From the NCBI RefSeq assembly GCF_943737015.1, contig NZ_CALSFP010000001.1, forward strand, positions 806,001-870,000: a stretch of 64,000 bases of DNA, in the 5' to 3' direction. Source of the DNA: Staphylococcus sp. Marseille-Q5304. GTDB lineage: Bacteria; Bacillota; Bacilli; Staphylococcales; Staphylococcaceae. The position numbers were made by a program, and so were the translations under genes. A model generated the notes under the pieces. That model saw only the letters and a list, made by a program, of their open reading frames with translations. It was not told where the DNA came from and ran no database searches. This document shows, piece after piece, positions 1-64,000 of this stretch (position 1 is the first letter of the stretch; the number at the start of each line of letters is the position of its first letter).

Positions 1-1
1 G

Positions 2-721
2 TATAGTTTACCATACCAATATTATAAAGATTACGGTATTCGCAAGTACGGTTTCCATGGTACAAGCCATAAATATGTGTCACGCCGTGCAGCGGATATT
101 TTAAATAAACCAATCGAAGAGTTGAGAATCATCTCTTGTCACATTGGTAATGGTGCATCTATAGCTGCAATTGAAGGTGGCGAATCAGTAGATACTTCTA
201 TGGGATTCACACCATTAGCAGGCGTTACAATGGGGACACGTTCAGGTAATATTGACCCAGCATTAATTCCATTTATTATGGAAAAAACTGGCAAAAGTGC
301 AGAAGAAGTATTAAATACTTTAAACAAAGAATCAGGTTTATTAGGTATTTCAGGTACTTCTAGTGACTTAAGAGACATTATCGAGGATGCGAATGAAGGT
401 AAAGATAGAGCCCAACTTGCTTTAGATGTATTTGCATCTAGAATTCATAAATATATTGGTTCTTATGCAACACGTATGCATGGTGTAGATGTTATCGTCT
501 TCACAGCAGGAGTTGGAGAAAATTCTGATCCAGTAAGAGCGAAAGTTTTAGAAGGGTTAGAATTTATGGGTGTGTACTGGGATGCTAAGAAAAATGAACA
601 TATTCATGGAGAAGAAGGCTTTATTAATTACCCACATTCACCGGTCAAGGTTCTCGTAATTCCTACCAATGAAGAAGTAATGATAGCACGTGACGTAGTG
701 AAATACGGAAACGTAGAATAA
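2..721 (+). CDS. ackA: Acetate kinase, C-terminal part (5' end outside window)
   Basis: Acetate kinase converts acetyl phosphate and ADP to acetate and ATP in the Pta-AckA overflow pathway in the cytoplasm. The reading frame is open from base 2, before any start codon, so the gene begins upstream of the window. The early residues [10 protein letters not shown] match a signature of the acetate/propionate kinase family. Further on are [18 protein letters not shown] and FTAGVGENS, all typical of the ASKHA-fold nucleotide and phosphate sites. About 239 residues are visible of roughly 400 expected. The frame ends at a normal stop and is followed by a strong terminator, so it is the last gene of its transcript. 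Identification is secure; only the N-terminal half is unseen. Confidence 0.97.
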
Positions 722-745
722 TTATATTATTCCATACTAATAAAT

Positions 746-802
746 AAATCGTATTGTTCTAATATCCTAATAATGGAGTATAGAAACAATACGATTTTTT
801 TA
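746..802 (+). terminator. Rho-independent terminator of ackA
   Basis: Stem arms at 746-760 and 782-797 (AATCGTATTG against CAATACGATT) are followed by a run of T on the plus strand. Confidence 0.85.
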
Positions 803-810
803 TACGGAAA

Positions 811-848
811 AAGGTGAGGCAATAGCTCAATAGAGCTATTGCCTCACC
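811..848 (-). terminator. Rho-independent terminator of the phytase-like gene
   Basis: A perfect 16-bp inverted repeat (arms 813-828 and 833-848, core GAGGCAATAGCTC, loop AATA). On the minus strand it is followed by TTTTT, so it ends the transcript of the gene at 886-2103. It lies next to the ackA terminator, which separates two convergent units. Confidence 0.85.
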
Positions 849-885
849 AAATAAATGTGTAGTAGTCTGACAGCTTTAAATATGA

Positions 886-2103
886 TTATTTAGATTCTGG
901 TTGTACCTCATATGCTAAGAATTGTGTTTGTTGTTCTTTATTGAAATTATCATCAGCTACTAGAACGATACTGTCATGTCCGTTTGGTAATTTTTTACCG
1001 AAAGTAATTCCTTCAACGTTATCGATTTTTTTGAAGTTATCATCGTTTAAGTTAAGTAGGCATTCTTTCTTAACTGGTTGAACATTTTGTCCTTTAAGTG
1101 ATGCCTTATTTTTCACGTCAGTCCCTTGGTTTACATCTATTTTGTAAACGCGAATATAATTGTGGAACACGCCATCAGCTGATTGAACTGAAGCACGTTC
1201 TAATGTTAAGAATTGATGATCGTTAATCGCTAGCATTTCTGTAACACCATTAAGTGCGAATTTACCTTTACCAGGTGTTGCAGGAATTGGATCAAGTGGG
1301 TAAGCAACTTCTGATAATACGTTACCTTGACGATCGTATTGAGTAATACGTGATAATGCTCCTTTTTCTGGTGTAGGTTCTTCATCATCTTGTTTTAATG
1401 GTCCTTCTAACGCTGTCCAAATCGTTTTACCATCAGCTGAGAATGTACTACCTTCAATAGCTTGGTTATTTCTAAATCCTTTTTGTTCTTTATCATCCAT
1501 TTTTACAGTATCTTTTACTGGGATATCTGATTTATATTGACCGTTTAATGAAGCCTTTCTTATGAAAGGATTAATACCTAATGTACGGTCGCCTTCACTT
1601 GTATATAAAATTTCGTTATTGTTTAAAGGATCGAAACGGATAGATTCTGGATCCACGACTGTATCATCTGATTTGCTGTCATATTTATCTTTACTTACGT
1701 AATTTTTACCATTTGGTTGTTTTAAAGTTTCAACATCTTTGAAGTTAACTTTTTTAAAGCCATTTTGATTGTAGTTTAGTTTAAGTCCATAAAATCTTGC
1801 TGGATTATATTCTGAACGGTCGTCACTAATAGCTAACCATTTGTTATTTTTAGGGTTGTATGTAATACCTGATAATCCACCAACTTTTGTACCTTTATAA
1901 GTTGTGTTTTGAGGTAATGATTGTGAACCTAAAAATTTTAATGAACCAACTGTTCTTGTATCTTGAGATTGTTGGTGTTGAGAACCGTTAGATTGTGCCG
2001 GTGCGTTCATTCCAGAAGCAAATGCAACACTACCTGTACCTAATACACCTAAAGTACCAACAGTTGCGATTGAAGTTAAAATAACTTTATTGAATTTTTT
2101 CAT
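886..2103 (-). CDS. Secreted esterase-like/phytase-like family protein
   Basis: A 405-residue exported protein. Residues 1-30 form a Sec signal peptide: charged MKKFNK, a hydrophobic stretch, and a likely AFA/SG cleavage site. A Q/S/N-rich linker follows. The body resembles the phytase-like (esterase-like activity of phytase) beta-propeller family, with repeated blades such as GLSGITYNP, WLAISDDRSEYNP, DPESIRFDP, AIEGSTFSADGKTIW, NGVTEML and NVEGITFGKKL, several with acidic residues that could bind calcium. There is no LPXTG sorting motif or lipobox, so it is probably released. The ribosome site AAAGGAG lies about 12 bases before the ATG. It is transcribed alone, with its own terminator. The substrate is unknown: phosphate release from phytate or another phosphoester is a family-level guess only. 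Confidence 0.8.
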   Translation of the reverse strand: MKKFNKVILTSIATVGTLGVLGTGSVAFASGMNAPAQSNGSQHQQSQDTRTVGSLKFLGSQSLPQNTTYKGTKVGGLSGITYNPKNNKWLAISDDRSEYNPARFYGLKLNYNQNGFKKVNFKDVETLKQPNGKNYVSKDKYDSKSDDTVVDPESIRFDPLNNNEILYTSEGDRTLGINPFIRKASLNGQYKSDIPVKDTVKMDDKEQKGFRNNQAIEGSTFSADGKTIWTALEGPLKQDDEEPTPEKGALSRITQYDRQGNVLSEVAYPLDPIPATPGKGKFALNGVTEMLAINDHQFLTLERASVQSADGVFHNYIRVYKIDVNQGTDVKNKASLKGQNVQPVKKECLLNLNDDNFKKIDNVEGITFGKKLPNGHDSIVLVADDNFNKEQQTQFLAYEVQPESK

Positions 2104-2518
2104 ATTTAAATTCGACTCCTTTCAAAATTTCCACTACATATCAAGCATATAGATAAATTATGAATGATATATAAAGCAATAATAATTTTTTTGTAAAAAT
2201 GTACGTATTTATATGGAAATCGAACGCTTCAATGAAAACATTCATATACAAAGGCCAAACTCAAAGATTAAACGTTGAAGGTATAGTGGGGTATCTTTAA
2301 ATATTTTTTGAAAATTGTTCCTGAAACAATACTTAAATATTTCAGGTACTGGTAAATAATCGATAACTATTATTTTATCTAATAAATAGAAAAGGCAATT
2401 TCCATATGAATAAAATAGAAATTACCTTTTCAACAGTCGGAGCACGATAAATCTCAGACATTAATGATTTGATTGTTATAGAAATTGATATGCTTACCTT
2501 TGAGATTTAAATGGTTCA
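2104..2518. other. Intergenic region upstream of the phytase-like gene
   Basis: 415 bases, very AT-rich, between two minus-strand genes. It must hold the promoter of the phytase-like gene near 2104-2250, but no clear -35/-10 pair stands out. The only clear structure is the hairpin at 2389-2431. No convincing small gene was seen. Confidence 0.5.
2389..2431 (-). terminator. Probable terminator of the universal stress protein gene
   Basis: Inverted repeat with arms AAAAGGCAATTTC (2390-2402) and GAAATTACCTTTT (2418-2430). One position is non-Watson-Crick. On the minus strand the stem ends in TTTT. Confidence 0.55.
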
Positions 2519-3022
2519 TTATTGCTCTTTGTATTGTGATTTTAAATGTTCTGTTGCAACTTGTGGTTGGAAATCTTCTGGGAGTTCTTCAGTACGAACA
2601 ACGAGCACATCGCAAGGTGAGTGACGTACGATTGCTTCTGATACTGAACCTACAATAAAACGTTCAACAGCATTGAGTCCAGAAGTACCACACATAATTA
2701 AATCTGCACCAACTTCGTTAGCAAGTTTCTTAGGAATGATGGCTTTCGGTGAACCGAATTCTAATCGCGTTTCAACGTTTGTTACGCCAGCATTTGTCGC
2801 AACTTCTTTATAACCACTAAGTAAATCTTCTGAGAAATTTTTAGATTTCTCGGTAAATTGTGCGTCGTAAACTTCATATGATGAATACGTTCTTGAATCG
2901 ATGACATTTACAACAGTTAATTTAGCGTCGTTACGATTTGCAACATCAACCGCTTTGTTGAATGCCCATTCCGCTTCATGTGATCCATCTACGGCAATTA
3001 GTATATTTTTATAAGTTCTCAT
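2519..3022 (-). CDS. Universal stress protein, UspA family (167 aa)
   Basis: Single Usp domain of the adenine-nucleotide-binding HUP fold. It opens with the strand ILIAVDGSHEAEWAF and ends with the nucleotide-binding pattern CGTSGLNAVERF-IVGSVSEAI, followed by SPCDVLVVR, which fits the ATP-binding G-2x-G-9x-G(S/T) Usp motif. A GTG lies one codon upstream, but the ATG at 3022 with the GAGGGGG ribosome site is the better start. The gene stands alone, divergent from ald. In staphylococci a Usp gene next to ackA and ald is the usual arrangement. The role is stress or starvation survival in the cytoplasm; the exact function is not known from sequence. Confidence 0.93.
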   Translation of the reverse strand: MRTYKNILIAVDGSHEAEWAFNKAVDVANRNDAKLTVVNVIDSRTYSSYEVYDAQFTEKSKNFSEDLLSGYKEVATNAGVTNVETRLEFGSPKAIIPKKLANEVGADLIMCGTSGLNAVERFIVGSVSEAIVRHSPCDVLVVRTEELPEDFQPQVATEHLKSQYKEQ

Positions 3023-3115
3023 CACAATTACCCCCTCGTTTTCTTTACTTTATTATACCACAATTTACAGAAAATTAACACAACTTAAAAGAGTTGTAAA
3101 AATGCCCGTTTATTT

Positions 3116-3129
3116 TGATTGCGCTTTCA
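3116..3129 (+). promoter_or_regulatory. cre-like site upstream of ald
   Basis: TGATTGCGCTTTCA matches the catabolite-responsive element consensus TGWNANCGNTNWCA at all but one fixed position. It lies 39 bases before the ald start, which suggests CcpA control. Binding is inferred. Confidence 0.55.
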
Positions 3130-3167
3130 CTTTATAAACGTTAATATAGTCCTTGGAGGTGGATGGA

Positions 3168-4286
3168 ATGATTATAGGTATTCCTAAGGAGATAAAAAAT
3201 AACGAAAACAGAGTAGGGCTATCACCAAGTGGTGTACACGCCCTTGTTGAACAAGGTCATACATTACTTGTTGAGACTTCAGCTGGTTTAGGTTCTTATT
3301 TCGAAGATGAGGACTATACACAAGCAGGGGCAAAGATTGTTTCTAAGAGTGAAGAAGCATGGGATGTAGATATGGTTATTAAAGTTAAGGAACCATTAGA
3401 AGAAGAATTCGAATTCTTCAAAGAAGGTTTAATCTTATTCACTTATTTACACCTAGCTAATGAAGAGAAATTAACTCAAGCTTTACTAGACAAAAAAGTT
3501 GTTGGTATCGCATATGAAACAGTTCAATTAGCTGACAAGTCATTACCATTATTAACACCAATGAGTGAAGTTGCAGGTCGTATGTCTGCACAAATTGGTG
3601 CTGAATTCTTACAAAAATATAAAGGCGGTATGGGAATCTTACTTGGTGGAATTCCAGGTGTTGCTAAAGGCCGCGTTACGATTATCGGTGGAGGTCAAGC
3701 AGGTACAAATGCAGCTAAAATCGCACTGGGTTTAGGTGCAGATGTAACAATCCTTGACGTAAACCCTAAACGTTTACAAGAATTAGAAGATTTATTTGAT
3801 GGTCGCGTTCATACAATTATGTCAAATCCATTAAACATTGAACAATGTGTTGAAAACAGTGACTTAGTAATCGGTGCAGTATTAATCCCAGGAGCTAAAG
3901 CACCAAACTTAGTAACTGAAGACATGGTTAAGAAAATGAAAGACGGTGCTGTAATCGTAGATATCGCTATCGACCAAGGTGGTATTTTCGAAACAACAGA
4001 CCATATTACAACACATGATGACCCAACTTATAAGAAACATGGTGTCGTTCATTATGCTGTTGCTAATATGCCTGGTGCAGTTCCACGTACTTCAACAATC
4101 GGTTTAAATAATGCTACTTTACCATATGCATTACAAATCGCTAAAAAAGGCTACAAGAAAGCATTACAAGACAATCATGCACTTTCATTAGGTTTAAACA
4201 CTTACAAAGGTGAATTAACAAATAAAGGTGTAGCAGATGCTTTTGATAGAGACTACGTTGAAATTGAAGACGCATTAAATAAATAA
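3168..4286 (+). CDS. ald: Alanine dehydrogenase
   Basis: Alanine dehydrogenase reversibly deaminates L-alanine to pyruvate and ammonia with NAD, letting the cell use alanine as carbon and nitrogen source. The protein is 372 residues, the usual length. The N-terminal [17 protein letters not shown] is the family signature with the pyruvate-binding Arg. The Rossmann motif [20 protein letters not shown] lies near residues 175-195. A TTG codon in frame at 3153 is less likely as start: GGAGG at 3155-3159 is correctly placed for the ATG at 3168. It is a single-gene unit with a cre-like site upstream. No lesion is seen. Confidence 0.96.
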
Positions 4287-4453
4287 TTCTAATTAATATA
4301 GATCTAGATATAATCTAATTACAATTAAGGAGTAACGCATAATTTTCAGTAGGTGACATCAAGTCTTAAAGACTTGTCTAAAACCCAGGTTGCTAGTTGT
4401 GTAGTATTAAGTTCATATTACTGATAATGTTGCTTCTTATATCGATATAATTT

Positions 4454-4505
4454 GGGAGTGGGACAGAAATCGAATTTTCTAATAGAGATTTCGTAGTCCC
4501 ACCCC
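4454..4505. repeat. Dispersed staphylococcal intergenic repeat, unit A (copy 1)
   Basis: Nested hairpin: GTGGGAC (4458-4464) pairs with GTCCCAC (4496-4502), and GAAATC (4466-4471) with GATTTC (4487-4492). A degraded relative lies near 59790-59833, and the coaE terminator at 31641 has a similar GACAGAAATCT arm. The GGGACAGAAAT core resembles short intergenic repeats common in staphylococcal genomes (from memory, not searched). The rest of 4287-4453 holds no recognised feature apart from a small AAGTCTTAAAGACTT palindrome. Confidence 0.6.
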
Positions 4506-4580
4506 GGCAAGGGTGACTAGGATTGAAAAAAGCTTGTTCTAAGCGCATTTTCAATTCAGACATCTACTGCCAAATTGATA

Positions 4581-4621
4581 ACGAGTCTGAGACACCTATT
4601 TTTGTCTCAGACTCGTTTTTT
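4581..4621. terminator. Strong bidirectional terminator (dispersed hairpin unit B, copy 1)
   Basis: Fourteen-base perfect stem (4581-4594 with 4603-4616) ending in TTTTTT. It lies between convergent ald and cutC. The stem-loop core, from GTCTGAGACACC to TTGTCTCAGAC, recurs at 24422 and 59847. Confidence 0.85.
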
Positions 4622-4645
4622 ATTTTATTCAAATGTGAAATTCAG

Positions 4646-5275
4646 TTATACAATTTTCGTTCCGTGTACTTCTTGAAATGGAAATGCGTCAACTAGTTTA
4701 TGAACATTATCTTTTGTCAAACCACCGCCAGGCATAATTTCTATTTTACCCGAAGAGTGCGTTACAAGTTTGCCTAGATGGTTTAAATTATCAAATATAT
4801 TTGTGCCTTTTGGGCCACCATGCGTTAATAATCTAGTGAAACCTAATTCAATTAAATGGTTTAAAGCTTTCATTTGACGTCTTTCATGTACTTCATCAAA
4901 TGCCATGTGGCAAACTGTTGGTATTGGGTGGGCAAGTTGTTTTAAAGTTTTCATTTGCCATATATTTAGATCACCTTCTTCGTTTAGACAACCGAAGACG
5001 AAGTAATCCACATCAATTTCTTTTAATGCTTTCATGTCTCGCTGCATAATTTCAATGTCATATAATTGGTATATAAAGTCACCACCTCGTGGGCGAATCA
5101 TCACAGCAAGTTCTACATTATTCATCTTACAAATTTCAGAAGCAATTTGCGTCATACCAAAGCTAGGTGTTGTACCGCCAACCGCTAAGTTATCACATAG
5201 TTCAATTCGGTCTGCACCATTTGCAATTGCATCTTCTAATTGTTGAATCGTTTCTACTACAGCTTCTCTAATCAT
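4646..5275 (-). CDS. cutC: CutC family protein
   Basis: A 209-residue TIM-barrel protein of the CutC family, historically linked to copper homeostasis; the biochemical activity remains unclear. The family is recognised from the N-terminal [37 protein letters not shown] near the middle and EIMPGGGL near the C-terminus. It is coupled to pepQ: the pepQ stop TGA and the cutC ATG overlap as ATGA at 5272-5275. The two therefore form a minus-strand operon, pepQ first. The pairing with a peptidase gives no clear clue to function. Confidence 0.9.
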
Positions 5276-6324
5276 TTTTTATACTCCGTTAAAGATATTG
5301 CGCCATCATCAGTAACTAAAATATCATCTTCTATACGGACACCAGCAATGTTCGGCGCATAAATTCCTGGTTCTATTGTAATCACCATGCCTGCTTCAAA
5401 TGAGTTATCGTTATTTCCAGATACATCTTGATATTCATGTTCTTCAAGTCCTAATCCATGTCCAAGACGGTGGGTGAAGTACTCACCATAACCAGCTTCG
5501 GCGATAATGTCTCTAGCAAGTTTGTCAATATCACTTATTTTAACACCTGGTTTAATCGCAGCGATTGCTTTTTCTTCAGCTTCTAATACGATATTGTAAA
5601 TATTTTTAGCTTCATCTGATGGATTGCCAAATGGAATTGTTCTCGTGATGTCACTACAATAGTGTTCATAGACGACACCTAAATCAAATAATACGAATTC
5701 ATCTTGCTGTAATTTACGGTCACCTGGTATTCCGTGAGGTGATGCTGCATGATCACCAAAGAGCACCATCGTGTCAAAACTCATTTCATTTACACCATAT
5801 GCTTTAATTTCATTTTCAATATAGTTTACGACCTGTCGTTCTGTGACACCTTCTTTTAAGTAAGACACGCCAAACTCTATACACTTATCAGCAAGGGCGC
5901 ACGCTTTTATAATTTTATCTATTTCTTCATCACTTTTGATGTTTCGTAATTCGCGTAATGTTTGATCAATATCAGCGAAACTATTTACTTCAAAAGTCTC
6001 TTTCAATTCACGTTGACGTGCAACGGTTAAGTGGTATGCTTCGATTAACATTTTGTCAAAAGTTGAGTCTAATTTTGACAATGGATTTTCACTATCTAAA
6101 TAACCAATAACCTTACCTTCGAATGGGGAATTTTGTACTTCTCCCATTTCCATTTTTGGACATATGAGAATTTGCTCTCCATCATCTTTGATTAGTAAAG
6201 CGAACAAACGCTCATGAGGTTCGCTATGGTAACCTGTTAAATAAAAAATATTAAGTGGTGTTGTAATCCAAGCTGCTTGAGCCTGTTCTTCTTTTAAAAT
6301 TGACTGGATTTGCTTTAACTTCAT
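5272..6324 (-). CDS. pepQ: Xaa-Pro dipeptidase/aminopeptidase, M24 family
   Basis: Cytoplasmic metallopeptidase that cleaves the Xaa-Pro bond in proline-containing peptides. The protein is 350 residues from the ATG at 6324; an upstream in-frame GTG at 6339 is less well placed for the GTGGAG ribosome site. The N-terminal creatinase-like domain (about 1-125) contains [20 protein letters not shown]. The C-terminal pita-bread domain carries the five metal ligands in order: the two Asp in [17 protein letters not shown], His in [14 protein letters not shown], Glu in ITIEPGIY, and Glu in RIEDDILV. The gene heads the pepQ-cutC operon and is divergent from the hydrolase gene at 6490. Confidence 0.95.
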
Positions 6325-6489
6325 ATTTATCATCTCCACTTCATCTATTAAGTTTAATTTTAAGTGAGTTATTAATAAATTTCAAAATTTAAATACATTC
6401 GTATAAATAAATGCTTCATCTTATTGCGTGTTATAAAACGGCTTCTACGTGGTATAGTAGAAATAAATAGTTGAACAGGGGGAAATATA

Positions 6490-7179
6490 ATGAAACTTTC
6501 ATTTCATGGTCAATCAACAATCTATTTTGAAGCAAACGATAAAAAGGTAATAGTTGATCCATTTATTAGTGGCAACGAATTATCAGACTTAGATGTAGAA
6601 AATTTAGAAGTGGACTATATTATTTTAACGCATGGTCACGCTGATCATTTTGGTGATACAGTTGAGCTTGCGAATAAAAACAATGCTACAGTGATTGGTT
6701 CAGCAGAGTTAGCTGATTATTTAACTACAAATAAAAATGTTGAAAATGTAAGACCTATGAATATTGGTGGGAAAGCAGAATTTGAATTTGGTTCTGTGAA
6801 ATATGTACAAGCATTCCATAGTTCAAGCTTAACAAATGATGAAGGTATCCCAGTCTATTTAGGTATGCCAATGGGTATTGTTTTAGAAGTAGAAGGTAAA
6901 ACAATTTATCATACAGGCGATACAGGATTATTCAGCGATATGAAATTGATTGCTGACCGTCATCCAGTTGACGTTTGTTTCATTCCAATCGGAGATAACT
7001 TTACAATGGGTATTGATGATGCAAGTTACGCAATCAATGAATTTATTAAACCTAATATCACAGTGCCAGTACACTATGATACGTTTGAATTAATTGAACA
7101 AGACCCTAAGCAATTCGAATCAGCTGTTAAAGAAGGGGAAGTTCAAATTCTAAAACCAGGTGAACAAGTTAAATTTTAA
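6490..7179 (+). CDS. Metal-dependent hydrolase, UPF0173 (YtkL-like), metallo-beta-lactamase fold
   Basis: A 229-residue protein of the UPF0173 family. The zinc-binding motif [10 protein letters not shown] is near residues 47-56, with further ligands in YHTGDTGLF and PVHYDTF. These are the HxHxDH and downstream His/Asp of the metallo-beta-lactamase fold. The substrate is not known. The ATG is preceded by AGGGGGAA. It is a single gene, followed by a terminator shared with the convergent stress-protein gene. In staphylococci this gene keeps its place between pepQ and a Usp gene, so it is core and not acquired. Confidence 0.92.
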
Positions 7180-7210
7180 TTGATTTTACAATTTAACTTA
7201 CAATATAAAA

Positions 7211-7244
7211 AAGGCCAGTCAGCTTACTATAGTTGACTGGTCTT
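7211..7244. terminator. Bidirectional terminator
   Basis: Stem AAGGCCAGTCAGC (7211-7223) with GTTGACTGGTCTT (7232-7244), with G-U pairs, between convergent genes. Confidence 0.7.
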
Positions 7245-7268
7245 ACTTATTGGTGGAAAATTCAAAAG

Positions 7269-7682
7269 TTATTTAACGATAAGTACAGGTATTTTAGCTC
7301 TTTTTGCTACTTTATGGCTCACGCTACCTAAAACAATTTTCTTTTGTTCTTCTGCTTTACGGTTACTTAATACAACGATTTCATATTCACCGCTATTGGC
7401 GTGTTTGATTAATAACTCTTTTGCATTACCGCGTTCGATACGTTCATTATACTGTATCCCGTAAGATTTTAATTTATCGCGTGTTTTTGCTAAACCTTCT
7501 CTACGTTTTTCGATGAGTTCATCGATATGAATGCCTGACTTTACCGAAGATTGTGCATCTTGTTCATTGATGGCATTTAAAATAGTAACAGTTGAACCTT
7601 CGCCCACTAGTTTTGAAATTTGTTCTAGTGCTTTATCATTTTTTAAAGTTGTATCTACGCCAAGTAAAATATGTTTATACAT
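7269..7682 (-). CDS. Universal stress protein family (137 aa)
   Basis: A second, shorter Usp-domain protein. It begins MYKHILLGVDTTLKNDKAL and ends with IVLGSVSHKVAKRAKIPVLIVK, the Usp C-terminal strand and nucleotide-loop region. The first Gly of the usual G-2x-G-9x-G pattern is not obvious (VVLSNRKAEEQKKIVLGS), so it may belong to the non-ATP-binding type; this is inference. The ribosome site AGGAGGGG precedes the start. It is a monocistronic gene on the minus strand, divergent from ytoI. Confidence 0.9.
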   Translation of the reverse strand: MYKHILLGVDTTLKNDKALEQISKLVGEGSTVTILNAINEQDAQSSVKSGIHIDELIEKRREGLAKTRDKLKSYGIQYNERIERGNAKELLIKHANSGEYEIVVLSNRKAEEQKKIVLGSVSHKVAKRAKIPVLIVK

Positions 7683-7904
7683 AACAACCCCTCCTTAATA
7701 TTTATTTAATAATATCGTTTCTTAAAAATCAATGAAATAATTATGAACTATATTTAATTGAAACAGCATAGCATTTAAATAATATATTGTGAGACAATAC
7801 ATGTTTGAAATAGTGTTAATTAACTAAGCCATACACAAACTTCGCAATTTTAAAATTAAGAAGTTATAATATGATCAAATGGTTTGATAAATGGGGTTTG
7901 AATA

Positions 7905-9197
7905 ATGACGAAACATGAACAGATATTATCACATATTGAATCGCTCTCGATAGGCCAAAAAATTTCAGTTAGAAAGATTGCAAAAGATTTAAATGTTTCT
8001 GAAGGTACGGCCTATAGAGCAATCAAAGATGCAGACAAAATAGGGTTAGTTGCAACAATAGATCGTGTAGGTACTGTAAGAATTGAAAAGAAGAGTAGAG
8101 AGGAAATAGAACAGTTAACATATAATGAAATTGTAAAAATCGTAGAAGGTGAAGTACTCGGCGGTAAAAATGGCCTCACAAAAACATTAAACAAATTTGC
8201 GATTGGCGCTATGGAACTTAATGATGTAGTTAAATACCTCAGTTCAAACACCATATTAATTGTTGGTAACCGTGAAGACGTACAACTTGCGGCACTTAAG
8301 AAAGGGAGTGCAGTACTTATTACCGGAGGCTTTTCAACTACACAAGAAATTATTAAATATGCCAATGAGCATGATTTACCAGTGTTATCTTCTCAATACG
8401 ACACATATTTAGTTGCTAATTTGATAAATAAAGCCATGTACAATCAGAAAATAAGAAAAGAAATTCTTTTAGTTGAAGATATCGTAAAACCAGTAAATGA
8501 TAATTCAATTATTTTTGACGATATGACTTTATTTGATTATAAAGAGAAGGCAGATATGACTGGGCATTCAAGATTTCCTGTTGTAGATAAATCTAGACAT
8601 TTAGTAGGCATCGTGACAAGTAAGGAAATAATAAAAATGCATGAAGATGATAAGATTGTTCATTTTATGACAAGAAATCCACTCAAAGCTCAATTGAATA
8701 CAACTGTAGCAAGCTGTGCACATATGATGATTTGGGAAGGTATTGAGTTATTACATGTTATTGATGTGAGCAAGAAACTCATCGGGGTAATTACAAGAAA
8801 AGATGTGTTAACTGCGATGCAATTAATAGGTCGACAACCTCAAGTAGGCGAGAAGATTAACGATCAGGTCGCTAAATATATGACGATCACTAATGATAAT
8901 ATTAAAGTTCAAGTAACGCCATTATTAACGAGTCAATATGGCACTTTAAGTAAAGGTGTGTTTGTAGCATTAATCGAAGAATCGATTCGCTATGAAATAC
9001 GTAAATTGAAAAAGTTAGAAGTAATGATAGAAAGCTTAAATATCATTTACATTAAGGCAGTGCAAATTGAATCAGAAATAGAAATACATTATGATATGTT
9101 AGATGTGGGCAGAAATTTTGCTAAGATGGAAGTGACAATGACCAATGAAAGTCAAAACGTTGCCAAGGCATTAATAATTTGTCAATTAATAAACTAA
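7905..9197 (+). CDS. ytoI: YtoI-like regulator: HTH, DRTGG, two CBS domains, hotdog domain
   Basis: A 430-residue multidomain protein. Residues 1-60 form a GntR/DeoR-like helix-turn-helix ([20 protein letters not shown]). A DRTGG domain follows (about 70-185, with [11 protein letters not shown] and [15 protein letters not shown]). Two CBS motifs (about 190-310) include [20 protein letters not shown] and [20 protein letters not shown]. The C-terminal 110 residues resemble a hotdog thioesterase fold. CBS pairs usually bind adenine nucleotides, so it probably senses a nucleotide and binds DNA; the targets are unknown. It is the first gene of a likely ytoI-nrnA-dnaE unit, with gaps of 28 and 20 bases. 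Confidence 0.9.
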
Positions 9198-9225
9198 TAT
9201 ACTTTACACGAAAAGGGCGATACAT

Positions 9226-10161
9226 ATGGTAGAACAATTTAATGAAATTATGGAAATAATTGAAAGTTATGATGTTGTGATTATACATAGACATGTGAGA
9301 CCTGATCCAGATGCTTTGGGATCACAACTAGGTCTTAAACGTTATTTACAATTAAAGTTTCCCCAAAAAAAGATTTATGTAGTAGGTGAAAGAGAAACTT
9401 CATTAGACTTTATGGGTGAAATAGATGAAATTACAGATGATCTATACAAAGATGCACTTGTTATTGTGTGTGATACAGCAAATGCACCACGAATTAGTGA
9501 TCAAAGGTTTAATGAAGGTCAAAGGTTAATTAAGATTGATCACCACCCAGCCGTTGATCAATACGGAGAGGTCAATTATGTGAATGTAGAAGCATCTTCT
9601 ACAAGTGAAATTATCTTTGATTTCATTGCACATTTTAATGATTTATCAATCATTGACGAGAATGTTGCACGATTGCTTTACCTAGGTATTGTTGGTGATA
9701 CAGGACGATTCTTGTTTAACAACACGACACCACATACGTTGCAAGTTGCAAGCCAATTAATAGAATATCCATTTAATCCAAATGAGGCATTAAATCATTT
9801 AGGTGAAAAGGATCCAAAACTATTGCCATTCCAAGGCTATGTATTACAGAACTTTGATTTAAATGATAAAGGATTTTGTAAAATAACGATTTCACAAGAT
9901 GTTTTAGAGGAATATAACATTGCAGCGAATGAGGCGTCGTTATTTGTAAATGCAATTGCTGATATCAAAGGCTTAAAAATTTGGGTCTTTGCAGTTGATG
10001 AAGGGTCTGAAATCCGCTGTCGCATCCGTTCTAAAAATATTGTAATTAATGATGTTGCTAGTGACTTTGGTGGTGGAGGCCATCCTAATGCTTCCGGAGT
10101 ATCAGTTAGTAGTTGGGAACGTTTTAACCTATTAGCTGAAGCGTTAAATAATAAGTTGTAA
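9226..10161 (+). CDS. nrnA: Oligoribonuclease/pAp phosphatase NrnA, DHH family
   Basis: NrnA degrades very short RNA oligomers and dephosphorylates 3'-phosphoadenosine 5'-phosphate. The 311-residue protein shows the DHH phosphoesterase signatures: [10 protein letters not shown] near residue 25, VCDTAN near 85, and DHHPAVDQY near 105, all metal-binding. The C-terminal DHHA1 domain has the [10 protein letters not shown] motif that contacts substrate. It sits 28 bases after ytoI and just before dnaE, as in other bacilli. An RNA-primer or nanoRNA role next to a replicative polymerase is suggestive but not proven by position. Confidence 0.95.
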
Positions 10162-10181
10162 TCTAATAAGAGGTGTTTCTC

Positions 10182-13100
10182 ATGTCAGTGCATTTGAATA
10201 TTCACACAGCATACGATCTATTACATTCTAGCCTGAAAATCAAAGAAGTTGTGTCAAAAGCAGCACGACAAGGTTATACATCTTTAGCTATTACAGATAC
10301 AAATGTATTATATGGTTATATTGAATTTTACGATGCATGTATCGAAGCTAATATTCACCCAATATTTGGTATGACTATTTATGTCACAGATGGGTTATAT
10401 GATATTGAAACGGTCGTTCTCGCTAAGAATAATAATGGTTTGAAAAATTTATATCAACTTTCTTCAGCGCTTAAGTTGAAGGATAAGCGTGAAACGCCAA
10501 TAGAATGGTTGAAAAAGTACGTGAAAGATCTCGTAGTTATCTTTAAAAATGCATCAGAGGAACACCAAACAATTATTAAACAATTTGATGAAATAGAGCA
10601 CATATACGTAAATCATACGAGTCAAAGTGAGATAAAACGTCCTAAAGTTTGGGCTCAAAATGCTTATTATCTAAATCCTGAAGATGCAGATACAATTTAT
10701 GCGTTAGCAGCTATTAGAGATAATAGTAAGTTAGATCTTGTGAATGAACATGGTTCTAGAGAAGAGCATTTTTATAATCAAGAGGAGTTACAACATTTAG
10801 AAGTCAATGACGCTATATGGCAACAAACATTAGAAATTGAAAACATTTGCCGTGCTGAAATGACATTTAATCAAACGCTACTACCTAAATATCAAACTCC
10901 TAATCAACAATCTTCTAAACAATATTTATGGAAATTATTAGAACAAGCTCTAAATAACCTTAATCTTTCACCCCAACAGTATGACACTTACTATGAAAGA
11001 TTATCACATGAATATGATGTCATTACGGGTATGGGATTCGAGGATTATTTCTTAATTGTAAGTGATTTAATACACTTTGCGAAAACGAATAGTATTATGG
11101 TCGGTCCAGGTCGTGGTTCATCAGCAGGCGCACTAGTGAGTTATTTATTAAATATAACGACGATTGATCCGATAAAATATAATTTATTATTTGAACGTTT
11201 TTTAAATCCGCAACGTGTCACAATGCCAGATATTGATATTGACTTTGAAGATACAAAAAGAGATCAAGTCATTCAATACGTACAAGAAAAATATGGTACG
11301 CACCATGTAGCTGGTATAGTTACTTTCGGACATTTACTTGCTAGAGCCGTAGCGAGAGATATTGGTCGAGTAGTAGGATTTGATGATGTCACATTGAATG
11401 AAATATCTAAATTAATTCCTCATAAATTAGGTATTACTTTAGATGAAGCTTATCAACAAGAAGACTTCAAACAATTTGTACACCGTAATCATAGACATGA
11501 ACGTTGGTTTGAAATTTGTAAGAAGTTAGAAGGATTACCAAGACACACTTCTACACATGCTGCAGGGATTATTATTAATGATCATCCTCTTTACCAATAT
11601 GCGCCATTAACACAAGGTGACGGCGGGATTTTAACACAATGGACGATGACCGAAGCAGAACGTATCGGATTATTGAAGATAGATTTTTTAGGTTTAAGAA
11701 ATTTATCTATTATTCATCAAGTCATCGATCAAGTTGCTCGCGAGAAAGACATTCATATAGATATAGAATCTATTCCATTCGATGATAAAAAGGTATTCCA
11801 ATTATTATCAAGAGGCGATACAACAGGGATATTCCAGTTAGAATCAGATGGCATTCGCAACGTGTTAAAACGGCTGAAACCAGAACATTTTGAGGATATT
11901 ATAGCTGTGACTTCATTGTATCGTCCAGGTCCAATGGAAGAGATTCCGACGTATATTGCTAGAAGACATAACCCTTCAGAGGTTCAGTATTTGCATGAAG
12001 ATTTAGAACCAATTTTGAAAAATACTTACGGTGTAATAATATATCAAGAACAAATCATGCAAATTGCTAGTAAATTCGCTAATTTCAATTACGGAGAAGC
12101 GGACATATTACGTCGAGCAATGAGTAAGAAAAATAGAACTGTATTAGAAAGTGAACGTCAACACTTTGTTCAAGGTGCCTTAGCAAATGGCTATAGCGAA
12201 CATTTAAGTGGTCAGATATTCGATTTAATATTGAAGTTTGCTGACTATGGTTTTGCTAGAGCACATGCCGTTAGTTATTCAAAAATAGCTTATATTATGT
12301 GTTACTTAAAGGTTTACTTTCCAAATTATTTTTACGCACAAATACTTAGCAATAATATAGGTAATGAGAAAAAAACGGTGCAATTAATGGAAGAAGCAAA
12401 GCAACAAGGATTAAATGTGTTACCACCTAACGTTAATGAGAGTCATTGGTTTTATAAAGCAACTTCTAAAGGTATTTATCTTTCACTTGGTGCGATTAAA
12501 GGTGTTGGATACCAAAGTGTTAAAATTATCGTAGATGAGCGTAAGAAAAATGGGCCGTATGATGATTTTATAGATTTTACCAGACGCCTTTCCAAACGCG
12601 TTAAATCTCGCAAGTTGTTAGAGGCACTTATATTGGTAGGTGCATTTGATACTTTAGGTAAGAATAGGGCGACGTTATTACAGACGATTGATCAAGTATT
12701 AGATGATGTAAGTCAAGTTGAACAAGATAGCTTTATTATTGAAAGGTTAACGCCAAAAACCTCATATGAAGAAAAGGAAGAGCTACCTGATAAGACACTA
12801 AGTGCGTATGAGAAGGAATATCTTGGTTTTTATGTTACGACGCACCCTGTGGAGAAATTTTTCGAACAAAAACAATACTTGGGTATTTTTAAATTAAATA
12901 ATGCCAAAGATAACCAACCGATTATGGCTCAAGTTGATAGTGTGCGAAAGATAAGAACGAAAAATGGTCAAAATATGGCGTTTATACAGTTAAACGATGG
13001 ATTACAAAATTTAGATGGCGTCGTATTTCCTCAGAGCTTTAAAAATTATGAACTATTACTTCAAAATGAAGAAACGTATATCGTGAGGGGGAAATTCGAA

Positions 13101-13385
13101 ACGAGAAATAATAAGCCACAACTCATCGTAAACCAAATAGAAACAAGTGATGACTTTGAATCTCATAAAATAAACTCTGCACGAAGTATTGTCATTCGTA
13201 ATGTAGAAGACTTAACTGTTTTAGAAAATATGCTCTCTCATTCTAAGGGGGAATCACATATACCAGTTCAAGTGTTACAAGGTGAACGACAAACAGTTAA
13301 AACAATTGGATTTGTAAATAAAGATCTCGAAATCATTCAAGCACTAATAGACAAAGTCACGCCTTGGAACATTAGGATTATATAA
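10182..13385 (+). CDS. dnaE: DNA polymerase III subunit alpha, DnaE
   Basis: The second replicative polymerase of low-GC Firmicutes, which extends RNA primers before handing over to PolC. The protein is 1067 residues from the ATG at 10182; an in-frame GTG at 10173 is closer to the AAGAGG site and less likely. The PHP domain is at residues 1-200 (MSVHLNIHTAYDLL; ITDTNVLYGY). The palm contains GPGRGSSAGALVSYLL and the catalytic PDIDIDFED near residue 345. The finger/beta-binding part has YRPGPMEEIP and YQEQIMQIA. A C-terminal OB-fold lies near 890-970. It lacks the proofreading domain of PolC, as expected. A terminator follows. Confidence 0.97.
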   Translation: MSVHLNIHTAYDLLHSSLKIKEVVSKAARQGYTSLAITDTNVLYGYIEFYDACIEANIHPIFGMTIYVTDGLYDIETVVLAKNNNGLKNLYQLSSALKLKDKRETPIEWLKKYVKDLVVIFKNASEEHQTIIKQFDEIEHIYVNHTSQSEIKRPKVWAQNAYYLNPEDADTIYALAAIRDNSKLDLVNEHGSREEHFYNQEELQHLEVNDAIWQQTLEIENICRAEMTFNQTLLPKYQTPNQQSSKQYLWKLLEQALNNLNLSPQQYDTYYERLSHEYDVITGMGFEDYFLIVSDLIHFAKTNSIMVGPGRGSSAGALVSYLLNITTIDPIKYNLLFERFLNPQRVTMPDIDIDFEDTKRDQVIQYVQEKYGTHHVAGIVTFGHLLARAVARDIGRVVGFDDVTLNEISKLIPHKLGITLDEAYQQEDFKQFVHRNHRHERWFEICKKLEGLPRHTSTHAAGIIINDHPLYQYAPLTQGDGGILTQWTMTEAERIGLLKIDFLGLRNLSIIHQVIDQVAREKDIHIDIESIPFDDKKVFQLLSRGDTTGIFQLESDGIRNVLKRLKPEHFEDIIAVTSLYRPGPMEEIPTYIARRHNPSEVQYLHEDLEPILKNTYGVIIYQEQIMQIASKFANFNYGEADILRRAMSKKNRTVLESERQHFVQGALANGYSEHLSGQIFDLILKFADYGFARAHAVSYSKIAYIMCYLKVYFPNYFYAQILSNNIGNEKKTVQLMEEAKQQGLNVLPPNVNESHWFYKATSKGIYLSLGAIKGVGYQSVKIIVDERKKNGPYDDFIDFTRRLSKRVKSRKLLEALILVGAFDTLGKNRATLLQTIDQVLDDVSQVEQDSFIIERLTPKTSYEEKEELPDKTLSAYEKEYLGFYVTTHPVEKFFEQKQYLGIFKLNNAKDNQPIMAQVDSVRKIRTKNGQNMAFIQLNDGLQNLDGVVFPQSFKNYELLLQNEETYIVRGKFETRNNKPQLIVNQIETSDDFESHKINSARSIVIRNVEDLTVLENMLSHSKGESHIPVQVLQGERQTVKTIGFVNKDLEIIQALIDKVTPWNIRII

Positions 13386-13414
13386 CTTTAACGGCCATAT
13401 GAATTGTGTTATAG

Positions 13415-13457
13415 TAAACTGATGGTTAATGTTTAATTCTCCATCAGTTTATATTTT
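13415..13457 (+). terminator. Terminator of dnaE
   Basis: Stem TAAACTGATGG (13415-13425) with CCATCAGTTTA (13441-13451) followed by TATTTTTT. Confidence 0.85.
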
Positions 13458-13638
13458 TTAAGAAAATAATTTGAATAGTATCTGATTCACATATGTGTTT
13501 TTATTACAACTATTAACGAGTTGAAGTGAATTTAAGCGCTGTAAACGTTATCATTTGTATTCTGTGTTAGAGTGTAATAAAAATATATATGTACAGTATT
13601 ATTATAATTTCTATTTTGAATGTAAAGGGGTAGATTTC

Positions 13639-14874
13639 ATGTCATTGAGAGACGAAGCTTTAGAAATGCATAGACGCAATAAAGGGAAACTTGCAGTATC
13701 ACCTAAAGTTAAAGTAACGAACAAAGAAGAATTAAGTCTAGCTTATTCACCAGGTGTAGCAGAACCTTGTAAAGAAATTCATGAAAATCCTAGAAAAGTA
13801 TTCGAATATACAATGAAAAGTAATACAGTTGCTGTAGTAACAGATGGGACTGCTGTTTTAGGATTAGGTAATATTGGGGCAGAAGCGAGTATTCCGGTTA
13901 TGGAAGGTAAATCTGTATTATTTAAAAGCTTCTCAGGTGTAGATAGTGTACCAATTGCTTTAAATACGACAGACACTGATGAAATTGTCAATACAGTTAA
14001 ATTACTTGAGCCAAACTATGGCGGTATTAACCTAGAAGATATTTCAGCCCCACGTTGTTTTGAAATCGAAGAGCGACTAAAAAAAGAAACGAAAATTCCT
14101 GTATTCCACGATGACCAACACTGAACTGCAATCGTGACTGTAGCAGGTATGATTAATGCACTACGTATCGTTGATAAAGATTTATCTGATATTAAAGTAG
14201 TACTTAACGGTGCTGGGGCAGCAGGTATTGCTATAGTTAAATTATTATACTCTTACGGGGTCCGCGATATGATTATGTGTGATTCAAAAGGCGCTATTTA
14301 CGAGGGTCGTTCATTTGGTATGAATGATACGAAATCATATGTTGCGAAATGGACAAACAGAGATAAACAAGAAGGTAATTTAAGTGATATTATCGCTGAT
14401 GCGGACGTATTTATCGGCGTTTCTGTAGCGGACTTATTATCAAAAGAAATGGTAGAATCCATGGCTAATGATCCAATTATCTTTGCAATGGCGAATCCAA
14501 ACCCTGAAATTCACCCTGATACAGCTAAAGAAGCAGGTGCAAAAGTTATCGGTACAGGACGTTCTGATTTCCCTAACCAAATTAATAACGTACTTGCGTT
14601 CCCAGGCATCTTTAGAGGAGCTTTAGATGTTGAAGCTACTCACATAAACGAAGAAATGAAACAAGCAGCAGTTGAAGCAATCGCAGACTTGATTAAACCA
14701 GAAGAATTAAACCCTGATTATTGTATACCAGGTCCATTCGATAAACGTGTTGCGCCATCAGTAGCTAGAGAAGTTGCTAAGGCTGCGATGGAATCAGGTG
14801 TAGCACGCGTAGATGTAGATCCAGAAGAAATTTATAACAAGACGATGAAATTAACTGAGATAGACAACGGCTAA
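13639..14874 (+). pseudogene. NAD(P)-dependent malic enzyme, interrupted by an in-frame TGA
   Basis: Malic enzyme decarboxylates malate to pyruvate. The full frame would encode about 411 residues, the normal length for the short bacterial form. The start is ATG 13639 after AAAGGGG. The catalytic N-terminal region (LAYSPGVAEPC, VAVVTDGTAVLGLGNIG, VPIALNTTDTDEIV) and the C-terminal Rossmann half (VLNGAGAAGIAIVKLL, FAMANPNPEIHPD, GRSDFPNQINN) are intact and in the same frame. At 14122-14124 codon 162 is TGA. The conserved family motif HDDQHGTAIV has Gly there, so GGA has probably become TGA by one base change. No other lesion is visible and codon use stays normal downstream, so the change is recent or is a sequence error. 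The gene lies upstream of accD-accA but has its own terminator. Confidence 0.9.
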
Positions 14875-14898
14875 TCAGTTTTATAAAATATTAAGTTG

Positions 14899-14955
14899 AG
14901 GCACCAATTAATATGATATGTTAATCGTATCTATTAATTGGGTTTGCCTTTTTTA
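14899..14955 (+). terminator. Terminator after the malic enzyme gene
   Basis: Long stem AGGCA-CCAATTAATA against TATTAATTGG-TTTGCCT, followed by TTTTTT. Confidence 0.8.
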
Positions 14956-14993
14956 AATTAAGAAAGCAATGGTTATTTTGTGGAGGTTTACTA

Positions 14994-15860
14994 ATGTTTA
15001 AAGATTTTTTCAATAGAAGTAGTAAAAAGAAAAAGTATGTAACAGTATCGGATTCTAATCAAAGTGATGTACCAGCAGGAATAATGACGAAATGCCCCAA
15101 ATGTAAAAAAATAATGTATACAAAAGAATTAGCTGAAAATCTAAACGTTTGTTTTAATTGTGATCATCATATTTCATTAACAGCATATGATCGAATTGAT
15201 GCGATTTCTGATGAAGGTACATTTGTAGAGTTTGATAAAGGCATGACTTCTGCAAACCCATTAGACTTTCCAAGCTATGAGGAAAAGATTCAGAAAGACC
15301 AGGGTAAAACTGATTTAAAAGAGGCAGTTGTTACAGGTACAGCTAAATTAGATGGCATTGAATATGGTGTGGCCGTAATGGATGCACGTTTCAGAATGGG
15401 GAGCATGGGCTCTGTCGTAGGTGAAAAAATTTGTCGCATCATCGAACATTGTACAGAACACCGATTACCATTTATCCTATTCTCTGCAAGTGGTGGTGCC
15501 AGAATGCAAGAAGGAATCATCTCTTTAATGCAAATGGGTAAAACAAGTGTTTCACTTAAAAAACACGCAGATGCAGGTTTACTTTATATTTCATACATTA
15601 CGAACCCTACAACTGGTGGTGTTTCAGCAAGTTTCGCTTCAGTTGGAGATATCAATATTAGTGAACCGAAAGCGTTAATTGGTTTTGCTGGTCGACGCGT
15701 TATAGAACAAACTATAAATGAAAAGTTACCAGATGATTTCCAAACATCAGAATTTCTTTTAGAACACGGTCAGCTTGACATGGTTGTCCACCGTAAAGAA
15801 ATGAAAGAAACACTAGCGAGTATTTTAAATATGCATCAAGAGGTGAAAACAAATGCTTGA
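14994..15860 (+). CDS. accD: Acetyl-CoA carboxylase carboxyltransferase subunit beta
   Basis: Beta half of the carboxyltransferase that moves the carboxyl group from biotin to acetyl-CoA, making malonyl-CoA for fatty acid synthesis. The protein has 288 residues. An N-terminal zinc ribbon, CPKCKKI to CFNCDHH (about residues 34-58), has the four Cys of the family. The crotonase-fold body contains [12 protein letters not shown] (oxyanion site), [16 protein letters not shown] and [15 protein letters not shown]. The start follows GGAGG. Its last 8 bases overlap accA, which indicates translational coupling of the two subunits, needed in equal amounts. Confidence 0.97.
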
Positions 15861-16803
15861 TTTTGAAAAGCCCCTATTCGAAATAAAAAATAAAATTGAA
15901 TCCTTAAAAGAATCGCAAGAAAAAAATGATGTAGATTTACAAGAAGAAATAGATATGTTGGAAGCCTCGTTAGATAGAGAAACGAAGAAAGTATATACAA
16001 ACTTAAAGCCATGGGATCGTGTACAATTAGCACGTTTACCAGAAAGGCCAACAACATTGGATTATATTTCTTATATTTTTGATGATTTCCTACAGTTGCA
16101 TGGTGATCGTAATTTCCGTGATGACCCAGCTATGGTTGGTGGTATAGGATACCTTAATAACACGCCTGTAACTGTTATCGGTCAACAAAGAGGTAAAGAT
16201 ACTAAGGATAATATTTATCGAAACTTCGGGATGGCGCATCCAGAAGGTTATCGTAAGGCGTTACGTTTAATGAAACAAGCTGAAAAGTTTAATCGTCCTA
16301 TCTTTACTTTCATCGATACGAAAGGTGCGTACCCAGGGAAAGCCGCCGAAGAACGTGGCCAAAGTGAATCTATAGCTAAGAACTTAGTCGAAATGGCTTC
16401 GCTAACAGTACCAGTCATCTCAATTGTTATTGGTGAAGGTGGTAGTGGTGGTGCTTTAGGTTTAGGTATCACTAATCGCGTACTGATGCTTGAAAATAGT
16501 ACATATTCTGTAATTTCTCCTGAAGGTGCTTCTGCATTACTGTGGAAAGATAGTAATTTAGCTAAGATTGCCGCAGAAACGATGAAAATCACTGCACCTG
16601 ATTTATATGATTTAAATATTGCAGATGAAGTTATAAATGAACCGCTTGGTGGAGCGCATCACGATGTAGAAACACAAGCCCAATCAATTAAATCAACTTT
16701 TGAAAAACACCTAAAAGAATTAAACACTTTATCTAAAGATCAGTTGATAGAAGATAGATATAATAAATTCAGACAAATTGGTGACTATATAGAAGAATCA
16801 TAA
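15853..16803 (+). CDS. accA: Acetyl-CoA carboxylase carboxyltransferase subunit alpha
   Basis: Partner of AccD in the carboxyltransferase heterotetramer. The protein has 316 residues. The N-terminal helical region ([19 protein letters not shown]) is typical of AccA. The crotonase domain carries [50 protein letters not shown] and the biotin/CoA-site region [10 protein letters not shown]. The ATG lies inside the end of accD, and the ribosome site GAGGTG is inside accD coding sequence. A hairpin follows the stop, so pfkA is probably transcribed separately. Confidence 0.97.
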
Positions 16804-16814
16804 TATTTGAGATA

Positions 16815-16850
16815 ACCCCCTATGCACTTATGTGCATAGGGGGTGTGTTT
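16815..16850 (+). terminator. Hairpin after accA, probable terminator
   Basis: Perfect 13-bp stem ACCCCCTATGCAC (16815-16827) with its complement at 16832-16844, loop TTAT. The T-run after it is broken (GTGTTT), so termination may be partial. Confidence 0.6.
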
Positions 16851-17036
16851 CTATTTAAGATGATGACCATTTAGTATAAATTGGTTTACTTCATTTTGTA
16901 AAAAAGGTTCGATCTGTTCGTCGTGTAAACTGTTTAGATTTATTAAATAAAAGGTAAATGATAAGTGTGAAGTTAAAAGATTTCACTTCCTAATAAGCAA
17001 CCGCTTACTTTGTGAAAATCGTGTGAAAACTTGTTG

Positions 17037-17050
17037 TTAAAACGTTTTCA
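17037..17050 (+). promoter_or_regulatory. cre-like site upstream of pfkA
   Basis: TTAAAACGTTTTCA fits the CcpA element consensus with one mismatch (T for G at position 2), 87 bases before the pfkA start. It suggests catabolite control of the pfkA-pyk unit. Confidence 0.45.
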
Positions 17051-17122
17051 TATATTTAAATAATCTATATTGATGGCACCACATAATAAATTATGGTATT
17101 TTTATTATAAGAAAATATGTAA

Positions 17123-18106
<984 letters not shown>

Positions 18107-18127
18107 TCATACTGGGAGGCATTAATA

Positions 18128-19888
18128 ATGAGAAAGACTAAAATTGTTTGTACTATAGGACCAGCTTCAGAATCAGAAGAAATGTTAGAAAAGTTAATGA
18201 AAGCAGGCATGAACGTTGCAAGATTGAACTTTTCACATGGTGATCATGCTGAGCATAAAGCGAGAATCGATTCAATTCGAAAAGTAGCTGATAAGTTAGG
18301 TAAGACAGTAGCTATCTTATTAGATACTAAAGGTCCAGAAATTCGTACGCATAACATGAAAGACGGTGCTATTGAACTTGAAAAGGGCACTGAAGTTATC
18401 GTGAGTATGACTGAAGTAGAAGGTACACCAGAAAAATTCTCAGTAACATATGACAATCTTATTAATGATGTAGATGAAGGCTCATATATTTTATTAGATG
18501 ACGGTTTAATTGAATTACAAGTTAAGCAAATTAATAAAGATAAAGGCGAAGTACTATGTGATGTATTAAATAGTGGTGAGCTTAAAAATAAAAAAGGCGT
18601 TAACTTACCAGGTGTTAAAGTAAGTTTACCAGGTATTACTGATAAGGATGCTGAAGATATCAAGTTCGGTATTAGTGAAAACATCGACTTTATCGCAGCA
18701 AGCTTTGTACGCCGTCCAAGTGATGTATTAGATATTCGTAAATTATTAGAAGAACAAAATAATAAAAATATCAGTATTATTCCAAAAATTGAAAACCAAG
18801 AAGGTATTGATAACATTGAAGATATCTTAGAAGTCGCTGATGGCTTAATGGTTGCTCGTGGTGACATGGGTGTAGAAATTCCTCCAGAATCAGTGCCAAT
18901 GGTTCAAAAAGACCTAATTAGACAATGTAACAAATTAGGTAAACCAGTTATCACTGCTACGCAAATGTTAGACTCAATGCAACGTAACCCACGTGCAACA
19001 CGTGCTGAAGCAAGTGACGTAGCGAACGCTATTTACGACGGTACAGATGCAGTTATGCTTTCAGGTGAAACAGCTGCCGGTCAATATCCAGAAGAAGCCG
19101 TTAAAACTATGAGTAACATTGCCATCTCAGCAGAAGGCGCACAAGATTATAAGAAATTATTATCTGATCGCACGAACTTAGTAGAAACTTCTTTAGTTAA
19201 TGCAATCGGTGTTTCAGTTGCTCATACTGCATTAAACTTAAATGTAAAAGCTATCGTAGCAGCTACTGAAAGTGGTTCTACAGCGCGTACAATTTCAAAA
19301 TATCGTCCACATTCTGACATCATTGCAGTTACACCAAGCCATGAAACTGCACGTCAATGTGAATTAGTGTGGGGGATCCATCCAGTAGTTAAAGAAGGAC
19401 GTAAGACAACTGACGCATTATTAAACAATGCAGTTGCGACAGCAGTTGAAACTGAAAAAGTTCAAAACGGTGATTTAATCATTATTACAGCAGGTGTTCC
19501 TACTGGTGAAAAAGGAACTACAAACATGATGAAACTTCACTTAGTAGGTGATGAAATTGCTAAAGGCCAAGGTATTGGTAGAAATTCTGTAGTAGGTACA
19601 ACAATGGTTGTTGATAAAGCGAGTGAACTTGAAGGTAAAGATTTATCCGAAACAGTTATCGTGACTTCTTCAGTCGACGAATCATTCGTACCTTATATTG
19701 AAAAAGCAGTAGGGCTAATTACTGAAGAAAATGGCATCACTTCACCAAGCGCAATTATTGGATTAGAAAATGGTATTCCAACAGTTGTGGGCGTTGAAAA
19801 TGTAGCAAATGTTGTTAAAAACAATTCACTTGTTACTGTTGATGCAAATCATGGTAAGATATTTGAAGGTTACGCAAACGTACTTTAA
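18128..19888 (+). CDS. pyk: Pyruvate kinase with C-terminal PEP-utiliser-like domain
   Basis: Makes pyruvate and ATP from phosphoenolpyruvate and ADP, the last step of glycolysis. The 586-residue protein is about 110 residues longer than the E. coli form because it has the extra C-terminal phosphohistidine-like domain of Bacillales. It starts [16 protein letters not shown]. The catalytic signature [15 protein letters not shown] is near residues 217-231, [12 protein letters not shown] near 239, TATQMLDSM near 277 and [12 protein letters not shown] near 312. The extra domain near 480-586 ends in [14 protein letters not shown], where the His corresponds to the PEP-synthase swivelling domain. It is the second gene of pfkA-pyk and is followed by a terminator. 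Confidence 0.97.
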
Positions 19889-19938
19889 TCATAAGTTTAG
19901 AGAAGAAACTATATATTAAACGAATAAATTAAATTGAT

Positions 19939-19986
19939 ATCGATGATTTCTAGAGTTGGAGTTCTAGGAATCATCGATTTTTTATA
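19939..19986 (+). terminator. Terminator of pfkA-pyk
   Basis: Long stem ATCGATGATTTCTAG with CTAGGAATCATCGAT followed by TTTTTT. Confidence 0.85.
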
Positions 19987-20062
19987 GTAATAAGTATTAG
20001 ATATGTGTTGATGATGACGATAAATATTTTTGTATTTATATCAAAAGCTAATGCATTAGATT

Positions 20063-20112
20063 AAAAAAACGCATTTACAAACACAAGTATTTAACGAGTG
20101 TCTGTAAATGCG
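20063..20112 (-). terminator. Terminator of the amino acid permease gene
   Basis: Stem arms 20070-20084 (CGCATTTACAAACAC) and 20098-20112; on the minus strand the stem is followed by a run of seven T. Confidence 0.85.
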
Positions 20113-20126
20113 CTAACTAGATATTA

Positions 20127-21494
20127 TTATTTTTTGTCTTCTTTCAGTGCCATTTTTTTATATCGTATATACATTAGGATTAAAATGATAAACCAAATAG
20201 GTGTTAAGTAAATTGCGATTCTTGTTTCTGTATTTACAAATAACAAGCAGAATACTAAGAAGAAGAATGCTAAAATAATGTAAGCAACATATTTACCACC
20301 TGGTAATTTGAATTCCAATTGTTTATGAGCATTTGGATTTTGTCTATGGTAGTTAATGTAAGCTACCATAATCAATGACCAAACTACTAAGAATAATACA
20401 GTGGAAACGGTTGTTACATATGTGAATACTAATGTTGCATTTGGAATAATGTAGTTTAACAATGCTGCTATTAACAATAATGCACAAGAAACAAAAATTG
20501 CTGTGTGCGGTACACCGTTTTTATTTGTTTTAGAAAAATGCGGTGGTGCTTGATTTTTCTTTGATAAACCAAATAACATACGGCTATTTGAGAATATACC
20601 ACTGTTACATGATGAAGCCGCGGCTGTTAACACTACAAAGTTAATGATTCCGGCAGCAAATGGAATTCCAATCAATGCAAATAGTCTAACGAATGGACTC
20701 TCTTCCGGATTCATTTCATTCCATGGAATGATAGACATAATTACTGCAAGTGAACCAACATAAAACACTAAAATTCGCACTGGAACATTATTCACTGCTT
20801 TTGGAATTGTAGTTTTTGGATCTTTCGTCTCACCGGCAGTTACACCGATTAATTCGATACCTACAAATGAGAATAACGCCATTTGGAATGACATCATAAA
20901 TCCGCTAATACCTTTCGGGAAAATACCATTATCGTATAAATGTGTCATAGATGCGTGACCAAATTGTGTTTTGAATCCGAGAATGATCATCACTGCCCCG
21001 ACAATAATTAATGCTAAAATTGTTATAATCTTAATAAGTGAAAACCAAAATTCTAACTCACCGAATAACTTCGCGCTAAATAAGTTTAATGACATTAAGA
21101 CTAATACACAAAATAGTGCACTTAGCCAGTTTGGAATATGTGGAAACCAAAAGCTCACATACTTTGCAACGGCTGTCACTTCTGCCATGCCGGTAATAAT
21201 CCAACATAACCAATACGTCCAACCAGTGACAAACCCTGCAAACGAACCAATATATTCATTGGTAATGTCAGCAAATGATTTGAAATTGGTATTTTTTACT
21301 AAAATTTCTCCCAAACCACGCATAAACATAAATAGCATAAATCCAATTATTATGTAGGTAAGTAATATAGAGGGACCGGTTAAAGCGATTGTTTGACCTG
21401 CTCCTAAAAATAATCCAGTTCCAATTGCTCCCCCAATTGCAATCAACTGGATATGTCGATTACTTAGTTCTCTTTGTAATTGATTTTTTGCCAT
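20127..21494 (-). CDS. aapA: Amino acid permease, APC family (D-Ser/D-Ala/Gly transporter type)
   Basis: Proton-coupled amino acid importer of the amino acid-polyamine-organocation superfamily, with about 12 membrane segments in 455 residues. The N-terminus NRHIQLIAIGGAIGTGLFLG is the broken-helix substrate site. FVGIELIGVTAGETKDP near 220-236 and SRMLFGLSKKNQAP near 310 are typical of the CycA/AapA-type group. Alanine, glycine or D-serine as substrate is inferred from family likeness and from this position between pyk and citZ in other staphylococci. Two ATGs are possible (21500 and 21494); AAAGGAG is better spaced for 21494. It is a single gene on the minus strand. Confidence 0.88.
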   Translation of the reverse strand: MAKNQLQRELSNRHIQLIAIGGAIGTGLFLGAGQTIALTGPSILLTYIIIGFMLFMFMRGLGEILVKNTNFKSFADITNEYIGSFAGFVTGWTYWLCWIITGMAEVTAVAKYVSFWFPHIPNWLSALFCVLVLMSLNLFSAKLFGELEFWFSLIKIITILALIIVGAVMIILGFKTQFGHASMTHLYDNGIFPKGISGFMMSFQMALFSFVGIELIGVTAGETKDPKTTIPKAVNNVPVRILVFYVGSLAVIMSIIPWNEMNPEESPFVRLFALIGIPFAAGIINFVVLTAAASSCNSGIFSNSRMLFGLSKKNQAPPHFSKTNKNGVPHTAIFVSCALLLIAALLNYIIPNATLVFTYVTTVSTVLFLVVWSLIMVAYINYHRQNPNAHKQLEFKLPGGKYVAYIILAFFFLVFCLLFVNTETRIAIYLTPIWFIILILMYIRYKKMALKEDKK

Positions 21495-21769
21495 ATGCAT
21501 AACTCCTTTATCTAGTTAATTATTATTATGCTATTTGAAGTTAAATAAAACAACTATTTTCTATATACAAGATTTCTGAAATTTAAAAATACCTTAATAA
21601 TTAGTTATTAATCATGATAACGAATTAAAAAGGTATAAAAATTGATGTGAAGTCAAATACATACTAAAATAGAGTCATAAGGACGAAAACGTGCATAACG
21701 TTTGATAAGGCATATGATGTATGATTTTATTTATGATGAAACACAATTAATCCAATTGTTCAATAATTA

Positions 21770-21818
21770 TTCACAAATTACGAATGATTGGATATAATGG
21801 TAGCTGAAAGCCATTTCA
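21770..21818 (+). promoter_or_regulatory. citZ promoter with cre-like site just downstream
   Basis: TTCACA (21770-21775), a 17-base spacer, and TATAAT (21793-21798) form a SigA-type promoter. TGAAAGCCATTTCA at 21805-21818 fits the CcpA cre consensus with one mismatch and would lie right at or after the transcription start, a position expected for repression. This agrees with known catabolite repression of citrate synthase in Gram-positives; binding itself is inferred. Confidence 0.65.
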
Positions 21819-21846
21819 TAATGAAATAGAAAAGGGGAATTTATAT

Positions 21847-22965
21847 ATGGCAGAGTTAAAAAAAGGTTTAGAAGGGGTAATCGCCGCTGAAACCAAAGTG
21901 AGTTCTATCATTGATAGCCAATTAACTTACGCTGGATATGATATCGATGATTTAGCTCAAAATGCAGAATTTGAAGAAGTTATCTTCTTATTATGGCATT
22001 ACCGATTACCTAATAAAGAAGAATTACAAGATCTTAAAGAAAAGCTACATGAGTACATGACGCTTAACCCTCGAGTATATAGCCACTTTAAAGAATACTC
22101 GACTTCTAAGGTTCACCCTATGACTGCTTTGAGAACATCAGTGTCATATATAGCACATTTTGATTCAGATGCTGACGAAGAAAGCGAAGATTTTACAATG
22201 GATCGTGCAATTAAAATCCAAGCAAAAATGGCATCACTTGTAACTGCGTATGCACGCACAAGACAAGATAAAGAAATCGTTCAACCTAATAAAGATTTAA
22301 ACTATGCTGGTAACTTCTTATACATGTTACGTGGTGAATTACCAAGTGACATCGAAGTAGAAGCATTTAACAAAGCATTAGTTTTACATGCAGACCACGA
22401 ATTAAATGCATCTGCTTTCACAGCGAGATGTGCAGTTTCATCATTATCAGATATGTATTCTGGTATCGTTGCAGCTGTTGGTTCTTTAAAAGGACCTTTA
22501 CACGGTGGTGCAAACGAACGTGTTATGAGCATGTTAACTGAAGTTGGTTCAATCGATAATGTTGATAGCTATATTAACAAGAAGATTGAAAATAAAGAAA
22601 AAATCATGGGATTCGGTCACCGCGTATACAAAGATGGAGACCCTCGTGCAAAATACTTAAAAGAAATGAGTAAGAAAATCACAGGCGAAACTGGTCAAAG
22701 TGAATTATTTGATATCTCTGTTGCAATTGCGGATAAGATGAAAGAAGAAAAAGGTTTAATTCCAAATGTCGACTTCTTTAGTGCAACAGTTTACCATAGT
22801 TTAAATATTGAACATGACTTGTTCACACCAATATTCGCAGTAAGTCGTACATCAGGTTGGATTGCACATATCTTAGAACAATATAGAGATAATAAAATTA
22901 TGCGTCCAAGAGCAAACTATATTGGTGAAACTTATAGAACATATGAACCTATTGAAAATAGATAA
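21847..22965 (+). CDS. citZ: Citrate synthase
   Basis: Condenses acetyl-CoA and oxaloacetate to citrate, the entry step of the TCA cycle. The protein is 372 residues, the short Gram-positive type. Active-site elements are HADHELNASAFTAR near residue 180, GPLHGGANERVM near 217 with the catalytic His, IMGFGHRVYKDGDPRA near 254 with the second His, and the Asp region NVDFFSATVYHSL near 305. The start follows AAAGGGGAA. It is followed after 116 bases by icd without a clear terminator, so citZ-icd is probably one operon. Confidence 0.97.
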   Translation: MAELKKGLEGVIAAETKVSSIIDSQLTYAGYDIDDLAQNAEFEEVIFLLWHYRLPNKEELQDLKEKLHEYMTLNPRVYSHFKEYSTSKVHPMTALRTSVSYIAHFDSDADEESEDFTMDRAIKIQAKMASLVTAYARTRQDKEIVQPNKDLNYAGNFLYMLRGELPSDIEVEAFNKALVLHADHELNASAFTARCAVSSLSDMYSGIVAAVGSLKGPLHGGANERVMSMLTEVGSIDNVDSYINKKIENKEKIMGFGHRVYKDGDPRAKYLKEMSKKITGETGQSELFDISVAIADKMKEEKGLIPNVDFFSATVYHSLNIEHDLFTPIFAVSRTSGWIAHILEQYRDNKIMRPRANYIGETYRTYEPIENR

Positions 22966-23081
22966 CATTTGATTGATTTGCGTACTTTAGTGGTATGCAA
23001 TATATGAGTGCTGAATGATTTCAGCGTTAAATTATTGATTCAATAGTTAATATAAGAAATTTAAACACGGAGGTTATTTAC

Positions 23082-24347
23082 ATGTCAGGTGAAAAAGTTA
23101 CAAAAACAAATGAAGGTTTAACAGTACCAAATAATCCAATTATTCCATTTATTATCGGTGACGGAATCGGACCAGATATTTGGAAAGCAGCAAGTCGTGT
23201 TATTGATGCAGCTGTTGAAAAAGCTTATAACGGTGAAAAGAAAATCGAATGGAAAGAAGTATTAGCTGGTCAAAAAGCTTACGATGAAACTGGCGAATGG
23301 TTACCAAAAGAAACACTTGATACGATTGAAGAGTACTTAATCGCAATCAAAGGACCTTTAACAACTCCAATCGGTGGCGGTATTCGTTCATTAAACGTTG
23401 CTTTACGTCAAGAGTTAGATTTATTTACTTGCTTACGCCCAGTACGTTGGTTCCAAGGCGTACCTTCTCCAGTTAAACGTCCAGAAGATACTGATATGGT
23501 TATTTTCCGTGAAAATACAGAAGATATTTATGCTGGTATCGAATTTAAAGAAGGTACTCCAGAAGCTAAGAAATTAATTGATTTCTTACAAAATGAAATG
23601 GGTGCTACTAATATTAGATTCCCAGAAACTTCAGGTATTGGTGTGAAACCAGTATCTAAAGAAGGAACTGAACGTTTAGTACGTGCGGCTATTCAATATG
23701 CAATTGATAATAACCGTAAATCAGTTACTTTAGTACACAAAGGTAACATCATGAAATTCACTGAAGGTGCATTCAAACAATGGGGCTACGATTTAGCTCA
23801 AAACGAATTCGGCGACAAAGTCTTCACTTGGCAACAATATGACAAAATTGTTGAAGAAGAAGGTAAAGACAAAGCAAACGAAGTACAAGAGCAAGCTGAA
23901 AAAGAAGGTAAGATCATTATCAAAGATTCAATCGCTGATATCTTCTTACAACAAATCTTAACTAGACCAGCTGACCACGATGTAGTTGCTACAATGAACT
24001 TAAACGGTGACTATGTATCAGATGCATTAGCTGCACAAGTTGGCGGTATCGGAATTGCTCCAGGTGCTAACATTAACTATGAAACTGGTCACGCTATTTT
24101 CGAAGCAACACACGGTACAGCTCCAAAATATGCTGATTTAGATAAAGTTAACCCTTCATCAGAATTATTAAGTGCTACTTTAATGTTAGAACATTTAGGT
24201 TGGCAAGAAGCAGCTGATAAGATTACAGCTTCAATTGAAAAAACAATTGCTTCTAAAGTTGTAACTTATGACTTTGCCCGCTTAATGGATGGTGCGAAAG
24301 AAGTTAAAACTTCAGAGTTTGCTGATGAATTAATTAAAAACCTATAA
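23082..24347 (+). CDS. icd: Isocitrate dehydrogenase (NADP)
   Basis: Oxidises isocitrate to 2-oxoglutarate and CO2 with NADP. The 421-residue protein has [14 protein letters not shown] near residue 21, the phosphate-site segment [18 protein letters not shown] near 98-115, [15 protein letters not shown] near 140, a lysine/tyrosine catalytic pair region, [15 protein letters not shown] near 222, and the NADP-binding [16 protein letters not shown] near 346. It starts after GGAGG. Downstream lies copy 2 of the dispersed terminator hairpin. In staphylococci the citZ-icd pair is followed by phoPR, as here. Confidence 0.97.
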
Positions 24348-24421
24348 TAGATACGGTTACCAAATATATTAAGTTATTAAACTGAAGGTCTGAGATATAA
24401 ATTGCTCCGACCATGAGATAA

Positions 24422-24462
24422 AGAGTCTGAGACACCTATTTTTGTCTCAGGCTCTTTTCTTT
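24422..24462 (+). terminator. Terminator of citZ-icd (dispersed hairpin unit B, copy 2)
   Basis: Stem AGAGTCTGAGACA (24422-24434) with TGTCTCAGGCTCT (24443-24455), one G-U pair, then TTTTC. The loop is the same as in the copies at 4581 and 59847. Confidence 0.8.
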
Positions 24463-24869
24463 TTGATTTAAGATACAAAGGATATTGATTTAGTGGTTGT
24501 TACCTTTAAGGTTCAGATTATTTTTTAAAATAGATATACTAATATTATTAATTGTTACAATACTTTGGTTAGAAGTATATATAGCAAAAGTGAAAAGGGT
24601 TAAATAATATTGTGTAGTGTATAGGTTTGGTTATTCTAAGTAATCAATGTTAAGATATCATTAAATGATTGTTTTGTAGATATGTAGTGCAATATAGCTA
24701 AGTAAACTCAAATTAATTCGAAGTAAAATTACATTTTATTTATAAATACTCAATAAACATAAAAAGTTGTTGGAAGTATTAAGATTATGTAAAATCGTTA
24801 TAAATTATGTTATTTTTATTAAAATTTGAGTTATACTGTATTCGTAAACCACAAATATGGAGGTACACT
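24463..24869. other. Long AT-rich region upstream of phoPR
   Basis: About 400 bases with no supported gene. A possible -10 TATACT lies at 24832-24837, close to the phoP ribosome site. No clear Pho-box repeats were found by eye. The region may hold regulatory sites for phoPR, but none can be named. Confidence 0.4.
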
Positions 24870-25580
24870 ATGTCACAGAAAGTACTTGTAGTAGATGATG
24901 AGCAGTCAATTGTAACCTTGTTAAAATATAATTTAGAACAAGCAGGATACATAGTTGATGTAGCATATGATGGGGAAGAAGCTTTAGATAAAGTAAATAC
25001 ATCTAATCCAGAACTTGTCGTACTGGATGTTATGCTACCTAAAAAAGATGGAATTGAAGTTTGTAAAACAATTAGATCAGATAAGAACTTAGTTCCAATT
25101 TTAATGCTTACAGCAAAAGATGATGAGTTTGACAGGGTTCTAGGTCTTGAGCTCGGTGCAGACGATTATATGACTAAACCGTTTTCTCCAAGAGAAGTTG
25201 TGGCAAGAGTCAAGGCAATACTAAGACGTTCTGCGATGATCAATGAAGCTAAAACCGTTGAAAGTGATGAAGCAGATATTATTATTGGCTCGATTCGTAT
25301 ACGTCCTGAATACTTCGAAGTATATCGAGACGAAGAATTATTAGAATTAACGCCGAAGGAATTTGAGTTATTACTTTATCTAATTGAAAGACAAGGAAGA
25401 GTAATAACACGAGAACATATGTTGAACTCAGTTTGGAACTATGAGTTCGCAGGAGATTCACGAATTGTGGATGTACATATTAGTCATTTAAGAGATAAAT
25501 TAGAAGAAAATCCTAAACAACCAAAACTTATAAAAACTGTGAGAGGTTTAGGATATAAGTTGGAAAGACCTAAAGCCTAA
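24870..25580 (+). CDS. phoP: Response regulator PhoP, OmpR family
   Basis: DNA-binding response regulator of phosphate-starvation signalling. The protein is 236 residues from the ATG at 24870, which follows GGAGG; upstream codons in the same frame are AT-rich non-coding sequence. The receiver domain (1-118) has VLVVDDEQS with the acidic pair, phosphoacceptor Asp in LVVLDVMLPKKDG, Thr in MLTAKDD and Lys in MTKPFSPRE. The winged-helix domain (about 135-235) has LTPKEFELLLYL and RIVDVHISHLRDK. The stop codon overlaps the phoR start (TAATG), so the two are translationally coupled. Confidence 0.96.
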   Translation: MSQKVLVVDDEQSIVTLLKYNLEQAGYIVDVAYDGEEALDKVNTSNPELVVLDVMLPKKDGIEVCKTIRSDKNLVPILMLTAKDDEFDRVLGLELGADDYMTKPFSPREVVARVKAILRRSAMINEAKTVESDEADIIIGSIRIRPEYFEVYRDEELLELTPKEFELLLYLIERQGRVITREHMLNSVWNYEFAGDSRIVDVHISHLRDKLEENPKQPKLIKTVRGLGYKLERPKA

Positions 25581-27283
25581 TGCTCAAGTTTCACCAACGA
25601 CTCTTACTATTATTATGTACAATTGTCATTTTGAGCTTTATTGCTCTAGGCGGTATTATATCTCATGTGATATATGATACGGTGACAATGAGTCAACAAG
25701 GTGATTTAGAACATCAAGCAAAGCATTTTGCAAGTTTATATGACCATGACAAACAACGCGAAATTCAAGATGTTGCAAAAAATAAGCGACTCACTGTAGT
25801 AATAAAGCAAAAAAACGAAGACAATGAAATTTTTTCCACAAAACAAGGATTACCTATCAATGAGCATATTAATAATGCAGCAAATCCTTCGAATTTAATC
25901 TACGATAAGGTAGATGATGACAATCGATATACTTATAAAACACCTATTAACCATTACGATGTTTTAATCACAGGAGTTAATAATAATATTTTAGCTTTAC
26001 AAATTCAGGTTTGGAAGTATACAGGTTTGATTGGCATATTTGTATTATTTATTATTTTCTTTGTGGTACGTAGTATAAACCGAACTTATATACGTCCAAT
26101 CAACGAAGTAACTTATGCGACTAATTTATTAACTGAAGGGTACTATCATGTCCGTGTACCTGAAAGTAATGTTAAAGAAACACGCGAACTTTTTGTTACA
26201 ACGAATGAATTAGCACGTAAATTACAAACGTTAAACCATAAACAAAAGTTACAGTCTAATCGATTGAAGACGACGGTTGAAAATATTCCAAGTTCGATAT
26301 TAATGATTGATCGTTATGGAGAAGTTGTAGTCGCTAACAAATCATATTATGAAGTATTTACACCGGAAGCAACGGTGGAAAATAAAAACTATAATGATTT
26401 TATCAACCCTAAGATACAAAAGTTAATTTCAGAGACATTTAAAGTTGAAAAACCTATTTATGATCAAATTGAATTGAAGATTGATCAAGTTCATGAAAAA
26501 TACTTTGACGCGGCATGCGTGCCGATTTTATCTAAATCACGAAAAAATTTATATGGTATGGTTGTCGTACTACACGATATTACTAACTTAAAGAAATTAG
26601 AAAATTTACGTCGAGAATTCGTAGCAAATGTATCTCATGAGTTGAAAACACCGATTACTTCGATTAAAGGTTTTGCTGAAACTTTACTTGATGGCGCTAA
26701 AAATGATGAACAAACGCTGACAGATTTCTTAAAAATTATCTCCAAAGAATCGGATCGAATAGAAACTTTAGTATTTGATTTACTAGATCTTTCACATATT
26801 GAACAACAAACTGAAATTGAAACAGATTTAATTAGTTTGTCAGATATAGCTGAGTCAACAATCGAAAATATGTATACAATCGCAGAAGAAAAAGATATTT
26901 CGATAATAAATCAAATTCATCCTGATATTGTAATAGATGCAAATAAAGACAAAGTTTCTCAAGTTGCTGTAAACTTATTATCAAATGCTATTAGTTATTC
27001 TAAAACAGGTAGCGAAGTCATCGTCAGAGTCTTTAAAGAAGGTAACAAACGCATGTTGGAAGTTGAGGACTTTGGTATTGGTATTAGTGAAGAAGATCAG
27101 AACCACATCTTCGAACGCTTTTATCGTGTTGATAAAGCGAGAAGTCGAGATTCAGGTGGCACAGGGTTAGGATTATCAATAACAAAACATATTATGGAGG
27201 CGCATAATGGCCGAATAAATGTTTATAGTGTGCCAAATGAAGGTTCTACATTCAGAGTGACTTTCTTTGAAAACGAAGATTAG
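25580..27283 (+). CDS. phoR: Sensor histidine kinase PhoR
   Basis: Membrane partner of PhoP. The 567-residue protein has an N-terminal membrane helix (about 7-30), an extracytoplasmic domain to about 140, a second helix (about 148-170, FVLFIIFFVV), a HAMP segment, and a PAS domain (about 230-335, IPSSILMIDRYGEVVVANKS). The DHp box FVANVSHELKTPITSIKGFA contains the phosphorylated His near residue 355. The ATPase domain has the N box VSQVAVNLLSNAISYS, the G1 box DFGIGI, and the G2 box GGTGLGLSI. The ATG overlaps the phoP stop by one base. A terminator follows. Confidence 0.95.
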   Translation: MLKFHQRLLLLLCTIVILSFIALGGIISHVIYDTVTMSQQGDLEHQAKHFASLYDHDKQREIQDVAKNKRLTVVIKQKNEDNEIFSTKQGLPINEHINNAANPSNLIYDKVDDDNRYTYKTPINHYDVLITGVNNNILALQIQVWKYTGLIGIFVLFIIFFVVRSINRTYIRPINEVTYATNLLTEGYYHVRVPESNVKETRELFVTTNELARKLQTLNHKQKLQSNRLKTTVENIPSSILMIDRYGEVVVANKSYYEVFTPEATVENKNYNDFINPKIQKLISETFKVEKPIYDQIELKIDQVHEKYFDAACVPILSKSRKNLYGMVVVLHDITNLKKLENLRREFVANVSHELKTPITSIKGFAETLLDGAKNDEQTLTDFLKIISKESDRIETLVFDLLDLSHIEQQTEIETDLISLSDIAESTIENMYTIAEEKDISIINQIHPDIVIDANKDKVSQVAVNLLSNAISYSKTGSEVIVRVFKEGNKRMLEVEDFGIGISEEDQNHIFERFYRVDKARSRDSGGTGLGLSITKHIMEAHNGRINVYSVPNEGSTFRVTFFENED

Positions 27284-27305
27284 ACTAACTACAAATTAAC
27301 ATAAG

Positions 27306-27342
27306 AAAAGGCTGGAACATTTTAATGTTTCAGCCTTTTTAT
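27306..27342 (+). terminator. Terminator of phoPR
   Basis: Stem AAAAGGCTGGAACAT (27306-27320) with ATGTTTCAGCCTTTT (27325-27339) followed by T residues. Confidence 0.85.
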
Positions 27343-27463
27343 TATAAATCTTTCATGAGAAGAATATGAGTAACGTTTATAGATAGATTCAATGAACTCT
27401 ACAAGTGTTCAAGGATTATATATGATAAAATATAAGATAAATATGTGTTGGAGGTTAATTATA

Positions 27464-30094
27464 GTGAATAAATTAGTCTTAATTGATGGTAATAGTTTAA
27501 GCTTTAGAGCATTTTATGCATTACCACTGCTACAAAATAAAGCTGGCATTCATACAAATGCAATATACGGTTTTGCAATGTTGCTTGAAAAAATTTTAAA
27601 AGAAGAACAGCCTACACATTTCTTAGTGGCATTCGATGCTGGTAAAACTACTTTTAGACATGAAACGTATGGTGAATACAAAGGCGGACGTCAAAAGACG
27701 CCACCAGAGTTAAGTGAGCAATTCCCATATGTGCGCCAATTATTAGATGCATATCAAATTAAGCGTTATGAATTAGAAAATTACGAAGCTGATGACATCA
27801 TCGGTACATTAAGTACAAAGGCAAGTAATGAAAATTTTGAGACGATCATTATTACGGGCGATCGAGATTTAACGCAACTTGCTACAGGTAATGTAACGAT
27901 TTATTACACTAAAAAAGGTGTGACTGATGTCGATCACTATACGCCTCAATTTATCGCTGAAAAATATGATGGGTTAGAACCGAAACAAATTATTGATATG
28001 AAAGGTTTAATGGGAGACACTTCAGATAACATACCAGGTGTTGCTGGTGTAGGTGAAAAGACCGCTATTAAATTATTAAAGCAATTTTCAACTGTAGAAA
28101 ATGTCTATGACAATATTGATGATGTATCAGGTAAAAAACTAAAAGAGAAATTAGCCAATAGTAAAGATGATGCGTTAATGAGTAAAGAGCTTGCAACCAT
28201 TAATGTAGAAAGTCCAGTTGAAGTATCATTAGCGGATACAAAATTACCGGTCGAACCAGATACAAATGACAAGATTGAATTATTCAAGAAATTAGAATTC
28301 AAACAGTTGTTAGATCAAATGGATGCACAAAGTGAAACGCAAGACACAGAAGCAAAGGAAATTAGCGTTATAACTGAGTTTAATGACGTAGATTTTAATA
28401 AGCTAACTTCTGCCGCGATACATTTTGAAATTGACGGTATCAACTATTTAAAAGAAGACATTTTAAAATTCGGACTGTTCGATGGTACAAATCATTACGT
28501 TATCGATGCAAAACAAATTAATGAGTACCCTCAATTAGTTCAATGGTTAGAAAGTGATAAAACTGAAAAAATCGTTTATGATGCGAAGAAAACTTATGTG
28601 GCAGCACACCGCTTAGAGATTGACGTGAAAAATATTCAATTTGATATTATGTTGGCGAGTTATATTATTGATCCATCTCGAAGTATCGATGATGTGCACT
28701 CAGTAGTAACACATTTCGGTCAACATTACGTGCAATCCACTGTCTCGATTTACGGTAAAGGTAAGAAGCGTCAAGTTCCAGAAGATGAGACATTAAATTA
28801 TCACATTGCTACGATTACTGAGGCAATATCTGAATCTCAAAAATATATGGAACAACAATTAGAAGAATACAACCAAACTGATTTACTTAATGATTTAGAG
28901 TTACCATTGGCTCGCATTTTAAGCAAAATGGAAGAGATTGGTATTTACACTGATGTTGATGATTTGAAACAAATGGAACAAGAAATCCAAAGTAAATTAG
29001 ACGTCTTAATTGATAATATATACGAAGCAGCAGGTGAATCATTTAATATTAACTCACCAAAACAATTAGGTGTCGTGTTATTTGAAACTTTAAAACTACC
29101 AGTAATTAAAAAGACCAAAACTGGATATTCTACGGCAGTAGATGTGCTAGAACAATTACAAGGTGAACATCCAATCATTGATCACATCTTAGAATATCGT
29201 CAACTATCAAAGTTACAATCTACGTATGTAGAAGGGTTACAGAAAGTAATTAGTGATGATCAACGCATACACACACGCTTTAACCAGACGTTAGCACAAA
29301 CGGGAAGATTATCATCAATCGATCCAAATTTACAAAACATTCCAGTTCGTCTAGAAGAAGGTAGAAAAATTAGAAAAGCATTCAAATCAACAGATAAAAA
29401 TAATGTAATTTTCTCAGCGGACTATTCACAAATTGAATTACGCGTATTAGCGCATATTACCCAAGATGAAAGCATGAAGAAAGCATTCATAAATGATGAA
29501 GATATTCATACGGCTACGGCAATGAAAGTATTTGGCGTTGACGCTGATGAAATTGATTCAAATATGCGTAGACAAGCAAAAGCTGTAAACTTCGGTATAG
29601 TTTACGGAATTAGTGATTATGGTTTAAGTCAAAGTTTAGGCATTACGCGTAAAGCAGCTAAAAAATTTATAGATGATTATTTAGATAGTTTCCCAGGCGT
29701 TAAACAATATATGGAAGATGTCGTAAAAGACTGTAAAGCACAAGGCTTTGTAGAAACATTGCTTCATCGACGTCGTTATATTCCAGATATTACAAGTCGA
29801 AACTTTAATTTAAGAAGTTTTGCGGAAAGAACTGCAATGAACACACCAATTCAAGGTAGCGCTGCAGATATTATTAAATTAGCCATGGTGAACTTTGATC
29901 GTGAAATTGAGAAAACAGATTTTAATGCTAAATTATTATTGCAAGTTCATGACGAATTAATTTTCGAAATTCCTAAAGATGAGGTCGAATCATTCGAACC
30001 ATTTATTGAAGAAATTATGGATAATGCTTTAAAATTAGATGTCCCACTCAAAGTAGAATCAAGCTATGGACAAACGTGGTACGATGCAAAATAG
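27464..30094 (+). CDS. polA: DNA polymerase I
   Basis: Repair and Okazaki-fragment polymerase. The start is GTG at 27464 (VNKLVLIDGNSLSFRAFYAL) after GGAGG, giving 876 residues. The 5'-3' exonuclease domain (1-290) shows ITGDRDLTQLA and GDTSDNIPGV. The central 3'-5' exonuclease-like domain (about 300-470) lacks the DxE metal motif (HFEIDG at that place), so proofreading is probably absent, as in Bacillus pol I. The polymerase domain has DPNLQNIPVR, DYSQIELRVLAH (motif A), RRQAKAVNFGIVYG (motif B) and VHDELIFE (motif C). It leads a polA-mutM-coaE unit with gaps of 15 and 13 bases. Confidence 0.97.
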   Translation: MNKLVLIDGNSLSFRAFYALPLLQNKAGIHTNAIYGFAMLLEKILKEEQPTHFLVAFDAGKTTFRHETYGEYKGGRQKTPPELSEQFPYVRQLLDAYQIKRYELENYEADDIIGTLSTKASNENFETIIITGDRDLTQLATGNVTIYYTKKGVTDVDHYTPQFIAEKYDGLEPKQIIDMKGLMGDTSDNIPGVAGVGEKTAIKLLKQFSTVENVYDNIDDVSGKKLKEKLANSKDDALMSKELATINVESPVEVSLADTKLPVEPDTNDKIELFKKLEFKQLLDQMDAQSETQDTEAKEISVITEFNDVDFNKLTSAAIHFEIDGINYLKEDILKFGLFDGTNHYVIDAKQINEYPQLVQWLESDKTEKIVYDAKKTYVAAHRLEIDVKNIQFDIMLASYIIDPSRSIDDVHSVVTHFGQHYVQSTVSIYGKGKKRQVPEDETLNYHIATITEAISESQKYMEQQLEEYNQTDLLNDLELPLARILSKMEEIGIYTDVDDLKQMEQEIQSKLDVLIDNIYEAAGESFNINSPKQLGVVLFETLKLPVIKKTKTGYSTAVDVLEQLQGEHPIIDHILEYRQLSKLQSTYVEGLQKVISDDQRIHTRFNQTLAQTGRLSSIDPNLQNIPVRLEEGRKIRKAFKSTDKNNVIFSADYSQIELRVLAHITQDESMKKAFINDEDIHTATAMKVFGVDADEIDSNMRRQAKAVNFGIVYGISDYGLSQSLGITRKAAKKFIDDYLDSFPGVKQYMEDVVKDCKAQGFVETLLHRRRYIPDITSRNFNLRSFAERTAMNTPIQGSAADIIKLAMVNFDREIEKTDFNAKLLLQVHDELIFEIPKDEVESFEPFIEEIMDNALKLDVPLKVESSYGQTWYDAK

Positions 30095-30109
30095 AAAGTA
30101 GGTCAATAT

Positions 30110-30982
30110 ATGCCTGAATTACCAGAAGTAGAACATGTTAAAAGAGGCATTAAGCCTTTTGCCAAAGGTCAAAAAATAGAGTCTATTACTTACTCTGATA
30201 AAGTGCAAGAAGGTAAAGCTGCAAATAAAGAGACGATTATTAAAGGTTTAGAATTGGATACGTTTAAAACGTTTACCGAACAATATATCATTACTGATAT
30301 AGAAAGAAGAAGTAAATATATTGTCTTTTATTTAGAAAAAGATGGCGATCAGAGAATATTGCTAAGCCATTTAGGCATGGCAGGTGGTTTCTTTGTTGTT
30401 GATGAGCTAGAGGATATTGGAAATGCGAATTATCGTAAACACTGGCATGTCATTTTTCAATTAGATAATCATAAACTATTAGTATATTCAGATATAAGAC
30501 GATTTGGAGAAATACGCAATTTACCTTCATTTGATGCGTATCCATCATTTTTAGAAATAGCACCTGAACCATTTGATGAAGAAGCACTGCCACATTACAT
30601 GGCTTGTTACGACAAGTCCTATTATCAAAATAAACCTATTAAACAAATGATTCTTGACCACCGCGTCATTGCAGGTTGTGGTAATATATATGCTTGTGAG
30701 GCATTATTCCGTGCAGGTATTCATCCTGCGACCCTACCTAATGATTTAAATCATCAACAACGAGAAATGCTTTTTTATTATGTTCGTGAAGTACTTCAAG
30801 CGGGTATAGATAGTGGAGGTACAAGCATTTCCGATTACCTTCATGCAGATGGTAGTAAAGGGACAATGCAATTACATTTGAACGTATATAAACAAAAATA
30901 CTGTAAAGTATGTGGTAATGAAATAGAAACAGCGGTAATAGGGGGACGAAATAGTCATTTTTGCCCTCATTGCCAGAATTAA
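30110..30982 (+). CDS. mutM: Formamidopyrimidine-DNA glycosylase
   Basis: Removes 8-oxoguanine and other oxidised purines and nicks the abasic site. The 290-residue protein begins MPELPEVEHVKRG, where Pro2 and Glu3 are the catalytic residues after removal of Met. A helix-two-turn-helix segment with DHRVIAGCGNIYACEALF lies near 181-198. The C-terminal zinc finger has CKVCGNEI and SHFCPHC (four Cys). It follows polA by 15 bases and precedes coaE by 13, a conserved repair and cofactor operon in staphylococci. Confidence 0.97.
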   Translation: MPELPEVEHVKRGIKPFAKGQKIESITYSDKVQEGKAANKETIIKGLELDTFKTFTEQYIITDIERRSKYIVFYLEKDGDQRILLSHLGMAGGFFVVDELEDIGNANYRKHWHVIFQLDNHKLLVYSDIRRFGEIRNLPSFDAYPSFLEIAPEPFDEEALPHYMACYDKSYYQNKPIKQMILDHRVIAGCGNIYACEALFRAGIHPATLPNDLNHQQREMLFYYVREVLQAGIDSGGTSISDYLHADGSKGTMQLHLNVYKQKYCKVCGNEIETAVIGGRNSHFCPHCQN

Positions 30983-30995
30983 GGAGAGATGAGTC

Positions 30996-31622
30996 ATGCC
31001 AAAAGTTATAGGCTTAACAGGGGGAATTGCTACTGGCAAATCAACAGTAGCCGAATTATTAGAAATTCATGGTTTTAAAATAGTAGATGCTGATACAGCT
31101 TCGCGTCAAGCAGTGGAAAAAGGGTCCCCTGGACTTAATCAAGTTAAAGAAAAGTTTGGAGACGAAGCCATTGATGAAGATGGCAATATGAATCGTGCAT
31201 ATGTAGGTGACATTGTATTTAACCAACCAGAAAAACGATTGGAATTAAATGAAATTGTACATCCAATTGTTCGCGAAATCATGGAACGTGAAAAACAACA
31301 ATATTTAGATGCTGGTCAAGATGTTATTATGGATATCCCATTATTATTCGAAAATGACTTACAAAATACTGTTGATGAAGTATGGTTAGTTTATACTTCA
31401 GAGAGTATTCAAATAGATCGTTTAATGGAACGCAATGATTTATCAATGGAAGATGCAAAAGCAAGGGTCTATAGTCAAATGTCTATTGATAAAAAGCGTC
31501 GTATGGCTGATCACGTTATCGATAACAGAGATTCAAAATTAGAATTAAAACAAAATTTAGAACGTCTATTAGTAGAACAAGGATATTTACAATCTTCTGA
31601 AGAAGATAATGAATCAGTATAA
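30996..31622 (+). CDS. coaE: Dephospho-CoA kinase
   Basis: Last step of coenzyme A synthesis: phosphorylates the 3' hydroxyl of dephospho-CoA. The 208-residue P-loop kinase has [17 protein letters not shown] at residues 6-22, the substrate-site segment [16 protein letters not shown] near 28-43, and DIPLLFEN near 109. The ribosome site is AAGGAGAG. It is the last gene of polA-mutM-coaE; a terminator related to the dispersed hairpins follows. Confidence 0.95.
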
Positions 31623-31640
31623 CTTTAATAATTTTAATGA

Positions 31641-31692
31641 GCGAGACAGAAATCTATAGTTTAGTCGTAGATTTCGTTGTCTCGCTTTTTTT
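31641..31692 (+). terminator. Terminator of polA-mutM-coaE, related to the dispersed hairpin family
   Basis: Stem GCGAGACAGAAATCTA with TAGATTTCGTTGTCTCGC followed by TTTTTTT. The GACAGAAATC arm is shared with repeat unit A at 4458. Confidence 0.85.
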
Positions 31693-31845
31693 ATTTTAAA
31701 GGTGAAACGGTATAAATTGCTTTGAATATGTCATACTAATTTAAAATAAGGAGTAATTTTAAGCTTCTTATAGCAATGCATATAATTTTTTAAAAATCAA
31801 TATAAATCCCGACAGAAAAGTGAAATGAAAAATTTTATTTTAATA

Positions 31846-31884
31846 AGAAAACGCTTTCTAAAATGTATTATTTTATGCTATACT
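31846..31884 (+). promoter_or_regulatory. gapB promoter region with cre-like palindrome
   Basis: GAAAACGCTTTC lies inside 31846-31859, a strong core match to the CcpA element. It overlaps a weak -35 (TTCTAA, 31856-31861) that is 17 bases from the -10 TATACT (31879-31884). A bound repressor would block this promoter, as expected for a gluconeogenic gene. Occupancy is inferred. Confidence 0.55.
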
Positions 31885-31925
31885 ATTTTTTGTAAAGTAT
31901 AACACATAAACGAGGAGTGCTATCA

Positions 31926-32927
31926 ATGGCGACAAATATTGCAATTAATGGGATGGGAAGAATCGGACGTATGGTGCTACGCATCGCTTTAAAAAAGGAT
32001 GATTTAAATTTAGTAGCAATCAACGCGAGCTATCCTCCAGAAACAATTGCTCATCTTATTAACTTTGATACTACACACGGAAAATTTGATTTAACTGCTG
32101 AACCAACTGAAGATGGTATTAAAGTAGGAGATCAACAAATTAAGTTAATTTCTGAAAGAGATCCTGAAAAATTACCTTGGGATGAACTAAATGTTGATTT
32201 AGTTATCGAAGCAACAGGTAAATTTAACCATGGTGATAAAGCCGATGCACATGTTAAAGCAGGTGCGAAGAAAGTATTACTTACAGGCCCTTCTAAAGGC
32301 GGTAAAGTTCAAATGGTTGTTAAAGGCGTAAATAATGACCAATTAGATACTGAAACTTATGATATCTTCAGTAACGCATCATGTACTACAAATTGTATTG
32401 GTCCCGTTGCTAAAGTATTAAATGATCAATTTGGCATTCAAAATGGATTAATGACTACAGTTCATGCAATTACAAATGATCAGAACAATATTGATAACCC
32501 ACATAAAGATTTACGTCGTGCACGTTCATGTAATGAAAGTATTATTCCAACATCTACTGGTGCAGCTAAAGCGCTCAAAGAAGTGTTACCTGAATTAGAA
32601 GGTAAATTACACGGTATGGCATTAAGAGTTCCTACTAAAAATGTTTCTTTAGTAGATCTTGTTGTAGATTTAGATAAAAATGTTACTGTTGAAGAAGTTA
32701 ACCAAGCATTTAAAGATAACGATCTTGGTGACGTAATTTCAACTGAAGATGCACCATTAGTTTCAATGGACTTCAATACAAATCCATACTCAGCTATCAT
32801 CGATACACAAAGTACAATGGTGATGGAAGATAATAAAGTTAAAGTTATTGCTTGGTACGATAATGAATGGGGTTACTCAAATAGAGTAGTTGAAGTTGCG
32901 CAACAAATTGGTGAATTAATTAAATAA
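31926..32927 (+). CDS. gapB: Glyceraldehyde-3-phosphate dehydrogenase, GapB type
   Basis: The second GAPDH of staphylococci and bacilli, thought to work in the gluconeogenic direction with NADP preference. The protein is 333 residues from ATG 31926 after GAGGAG; a GTG at 31917 overlaps that site. The N-terminal Rossmann motif is INGMGRIGRMVLRIAL. The catalytic segment is SNASCTTNCIGPVAKVL near residue 150 with the active Cys. The phosphate-site motif TGAAKALKEVLPELEGKLHG is near 210, and WYDNEWGYSNRV closes the fold. The assignment as GapB and not GapA rests on its place after coaE and before nrdR, and on the cre-like operator. Confidence 0.93.
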   Translation: MATNIAINGMGRIGRMVLRIALKKDDLNLVAINASYPPETIAHLINFDTTHGKFDLTAEPTEDGIKVGDQQIKLISERDPEKLPWDELNVDLVIEATGKFNHGDKADAHVKAGAKKVLLTGPSKGGKVQMVVKGVNNDQLDTETYDIFSNASCTTNCIGPVAKVLNDQFGIQNGLMTTVHAITNDQNNIDNPHKDLRRARSCNESIIPTSTGAAKALKEVLPELEGKLHGMALRVPTKNVSLVDLVVDLDKNVTVEEVNQAFKDNDLGDVISTEDAPLVSMDFNTNPYSAIIDTQSTMVMEDNKVKVIAWYDNEWGYSNRVVEVAQQIGELIK

Positions 32928-32985
32928 AATGAATGTTTTCTTAAACATAAAGATATTTGAAACATAATGTACTCAAACAGGTAAA

Positions 32986-33025
32986 AAGCAATTTCTATTG
33001 AAATAATATAGAAATTGCTTTTTTC
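32986..33025 (+). terminator. Terminator of gapB
   Basis: Perfect stem AAGCAATTTCTAT (32986-32998) with its complement at 33008-33020 followed by TTTTC. Confidence 0.85.
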
Positions 33026-33243
33026 ATATATTAAATTATTTTTAGCATTAAGTTTACTGATGTTATAACAAATGTCTCACCATATGTATGGTAAAAATAT
33101 TAAAATGATAACCTTTAAAGTTTAAATAGTTTCACTCTATGGAGTGAATAACTTTTGAATATTAATCACAAATAGTCATTCTTTTGTGTCATAGACATTT
33201 ATAGTATAATGTAAGTTAATCAAATTGAGAGGGTGATAATTCG

Positions 33244-33714
33244 GTGAAGTGCCCGAAATGTAATTCGACGCATTCTCGTGTTGTGGACTCTAGACATGCG
33301 GATGAAGTGAATGCGATTCGACGCAGAAGAGAATGTGAAACATGTGAAACGCGTTTTACAACGTTTGAACATATAGAGAAAAGACCATTGATCGTCGTGA
33401 AAAAAGATGGCACACGCGAACAATTTTTAAGAGAGAAAATATTAAATGGTCTTGTGCGTTCATGTGAAAAAAGACCCGTGCGCTATCAAAAATTAGAAGA
33501 AATAACTGATAAAGTTGAATGGCAATTAAGAGATGCAGGGCAAGCAGAAATTTCATCTAGAGATATAGGGAATTATGTGATGGATTTATTGATGGAAGTG
33601 GATCAAGTTTCTTATGTTAGATTTGCCTCTGTATATAAAGAATTTAAAGACGTGGATCAGTTATTACAATCCATGCAAGGTATTCTTTCAGAGGATAAAC
33701 GGAGTGATGATTAA
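33244..33714 (+). CDS. nrdR: Transcriptional repressor NrdR
   Basis: Zinc-ribbon and ATP-cone repressor of ribonucleotide reductase genes that senses ATP/dATP. The 156-residue protein begins at GTG ([17 protein letters not shown]). The ribbon is CPKC to CETC (about residues 3-34). The ATP-cone at about 46-136 contains [17 protein letters not shown] and [13 protein letters not shown] -10 TATAAT lies at 33205-33210, and the ribosome site is GAGAGGG. The stop overlaps the dnaB start (TAATG), so nrdR-dnaB-dnaI form one operon that joins dNTP control and replication initiation. Confidence 0.96.
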
Positions 33715-35096
33715 TGGGTTTACAATCAGAAGACTTTGGATTAAGACCACATGATAACTTTACGGTCATAAGACATTTTGATTTAACTCAACATCATTTG
33801 GATATATTAAATCGTCTGTTCACCCCTTTAACTGGCCCAAATGCGATAGGTGTTTATCATTATCTCAATCAATTCGTAGCTCAGCAATCTTCTGATGTAT
33901 TAACGCATTATATTATAATGAGTGAGCTTAAAATTAATTTAATAGACTTTCGTAAAAGTATGGATTTATTGGAAGCTATCGGACTTGTTCAATCTTATGC
34001 AAAACATGATGAACAACTTTCATCTTTTGTTTATAAACTCGTTCAACCTCCGTCTGCTAAACAATTTTTTAATGATCCGATGTTATCTGTTTATTTATTT
34101 AGTGAAGTGAGTAAACAGCGTTATTTACAGTTAAAGCAATACTTCGAAACGCATGATGACGTCAATTTAGCTCAATATCAAAATATTACTCGTAAGTTTA
34201 CGGATGTGTTTAAAGTACCGCGTCATTCTGTTAATGAAGATACGCAACATATTCAAGGTGAAGAAACATATGATGGAGTAGATTTGTCAGAAATTAAATT
34301 TGACTTTGAACTATTATATGACTTGTTGGAATCTCACTTTGTCAGCAAACAAATTATAACGCAAGATGCGAAGGCCTTAATTATTCAACTTGCAACTTTA
34401 TATGGGTTAACGCCAGAAGCTATGAAACGGATTATTTTAAAATCTATCACGAGTGCACAAGAGTTGTCATTTGAAGAATTAAGAAAGCAAGCTAGGTCAT
34501 ACTATTTAATAGAACATGAACAACAATATCCATCGTTACAAGTCAAAGAAAATGACAACAAAGTGTCCATTTCACAATCGACAGATGTCACAACTCAAGA
34601 GAGTAAAGCAGATGATTGGTTAGAACAGTTAGAAACGACGAGTCCTATAGATATGCTTGTGTCATGGTCAGAGTCTGAACCAACTTTTAAACAGAAACTG
34701 ATGGTCGAAGAATTAATAGAACGCGAAAAGTTGCCATTTGGTGTGATTAACATATTACTTCAGTTTGTCATGTTAAAGGAAGATATGAAACTTCCGAAGT
34801 CTTATATTTTTGAGGTAGCATCTAACTGGAAAAAATTAGGCATCAAAACGGCGAAACAAGCATATGAACATGCTAAAAAGGTAAACCAACCGAAAACAAA
34901 TCAATCATCAAATGAAAAAGGAAAAGCAACTTATCGTCAACAACAATTACCTTCAAGAGAAATGACACCAAAATGGTTAGAAGAACGAGATAACCCACAA
35001 TATCAAAATAAAGATACCGTTGATGAAGACTTTGAACGAGATAAAGAAACATTTCTTAAAGAATTAAAGGAAACATGGAAGGAGGGTGATGAATGA
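33714..35096 (+). CDS. dnaB: Replication initiation and membrane attachment protein DnaB
   Basis: Firmicute-specific co-loader that, with DnaD and DnaI, places the replicative helicase (DnaC) at oriC. The 460-residue protein has the N-terminal winged-helix (DDBH1) region with LNRLFTPLTGPNAIGVYHYL and the C-terminal DDBH2 region with SYIFEVASNWKKLGIKT near 355-372. The linker between them is polar and low in complexity (about 265-310). It overlaps nrdR by one base and dnaI by four (ATGA), so all three are coupled. It is not homologous to the E. coli helicase of the same name. Confidence 0.95.
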   Translation: MGLQSEDFGLRPHDNFTVIRHFDLTQHHLDILNRLFTPLTGPNAIGVYHYLNQFVAQQSSDVLTHYIIMSELKINLIDFRKSMDLLEAIGLVQSYAKHDEQLSSFVYKLVQPPSAKQFFNDPMLSVYLFSEVSKQRYLQLKQYFETHDDVNLAQYQNITRKFTDVFKVPRHSVNEDTQHIQGEETYDGVDLSEIKFDFELLYDLLESHFVSKQIITQDAKALIIQLATLYGLTPEAMKRIILKSITSAQELSFEELRKQARSYYLIEHEQQYPSLQVKENDNKVSISQSTDVTTQESKADDWLEQLETTSPIDMLVSWSESEPTFKQKLMVEELIEREKLPFGVINILLQFVMLKEDMKLPKSYIFEVASNWKKLGIKTAKQAYEHAKKVNQPKTNQSSNEKGKATYRQQQLPSREMTPKWLEERDNPQYQNKDTVDEDFERDKETFLKELKETWKEGDE

Positions 35097-36016
35097 AATC
35101 TTTCAACCAAATCATGGGTGATTCAAAGGCTTTAACAAACCGCATTGAAAAAATTAAAAAGAACGTCGTCAATAATCCCGATGTCAAAGCATTTCTTCAA
35201 GAACACCAAGCTGAAATAACAAACGCAATGATAGATGAAGATTTAAATATTTTGCAAGAATACAAAGACCAACAAAAAGTGTATGACGGCCACCGATTTG
35301 AAGATTGTCCAAACTTTGTACAGGGGCATGTTCCCGAGCTATATGTCGATCAAAACAGAATCAAAATTCGCTACTTACAATGCCCTTGTAAAGTGAAGCA
35401 TGATGAAGAGAAGTTTAACGCTAGCTTAATCACCTCACATCATATGCAACGAGATACTTTAAATGCAAAGCTCGATGATATTTATTTAAAAGGTAGAGGC
35501 AGACTTAATATTGCTAAAGAAGCACATGAAATTTGTCGAAAGTTAGTTGATCAAGACGATTCTGTGAAAGGTTTATATTTATATGGACCTTTTGGTACAG
35601 GTAAATCGTTTATTTTAGGTGCCATGGCAAACCAATTAAAGTCTAAAAAGATTCCTTCAACAATTATATATACACCTGAGTTTATACGAACGTTAAAAGG
35701 CGGATTTAAAGATGGTAGTTTTGAAAAAAACTTGCAGAAAGTTCGAGAATCAAATATCTTAATGCTCGATGATATCGGAGCAGAAGAGATTACACCGTGG
35801 GTAAGAGATGAGGTTTTAGGACCGCTTCTCCATTATCGTATGGTTCAAGAACTTCCAACATTCTTCAGTTCAAATTTAAGTTTTGAAGAATTAGAGTTTC
35901 ATTTATCGGTCTCTCGTGCTGGTACTGATAAAACCAAAGCGGCGAGAATTATGGAGCGCATTAAAACATTAGCAAAACCATATTTCTTAGAAGGCGAAAA
36001 TTACCGGAACGATTGA
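35093..36016 (+). CDS. dnaI: Primosomal helicase loader DnaI
   Basis: AAA+ ATPase that loads the replicative helicase. The 307-residue protein has an N-terminal helicase-binding region with a zinc-type segment (about residues 72-104, CPNF to YLQCPCKVKHDEE). The AAA+ part has Walker A LYGPFGTGKSFILGAMA near 162, Walker B ILMLDDIGAEEITPW near 220, and sensor/arginine-finger segments SRAGTDKTKAARIMERIK near 274. Its start overlaps the dnaB stop. It is the last gene before the thrS leader. Confidence 0.95.
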   Translation: MKSFNQIMGDSKALTNRIEKIKKNVVNNPDVKAFLQEHQAEITNAMIDEDLNILQEYKDQQKVYDGHRFEDCPNFVQGHVPELYVDQNRIKIRYLQCPCKVKHDEEKFNASLITSHHMQRDTLNAKLDDIYLKGRGRLNIAKEAHEICRKLVDQDDSVKGLYLYGPFGTGKSFILGAMANQLKSKKIPSTIIYTPEFIRTLKGGFKDGSFEKNLQKVRESNILMLDDIGAEEITPWVRDEVLGPLLHYRMVQELPTFFSSNLSFEELEFHLSVSRAGTDKTKAARIMERIKTLAKPYFLEGENYRND

Positions 36017-36046
36017 AAATTATAACAAATGATGTATAATATAATT

Positions 36047-36291
36047 AAATCTAAATCGAAGTGAAACGAAACAAAGACATGATGTATAAACTAGAACTTT
36101 ACAGAGAGTCAAAGAAGATGAGAATTTGGCAAGTTCATTTATACATTACTACTTTGTCAATGATGTTGTAATGAACATCCGGCTCAAGACCGTTATCTTA
36201 AGTAGAGTAGAGTGGCTTTCTTATAGTTAGTCGCTTTTATTTAGGGTGGTACCGCGAAGACCTCGTCCCTTTTGGGATGGGGTCTTTTTCA
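36047..36291 (+). promoter_or_regulatory. T-box leader of thrS with intrinsic terminator
   Basis: The T-box sequence AGGGTGGTACCGCG lies at 36243-36256 and pairs with uncharged tRNA(Thr) in the known mechanism. A terminator (about 36257-36290, GACCTCGTCCC with GGGATGGGGTC then TTTTTC) follows. A possible -10 TATAAT is at 36035-36040. Upstream are stem-I elements with AGAGAGTC. The specifier codon was not fixed by eye; threonine is assigned from the downstream gene. Confidence 0.93.
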
Positions 36292-36362
36292 TTTTCAACC
36301 ATAATTAATTGGTACATCACGTGCAACTTCGATTTAAATTTCAAAAATAGGGAGGATATATC

Positions 36363-38300
36363 ATGGATCAAATTAATATTACATTTCCTGATGGTAATTC
36401 AAAGGCGTTTGATAAAGGTACAACAACTGAAGAAATTGCACATTCAATTAGTCCAGGTTTAAGAAAAAAAGCAGTCGCAGGTAAATTAGACGATCAAATG
36501 ATTGATTTAACAAGACCGATTGAAGAAGATGGGGCACTTGAAATCGTGACGCCTGGTAGTGAAGAAGCATTAGAAGTATTACGACATTCTACTGCACATC
36601 TTATGGCTCAAGCATTAAAAAGATTATACGGCGATGTGAAATTTGGTGTCGGTCCTGTTATCGAAGGTGGTTTCTATTACGACTTTGATACAGACGAAAA
36701 TATTTCTTCAGATGATTTCGAAAAAATTGAAAAGACAATGAAACAAATTGTTAATGAAAATTATTCAATTGAACGAAAAGTGGTAACTAGAGAAGAAGCT
36801 AAATCATTCTTTAGTGATGACCCATATAAATTAGAATTAATCGATGCGATACCTGAAGGCGAAAATGTAACGTTGTATTCTCAAGGTGAATTTACAGATT
36901 TATGTAGAGGTGTCCATGTACCTACTACTGCGAAGATTAAAGAATTTAAACTTCTATCTACTGCAGGTGCTTACTGGCGTGGAGATAACGATAATAAAAT
37001 GTTGCAACGTATATACGGTACAGCATTTTTCGACAAAAAGGATTTAAAAGCACATTTACAAATGTTAGAAGAGCGTAAAGAACGGGACCATCGTAAAATT
37101 GGTAAAGACTTAGAGTTATTTACAAATAACCAACTCGTAGGTGCAGGTTTACCATTATGGTTACCAAACGGGGCGACAATTCGTCGAGAAATTGAACGCT
37201 ATATTGTTGATAAAGAAGTGGAAATGGGTTACGACCATGTGTATACACCAATCATGGCAAACGCTGATCTTTATAAAACATCAGGCCACTGGGATCACTA
37301 TCAAGATGACATGTTCCCTACAATGAAATTAGATGAAAACGAAGAAATGGTATTAAGACCAATGAACTGTCCTCACCATATGATGGTCTATGCTAATAAA
37401 CCGCATTCTTATCGTGAATTACCTATACGTATCGCTGAATTAGGTACAATGCATCGTTATGAAGCGAGTGGTGCCGTTTCTGGTTTACAACGTGTAAGAG
37501 GGATGACACTAAATGACGCACACATCTTTGTAAGACCAGATCAAATTAAAGAAGAATTTAAACGCGTCGTAAACTTAATTATTGATGTATATAATGACTT
37601 TAATTTCGAAGATTATTCATTCAGATTAAGTTATCGCGATCCTGAAGATAAAGAGAAATATTTCGATGACGATGAAATGTGGAATAAAGCCGAAAGCATG
37701 TTGAAAGAAGCGGTTGATGAATTAGGTTTACAATATGAAGAAGCAATTGGCGAAGCAGCGTTCTACGGTCCTAAATTAGACGTGCAAGTACAAACTGCTA
37801 TGGGTAAAGAAGAGACATTATCTACAGCGCAGTTGGACTTCTTATTACCGCAAAAATTTGATTTAACATATATCGGTAATGATGGAGAACAACATCGTCC
37901 AGTAGTGATCCACCGTGGTGTCGTTTCTACAATGGAACGTTTTGTTGCCTTCTTAACTGAAGAGACTAAAGGTGCATTCCCTACATGGTTAGCGCCTAAG
38001 CAAGTCGAAATCATTCCAGTAAATGTTGATTTACACTATGATTATGCGCGCTCTTTACAAGATGAACTTAAATCACAAGGCGTAAGAGTTGAAATTGATG
38101 ACCGCAATGAGAAAATGGGATACAAAATTAGAGAAGCTCAAATGCACAAAATCCCATACCAAATCGTAGTCGGGGATAAAGAAGTTGAAAATAAAGAAGT
38201 TAACGTTAGAAAGTATGGCTCTCAAGACCAAGAAACAATGGAAAGAGATGAGTTTATTTGGAACTTGGTTGATGAGATTCGTTTGAAAAAACAAAGATAA
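36363..38300 (+). CDS. thrS: Threonyl-tRNA synthetase
   Basis: Charges tRNA(Thr). The 645-residue class II synthetase has an N-terminal TGS domain (1-62), the editing/SAD domain (about 70-230, [16 protein letters not shown] with zinc-like His and [10 protein letters not shown]), and the catalytic core (about 265-535) with [13 protein letters not shown]-type zinc ligand segment [16 protein letters not shown], motif 2 ([20 protein letters not shown]) and motif 3 ([14 protein letters not shown]). The anticodon-binding domain spans about 545-640. The start follows GGGAGG. Expression is governed by the T-box upstream. Confidence 0.97.
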
Positions 38301-38362
38301 CTTGAAAAGATAAATTATTTAATGTATATTGTTAATCAGTGAAATTAATAAAAATTTGAGTT

Positions 38363-38572
38363 AGAGGTTGCATTTTTAAGGAGTAATTATCCAGAAATCA
38401 TATGGGATACATGTTGGATTGATGAAAGGTAAAAATGCCGAAGCTTTTATTGCCCATATACAATAAGAGTTGGGTCAGTTACCGAAAGGAACTGGACTGT
38501 CACATATGTGATGTGCTACCTATATAAGTGTTTGAGTTAAGGGTGCATATCAAAAGGTATGCACCCTTTTAA
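38363..38572 (+). ncRNA. Lysine riboswitch (L-box) with terminator upstream of lysP
   Basis: The aptamer is recognised from conserved strings in the right order: AGAGGTTGCATTTTTAAGGA, GATGAAAGGTAAAAATGCCG with AAGC, TTGGGTCAG, and GGAACTGGACTGTCAC. The expression platform is the terminator AAGGGTGCATA (38539-38549) with TATGCACCCTT (38558-38568) and trailing T. Lysine binding should stop transcription of the permease gene. Found by eye; a covariance search would settle boundaries. Confidence 0.87.
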
Positions 38573-38704
38573 TGCTGGGTTATTGATTTACATGATAGAA
38601 GCAAAAACGTAATTTTATAAATATTAGTATGTATTACGTTCAGCAACTCATGAAATTTAACCTTATAGAAAGTTAGCCTCTAAGTTTAAAGAAAGGAAGC
38701 TTTT

Positions 38705-40201
38705 ATGGCAAAACAACAAAGTCAAAATGATGGAGTACAAAGAGGTTTAAAAGATCGCCACATATCCATGATTGCAATAGGTGGATGTATTGGTACAGGT
38801 TTATTTATGACGTCAGGTGGCGCTATACATGATGCAGGTGCATTAGGGGCATTACTTGCATATACGATTATTGGTGCAATGGTGTTCTTCCTGATGACCT
38901 CGTTAGGAGAAATGGCCACTTACCTTCCAGTTTCGGGGTCATTTAGTACTTATGCTACACGATTTGTAGATCCCTCACTAGGATTTGCATTAGGGTGGAA
39001 TTACTGGTTTAACTGGGTCATTACGGTGGCTGCAGACGTCACGATAGCCGCACAGGTAATAGAATATTGGACGCCATTGACAGCTATCCCGGCATGGGTT
39101 TGGAGTTGTTTATTCCTAGTAATTATCTTCGGTTTAAACTCACTTTCAGTTAGAGTGTACGGCGAAAGTGAATATTGGTTTGCATTAATTAAAGTAGTTA
39201 CCGTGATTATATTTATCATCATCGGCTTACTTACGATATTAGGTATCATGGGTGGTAAGTTTGTTGGCTTTGATACATTTACTAAAGGTCAAGGTCCGAT
39301 TTTAGGTGATGGATTAAATGGTAGTTTACTTTCAATATTAGGTGTATTCTTAGTTGCAGGCTTCTCTTTCCAAGGAACTGAATTAATTGGTATCACAGCT
39401 GGTGAATCTGAAAACCCAGAACGTGCAGTACCAAAAGCAATTAAACAAGTCTTTTGGAGAATTTTACTGTTTTATATTTTAGCTATTTTCGTCATCGGTA
39501 TGTTAATTCCTTATGACAGTTCTGCGTTGATGGGCGGAGAAGATAGTGTGGCAACTTCACCGTTTACTTTAGTATTTAAAAATGCAGGCCTTGCATTCGC
39601 AGCCTCATTTATGAACGCAGTTATTTTAACTTCGGTATTATCTGCTGGTAACTCAGGTATGTACGCTTCAACGCGTATGCTATATTCTATGAGTAAAGAT
39701 AAACTAGCATTTTCAGCATTTGGAAAAACAAATAAAAATGGTGTACCTTATATCGCATTGTTAGTAACAGGACTACTTGTTATCGGTATATTCGTACTAC
39801 AACATTTAAGTGGAGATGCTTACCAATATATTGTTGCAGCAAGTGGAATGACCGGATTTATAGCTTGGGTCGGTATTGCGATTAGTCATTATCGTTTCAG
39901 AAAAGCATTCGATAAACAAAAACACGATAAATCTAAACTGAAATATAGAGCCACATTGTTCCCATTTGGACCAATATTTGCTGGGATATTATGTGTGATT
40001 GTTATCATCGGACAAGATGTTGACTTTATTAAAACAGGGCACTTTGATTTAAATCGATTTATTATCACATATATGGGTATACCAGTGTTCTTAGTCTTTT
40101 TCCTATATCATAAACTACGTTATAAAACGAAAAAGATACCATTGGATAAAGTTGACTTAAGACAAGATGTCCAAATGGAAGAATTCGAAAAAAATAAATA
40201 A
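38705..40201 (+). CDS. lysP: Lysine-specific amino acid permease, APC family
   Basis: Membrane transporter of 498 residues with about 12 helices. The N-terminal KDRHISMIAIGGCIGTGLFM and GFSFQGTELIGITAGESENP (about 220-239) are the substrate-site helices of the AAT/LysP branch. The lysine assignment is strengthened by the lysine riboswitch directly upstream. It is 43 residues longer than the permease at 20127, and the two are clearly paralogous in the helix 1 and helix 6 regions. The start follows AAAGGAAGC. No terminator was seen between its stop and the infC promoter. Confidence 0.92.
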   Translation: MAKQQSQNDGVQRGLKDRHISMIAIGGCIGTGLFMTSGGAIHDAGALGALLAYTIIGAMVFFLMTSLGEMATYLPVSGSFSTYATRFVDPSLGFALGWNYWFNWVITVAADVTIAAQVIEYWTPLTAIPAWVWSCLFLVIIFGLNSLSVRVYGESEYWFALIKVVTVIIFIIIGLLTILGIMGGKFVGFDTFTKGQGPILGDGLNGSLLSILGVFLVAGFSFQGTELIGITAGESENPERAVPKAIKQVFWRILLFYILAIFVIGMLIPYDSSALMGGEDSVATSPFTLVFKNAGLAFAASFMNAVILTSVLSAGNSGMYASTRMLYSMSKDKLAFSAFGKTNKNGVPYIALLVTGLLVIGIFVLQHLSGDAYQYIVAASGMTGFIAWVGIAISHYRFRKAFDKQKHDKSKLKYRATLFPFGPIFAGILCVIVIIGQDVDFIKTGHFDLNRFIITYMGIPVFLVFFLYHKLRYKTKKIPLDKVDLRQDVQMEEFEKNK

Positions 40202-40208
40202 AATAGTC

Positions 40209-40237
40209 TTGACTTAATTGTGTATTGTTGCTATCAT
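40209..40237 (+). promoter_or_regulatory. Promoter of infC-rpmI-rplT
   Basis: TTGACT (40209-40214), a 17-base spacer and TATCAT (40232-40237), just ahead of the L20 leader. Confidence 0.7.
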
Positions 40238-40243
40238 GGTCAA

Positions 40244-40385
40244 TGTTGAATACGAAACGAACCAAGTAGAGGCTCCCGCTTCTCACCTGTAGCGACGCAT
40301 ATGCAGTTGGCAGGTCTATAGTACATGAGTACGATTATCATGTGTAAAAGAGGGCGGGTATATTGTATACTCGCTCTCTTTTTGC
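40244..40385 (+). ncRNA. L20 ribosomal-protein leader with terminator
   Basis: The segment from ACGAAACGAACCAAGTAGAG to the terminator AGAGGGCGGGTATA/TATACTCGCTCTC (about 40348-40380) plus TTTTT resembles the L20 leader of Bacillales, which mimics the L20 site of 23S rRNA. When free L20 binds, transcription ends before infC. This gives autoregulation of infC-rpmI-rplT. Confidence 0.85.
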
Positions 40386-40422
40386 TTGGGATAATTTCGT
40401 AAAAAAGTTGGAGGTGTCAACC

Positions 40423-40944
40423 ATAGCAAAAGATCAAACTCAAGTTAACGAAAAGATTCGCGCAAAAGAATTACGACTTATTGGACAAGATGGAGAGCAA
40501 ATTGGAGTTAAATCTAAAAATGAAGCGTTAGAAATGGCAGAACGCGTAGGTTTAGATGTAGTTATTATGGCTCCTAATGCTAAACCACCAGTTGCTAAAA
40601 TTATGGATTACGGTAAGTACAAATTTGAGCAACAAAAGAAAGAAAAAGAAATGAAAAAGAAACAAAAAACGATTAACGTTAAAGAAATCCGTTTAAGTCC
40701 AACGATTGAAGAACATGATTTCCAAACTAAGTTGAAGAACGGCCGTAAGTTCTTAACTAAAGGTGACAAATGTAAAGTTTCAATCCGTTTCAGAGGACGT
40801 GCGATTACGCATAAGGAAATTGGTCAACGCGTATTAGAGCAATTCGCAAATGAAACGAAAGATATTGCTACAGTTGAACAAAAACCTAAAATGGATGGAC
40901 GTCAAATGTTTATCATGTTAAGTCCAATTAACGAAAAACAATAA
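40423..40944 (+). CDS. infC: Translation initiation factor IF-3 (probable ATA start)
   Basis: IF-3 checks start-codon pairing on the 30S subunit. From ATA at 40423 the protein is 173 residues: N-domain with [20 protein letters not shown], linker rich in Lys (about 75-90), and C-domain with [15 protein letters not shown] and [18 protein letters not shown] at 40414 could start a 176-residue form, but it shares a base with the Shine-Dalgarno GGAGG (40410-40414), so there is no spacer. From GGAGG to the ATA is 8 bases, the ideal distance. Non-standard AUU or AUA-type starts are known for infC and allow IF-3 to repress its own translation. Followed by rpmI and rplT. Confidence 0.93.
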
Positions 40945-40970
40945 TCGAAATTAGTAGGAGGAAATGAATC

Positions 40971-41171
40971 ATGCCAAAAATGAAAACACACCGTGGAGCA
41001 GCTAAACGTGTTAAAAGAACTGGTTCAGGTAAATTAAAACGTTCTAGAGCTTTCACTTCACACTTATTTGCAAACAAAGAAACTAAACAAAAACGTCAAT
41101 TACGTAAATCTGCTTTAGTTCACAAATCAGATATGAAACGCGTAAAACAATTATTATCTTATAAAAAATAA
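40971..41171 (+). CDS. rpmI: 50S ribosomal protein L35
   Basis: A 66-residue basic protein beginning [20 protein letters not shown], the L35 signature, and ending in the YKK tail. It binds 23S rRNA in the large subunit. It lies 26 bases after infC, with ribosome site AGGAGG, in the universal infC-rpmI-rplT order. Confidence 0.97.
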
Positions 41172-41217
41172 TCGAACGATATAACAATTGAAATATAATT
41201 TTTGAGGAGGAGTTATT

Positions 41218-41574
41218 ATGCCACGAGTTAAAGGTGGAACAGTAACAAGAGCTCGTCGTAAAAAGACGATTAAATTAGCTAAAGGTTACTTCGGTGCTAA
41301 ACGCACATTATATAAAGTAGCAAAACAACAAGTAATGAAATCAGGTCAATATTCATTCCGTGACCGCCGTCAAAGAAAACGTGATTTCCGTAAATTATGG
41401 ATTACACGTATTAATGCGGCAGCACGTCAACACGACATGAGCTATTCAAGATTAATGAATGGTTTAAAGAAAGCTGAAATCGACGTAAACCGTAAAATGC
41501 TTTCTGAAATTGCTATCTCAGACGAAAAAGCTTTCGCTGAATTAGTATCAAAAGCAAAAGAAGCATTAAAATAA
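41218..41574 (+). CDS. rplT: 50S ribosomal protein L20
   Basis: A 118-residue protein with the L20 hallmarks [39 protein letters not shown] and [15 protein letters not shown]. It is an early assembly protein of the large subunit and, by binding the leader upstream of infC, the regulator of its own operon. The ribosome site is GAGGAGG. A terminator follows. Confidence 0.97.
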
Positions 41575-41593
41575 TAAAGACGATACATTTTCA

Positions 41594-41638
41594 AAGTGAT
41601 AATTTCTACTATTATATGTAGGAGTTATCACTTTTTTA
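41594..41638 (+). terminator. Terminator of infC-rpmI-rplT
   Basis: Stem AAGTGATAA (41594-41602) with TTATCACTT (41625-41633), an inner CTAC/GTAG pairing, then TTTT. Confidence 0.8.
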
Positions 41639-41764
41639 TTATTATAAATTTCCATACATAAATCACAGGAATAAATATAGAATCGTGTGTAAGCGTGATG
41701 ATATTTTGATATCTACACTGCATTTGATAAAATAACAAAGAAGTCATATATGAAGGAGATACTT

Positions 41765-42373
41765 ATGTCTAAATTTGATGAAATGATCACAGTTGTTCCA
41801 AGAACAATTTTATTTTCAGATGAAAAAAATCAATTTAATGGATTTTTAGATAAAAATTCACCCCAGGGTCAAGAAATTTTTGATACGTTACAGCAATATG
41901 AAGTTAAACGTAGAGGTGATATGGAAGAAGATCCATCCTATAAACAACTCGTTTCATATTGTTTATTAGAAAATGAACATGATGAGTTATTGATTTATGA
42001 GCGTCTCTCAGGTGGAGGTGAATCTCGTCTTCACGGCCAGTCATCAATTGGTGTCGGTGGACATATGAATGAAGTTCCAGGGGCAGACTCTATAAATGAA
42101 GTGCTAAGAACAAATGCACAAAGAGAATTAGAAGAAGAGGTTGGCCTTTCACAACAAAAATCACAAAATCTAACGTATACTGGATTTATTAATGATGATA
42201 CGAATGAGGTAGGAGAAGTTCATTTAGGTGTCGTTTTTAAAATTAAGGTCAATAGTAAAGATGTAGAGGCTAAAGAAACTGACACATTAAAAATTAAATG
42301 GGTAGATCAAAACAAAATTGACAACTATGATGAATTTGAAACGTGGAGTTCATTAATATTACAAGCGTTATAA
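41765..42373 (+). CDS. NUDIX hydrolase family protein
   Basis: A 202-residue protein from ATG 41765; GAAGGAG just before it favours this over the ATG at 41750, which overlaps the site. A perfect Nudix box (G-x5-E-x7-RELEEEVGL) starts at GADSINE near residue 112, with the upstream GVGGHMNE. This makes it a metal-dependent hydrolase of a nucleoside diphosphate linked to some group; the substrate cannot be told. The N-terminal 70 residues and the FLDKNSPQGQEIF segment are not part of the core Nudix fold. It is followed after 15 bases by the TPR-like gene, probably in one transcript. Confidence 0.88.
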   Translation: MSKFDEMITVVPRTILFSDEKNQFNGFLDKNSPQGQEIFDTLQQYEVKRRGDMEEDPSYKQLVSYCLLENEHDELLIYERLSGGGESRLHGQSSIGVGGHMNEVPGADSINEVLRTNAQRELEEEVGLSQQKSQNLTYTGFINDDTNEVGEVHLGVVFKIKVNSKDVEAKETDTLKIKWVDQNKIDNYDEFETWSSLILQAL

Positions 42374-42388
42374 TAGAGGTGTATTTGA

Positions 42389-43312
42389 ATGTCTGACATT
42401 ATTCCGTTTCCCCGTTCTCAAGATAAGTTAATAAGGGAGATTAAACAGTCATTTAACAAAGATAAATTTGATCAGACTTATGAACTTTTTGAACAATATG
42501 AACAACAATTTGAATTAGATGAACAAATGTCATTACTCAAATGTGCATTATTGTACCAAATGGGTAGTTACCTAGAATTAAGAGAAGAGGCTATCATTTT
42601 ATTGAAGCAAGGCATCACTAAATATGATGATTTAATGATTTATTATATTAAAAGTTTAGAAGGTTTAGGACAATACTTTGAAGTGGTAGAAGTGATAAAT
42701 CAGGTTATAGATGAAGTTCATAATCACAAGACACGTATGGAATTATATCCTATTAAAGAACGTGCGTTACGAGAATTAGAGAAACACAACGAACACGCTT
42801 CAGAGTTGCTTCAACAATTTGATGAACTATCATTACGCGAACAGATAAATACAATCCTAATGCTTATAGATTTTAATGAATTCCACTATAAAGAAACAAT
42901 TGTTAACATCTTAGTCCATTCTGATTTAGCGCCCAATGTAGTAAGTATTATGTTAGAATATTTACGCTTTGCTCAGTATGACAATGAAATTGAAATTACA
43001 AAGTTAAAGCAAAAGGTCTCTGTTAATCCCAATCATTTAACAGGGCTAGAGCACACTAAGATCAAGGAACAAATCATTCCTCATGTAATTGGTCGATTAG
43101 AAGATCAAGTAGCGACGATTACTACTGAGGCGCTCCATTTAATGAATAATCACGCGATACTCCTTTATCCTATTGACGTTGAAAGCATTGCATCTATAGA
43201 CGATTGGATATATGCATATACAAATTATTTCAAGTCAATGGTTAACTTAGAAAAGCGTGACGATCAACACCCTGTAATTAAATATCTCGAACAATTAGAT
43301 AGTCAATCATAA
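42389..43312 (+). CDS. Uncharacterised helical-repeat (TPR-like) protein
   Basis: A 307-residue soluble acidic protein. Its N-terminal half looks like degenerate tetratricopeptide-type helical hairpins: FDQTYELFEQYEQQFELDEQ, LKCALLYQMGSYLELREEAI, MIYYIKSLEGLGQYFEVVEV. The C-terminal part (about 160-300) is also helical, without a motif I recognise. There is no signal peptide or membrane helix. The gene keeps its place between rplT and tig in staphylococci, so a core housekeeping role is likely, but function is unknown. Ribosome site AGAGGTG. Confidence 0.8.
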   Translation: MSDIIPFPRSQDKLIREIKQSFNKDKFDQTYELFEQYEQQFELDEQMSLLKCALLYQMGSYLELREEAIILLKQGITKYDDLMIYYIKSLEGLGQYFEVVEVINQVIDEVHNHKTRMELYPIKERALRELEKHNEHASELLQQFDELSLREQINTILMLIDFNEFHYKETIVNILVHSDLAPNVVSIMLEYLRFAQYDNEIEITKLKQKVSVNPNHLTGLEHTKIKEQIIPHVIGRLEDQVATITTEALHLMNNHAILLYPIDVESIASIDDWIYAYTNYFKSMVNLEKRDDQHPVIKYLEQLDSQS

Positions 43313-43412
43313 TTAAAGTATGTAGTTCAGGGTAAATTAAATATTGAAAATAAATTTCAACGAACTATTCTTTGTATGGGTGAGTGCCATGTTTGTGTAG
43401 CACAAGGTCATA

Positions 43413-43421
43413 TGCTATAAT
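43413..43421 (+). promoter_or_regulatory. Extended -10 promoter of tig
   Basis: TGCTATAAT, an extended -10 element with TG one base before TATAAT. A weak TTGTGT lies 17 bases upstream (43393-43398). Confidence 0.6.
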
Positions 43422-43468
43422 AGGGAAGTTGAAAAAATAAAATAGGATAATCATGGAGGTTTTTATAC

Positions 43469-44779
43469 ATGACAGCAACTTGGGAAAAAAAGGAAGGTAA
43501 CACTGGAGTATTATCAGTTACTGTTCCTGCAGAAAAAGTAGATCAAGCAATTGACAAAGCTTTCAAAAAAGTAGTAAAACAAATTAACGTGCCAGGTTTC
43601 CGTAAAGGGAAAGTACCTCGTCAAATTTTCGAACAACGTTTTGGTGTAGAAGCATTATATCAAGATGCTGTAGACATTTTACTACCAGAAGCTTATGGGG
43701 AAGCAATTGATGAAACAGGTATTAAACCAGTTGATCAACCAGAAGTAAACGTTACTTCAATTGAAAAAGGTCAAGACATGACATTTGAAGCAACTGTTGT
43801 TGTTGAACCAGAAGTTGAATTAGGTGACTACAAAGGTTTAGAAATTGAAAAACAAAGTTCAGAATTAACTGACGAAGAAGTTCAAGAATCTATCGATCAC
43901 CAATTAGGTCACTTAGCTGAAATGGTCGTTAAAGAAGATGGTGCTGTAGAAGATGGAAACACAGTAAACATTGACTTTGATGGTTATGTTGATGGTGAAC
44001 AATTCGAAGGCGGACAAGCTGAAGGTTACGACTTAGAAATTGGTTCTGGCTCATTTATCCCAGGATTCGAAGAACAATTAGTAGGCGTGAAAACAGGCGA
44101 AGAGAAAGATGTAAATGTAACATTCCCTGAAGAATATCATGCTGAAGAATTAGCTGGTAAAGAAGCTACTTTCAAAACAAAAGTTAACGAAATTAAATAT
44201 AAAGACGTACCAGAATTAACTGATGAAGTTGCAAATGAATTAGATTCAGAATCAAATTCTGTTGATGAATATAAAGAAAATTTACGTAAACGTCTTGCTG
44301 AACAAAAAGAAACTGAAGCTGAAAATGCTCAAAAAGAAGAAGCAATTACAAAAGCTACAAACAATGCAAAAGTTGATATCCCAGAAGCAATGATTAACAC
44401 AGAAGTTGATCGCATGGTACAAGAGTTTGGTCAACGTATGCAACAACAAGGTTTAAACTTAGAAACTTATTTCCAAATCTCAGGTCAAGACGAATCTCAA
44501 TTAAGAGAACAAATGAAAGACGATGCAGAAGAACGTGTTAAAACGAATTTAACGCTTACTGCAATCGCTGACGCTGAAGATGTAGAAGTATCAGACGAAG
44601 ATATTGATAAAGAACTTGAAAAAATGAGTGAACAATTCAATATCTCAGTTGAAGATATTAAACAAACATTAGGTAATACAGACATCGTTAAGAACGACGT
44701 TCGTATTCAAAAAGTGATTGACTCATTAGTGGATAACGCTAAGTTAGTTGAACCTTCTAAAGATGATTCAGAAAAATAA
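43469..44779 (+). CDS. tig: Trigger factor
   Basis: Ribosome-bound chaperone and peptidyl-prolyl isomerase that meets nascent chains. The 436-residue protein has the N-terminal ribosome-docking domain with the signature [18 protein letters not shown] near 43-60. The FKBP-type domain (about 160-245) contains [17 protein letters not shown] and [13 protein letters not shown]. The C-terminal helical arms contain the acidic and Gln-rich region near 270-430. The ribosome site is GGAGG. It lies directly upstream of clpX, a common chaperone-protease neighbourhood. Confidence 0.97.
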
Positions 44780-44842
44780 TATTCACACGATGTGAGCGAA
44801 ATGCTTTATACAATAGACTTGTGTGTCTAATATAAATAGAGT

Positions 44843-44875
44843 TGTAGCAGATGCATTTATTCAATGCGTCTGCTA
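44843..44875. other. Strong hairpin between tig and clpX
   Basis: Stem GTAGCAGATGCAT (44843-44855) with ATGCGTCTGCTAC (44863-44875), one G-U pair, loop TTATTCA. No T-run follows on the plus strand, so it is not a standard terminator. It could stabilise or attenuate the tig transcript. Confidence 0.6.
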
Positions 44876-44965
44876 CACTGTTATGTGCACAAAACTTGTA
44901 GATTAAGTAAGTTGCATATTAAAATACTATCTAGTATAGTCTTTAGGGAATAGGGGTGTAAATAA

Positions 44966-46228
44966 ATGTTTAAATTCAATGAAGATGAAGAGAATTTAAA
45001 ATGTTCTTTCTGTGGCAAAGACCAAAATCAAGTTAAAAAGTTAGTCGCAGGAAGTGGCGTATATATATGTAATGAATGTATTGAATTATGTTCAGAAATT
45101 GTTGAAGAAGAATTAGCTCAATCTGCACCAGAAGGGCTAACTGAATTACCAACACCTAAAGAAATTATGGATCAATTAAATGATTATGTAATAGGCCAAG
45201 AAAAGGCTAAAAAATCATTAGCTGTAGCTGTATACAATCATTATAAACGTATCCAACAATTAGGTCCGAATGAAGATGAAGTAGAATTACAAAAAAGTAA
45301 CGTTGCTCTAATCGGACCAACTGGTAGTGGTAAGACATTACTTGCACAAACTTTAGCGAGAACACTTAATGTTCCATTTGCAATTGCAGATGCAACAAGT
45401 TTAACTGAAGCTGGTTATGTAGGTGATGATGTTGAAAATATCTTACTACGTTTAATTCAAGCAGCAGATTTTGATGTCGATAAAGCTGAAAAAGGTATTA
45501 TTTACGTAGACGAAATCGACAAAATAGCTCGAAAATCAGAAAACACATCAATCACTCGAGATGTTTCAGGTGAAGGTGTTCAACAGGCACTATTAAAAAT
45601 ATTAGAAGGTACTACAGCTAGCGTACCGCCACAAGGTGGACGTAAGCATCCAAACCAAGAACTTATCCAAATTGATACTACTAATATTTTATTCGTATTA
45701 GGTGGTGCGTTTGACGGTATAGACGAAGTAATTAAACGTCGTCTAGGTGAAAAAGTGATTGGTTTCGCTAGTAGTGAAGCTTCAAAATATGATGAAGATG
45801 CTATTCTTGAACAAATTAGACCTGAAGATTTACAATCATATGGTTTAATTCCTGAATTCATCGGTCGTGTGCCAATTGTAGCTAACTTAGAAACATTAGA
45901 TGTTAATGCATTAAATAACATCTTAACTCAACCTAAGAATGCGTTAGTTAAACAATATACTAAGATGTTAGAACTAGATGATGTAGAACTACAATTTACA
46001 GATGAAGCTTTAGCTGCTATTAGTAACAAAGCTATAGAACGTAAAACTGGTGCACGTGGTTTACGTTCAATCATCGAAGAAGCACTTATCGACATTATGT
46101 ACGATGTACCTTCATCAGATGGTGTAGTTAAAGTCGTAATCACAGATAAGACAATTAATGAAGAAAAAGAACCTGAGTTATATGATAAAGAAGGTAATCT
46201 TGTAAACAAGGAACAAACTTCAGCTTAA
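44966..46228 (+). CDS. clpX: ClpX, ATPase subunit of the ClpXP protease
   Basis: Unfoldase that recognises substrates and feeds them to ClpP. The 420-residue protein has the N-terminal zinc-binding dimer domain (CSFCGK and CNEC, residues 13-39). The AAA+ module has Walker [17 protein letters not shown] near 119, Walker [12 protein letters not shown] near 181, pore loop GYVGDD near 151, and sensor 2 [12 protein letters not shown] near 368. The ClpP-contact tripeptide IGF is in EKVIGFAS near 267. The start follows GGGGTG. It is a separate unit with its own terminator. Confidence 0.97.
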
Positions 46229-46240
46229 TTTTTTAAAATG

Positions 46241-46286
46241 TACCCTAAGTTGTGCTTTATATCACAGAACAACTTAGGGTATTTTT
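46241..46286 (+). terminator. Terminator of clpX
   Basis: Perfect stem TACCCTAAGTTGT (46241-46253) with its complement at 46269-46281, followed by TTTTT. Confidence 0.87.
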
Positions 46287-46444
46287 ATGTGTGAAATTTG
46301 TAAATCAGTAGATAATGTTATGATTGGTCTCAATTTGCGTATTGTTATTGTCTCATTTGATTGAAAAAATTATTATTACTAAAGTTTTTAGAATGATATA
46401 ATATATAATAAATGTCACATTAAAGGAAAAGAGGGTCAGACTTT

Positions 46445-47032
46445 ATGGAAGTGAATCCTAACCAAATAGAATTATTAATAAGTGCAGTAAAAAAAGAACA
46501 GTATCCAGAAACAGGGCTAGGTGAAGTAGCACTTAGCGGTAGATCTAATGTAGGGAAATCTACCTTTATCAATAGTATGATTGGTAGAAAAAATATGGCA
46601 CGTACTTCTCAACAACCGGGTAAAACACAAACACTAAATTTTTATAATATCGATCAACAATTAGTATTTGTCGACGTTCCTGGTTATGGTTATGCGAAGG
46701 TAAGTAAAAAACAACGTGAAGCCTTTGGTAAAATGATTGAGCAATATTTGTCAGAAAGAGAAACATTAAAGCTTGTAATTCAATTAGTAGATTTAAGACA
46801 TAATCCAACAGAAGACGATTTATTGATGTATGATTACTTAAAATATTTTGATATTCCAACGTTAGTTGTTGCTACGAAAGAAGATAAAATTGCAAAAGGT
46901 AAAGTTCAAAAGCATCTAGCTAATATCCAAAGCAAACTAGAAATGGAACCTGAAGATGAAATTATTAGTTATTCTTCAATTAAAAATAATAAGCAAAAAC
47001 AAATTTGGGAAATTATTGAAAAATACTTGTAA
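46445..47032 (+). CDS. ysxC: Ribosome biogenesis GTPase YsxC/EngB
   Basis: Essential GTPase for assembly of the 50S subunit. The 195-residue TRAFAC-class G domain has G1 [14 protein letters not shown] near residue 29, G2 [13 protein letters not shown] near 56, G3 DVPGYGYAK near 75, G4 VATKEDKI near 142, and G5 ISYSS near 176. The start follows AAAAGAGGG. The following 230 bases to hemA hold no gene; a -10 TATAAT for hemA lies at 47224-47229. Confidence 0.95.
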
Positions 47033-47223
47033 TCAATCTAAATTACATGGAAATTTTTTTCAGTTAGATGCCCGTTCTCACTCAAATAGAATCACAAATT
47101 GTTGATATTCTTAAGTTAAATTCAGTAAACTACACGGTTTCAATTTTTGACAACTATTTGACTGTAGATTGTAATTCTTCTAATTTATTTGAGCAACGTG
47201 GTTAACTGTGGGAACAAATGTGT

Positions 47224-47229
47224 TATAAT
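47224..47229 (+). promoter_or_regulatory. Probable -10 element of the hem operon
   Basis: TATAAT about 35 bases before the hemA start, with a weak TTAACT about 16 bases upstream of it. Confidence 0.5.
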
Positions 47230-47263
47230 TTACATATTGTAAAGTGTATGGAGGGCGTTATAA

Positions 47264-48598
47264 ATGCATTTAATTGCGATAAGCATTAATCATCGAACAG
47301 CAGATGTTGCTTTAAGAGAAAGAGTTGCTTTCAAAGATGATGCCATACGTTCAGCTAATGTTGATTTATATGAAACTAAATCCATTTTAGAGAATGTCAT
47401 ATTATCAACTTGTAATCGAACTGAAGTATATGCAGTAGCAGACCAAATTCACACAGGTCGTTATTATATCCAAAGATTCTTGGCAAGATCATTTGGATTT
47501 GACGTTGAAGAAATAAAAGAAATGACTGAAGTTAAAGTAGGGGACGAAGCAGTTAGACATCTATTAAATGTAACTGCGGGCTTAGACTCAGTTGTGTTAG
47601 GTGAAACGCAAATCTTAGGTCAAATCAGAGAATCTTTCTTTATCGCACAAGATGAAGAAACAACGGGTACGATTTTTAATCATCTATTTAAACAAGCAAT
47701 TACATTTGCGAAAAAAGCACATAACGAAACTGATATTGCTGATAATGCAGTGAGTGTTTCTTATGCAGCTGTTGAATTAAGTAAAAAAGTATTTGGAAAA
47801 ATAAATAACAAGCAAGCAATTGTAGTTGGCGCTGGTGACATGAGTGAGTTATCTATTTTAAACTTAATAGGTTCAGGCGTTACAGATATCACGATTGTTA
47901 ATAGAACGTTAGCTAAAGCTGATCAACTTGCTTCAAAACATCAAGTTAAAAGTGCACCTTTATCAGACCTCTCTAATTTATTATCTTCAGCTGACATTGT
48001 TATTAGCTCCACAAGTGCTGAAGACTACATCTTATCTATGGATATGATGCAACACGTTCAACAATATCGTAAAAATGATTCACTTGTTTTAATAGATATT
48101 GCTGTCCCTAGAGATATTGATCCACAAATTGACGAGCTTGAAAGCGTGTTTAACTATGATGTTGATGACTTAAAAGGACTTGTCGATGCAAACTTAAGAG
48201 AACGTCAAAACGCAGCAAATGAAATTGCCCAAAGAATTCCTGCCGAAATCGAAGCACATAATGAATGGGTCAATATGTTAGGTGTTGTACCTGTGATTCG
48301 TGCATTACGTGAAAAAGCAATGGGTATTCAAGAAGAAACAATGGAAAGTATCGATAGAAAGTTACCAGGGCTTTCTGAAAGAGAACGTAAAGTTATATCC
48401 AAACATACAAAGAGTATCATTAATCAAATGTTAAAAGACCCTGTTAAACAGGCGAAAGAATTGAGTAGTGACAAAAATAGTAACGAAAAATTAGAGCTAT
48501 TCCAAAACATTTTTGACATTGAAGCTGAACAAGCTTATGAACCGAAAAAATCGAAAAGAAGAGTGAACAGCACAGGTCGAATATTAGGTTTTGAATAG
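47264..48598 (+). CDS. hemA: Glutamyl-tRNA reductase
   Basis: First committed step of heme synthesis by the C5 route: reduces glutamyl-tRNA to glutamate 1-semialdehyde with NADPH. The 444-residue protein has the N-terminal catalytic domain with [11 protein letters not shown] (active Cys near 50), [13 protein letters not shown] near 115, the NADPH domain with [15 protein letters not shown] near 188, and the C-terminal dimer helix. It heads the hemAXCDBL operon. The start is ATG after GGAGGGCG. Heme-dependent degradation through the partner HemX is known in related bacteria. Confidence 0.97.
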
Positions 48599-48618
48599 TT
48601 ACTACAAATGGTGATGAC

Positions 48619-49440
48619 ATGCAAGATATTTTATTAATTAGGTTAAATGAGCTGTTATTAATTATATATTTATTTAGTATCGCTTGTTATTTTTATGATT
48701 TTGTGAAAAAACATCATTTGGCTAGTAAAATCGGCTTTGTAACACTAGGGATTGTTTGGGTATTACAAACAATCTCTTTATCTATATACATTAATGTGAC
48801 AAATCAGCTTCCATTGGTGAATATTTTCAATATATTATTTGCACTTGCATGGTTAATTATTTCGATTTCCCTCGTAATTAGTGTGATAAAGCAAATTAAT
48901 ATTTCCATATTTTTATTTAATATGGTGGGTTTTGTACTAATAGCAATGAGTACTTTTCAACCGATGTATTATAATAGTACGAATAAACATCTCAATATTA
49001 TAAATGAATTATTAATTGTCCATATTATTTTAGCGACGATAAGTTATGCTTTATTTACATTTGCATTTGTAAATGCGATTTTGTATATCATTCAATATAA
49101 TAATTTAAAGCAAAAACGGTTTACGCAAAAATATTTCCGCTTAGGTAGCGTGGCAACTTTAGAACAAACGGTATTTATTAGTTCATTAGTTGGATTTGTG
49201 TTTATCATTTTAAGCATTATCCTGGGTGCTCAGTGGGGCTTTAACACACTTGGAGTTAAAATTTTACTTGATCCTAAAGTTGTATTATCAAGCATCATCA
49301 CTGTATTATATGGGTTGTATTTATATTTCAGAGTAAGACACAAGTTCAATAAGAACAAATTAATCTATTTTAATATCATATTATTCTCTATTAGTATGCT
49401 TAATCTCATATTCACATCACACTTTTCTGTTATCCATTAA
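48619..49440 (+). CDS. hemX: HemX, membrane protein of the CcmC/cytochrome c assembly family
   Basis: A 273-residue integral membrane protein with about eight hydrophobic segments, for example near 10-25, 38-57, 68-90, 97-115, 135-160, 190-213, 222-242 and 250-270. It has the family segment GAQWGFNTLGVKILLDPK near 202-219, a tryptophan-containing loop like those of the CcsA/CcmC heme-handling group. In related Firmicutes HemX lowers HemA level. No ribosome site is strong: GGTGATG precedes the ATG. It lies 20 bases after hemA. Confidence 0.9.
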   Translation: MQDILLIRLNELLLIIYLFSIACYFYDFVKKHHLASKIGFVTLGIVWVLQTISLSIYINVTNQLPLVNIFNILFALAWLIISISLVISVIKQINISIFLFNMVGFVLIAMSTFQPMYYNSTNKHLNIINELLIVHIILATISYALFTFAFVNAILYIIQYNNLKQKRFTQKYFRLGSVATLEQTVFISSLVGFVFIILSIILGAQWGFNTLGVKILLDPKVVLSSIITVLYGLYLYFRVRHKFNKNKLIYFNIILFSISMLNLIFTSHFSVIH

Positions 49441-49493
49441 TACAAGCATTTATACGAATTATTTCAAACTAACTATAAAGGAGGATAATAACG

Positions 49494-50420
49494 ATGCGTA
49501 AGTTAATCGTTGGTTCCCGCAGAAGTAAATTAGCTTTAAAACAAAGCCAACAATTTATTGATAAATTAAAAGCCGTTGATCCGAACTTAGAAATTGAAAT
49601 TAAAGAAATAGTAACTAAAGGTGACCGCATAGTAGATAAACAATTGTCTAAGGTTGGGGGAAAAGGGCTCTTCGTTAAAGAAATTGAAAATGAATTATTC
49701 AATAAAGACATTGATATGGCTATACATTCTTTAAAAGATGTGCCGAGTGTAATGCCTGAAGGTTTGACATTAGGATGTATACCTGATCGTGAAAACCCAT
49801 TTGATGCGTATATTTCTAACAACCATGTGCCAATAGATGAATTACCAGCAGGCAGTATCGTGGGCACAAGTTCCCTTCGTCGTGGTGCTCAAATTATTGC
49901 TCAATACCCACACTTAGAAATAAAATGGATACGCGGTAATATCGATACGCGTTTAAGTAAATTAGAAACGGAAGATTTCGATGCTATTATATTAGCAGCT
50001 GCTGGTCTTAAACGTATGGGTTGGTCAGAAGATATTGTGACATCTTATTTAGATGATGGAACAGTTGTTCCGGCTATTGGACAAGGTGCGCTAGGTATTG
50101 AATGTCGTTCAGATGATCATGAACTGCTTGAATTATTAAATAAAGTTCATAACCAAGAGGTTGCAGATTGTGTAACTGCTGAACGTACATTTTTAAAACG
50201 TATGAATGGTAGTTGCCAAGTTCCTATTGGCGGATATGCAACAAAAAACAATGATGATACAATTGAGTTCACAGGCTTAATTATGTCAACTGATGGTAAA
50301 GAACGCTACCAACATACAGCACAAGGCATAGACCCAGTGAAAGTTGGGGAAAGTGTTTCAAAAGTTTTAGAAGACCAAGGTGCTTATGAAATTATAAAGG
50401 CATTAAACGAATCCGAATAA
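49494..50420 (+). CDS. hemC: Porphobilinogen deaminase (hydroxymethylbilane synthase)
   Basis: Joins four porphobilinogen molecules to hydroxymethylbilane. The 308-residue protein begins [20 protein letters not shown]. It has [15 protein letters not shown] near 82-96, the active-site [10 protein letters not shown] near 124-133, and the dipyrromethane-cofactor Cys in [11 protein letters not shown] near 241. Ribosome site AAGGAGGA. It is third in the hem operon. Confidence 0.97.
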
Positions 50421-50437
50421 TCGTTTGAGGTGACAAA

Positions 50438-51115
50438 ATGAAACCAGTTATAGTAATGACGCAAACTAGTGAATTTGAAACAGAAGATATGACAATTTTG
50501 CATAAACCCTTGATTTATGTAGAACCGTTATCTTTTGATTTATCACTGCTTGATGTTAACTATGACTGGTTTATTTTTACGTCTAAGAATGCAGTTAAAT
50601 TGTTCTATCCTCGTATGAGCCAAATGCAAGACACCAAAATTGCTGTTATTGGTAAAAAAACGGCTCACTACTGTGAGAGTTTAGGTTTAAAAGTAGATTT
50701 TATACCATCAGATTATTCACAAGAAGGATTTTTAAAGCAATTTAATCCGCAAGTCAGCAGCCGCATACTTATTCCTTCTAGTAAAAAAGCGCGTCCATTA
50801 TTACAACAATCTTTGCAACAACAAGGGCATACAGTTAGGAAAATTGACTTATACCAACCTCTCCCACATACTGAAAATATAAATGAAGTAAAGCGATTAA
50901 TAGAAACTGATAAAATCAATGCGATTACCTTTGCGAGTACTTCAGCAGTAAAATATTTTTTTGAAAGTGGAGAAGTGCCCGCATTTAACAATTATTTTGT
51001 AATTGGTCAGCAAACTTTTGAGGCGCTTAAACAATTTGGTATACAAGCGACAATGGCTGACAAACAAACATTAGAATCATTAATTAATATTATTAGAGAA
51101 AGTTGGGAAAAATGA
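50438..51115 (+). CDS. hemD: Uroporphyrinogen-III synthase
   Basis: Closes and inverts ring D of hydroxymethylbilane to uroporphyrinogen III. The family is poorly conserved. At 225 residues this one has recognisable segments: [15 protein letters not shown] near 47, [16 protein letters not shown] near 68, [17 protein letters not shown] near 111 and [13 protein letters not shown] near 164. Its place between hemC and hemB supports the call. Its stop codon overlaps the hemB start. Confidence 0.92.
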
Positions 51116-52092
51116 TGAAATTTAATAGACATAGAAGATTACGTAGCAGTAAAACAATGAGAAATATGGTAAGTGAAACACATGTAAGAAAAGAAGACTT
51201 AATCTATCCTATATTTGTCGTTGAACGAGATAATGTTAAAGAAGAAATCAAATCTATGCCAGGCATTTACCAATTAAGTTTGAATTTATTAAGTGAAGAA
51301 ATTAAAGAAGCGCACGATTTAGGCATCAAAGCATTTATGTTCTTCGGTGTACCAAATGAAAAAGATGAAGTTGGTACGGGCGCTTATGATCATAACGGCA
51401 TCGTTCAAGAAGCTACTCGTTTAGCAAAATCTATGTATGATGATTTACTTGTAGTAGCAGATACGTGTCTATGTGAATACACAGATCATGGTCATTGTGG
51501 TGTCGTAAATCATGAAACGAAAGATGTTGATAATGATAAATCATTACCATTATTAGTAAAAACGGCGATTTCTCAAGTTGAAGCGGGTGCAGATATTATA
51601 GCTCCTAGTAATATGATGGATGGTTTCGTAGCAGAAATTAGAGCTGGACTTGATGATGCAGGTTATTACAACATTCCAATTATGAGTTATGGTATTAAAT
51701 ATGCCTCAAGTTTCTTTGGACCGTTCCGAGATGCTGCTGAATCAACGCCACAGTTTGGTGATCGTAAAACATATCAAATGGATCCTGCTAATAGACGTGA
51801 AGCTTTAAGAGAACTTGACAGTGATCTTAAAGAAGGTGCAGATATGATGATTGTTAAACCTGCTTTAAGTTTCTTAGATATAATTAGAGATGTTAGAAAT
51901 ACGACAAACTTACCAGTGATTGCGTATAACGTAAGTGGGGAATACAGTATGACGAAAGCAGCTGCGCAAAACGGTTGGATTGATGAACAAGCTGTAGTCA
52001 TGGAACAAATGATTTCTATGAAACGCGCAGGTGCAGATATGATTATCACATATTTCTCTAAAGACATTTGTAGATATCTAGATGAAAAATAA
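51115..52092 (+). CDS. hemB: Porphobilinogen synthase (delta-aminolevulinate dehydratase)
   Basis: Condenses two 5-aminolevulinate molecules to porphobilinogen. The protein is 325 residues starting [19 protein letters not shown]. Adjacent ATGs at 51112 and 51115 are both possible; 51115 fits the family N-terminus, and either overlaps the hemD stop, so translation is coupled. The zinc site is [14 protein letters not shown] near 116-129. Schiff-base lysines lie in [18 protein letters not shown] near 192 and in [12 protein letters not shown] near 247. The end is [12 protein letters not shown]. Confidence 0.97.
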
Positions 52093-52104
52093 GGAGGTAC
52101 ATTG

Positions 52105-53388
52105 ATGAGATATACAAATTCTGAACAAGCGATGGAAAAGGCGGAAGAACTTATGCCAGGTGGCGTTAACAGCCCCGTACGAGCATTTAAATCTGTAGAT
52201 ACACCAGCTATATTTATGGATCATGGTAAAGGATCTCGTATTTATGATATAGATGGAAATGAATATATTGACTATGTATTAAGTTGGGGACCGTTAATTC
52301 TAGGTCATCGTAACGAACAAGTAATCAGCAAAATCCATGAAGCCGTTGATAAAGGTACAAGTTTCGGTGCTTCAACTCTCCAAGAAAATAAATTAGCTGA
52401 ACTCGTAATTGAACGTGTACCTTCTATTGAAAAGGTGCGTATGGTTTCTTCAGGTACAGAAGCAACATTAGATACGTTACGTCTCGCACGTGGTTATACA
52501 GGACGTAATAAGATAGTTAAATTTGTAGGTTGTTATCATGGACACAGTGATTCACTATTAATAAAAGCAGGTTCAGGTGTAGCAACATTAGGACTACCTG
52601 ATTCACCTGGTGTGCCAGAAGGTATTGCTAAAAATACAATTACTGTACCTTACAATGATTTAGATGCAATTAAAGTTGCCTTTGAAGAATTTGGTGATGA
52701 CATTGCTGGTGTTATCGTAGAACCTGTAGCAGGCAACATGGGCGTTGTGCCTCCTGTTGAAGGATTTTTACAAGGATTAAGAGATATAACAAATGAATTT
52801 GGTTCATTGTTAATCTTTGATGAAGTAATGACAGGCTTCAGAGTAGGGTATAACTGTGCCCAAGGTTATTACAATGTAACACCTGATTTAACTTGTTTAG
52901 GTAAAGTTATCGGTGGTGGATTGCCTGTTGGTGCAATTGGTGGTAAAAAAGAAATCATGGATAAAATAGCACCGACTGGTGATATCTATCAAGCTGGTAC
53001 ATTATCAGGTAACCCATTAGCAATGACGAGTGGTTATGAGACGTTAAGTCAATTAACGCCTGAATCTTACGATTATTTCAATCGTTTAGGTGATTTATTA
53101 GAAGAAGGACTAACTGAAGTATTTGCGAAACATAACGTGCCAATTACGATTAATAGAGCCGGTTCAATGATTGGTTATTTCTTAAATGAAGGGCCTGTTA
53201 CCAACTTCGAACAAGCAAATGAAAGTGACCTTGAATTCTTTAGTCAAATGTACAGAGAGATGGCTAAAGAAGGTATATTCTTACCACCTTCACAATTCGA
53301 AGGTACTTTCCTTTCGACTGCTCATACGGAAGAAGATATTAAACAAACAGTACAAGCATTTGATCGAGCTTTAAGTAGATTAGTATAA
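52105..53388 (+). CDS. hemL: Glutamate-1-semialdehyde 2,1-aminomutase
   Basis: PLP enzyme that turns glutamate 1-semialdehyde into 5-aminolevulinate. The protein is 427 residues, from ATG 52105 after AAGGAGG; a TTG one codon earlier is unlikely. It has [14 protein letters not shown] near 15, [16 protein letters not shown] near 118, [16 protein letters not shown] near 142, [14 protein letters not shown] near 234, and the PLP lysine in [17 protein letters not shown] near 265. It is last in the operon: the order A-X-C-D-B-L covers glutamyl-tRNA to uroporphyrinogen III. Confidence 0.97.
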
Positions 53389-53397
53389 TCAACTTCA

Positions 53398-53432
53398 GTG
53401 CCCATGCATAAATTTTGCATGGGTACTTTTTT
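53398..53432 (+). terminator. Terminator of the hem operon
   Basis: Stem GTGCCCATGCA (53398-53408) with TGCATGGGTAC (53416-53426), then TTTTTT. Confidence 0.85.
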
Positions 53433-53483
53433 GTGATTAAATGCACATTGGAGCGTGACGATAAAGACGAAAGATGTGAGGAC

Positions 53484-54581
53484 ATGAAGATGCGATTAAA
53501 GAATAATATTATTGTATTCATTTTAGCACTTGTGATTAGTTTAATATTAAATGCTGTGCATATGTTACTACCATTTATGTTCGGACCTATCATTGCCAGT
53601 ATTATTTGTGTAAAAGTTTTCAAAATGAAAGTAGAGTGGCCTCAATCCTTAGGTTTACTAGGTATGATATTACTAGGTGTACAAATTGGTTCAACATTTA
53701 CTAAAAAAGTTATCCTCGAAATAAAGGATGATTGGTTATCAATTGTTTTCATTACCTTGATGCTATTAACCCTATCGATGATAATTGCATACTTCTTTAA
53801 GAAAATTGCAAAAGTAAATTATGAAACTGCAGTTTTAAGTGTCGTGCCCGGCGCCCTAAGTCAAATGTTGATTATGGCCGAAGAAAATAAAAAAGCTAAT
53901 ATTATGGTAGTGAGTTTAACTCAAACTTCTAGAATTATATTCGTAGTTATTTTAGTACCTTTAATATCATTTTTCTTTAAAGATTCAGGGTCCGGAAGTG
54001 CTGGAGCATCATCCGTGAAACCATTAACTCAAATGTTATCGCTTCCTAATGTAATAATATTAATTGTTGCAATTGCGCTTGTTTATTATATTATGGATAA
54101 GATTAAATTTCCTACTAAGCAATTGCTGGCACCGATTATAGTACTCATCGCGTGGAACTTAATTACAGGTATTAACTTTAAACTAGATAACTTCCTTATA
54201 GCAGGTGCACAAATTATTTATATGATTAGAATTGGTATCCAAATATCTAAATTGTTAGATCAGATGAAAGGCCGTGTCGCAGTAGCAATAGCTTTTCAAA
54301 ATATATCATTAATATTGTTGTCATTTATCATGGTATTGATTATTTCAACATTTACGAAACATCCTATCAATGAATTGTTCTTAGGTGCAGCCCCTGGAGG
54401 AATGAGTCAAATTGTTCTTGTTGCAATAGAAACAGGAGCGGATGTCGCCCGAATTTCTAGTTATCACATCTTTAGAATATTCTTTATCCTATTCGTAATA
54501 GCACCATTAATCAGTTATCTCTTAAAATATTTAGCAAAATTAGATCTTCAGAAAGAAAAAAACGAAGAATCACAAAGGTGA
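53484..54581 (+). CDS. AbrB-family (ammonia monooxygenase-like) membrane protein
   Basis: A 365-residue polytopic membrane protein with about ten hydrophobic segments. It shows the internal duplication of the AbrB membrane family: PGALSQMLIMAEENKKA near 125 and PGGMSQIVLVAIETGADVA near 305. A second ATG six bases downstream (53490) is also possible; an upstream open stretch overlaps the hemL terminator and is not coding. The function of this family is unknown; the name is historical and it is not the DNA-binding AbrB. It is a single gene between hemL and tag, convergent with tag. Confidence 0.85.
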   Translation: MKMRLKNNIIVFILALVISLILNAVHMLLPFMFGPIIASIICVKVFKMKVEWPQSLGLLGMILLGVQIGSTFTKKVILEIKDDWLSIVFITLMLLTLSMIIAYFFKKIAKVNYETAVLSVVPGALSQMLIMAEENKKANIMVVSLTQTSRIIFVVILVPLISFFFKDSGSGSAGASSVKPLTQMLSLPNVIILIVAIALVYYIMDKIKFPTKQLLAPIIVLIAWNLITGINFKLDNFLIAGAQIIYMIRIGIQISKLLDQMKGRVAVAIAFQNISLILLSFIMVLIISTFTKHPINELFLGAAPGGMSQIVLVAIETGADVARISSYHIFRIFFILFVIAPLISYLLKYLAKLDLQKEKNEESQR

Positions 54582-54597
54582 AAATTCATATATAAAT

Positions 54598-54637
54598 AAA
54601 CTGTCGATTAACTACAATGTTGATCGACAGTTTTTCT
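54598..54637. terminator. Terminator between convergent genes
   Basis: Perfect stem AAACTGTCGAT (54598-54608) with ATCGACAGTTT (54623-54633) followed by TT. Confidence 0.8.
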
Positions 54638-54663
54638 AGAATAAGATATTTTCAATTTGAATG

Positions 54664-55229
54664 TTATATAGTTTGGTTGTTTGGATTATGAGGACAATCA
54701 CGTAAGTGGGCGTTATATAAACCTGCTGCTTCTAAAAATGAAAATACTGTAACTGGACCTAAGAATTTAAAACCGTAACTTTTAAGTTTTTTAGATAAAC
54801 GTGTTGCTCGTTCATCTACCGTAATACGGTCGCTTGAATGAATATACCCCATGTCTATTGGTTCATCATCTACGTATGACCATAGAAACTTACTAAAACT
54901 TCCATAATCTTCCTCAATTTTAAAATAACCTTTAGCTTGACTCACAATCGCTTCCAATTTCTTACGATTATGAACGATATTTGGAAATTCCATAAGTGCG
55001 TCTATATCACTCTCTGTCATCTGTGCAATTTTTCTGGTTGAAAATCATGAAAGGCTGCTTCATAAGATGCTTTCTTTTTTAAAATAGTTAACCAAGATAA
55101 GCCTGCGTGTTGGGATTCAAGTGCTAATAATTTAAATAATTGATGACTATCATATAATGGTTTGCCCCAAACTTCATCATGATATTTTAAATAAACAGGA
55201 TCTTTAGTACCAAAAGCGCATTCATTCAT
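54664..55229 (-). pseudogene. tag: DNA-3-methyladenine glycosylase I, frameshifted
   Basis: Tag removes 3-methyladenine from alkylated DNA. The start is ATG at 55229 (MNECAFGTKDPVYLKYHDEV) after AGGAGG. The frame runs through HDEVWGKPLYDSHQLFKLL and ESQHAGLSWLTILKKK, then stops at 55017 after EKLHR. The rest of the protein (MTESDIDALMEFPNIVHNRK, GPVTVFSFLEAAGLYNAHLRDCP with the zinc ligands) continues in another frame to 54664. At 55029-55033 there are five A (minus strand) where six would read EKIAQMTESDID, as expected for the family, so one A has been lost. Both halves are otherwise intact, which suggests a recent event, a sequence error, or a slippery homopolymer. The usual length would be about 187 residues. 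Confidence 0.9.
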
Positions 55230-55375
55230 TTTTATTCCTCCTGTGGATTGACTTATTTTATTATCCATTATACTATAAATGATGAAAATGAATAATGTCG
55301 ATTGGGAAGAGTAAATAGAGTTGAATTTCACAGAGAGTGCATATAGGCTGAGAATGTACATTTTACTTTGTTGAA

Positions 55376-55551
55376 GGTAGCCCAGAATAATCTTTGATTG
55401 AACGGCTGTGGAGAGTAAACAGTTAAAGTAGATGAAAGCGTGATTGAGCGTTAATCATAAATTAAGTGCTCGAGATGCATATTTCACATCTTGAGAATTT
55501 AGGTGGTACCACGGAATATCCGTCCTATATGATTTAGGACGGATATTTTTA
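55376..55551 (+). promoter_or_regulatory. T-box leader of valS with terminator
   Basis: The T-box motif AGGTGGTACCACG lies at 55501-55513. The terminator AATATCCGTCCTA (55515-55527) with TAGGACGGATATT (55534-55546) plus T follows. The upstream leader has the stem-I-like AGAGTAAAC region. Control by uncharged tRNA(Val) is inferred from the gene; the specifier codon was not assigned. Confidence 0.9.
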
Positions 55552-55572
55552 TATTTAAGGAGGATGTTGTAA

Positions 55573-58203
55573 ATGGAGATGAAACCAAAGTATAACCCGA
55601 GCGAAGTTGAATCGGGTCGCTATGACCAATGGGTTAATAATGGTTATTTTGAAGCGGAAGGTAGTCAAACTAAAGAAACATATACGATCGTAATCCCACC
55701 TCCAAATGTGACTGGTAAATTACATTTAGGACATGCATGGGATACGACTTTACAAGATATCATTACACGTATGAAACGTATGCAAGGTTATGACACTTTA
55801 TATTTACCTGGTATGGATCATGCAGGTATTGCGACTCAAGCTAAAGTTGAAGCTAAGTTAAACGAACAAGGTATTTCACGACATGATATTGGCCGTGAAA
55901 AATTCTTAGAACAAGCATGGGATTGGAAAGAAGAATACGCACAGTTTATTCGCAGTCAATGGGCTAAACTAGGATTAGGTTTAGATTATAGTAGAGAGCG
56001 TTTCACATTAGATGAAGGTCTTAGTAAAGCAGTTAAAAAGGTCTTTGTTGATATGTACAACAAAGGATTAATTTATCGCGGAGAATATATTATTAACTGG
56101 GATCCTCATACACGTACTGCATTATCTGATATCGAGGTTATTCATGAAGATGTACAAGGGAAATTCTATCACTTTAAATATCCTTATGCCGATGGTGATG
56201 GATTTATTGAGATTGCTACAACACGCCCTGAAACTATGTTAGGGGATACAGCTATTGTAGTTAACCCAGATGATGAGCGCTATAAAGATGTTATTGGTAA
56301 AAAGGTTATTTTACCTATCGTTGGGCGTGAATTACCAATTTTAGCAGATGAATATGTCGATAAAGAATTTGGTAGTGGTGCAATGAAAGTGACACCTGCA
56401 CATGATCCAAATGATTTCGAAATAGGTAATCGTCATGACTTAGAACGCATCGTAGTTATGGATGAATCTGGTAAGATGAATCAACACGCTGATAAATATG
56501 AAGGTATGGATCGATTTGATTGTCGTAAACAACTTGTTGAAGACTTAAAGGCTGAAGATCTTGTTATAAAAATCGAAGAACATGAACATTCTGTCGGACA
56601 TTCTGAACGTTCTGGTGCGATTGTCGAACCTTATTTATCAACACAATGGTTCGTTAAAATGAAACCACTTGCCGAACAAGCACTCAATAACCAAGATACT
56701 GATAACCGTATAGACTTTGTTCCGCAAAGATTTGAAAAGACTTTCAACCGTTGGATGGATGAAATAAGAGATTGGACGATTTCACGTCAGTTATGGTGGG
56801 GTCATCAAATCCCTGCATGGTATCACAATGAAACTGGTGAAATGTATGTAGGAGAAGAAGCGCCATCAGATATTGAGAACTGGACACAAGATGAAGATGT
56901 ACTTGATACTTGGTTCTCAAGTGCTCTATGGCCGTTCTCAACTTTAGGTTGGCCAGATTTAGATAATGAAGATTATCATCGTTATTTCCCAACAAATGTA
57001 TTAGTTACAGGATATGACATCATCTTTTTCTGGGTAGCTAGAATGATTTTCCAAGGATTAGAATTTACTGGGCAACGTCCATTTAATGATGTGTTACTAC
57101 ATGGCTTAGTACGTGCAGAAGATGGACGTAAAATGAGTAAATCCCTTGGAAATGGCGTTGATCCAATGGATGTTATTAATGAATATGGTGCAGATAGTTT
57201 AAGATACTTCCTAGCAACTGGTTCTTCACCAGGTCATGATTTACGTTATTCAACTGAAAAGGTTGAATCCGTATGGAATTTCATTAATAAAATATGGAAT
57301 GCGGCACGATTTAGCCTCATGAACATTGGCGAAGAGTTTAAAGTTGAAGATGTTGATTTATCAGGCAACTTGTCATTAGCAGATAAATGGATTTTAACGC
57401 GATTAAATGAAACAATAAAAACAGTAACTGAGTTAAGTGATAAATATGAATTCGGCGAAGTTGGTCGTGCACTATATAACTTCATTTGGGATGAATTCTG
57501 TGATTGGTATATTGAAATGAGTAAGATTCCAATGAATAGTGATGACGAAAGTCAAAAACAAGTCACGCGTTCCGTATTAACTTATGTATTAGATAATACG
57601 ATGAGAATGTTACATCCATTTATGCCTTTCGTAACAGAACAAATTTGGCAGAATCTTCCACATGAAGGTGACACAATTGTCAAAGCAGCTTGGCCACAAG
57701 TTAATGACGCGTTAGTTTTTGATGAAAGTAAGGAAACAATGCAACATCTAGTTGAGATTATAAAATCTGTAAGAACATCTAGGTTAGAAGTGGATACACC
57801 GTTATCTAAAGCGATACCTATTTTCATCCGTGCGAAAGATAGCAATATTAAACAAACATTAAATGACAATTCAAACTATATTGATCGTTTCTGTCATCCA
57901 AGTGAATTAACAATAGATACAGAAATCGACATTCCAGAAAAAGCTATGACTTCTATAACAACGGCGGGAGAAGTTGTGCTACCATTAGAAGGGCTCATAG
58001 ATATGGATAAAGAGATAGCTAGATTAGAAAATGAACTTGTCAAATGGGAAAAAGAATTAGACAGAGTAAATAAAAAATTAGCGAATGAAAACTTTGTAAA
58101 TAAAGCACCTGAAAAAATTATTAATGAAGAACGTGAGAAAAAACAAACGTATCAAGAAAAATATGACGGTGTTAAATTACGAATTAATCAATTAAAAGCA
58201 TAG
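55573..58203 (+). CDS. valS: Valyl-tRNA synthetase
   Basis: Charges tRNA(Val) and edits mischarged threonine. The 876-residue class I enzyme has the HIGH motif in [11 protein letters not shown] near residue 47. The CP1 editing domain (about 200-340) contains [13 protein letters not shown] and [15 protein letters not shown]. The KMSKS motif is [11 protein letters not shown] near 520. The anticodon-binding domain begins near 600, and a C-terminal coiled coil (about 810-876, [20 protein letters not shown]) ends the protein. Start ATG follows GGAGG; controlled by the T-box leader. It is followed 11 bases later by folC. Confidence 0.97.
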
Positions 58204-58214
58204 GAGTCGTAGAG

Positions 58215-59477
58215 ATGAATTACCTAGACAGCTTATATTGGATACATGAACAAACTAAGTTTGGTGTGAAACCTGGTGTGAGACGTATGGAATGGATGCT
58301 CCAACGTTTGAATAATCCTCAAGAAAATATCCGTGGTATTCATGTAGGTGGAACAAATGGGAAAGGTTCTACCGTTGCATACTTAAGAACTGCATTAGTA
58401 GAAAACGGATATCAAGTTGGAACATTCACTTCTCCATTTGTTGAGATTTTTAATGAACGCATCGGATTAAATGGAGAACCTATTTCTGATGATGCCATTG
58501 TCGAATTAGTGAAACATGTCAAGCCTGTCAGTGAAGCATTAGTACAAGAAACAGAATTAGGTTCAGCAACTGAATTTGAAATTATTACCACGATGATGTT
58601 TTTATATTTTGGAGAAATACATCCAGTGGATTTTGTCATAGTTGAAGCGGGTTTAGGCATAGCAAATGATTCTACAAATGTGTTTAAACCGATACTTTCA
58701 ATACTTACAAGTATTGGTTTAGATCATACTGAAATTTTAGGAAATACATTTGCGGATATAGCTAGAGACAAAGGTGAAATCGTGAAGACAGAGACACCTG
58801 TAATTTACGCTGTTAAAAACGAGGATGCCTTAAAAATTATTCGAAATAACGTTGAAGAAAGAAATGCGATAGGTATCGAGTTAGATAGAGAAATTAGCGT
58901 TATTTCCGATGATGAAGAATTCACTTATCGTTACAAAGATTATGAACTTGAAAACTTATTACTAGATATGAAAGGTGAACACCAAAAAGAAAATGCAGCA
59001 TTAGCAATAACAGCACTTATTGAAATGTATGAATCTAATATAGTAGATTTAGATTTTAATAAGATGATAAATGGTATAGAATCTGTAAGTTGGATAGGTA
59101 GAATTGAACAAGTTAAGGAAGAACCAATCATCATTTTAGATGGTGCACATAATGTAGAAAGTGTAGAAGCATTAACAGATACATTAAAAAAATATTATAA
59201 GATAGATAACATAGATATACTATTTTCAGCTATTCAAGGTAAACCATTACATGAAATGTTGGATCAACTTACTACGATTGCCTCAACGATGTATATTACT
59301 GAATTTGATTTTCCAAAGGGTTTAACAAAGGAAGAAATATACGAAGAATTACAATATGATGATAAAGAAATCATTTATGATTATGTTGACTTTATTGAAA
59401 ACTATAACGGCGAAGGTTTAATAATTACGGGTAGTTTATATTTTATTAGTGACGTTAAAACTAAGGTTAAATTTTAA
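58215..59477 (+). CDS. folC: Folylpolyglutamate synthase / dihydrofolate synthase
   Basis: Adds glutamate to folates (and to dihydropteroate in the bifunctional form). The 420-residue Mur-ligase-type protein has the P-loop HVGGTNGKGSTVAYLRTAL near 40-58, TSPFVEIFNERIGLNG near 75, the omega-type segment EAGLGIANDSTNVF near 142, and ILDGAHNVESVEAL near 308. The metal and catalytic Lys region is present, but the usual signature is slightly degenerate (GLGIANDSTN where GLGGRLDATN is common). It is the second gene after valS, as in other bacilli. Confidence 0.94.
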   Translation: MNYLDSLYWIHEQTKFGVKPGVRRMEWMLQRLNNPQENIRGIHVGGTNGKGSTVAYLRTALVENGYQVGTFTSPFVEIFNERIGLNGEPISDDAIVELVKHVKPVSEALVQETELGSATEFEIITTMMFLYFGEIHPVDFVIVEAGLGIANDSTNVFKPILSILTSIGLDHTEILGNTFADIARDKGEIVKTETPVIYAVKNEDALKIIRNNVEERNAIGIELDREISVISDDEEFTYRYKDYELENLLLDMKGEHQKENAALAITALIEMYESNIVDLDFNKMINGIESVSWIGRIEQVKEEPIIILDGAHNVESVEALTDTLKKYYKIDNIDILFSAIQGKPLHEMLDQLTTIASTMYITEFDFPKGLTKEEIYEELQYDDKEIIYDYVDFIENYNGEGLIITGSLYFISDVKTKVKF

Positions 59478-59533
59478 TTATTTGCATCTAAGTTAATTAA
59501 TATATTTTGTTTTGCTGGAAGGAGAAGTTTAAT

Positions 59534-59767
59534 TTGAATAAAGACATTAAGTATCCACAATTGAGGCTATTGATTGATGTCATCGGTTCATTAGCAGCAG
59601 TAGGCTTTGTAATTATGATGGTATTCGGTAGTTATTTTAAAAATGACACAACTGGTTTTGAATTAGGAATCAATTTAACAGGAGAACTTATGCCAGTATC
59701 TATGACATTTTTAAGTATTGTAATTATTTGTGCGGTAGCTTCTATCGTCTTGCAAAGAATTAAATAA
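59534..59767 (+). CDS. Small membrane protein of unknown function
   Basis: A 77-residue protein from TTG 59534; GGAAGGAG lies 10 bases before it, so this start is better than the ATG at 59507. Two hydrophobic segments span about residues 11-33 (LLIDVIGSLAAVGFVIMMVF) and 52-74 (SMTFLSIVIICAVASIVL), so it is probably inserted in the membrane twice. I do not recognise the family. It follows folC by 56 bases and may be co-transcribed. Confidence 0.7.
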   Translation: MNKDIKYPQLRLLIDVIGSLAAVGFVIMMVFGSYFKNDTTGFELGINLTGELMPVSMTFLSIVIICAVASIVLQRIK

Positions 59768-59789
59768 TCCGGCTTTTTATGCAAAAGAG

Positions 59790-59880
59790 AGTGGACAGTA
59801 ATCGAATTTTTAATGGAAAATTCGTGGTCACACCTAAATGAAAAAAGTCTGAGACACCTATTTTTGTCTCAGACTTTTGT
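59790..59880. repeat. Dispersed intergenic repeat, copy 3, with terminator hairpin
   Basis: A degraded unit A (GTGGACAGTAATCGAATTTT to TTCGTGGTCACAC) is followed by unit B (AAGTCTGAGACA with TGTCTCAGACTT, 59846-59876). Unit B has the same loop as copies 1 and 2. It lies between convergent genes and ends in T on both strands, so it works as a bidirectional terminator. Confidence 0.75.
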
Positions 59881-59881
59881 T

Positions 59882-60640
59882 TTATTTATTTACGTATTCT
59901 GCAATTGCATCTCTTAAAAACTGCGTACCACCCTTAACGTGTTTATCATAATATGCAGTAAATCGTTCGTCTGCGATATACATTTCGGCTAACCCGAGAT
60001 GTGCCTCTTTCGTGTATCTTGGCCAAGTGTAAGTCAGCCATTGACGATGCTTATCAGCGAGTAATTGCGCCTCTTCTGAAGTTGGGTCTTGTGTTTGATA
60101 TGCATCTGCGAGTAATTCTAGTATTTCATGCTCTAATTGTTTAAATTGTTGGAAGTCTTTCTCGGACATTCCCATAACTTTCGCATTGCTCTTATCAATC
60201 ATATCATTACCATATTTTTCTCTTATTTCATCCCCGTAAAGTGCTTCATTTTTATCAATCATGTCTTGTTTAAATCCTTCAAATTTTTCGTTATCATTCA
60301 TAGTTACCTTTCCTTTATGGTAGGCTAGCGTTTTTTCAATTGTCGTGAGTATTTGGTCTAAACGATCTCGTTTAGCGGTTAATTTACGATGTTGTTCATC
60401 TAATGTTTCAATTTGGTTATACGATGGTTCGTTTAGTAATTTTTTTATCTGTTGTAGTGATAAATCTAATTCTCGATAAAAAACAATCTGTTGTAATACA
60501 TCGACGTGTGTAGTTTGATAAATACGATAACCTGCTTGATTAATTCTTGATGGTTTGAGTAAATCAATTTCATCATAATAACGTAACGTACGTGGACTTA
60601 CACCTGAAATTTTAGCTAGTTCACTAACTGTGTACTCCAT
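59882..60640 (-). CDS. MerR-family regulator with TipAS-type ligand domain
   Basis: A 252-residue regulator. The N-terminal winged helix (1-70) is MerR-type: YTVSELAKISGVSPRTLRYY and LLKPSRINQAGYRIYQ. A coiled coil (about 76-110, LDEQHRKLTAKRDRLDQIL) links dimers. The C-terminal part (about 118-250) is like the TipAS antibiotic-recognition domain: EKFEGFKQDMIDKNEALYGD and YADERF-like AEMYIADERFTAYYD. Such regulators bind cyclic peptide drugs or small hydrophobic ligands. It has its own start at 60640 (after AGGAGGTG), divergent from the fabH-like gene with a gap of 165 bases, so control of that gene is possible. No Cys is in the DNA-binding part. Confidence 0.92.
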   Translation of the reverse strand: MEYTVSELAKISGVSPRTLRYYDEIDLLKPSRINQAGYRIYQTTHVDVLQQIVFYRELDLSLQQIKKLLNEPSYNQIETLDEQHRKLTAKRDRLDQILTTIEKTLAYHKGKVTMNDNEKFEGFKQDMIDKNEALYGDEIREKYGNDMIDKSNAKVMGMSEKDFQQFKQLEHEILELLADAYQTQDPTSEEAQLLADKHRQWLTYTWPRYTKEAHLGLAEMYIADERFTAYYDKHVKGGTQFLRDAIAEYVNK

Positions 60641-60805
60641 AACATCACCTCCTACAATTGCAATATAAACTATGACGTAACGTAAACCTCAATACTAAAA
60701 TAGCATATTTTTATACTAAGCATGTTTTTAATAATATTTGCTATTGTATATTGTTCAGTGGTAAGTTTTATGTAGATTAACTAAGGGTCAATAGGGGGAT
60801 TATAA

Positions 60806-61786
60806 ATGAATTCGTTAGCAAAAATTACAGCCCATGGGAAATATGTTCCGTCTAAAGTAATGACGAATGAAGATTTTGAAAAAATTGTAGAAACTTCTGA
60901 TGAATGGATACAACAAAGAACCGGTATTAAAGAACGTAGAATTACTGCTGATAACGAATACACGAGTGATATGAGCTATCAGGCAATTTTAAATCTCAAA
61001 GAGAAGTACAATGTAGATTTAACTGATGTAGACATGATTATTAACGCAACAATGACACCCGACTATAAAACGCCAAGCGTAGCAGCATACGTACAAGCTA
61101 GACTTGGACTTAAACAATGTGGTTCATTAGATATTAATGCAGCCTGCGCAGGTTTTGCTTATGGATTGAATATAGCGAATGGGTTGATTACTTCTGGACA
61201 ACATAAAAAGGTATTAGTGGTCGGGGCAGAGGCTTTATCAAAAATTACCGATTATAAAGACAGAAATACATGCATTTTATTTGGTGATGGTGCAGCAGCA
61301 TTTTTAGTAGAATATAGTGAAGATGAAACGAGTTTCATCGCGAGTAGCACAGGTACTGATGGTGAAAAAGGGAAATATCTCTATAGTACAGATCTATCTA
61401 ATAAGATGTTTGACGAAGACATGGAAAATCCTGGGTATATCGTACAAAATGGTCGCGGTGTATATAAATGGGCAGTTACTAATGTGCCACAAGTTATTCA
61501 AAACACATTATCTCAAACTGAATATAGTATAGATGATTTAAATTGGTTTGTACCACATAGTGCGAATGCACGTATGATTGAAGCAATTTGTAAAAAGTCT
61601 GGTATCAGTTATGACAAAGCATTAATGAGTTTACAATATTTTGGAAATACCTCTTCTGCAACGATACCTCTCGCAATTGATTTAGCAATGGAGCAACAAA
61701 AGTTAAATAAAGGAGATTTAATGTTGCTCGTTGGTTTTGGTGGAGGATTAACTTACGCCTCTACTTTGATAAAATGGACGATTTAA
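60806..61786 (+). CDS. 3-oxoacyl-ACP synthase III (FabH-like, likely second copy)
   Basis: Condenses acyl-CoA with malonyl-ACP to start fatty acid synthesis. The 326-residue thiolase-fold protein keeps the full catalytic triad: Cys114 (DINAACAGF), His251 (FVPHSANARM) and Asn281 (FGNTSSATIPLA). It should therefore be active. The housekeeping fabH is normally beside fabF elsewhere in staphylococcal chromosomes, so this one is likely a paralogue (FabH2), perhaps with another primer choice such as branched acyl-CoA; not testable here. It lies alone, divergent from the MerR/TipAS gene. A hairpin follows. Confidence 0.88.
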   Translation: MNSLAKITAHGKYVPSKVMTNEDFEKIVETSDEWIQQRTGIKERRITADNEYTSDMSYQAILNLKEKYNVDLTDVDMIINATMTPDYKTPSVAAYVQARLGLKQCGSLDINAACAGFAYGLNIANGLITSGQHKKVLVVGAEALSKITDYKDRNTCILFGDGAAAFLVEYSEDETSFIASSTGTDGEKGKYLYSTDLSNKMFDEDMENPGYIVQNGRGVYKWAVTNVPQVIQNTLSQTEYSIDDLNWFVPHSANARMIEAICKKSGISYDKALMSLQYFGNTSSATIPLAIDLAMEQQKLNKGDLMLLVGFGGGLTYASTLIKWTI

Positions 61787-61828
61787 TAATACTTAAGTAT
61801 AGAATTTAGAATATCAATTTCTAGCATT

Positions 61829-61863
61829 AAGCCCATCAAAGTTTCTGCAAACTTGATGGGCTT
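61829..61863 (+). terminator. Hairpin after the fabH-like gene
   Basis: Stem AAGCCCATCAA (61829-61839) with TTGATGGGCTT (61853-61863). T-run weak. Confidence 0.65.
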
Positions 61864-61889
61864 AAATTATATCGATAATTAGTTTTGAC

Positions 61890-61967
61890 TTTGCTCGCTT
61901 ACCTAGGGGGCTGGGTCGAGCCTCGGTCTCGACACACATCCTGCTCCCTCTGGTGTCTCGCAAGCAA
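61890..61967. repeat. GC-rich imperfect inverted-repeat element
   Basis: About 78 bases much richer in GC than the surrounding sequence. The ends TTTGCTCGC and TCTCGCAAGCAA form an imperfect outer pairing, AGGGGGCTGG with CCTGCTCCCT a second, and GTCGAG (61915-61920) with CTCGAC (61928-61933) a perfect inner hairpin. No coding content. Its make-up is foreign to the window and fits an intergenic repeat or the remains of a mobile element. Confidence 0.55.
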
Positions 61968-62225
61968 CATCACTTTTTATATATGATTATTATAAAATAT
62001 GACAATTACGTAAATTATAAAGTACAACCTCACCAATTTAACGACTTGTCTTTAAATTAAAAGTTTTAACAACTCTCAATTAACTCTACCAATGGTAACT
62101 GAAATGATACCACACATATTGAGAAACATTTAGTAGAAACGATTCCAGAAAAAATTTAATATTTTCTATGGTGCTGCCTCTTATCAACTTAAAGCGATGT
62201 AAAATCATATTTTATTTAAAGATGT
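61968..62225. other. Intergenic, no feature seen
   Basis: About 260 AT-rich bases between the GC-rich element and the MarR promoter. No gene or clear structure was found. Confidence 0.4.
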
Positions 62226-62280
62226 TTGTGTAAATATACAAATAATGATATCATTAAATTAGTTAGGTACCTAACTAATT
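62226..62280 (+). promoter_or_regulatory. marR promoter with 24-bp perfect palindromic operator
   Basis: TTGTGT (62226-62231), 17 bases, TATCAT (62249-62254). A perfect 24-bp palindrome spans 62257-62280; its half-site is AATTAGTTAGGT, and it starts 2 bases after the -10 and ends at the ribosome site AGGAGG (62281-62286). It would cover the start of transcription, the classic position for a self-repressing MarR operator. The GTTAG half-site recalls that reported for S. aureus MepR (from memory). Confidence 0.8.
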
Positions 62281-62294
62281 AGGAGGCAGTTTTC

Positions 62295-62822
62295 ATGAAA
62301 GATTTTTATTTATACGATAGTCCTTCTTTTAAAAGACTTAAAAATTTACGACAAGATTATCCAGAGTTAGATCCGAATTCTGTAATGCTTTATTTAGAGT
62401 TACAGAAAACTTATAAGTTAATGAAAGAAAAGCACGATAATTTAATGCAACAGTACGAAATATCAGATGCAAAATTTACAATTATGATGTTATTAACTAA
62501 AGAACAAGATATGACATTAGCGCCATCACAATTATCAAAAAAGATAGGAAGTAAAAAATCTACTATTACTGGCATTTTAAAAGGGATGGAGAATAAAGGT
62601 TTAATTCAAAGAAAGTTATATGAAGAAGACAAAAGAACTAATTATGTACAGCTTACGAAAGAGGGATTAACTGTATTAAAAAAAGTTTTACCAGAAAATT
62701 ATGAATTAGTATCTAGTATGTTTGAAACTTTCACTTCAGAAGAAAAGGAGACTTTTTATAATTTAATAAGCAAGTTAAAAAATAAATTATTAAAGGATGA
62801 GGAAAATGAAGAAGAAAATTGA
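62295..62822 (+). CDS. MarR-family transcriptional regulator (possibly MepR-like)
   Basis: A 175-residue winged-helix repressor. The MarR domain (about residues 40-165) has LSKKIGSKKSTITGILKGME (recognition helix) and the wing QRKLYEEDKRTNYVQLTKEG. The first 35 residues form an extra N-terminal part not typical of the family. The protein has no cysteine, so thiol oxidation is not its signal. It overlaps the next gene by 17 bases and follows the palindromic operator, so self-repression is likely. The neighbouring mepB-like gene suggests a MepR role, but length and sequence differ from the S. aureus protein as I recall it. Confidence 0.88.
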   Translation: MKDFYLYDSPSFKRLKNLRQDYPELDPNSVMLYLELQKTYKLMKEKHDNLMQQYEISDAKFTIMMLLTKEQDMTLAPSQLSKKIGSKKSTITGILKGMENKGLIQRKLYEEDKRTNYVQLTKEGLTVLKKVLPENYELVSSMFETFTSEEKETFYNLISKLKNKLLKDEENEEEN

Positions 62823-63165
62823 ATTATTAGAAACATATTTAAGTTTGTATATTAACCATCATGAAGTTTTAGAAGATATGGAAAAAGACGGGAATAAATA
62901 TAAAGTTATTGACGTAAGAAATGCTCCAAAAAAAGTAAAAAAAGATAAAATAAAGAATTCTATTGAAATACCTGCCAAAGAATTGAAAGAGCAGTTAGAT
63001 ACATTATCTAAGGATTACATTTATGTCGTATATGATTGGACAGGTGGCACAATACTAGGAAAGGTTGCACTACTAGAATTATTGAAGAACGACTTTGAAG
63101 CTTATGAATTAGCTGGAGCACTTGAGGGATGGAAAGGTATGAACCTCCCACTTGAAGAAGTTTAA
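62806..63165 (+). CDS. Rhodanese-fold protein without catalytic cysteine
   Basis: A 119-residue single rhodanese domain. KYKVIDVRNA near residue 32 is the start of the fold; IYVVYDWTGGT near 72-82 is where the active-site loop lies; AYELAGALEGWKGMNLPLEE closes the domain. Where the family has the sulphur-carrying Cys, this protein has Asp77, and there is no Cys anywhere. Sulphur transfer by the usual way is thus ruled out; a binding or regulatory role is more likely. It starts at ATG 62806 inside the end of the MarR gene; an ATG at 62797 is less likely. Confidence 0.82.
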   Translation: MKKKIELLETYLSLYINHHEVLEDMEKDGNKYKVIDVRNAPKKVKKDKIKNSIEIPAKELKEQLDTLSKDYIYVVYDWTGGTILGKVALLELLKNDFEAYELAGALEGWKGMNLPLEEV

Positions 63166-63195
63166 GTAATTAAAATAAAAAAATGAGTGAATGTG

Positions 63196-63711
63196 ATGAA
63201 AAAAGTTTTGGATGATTTTAGTTCTTATCAATTTATAAAATATGTACTGTCTTATATGGAGATAGATAGTATAGATAGCCCTACTAAAGAAAGATATAAC
63301 GTTGAATATGAAGCATTTCAATTTTCTGTTCAAAACACAACCTTTAAAAGTCGGTTAGCAAAACAGACACCTAAGAAAAAAGGTTATTTTGTCGCAATAT
63401 GGCACAAAAACAAGGACAATGTAAATATTCCATTTCATTTCGAAATCATGCAAGACTTTTTAGTGATTAATATATTAGATAAAAACTATAAAGGACAGTT
63501 CATTTTTCCGAAAGAACTTTTAAGACACAAAGGCCTCATTACTTCAAATAAACACAAGGGTAAAATGGCATTTCGTGTGTATCCATCATGGGAAACAAAT
63601 TTAAATAAAACTGCCAGCCAAACGCAAAAATGGCAACTACAATATTTTATAGATATGTCGGAAGAAATGGATTTCATAAAAATGAAGAATCTGTATTTTA
63701 ATAAATTTTAA
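63196..63711 (+). CDS. mepB: MepB family protein
   Basis: A 171-residue soluble protein of the MepB family, named after the third gene of the S. aureus mepRAB multidrug locus. Family-like stretches are YNVEYEAFQFSVQNTTFKSR, KKKGYFVAIWHKNKDN and GKMAFRVYPSWETNLNKTAS, followed by QTQKWQLQYFI. The function of MepB is not firmly known. The start is ATG 63196 (the upstream in-frame GTG at 63187 is less likely). It follows the rhodanese-fold gene by 30 bases and precedes the DJ-1-like gene by 21, so one operon is likely. No Cys. Confidence 0.88.
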   Translation: MKKVLDDFSSYQFIKYVLSYMEIDSIDSPTKERYNVEYEAFQFSVQNTTFKSRLAKQTPKKKGYFVAIWHKNKDNVNIPFHFEIMQDFLVINILDKNYKGQFIFPKELLRHKGLITSNKHKGKMAFRVYPSWETNLNKTASQTQKWQLQYFIDMSEEMDFIKMKNLYFNKF

Positions 63712-63732
63712 AATCGAAAAGAGGCTATAAAA

Positions 63733-64000
63733 TTGAAAATAGCAACATTTCTTATATTAGACCAATATGCTGAATGGGAAGCAACGTATCTAAGTGCAAC
63801 TTTGAGCAAGAGTGATGAGTGGGAAATACGAACAATCTCAACTCATCAACAAGTTAGGTCAATAGGTGGGTTTAATACGTTAGTAGATTATACATTAGAA
63901 AATGATCCTGGTGATGAAGCGTTACTTGTGTTAGTTGGTGGAGATAGCTGGAATATTGAGGACCCTACTGTGACAGAAAAAGTAAAGGATGCTTTTGATA
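63733..64000 (+). CDS. DJ-1/PfpI family protein, N-terminal part (3' end outside window)
   Basis: The frame starts at TTG 63733, 8 bases after AGAGG, and runs off the window; 89 residues are visible. It begins KIATFLILDQYAEWEATYLS, with SIGGFNTLVDYTL and ALLVLVGGDSWNI, as in the YoaZ-like branch of DJ-1/PfpI proteins (glutamine amidotransferase-like fold). The nucleophile Cys would lie just past the window end, so activity cannot be judged. It is the last visible gene of the MarR-led operon. Confidence 0.82.
   Translation, partial: MKIATFLILDQYAEWEATYLSATLSKSDEWEIRTISTHQQVRSIGGFNTLVDYTLENDPGDEALLVLVGGDSWNIEDPTVTEKVKDAFD

Follow-up and report, generated by a model that had tools for sequence, protein, structure and literature searches.

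A YetL-like MarR gene and an aspartate-type rhodanese gene form a conserved pair behind a palindromic probable operator in staphylococci

Closest described systems and anatomy of the locus

In Bacillus subtilis, the MarR-family regulator YetL is encoded divergently to yetM, the gene of an FAD monooxygenase; the portions available of two papers have it repress yetM and respond to flavonoids, kaempferol and apigenin being named (PMC10458429; PMC8481569), and an extract of a third reports a yetL mutation that its authors left aside (PMC10882977). The mepRAB locus of S. aureus combines a MarR gene and a mepB gene with a MATE pump and TAGTTAG half-sites. Further downstream in the locus described here, the relevant relatives are lp_1913 of L. 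plantarum, a rhodanese-fold protein whose PDB entries (3flh, 3fnj, 3i3u) are titled uncharacterized protein or protein lp_1913, and B. subtilis YdeA (PDB 3f5d), a DJ-1/PfpI protein with a cysteine elbow.

The locus lies at the end of the window, by which we mean the whole stretch of 64,000 nt that was analysed (Table 1). It has in common with yetLM a regulator related in sequence to YetL, but the partner of this regulator is a rhodanese gene in the same operon instead of a divergent monooxygenase gene. It resembles mepRAB by its MarR gene, its mepB gene and its TAGTTAG half-sites, but it has no MATE pump, its MarR belongs to another branch and its operator has another core.

Table 1. Features of the marR-rhodanese locus (window coordinates)
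Feature	Position	Strand	Remarks
Putative promoter TTGTGT-17-TATCAT	62226..62254	+	weak; 5 nt from the end of the -10 to the operator core
Probable MarR operator, 24-bp perfect palindrome AATTAGTTAGGTACCTAACTAATT	62257..62280	.	core TAGTTAGGTACCTAACTA at 62260-62277
marR, YetL-like transcriptional regulator	62295..62822	+	175 aa, no cysteine; Pfam MarR
Rhodanese-fold protein, lp_1913 type	62797..63165	+	Asp80 replaces the catalytic Cys; overlaps marR
mepB-like gene, lineage-specific addition	63187..63711	+	174 aa; PF08877, E 9.4e-48
DJ-1/PfpI gene, YdeA type, lineage-specific addition	63733..64000 in window	+	ends at 64323; 196 aa

A preliminary description had presented the locus as four tightly packed genes headed by a MarR regulator, with three complete proteins devoid of cysteine, and both statements were borne out: the marR and rhodanese genes overlap, the next two intergenic gaps are of 21 bp each, and Pfam assigns the domains MarR, Rhodanese, MepB-like and DJ-1/PfpI to the four products. 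The DJ-1 protein, once completed, does contain cysteines, one of them in the motif AICGA. To judge from its homologues, the rhodanese is likely to start at ATG 62806. The four genes are probably co-transcribed; a terminator between them had been named beforehand as evidence against a single operon, and the search of 61700-64000 gave no terminator-like site. The extension past 64000 that had been advised brought, after the end of the DJ-1 gene, a small ORF, a stem and other genes. That stem (64752-64780 in window numbering) is the sole terminator-like one found there, and a single one is within chance for the region. None of the ORFs listed to 74000 is pump-like, and the initial statement that there is no MATE pump holds for the completed operon, in which, according to Pfam, a yetM-type FAD monooxygenase is absent as well.

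The regulator and its operator

Among proteins of solved structure, the nearest relative of the window MarR is YetL (7wze; E 8.8e-24 over 157 residues), the best MepR chain giving E 1.6e-6. Since identity to YetL is only 32%, which is too low, the flavonoid ligand cannot be transferred to the window regulator. The gene of a 69%-identical YetL relative (L120) is divergent to an FAD monooxygenase gene (PF01494), that of another YetL-like protein (L126) precedes an NmrA-like gene, and similar NmrA-like and HlyD-like followers were seen by eye at other YetL-like loci. These arrangements would suit YetL-like regulators with oxidoreductase or efflux genes as cargo but do not fix the ligand of the window MarR. 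At L126 and similar loci with YetL-like MarR genes of other Bacilli, TTAGG(N2)CCTAA is found (around position 2000) just before the next genes, which in L126 include the NmrA-like one.

The perfect 24-bp palindrome reported previously upstream of marR was recovered at the same place. It is the longest in the window, where the next perfect palindrome of at least 18 bp measures 18 bp, and only 2 of 200 simulated 64-kb windows (first-order Markov) held any of 24 bp or more. The YetL site is said to read TAGTTAGGCGCCTAACTA, which would differ from the window operator in the two central bases only; these letters were not found printed in the literature searched. TAGTTAG(N4)CTAACTA has no other exact copy in the genome, and sites with up to two mismatches numbered 7 (window operator counted) versus 38 for the reversed control. 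At this rate, 7 sites in 2.28 Mb, the chance expectation per upstream region is about 0.001 site. A site with at most two mismatches was present near the marR start in all 30 regions scanned (0 mismatch in 11, 1 in 13 and 2 in 6), the scan taking the best site per 340-base window and having no shuffle control of its own; one locus devoid of MarR (L017, see below) was omitted. Not every one of the 30 operators counts as independent: L118 and L119 have one MarR accession, and L010 is close to L015, as is L018 to L023. In L010, L013, L014 and L030 the operator is at or inside the start of the longest ORF, so the true marR start must be further down. The palindrome had been described as covering the start of transcription; this layout is also present in homologues, and we accept it as that of a probable operator.

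The promoter of the window matches the consensus at 8 of 12 positions, with a poor -35. In 14 of the 30 loci a match of at least 10/12 stands directly before the operator. When the 50 upstream bases were shuffled 200 times by mononucleotide, such loci averaged 0.46 and never exceeded 3. The usual promoter-operator spacing of 5 nt is partly set by the scan, because only the immediate surroundings of the operator were covered. In L016, two inverted operator copies precede marR and might fold into a hairpin of 47 nt whose arms measure 22 bp.

Two operator cores, GG..CC and GC..GC, occur in the marR-rhodanese loci, and the recognition-helix residue following T-[IVA]-[TS] varies with them: it is Gly in 8/8 GG..CC loci and Lys in 20/20 GC..GC loci, a correlation which may reflect one event because it is limited to two clades. 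Among YetL-like genes elsewhere (window genome, L127, and five entries with no detected helix motif excluded), 18 have the Gly; 14 of these go with GG..CC, 2 with mixed cores (L121 and L133), 1 with GC..GC (L124, which violates the pattern) and 1, the closest YetL relative L120, with no site, TTAG(N4)CTAA being absent from its 3471-base locus. These exceptions argue against a strict helix-core rule and against presuming a site for every YetL.

Across 84 genomes of the genus, exact sites are hardly above the control by count (14 versus 11 for the reversed pattern), and all 14 are located at MarR genes. The GG..CC core was matched exactly in 6 genomes, each time before marR-rhodanese (6/6). An A..T core, of which TAGTTAGATATCTAACTA is an example (L104-L107, L109, L112, L113, L115), was matched in 7, each time at mepR-mepA-like genes (7/7); there, the MarR proteins are 20-27% identical and a MepA-like ORF stands behind. 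Genome G019 has a second A..T site between the mepR-like and mepA-like genes. Two of the pumps were scanned, one scoring above the NCBI MepA cut-off and one slightly below, and the remaining ones were assigned from their common start sequence. The GTTAG half-site from which a mep-like control had been deduced is thus explained, since both regulators have the same half-sites and unlike cores.

The rhodanese-fold partner and the distribution of the pair

The window rhodanese matches lp_1913 over its full length (E 9.7e-46), with the loop YDWTGGT of that family. As to a source on lp_1913, the part available of PMC7911632 names lp_1912 as PEP synthase and does not contain lp_1913. The accessible text of a study of S. 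epidermidis under xanthone stress (PMC6372523) gives rhodanese SERP1098 as decreased, and no link from it to the family with Asp could be made. Both stress studies concern other genes. All 29 family members have Asp at the place of the catalytic Cys. When the window protein was aligned pairwise to 12 Cys-type rhodaneses, mostly near-identical staphylococcal orthologues, Asp80 stood opposite the Cys in 11; in the remaining alignment the Cys is displaced by one position through a gap.

The rhodanese has diverged much less than its regulator: the median identities are 71% and 39%, and in 377 of 378 pairs the rhodanese has the higher value. In the loop at positions 78-89, a range picked post hoc from the alignment, 9/12 positions are invariant versus 29/110 elsewhere (p 0.0013). 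One member, L024, has a shortened start that lowers N-terminal invariance; when it is left aside the figures become 9/12 and 33/110 (p 0.003). Every position of the stretches 39-44 and 108-115 is invariant; these are better kept than 78-89, so the Asp site, although it ranks with the best-conserved parts, is not singled out by conservation. Such strong conservation would not be expected of a decaying pseudoenzyme, from which we infer that the protein has a real but non-standard function.

A scan with a seed pattern for close relatives, over one genome per species (84,980 species), gave 24 loci, of which 22 are family members at 60-72% identity; L026, a 22-residue fragment at a contig edge, and L027, of Cys type and 30% identical, were dropped. 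In all but one of these 22, marR directly precedes the rhodanese gene (21/22). The exception is L017, where MarR is absent and an NAD(P)H-binding gene stands upstream. Within the genus, 16 genomes were matched. Seven of the 84 have a full copy (two of them from the window species), always behind marR (7/7); eight with matches of only 25-32%, and G038, were omitted from the adjacency counts, and L034 is a duplicate of L013. What G038 carries is a broken remnant (L035, 64 residues matched, one in-frame TGA), which indicates that the unit is also being lost. At class level, the pair was seen by eye in the ORFs of a further match (L116), and 3 of 398 genomes, window genome and remnant counted, have the unit, which is therefore patchy. 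The rhodanese does not stand in the place of a pump, as had been thought, but is the gene that usually accompanies this MarR. The conserved neighbourhood that the preliminary description had suggested looking for exists for marR-rhodanese and not for the four-gene set: within the flanks examined (up to 5 kb in the species-wide loci, about 1.5 kb in the genus loci), mepB and DJ-1 are behind the pair in the window species only (2/84 genomes). In the genus genome G042 the unit is flanked by the same ORFs as in the S. massiliensis record L013.

The pair is also carried by plasmids. Out of 72,556 scanned, 49 gave a match, 44 of them at 60-80% identity, and S. aureus accounts for 29 of the best 30 entries. 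In the six plasmid contexts read, marR is always directly upstream of the rhodanese gene with a 4-nt overlap, and the operator TAGTTAGG(NN)CCTAACTA is at -34 to -37 of marR (6/6); three plasmids outside the 30 regions above add exact operator copies. In the stretch shown, five of the six contexts also hold IS257 or genes for replication, resistance or transport: pPM1 has blaZ, tet(K) and IS257, NZ_CP068683 has blaZ, cadD and IS257, and the plasmids of S. pasteuri, S. arlettae and M. sciuri have others; the stretch shown of S. aureus pTET1 has none of these. MarR and rhodanese distances are strongly correlated (Mantel r 0.82 over 28 loci, with 0 of 2000 permutations as high), and the MarR tree places the copies of Clostridium, Acetobacterium and Oceanobacillus inside a group with Enterococcus and Companilactobacillus, a region that is mostly unresolved in the rhodanese tree. 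Co-divergence and this grouping form the pattern that joint movement would give, and we propose that the two genes may move between bacteria and plasmids as a unit. One scan of viral contigs with a single protein found no relative. A defence system was set aside: the only PADLOC matches were weak ones between the MarR and CARF and Csa3 models, in their winged-helix parts, and the other three proteins gave none.

Proposed function and the genes behind the pair

The most likely reading, to which we give a probability of roughly 0.6, is a YetL-type switch for detoxification that represses itself and is released by a ligand; its effector would be a rhodanese that is not a sulfurtransferase. A MarR dimer would bind the TAGTTAG(N4)CTAACTA palindrome over the transcription start and block its own operon; a small ligand, probably aromatic or phenolic (flavonoid-like), would release it, and the rhodanese-fold effector would be produced in response. 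In the window species, mepB and the ydeA-like DJ-1 gene would be induced along with the pair. Because Asp replaces the catalytic Cys, the rhodanese should not act as a normal sulfurtransferase, and the strongly conserved loop kept at the Asp site suggests that it probably has a binding or catalytic job of its own in detoxification. That a MarR-headed operon with no pump may be a non-efflux response module had already been advanced, and this likely role is retained here. A wider proposal, which we put forward tentatively, is that the pair is a mobile two-gene resistance cassette, made of a YetL-type sensor and a new catalytic class of the rhodanese fold in which an invariant Asp-Trp loop replaces the cysteine, and present in lactic acid bacteria, clostridia, staphylococci and S. 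aureus resistance plasmids. No paper on the marR-rhodanese pair was found in the literature searched, which lay mostly outside subscription journals. A conserved, plasmid-borne regulator-effector pair of staphylococci for which no assigned function was found constitutes a concrete gap, and each step of the proposal is simply testable: the operator and the class of ligand are predicted, and the fold, a well-known one, has a candidate non-cysteine site.

The initial interpretation as a mepRAB-like system, here a multidrug module minus its MATE pump, drew on the mepB gene and on the TAGTTAG half-site that is common to the mepR-mepA sites of the genus. It is highly improbable in view of a regulator whose relationship to YetL is far closer than that to MepR, of the split of the cores in the genus between the two kinds of loci, of the pumpless completed operon, and of the neighbourhoods of mepB, where a mepA-like gene was found in only 5 of 51 loci (the top 30 by score out of 61 places, and 21 taken from the class sample). 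Somewhat less remote, though still improbable, is a response to thiols, electrophiles or sulphur species, in which the MarR would sense by cysteine oxidation and the rhodanese would handle persulfide. Sulfur and carbonyl stress commonly involve rhodanese and DJ-1 folds, and the window DJ-1 has the Cys of AICGA, but a cysteine switch is unlikely because the window MarR, like 25 of the 28 compared (itself among them), lacks cysteine, and the rhodanese itself is of the invariant Asp type.

The Asp-rhodanese might also serve the MarR as a ligand-binding co-sensor or anti-repressor and not be an effector enzyme. The overlap of the two genes, their almost constant co-occurrence with the rhodanese usually the only partner, and the better conservation of the latter would all suit such a role. 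A protein serving only a fast-changing MarR would, however, be expected to change alongside it and not to stay constant, and in L017 the rhodanese does without a MarR, behind the NAD(P)H-binding gene. We consider this role unlikely, and keep the ligand-released switch with a rhodanese-fold effector as the preferred reading.

The mepB gene is widespread in the genus (57/84 genomes). In the 51 mepB loci a DJ-1 neighbour was found three times, two of them in the window species, so the case for mepB and DJ-1 as a functional pair is weak. In L074 (G053), DJ-1 and mepB are adjacent in the order opposite to that of the window, with no MarR-rhodanese in the stretch examined. The predicted MepB model (mean pLDDT 92.7) matches MepB 4lqe (Z 21.1) and next the homing endonuclease I-Ssp6803I (Z 11.2, 126 residues, rmsd 2.9), followed by a lower band at Z about 6 with restriction enzymes, Holliday resolvases and SPARDA chains. 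The resemblance to I-Ssp6803I hints at a nucleic-acid role, the fold alone being no proof of a nuclease. The fourth gene belongs to the DJ-1 family (PF01965, E 1.5e-25) and is close to YdeA (E 1.1e-66), with AICGA in both. A second DJ-1 gene of YdeA type, 52% identical, is present in the genome near the start of contig 1 (G000:C1:489-1073).
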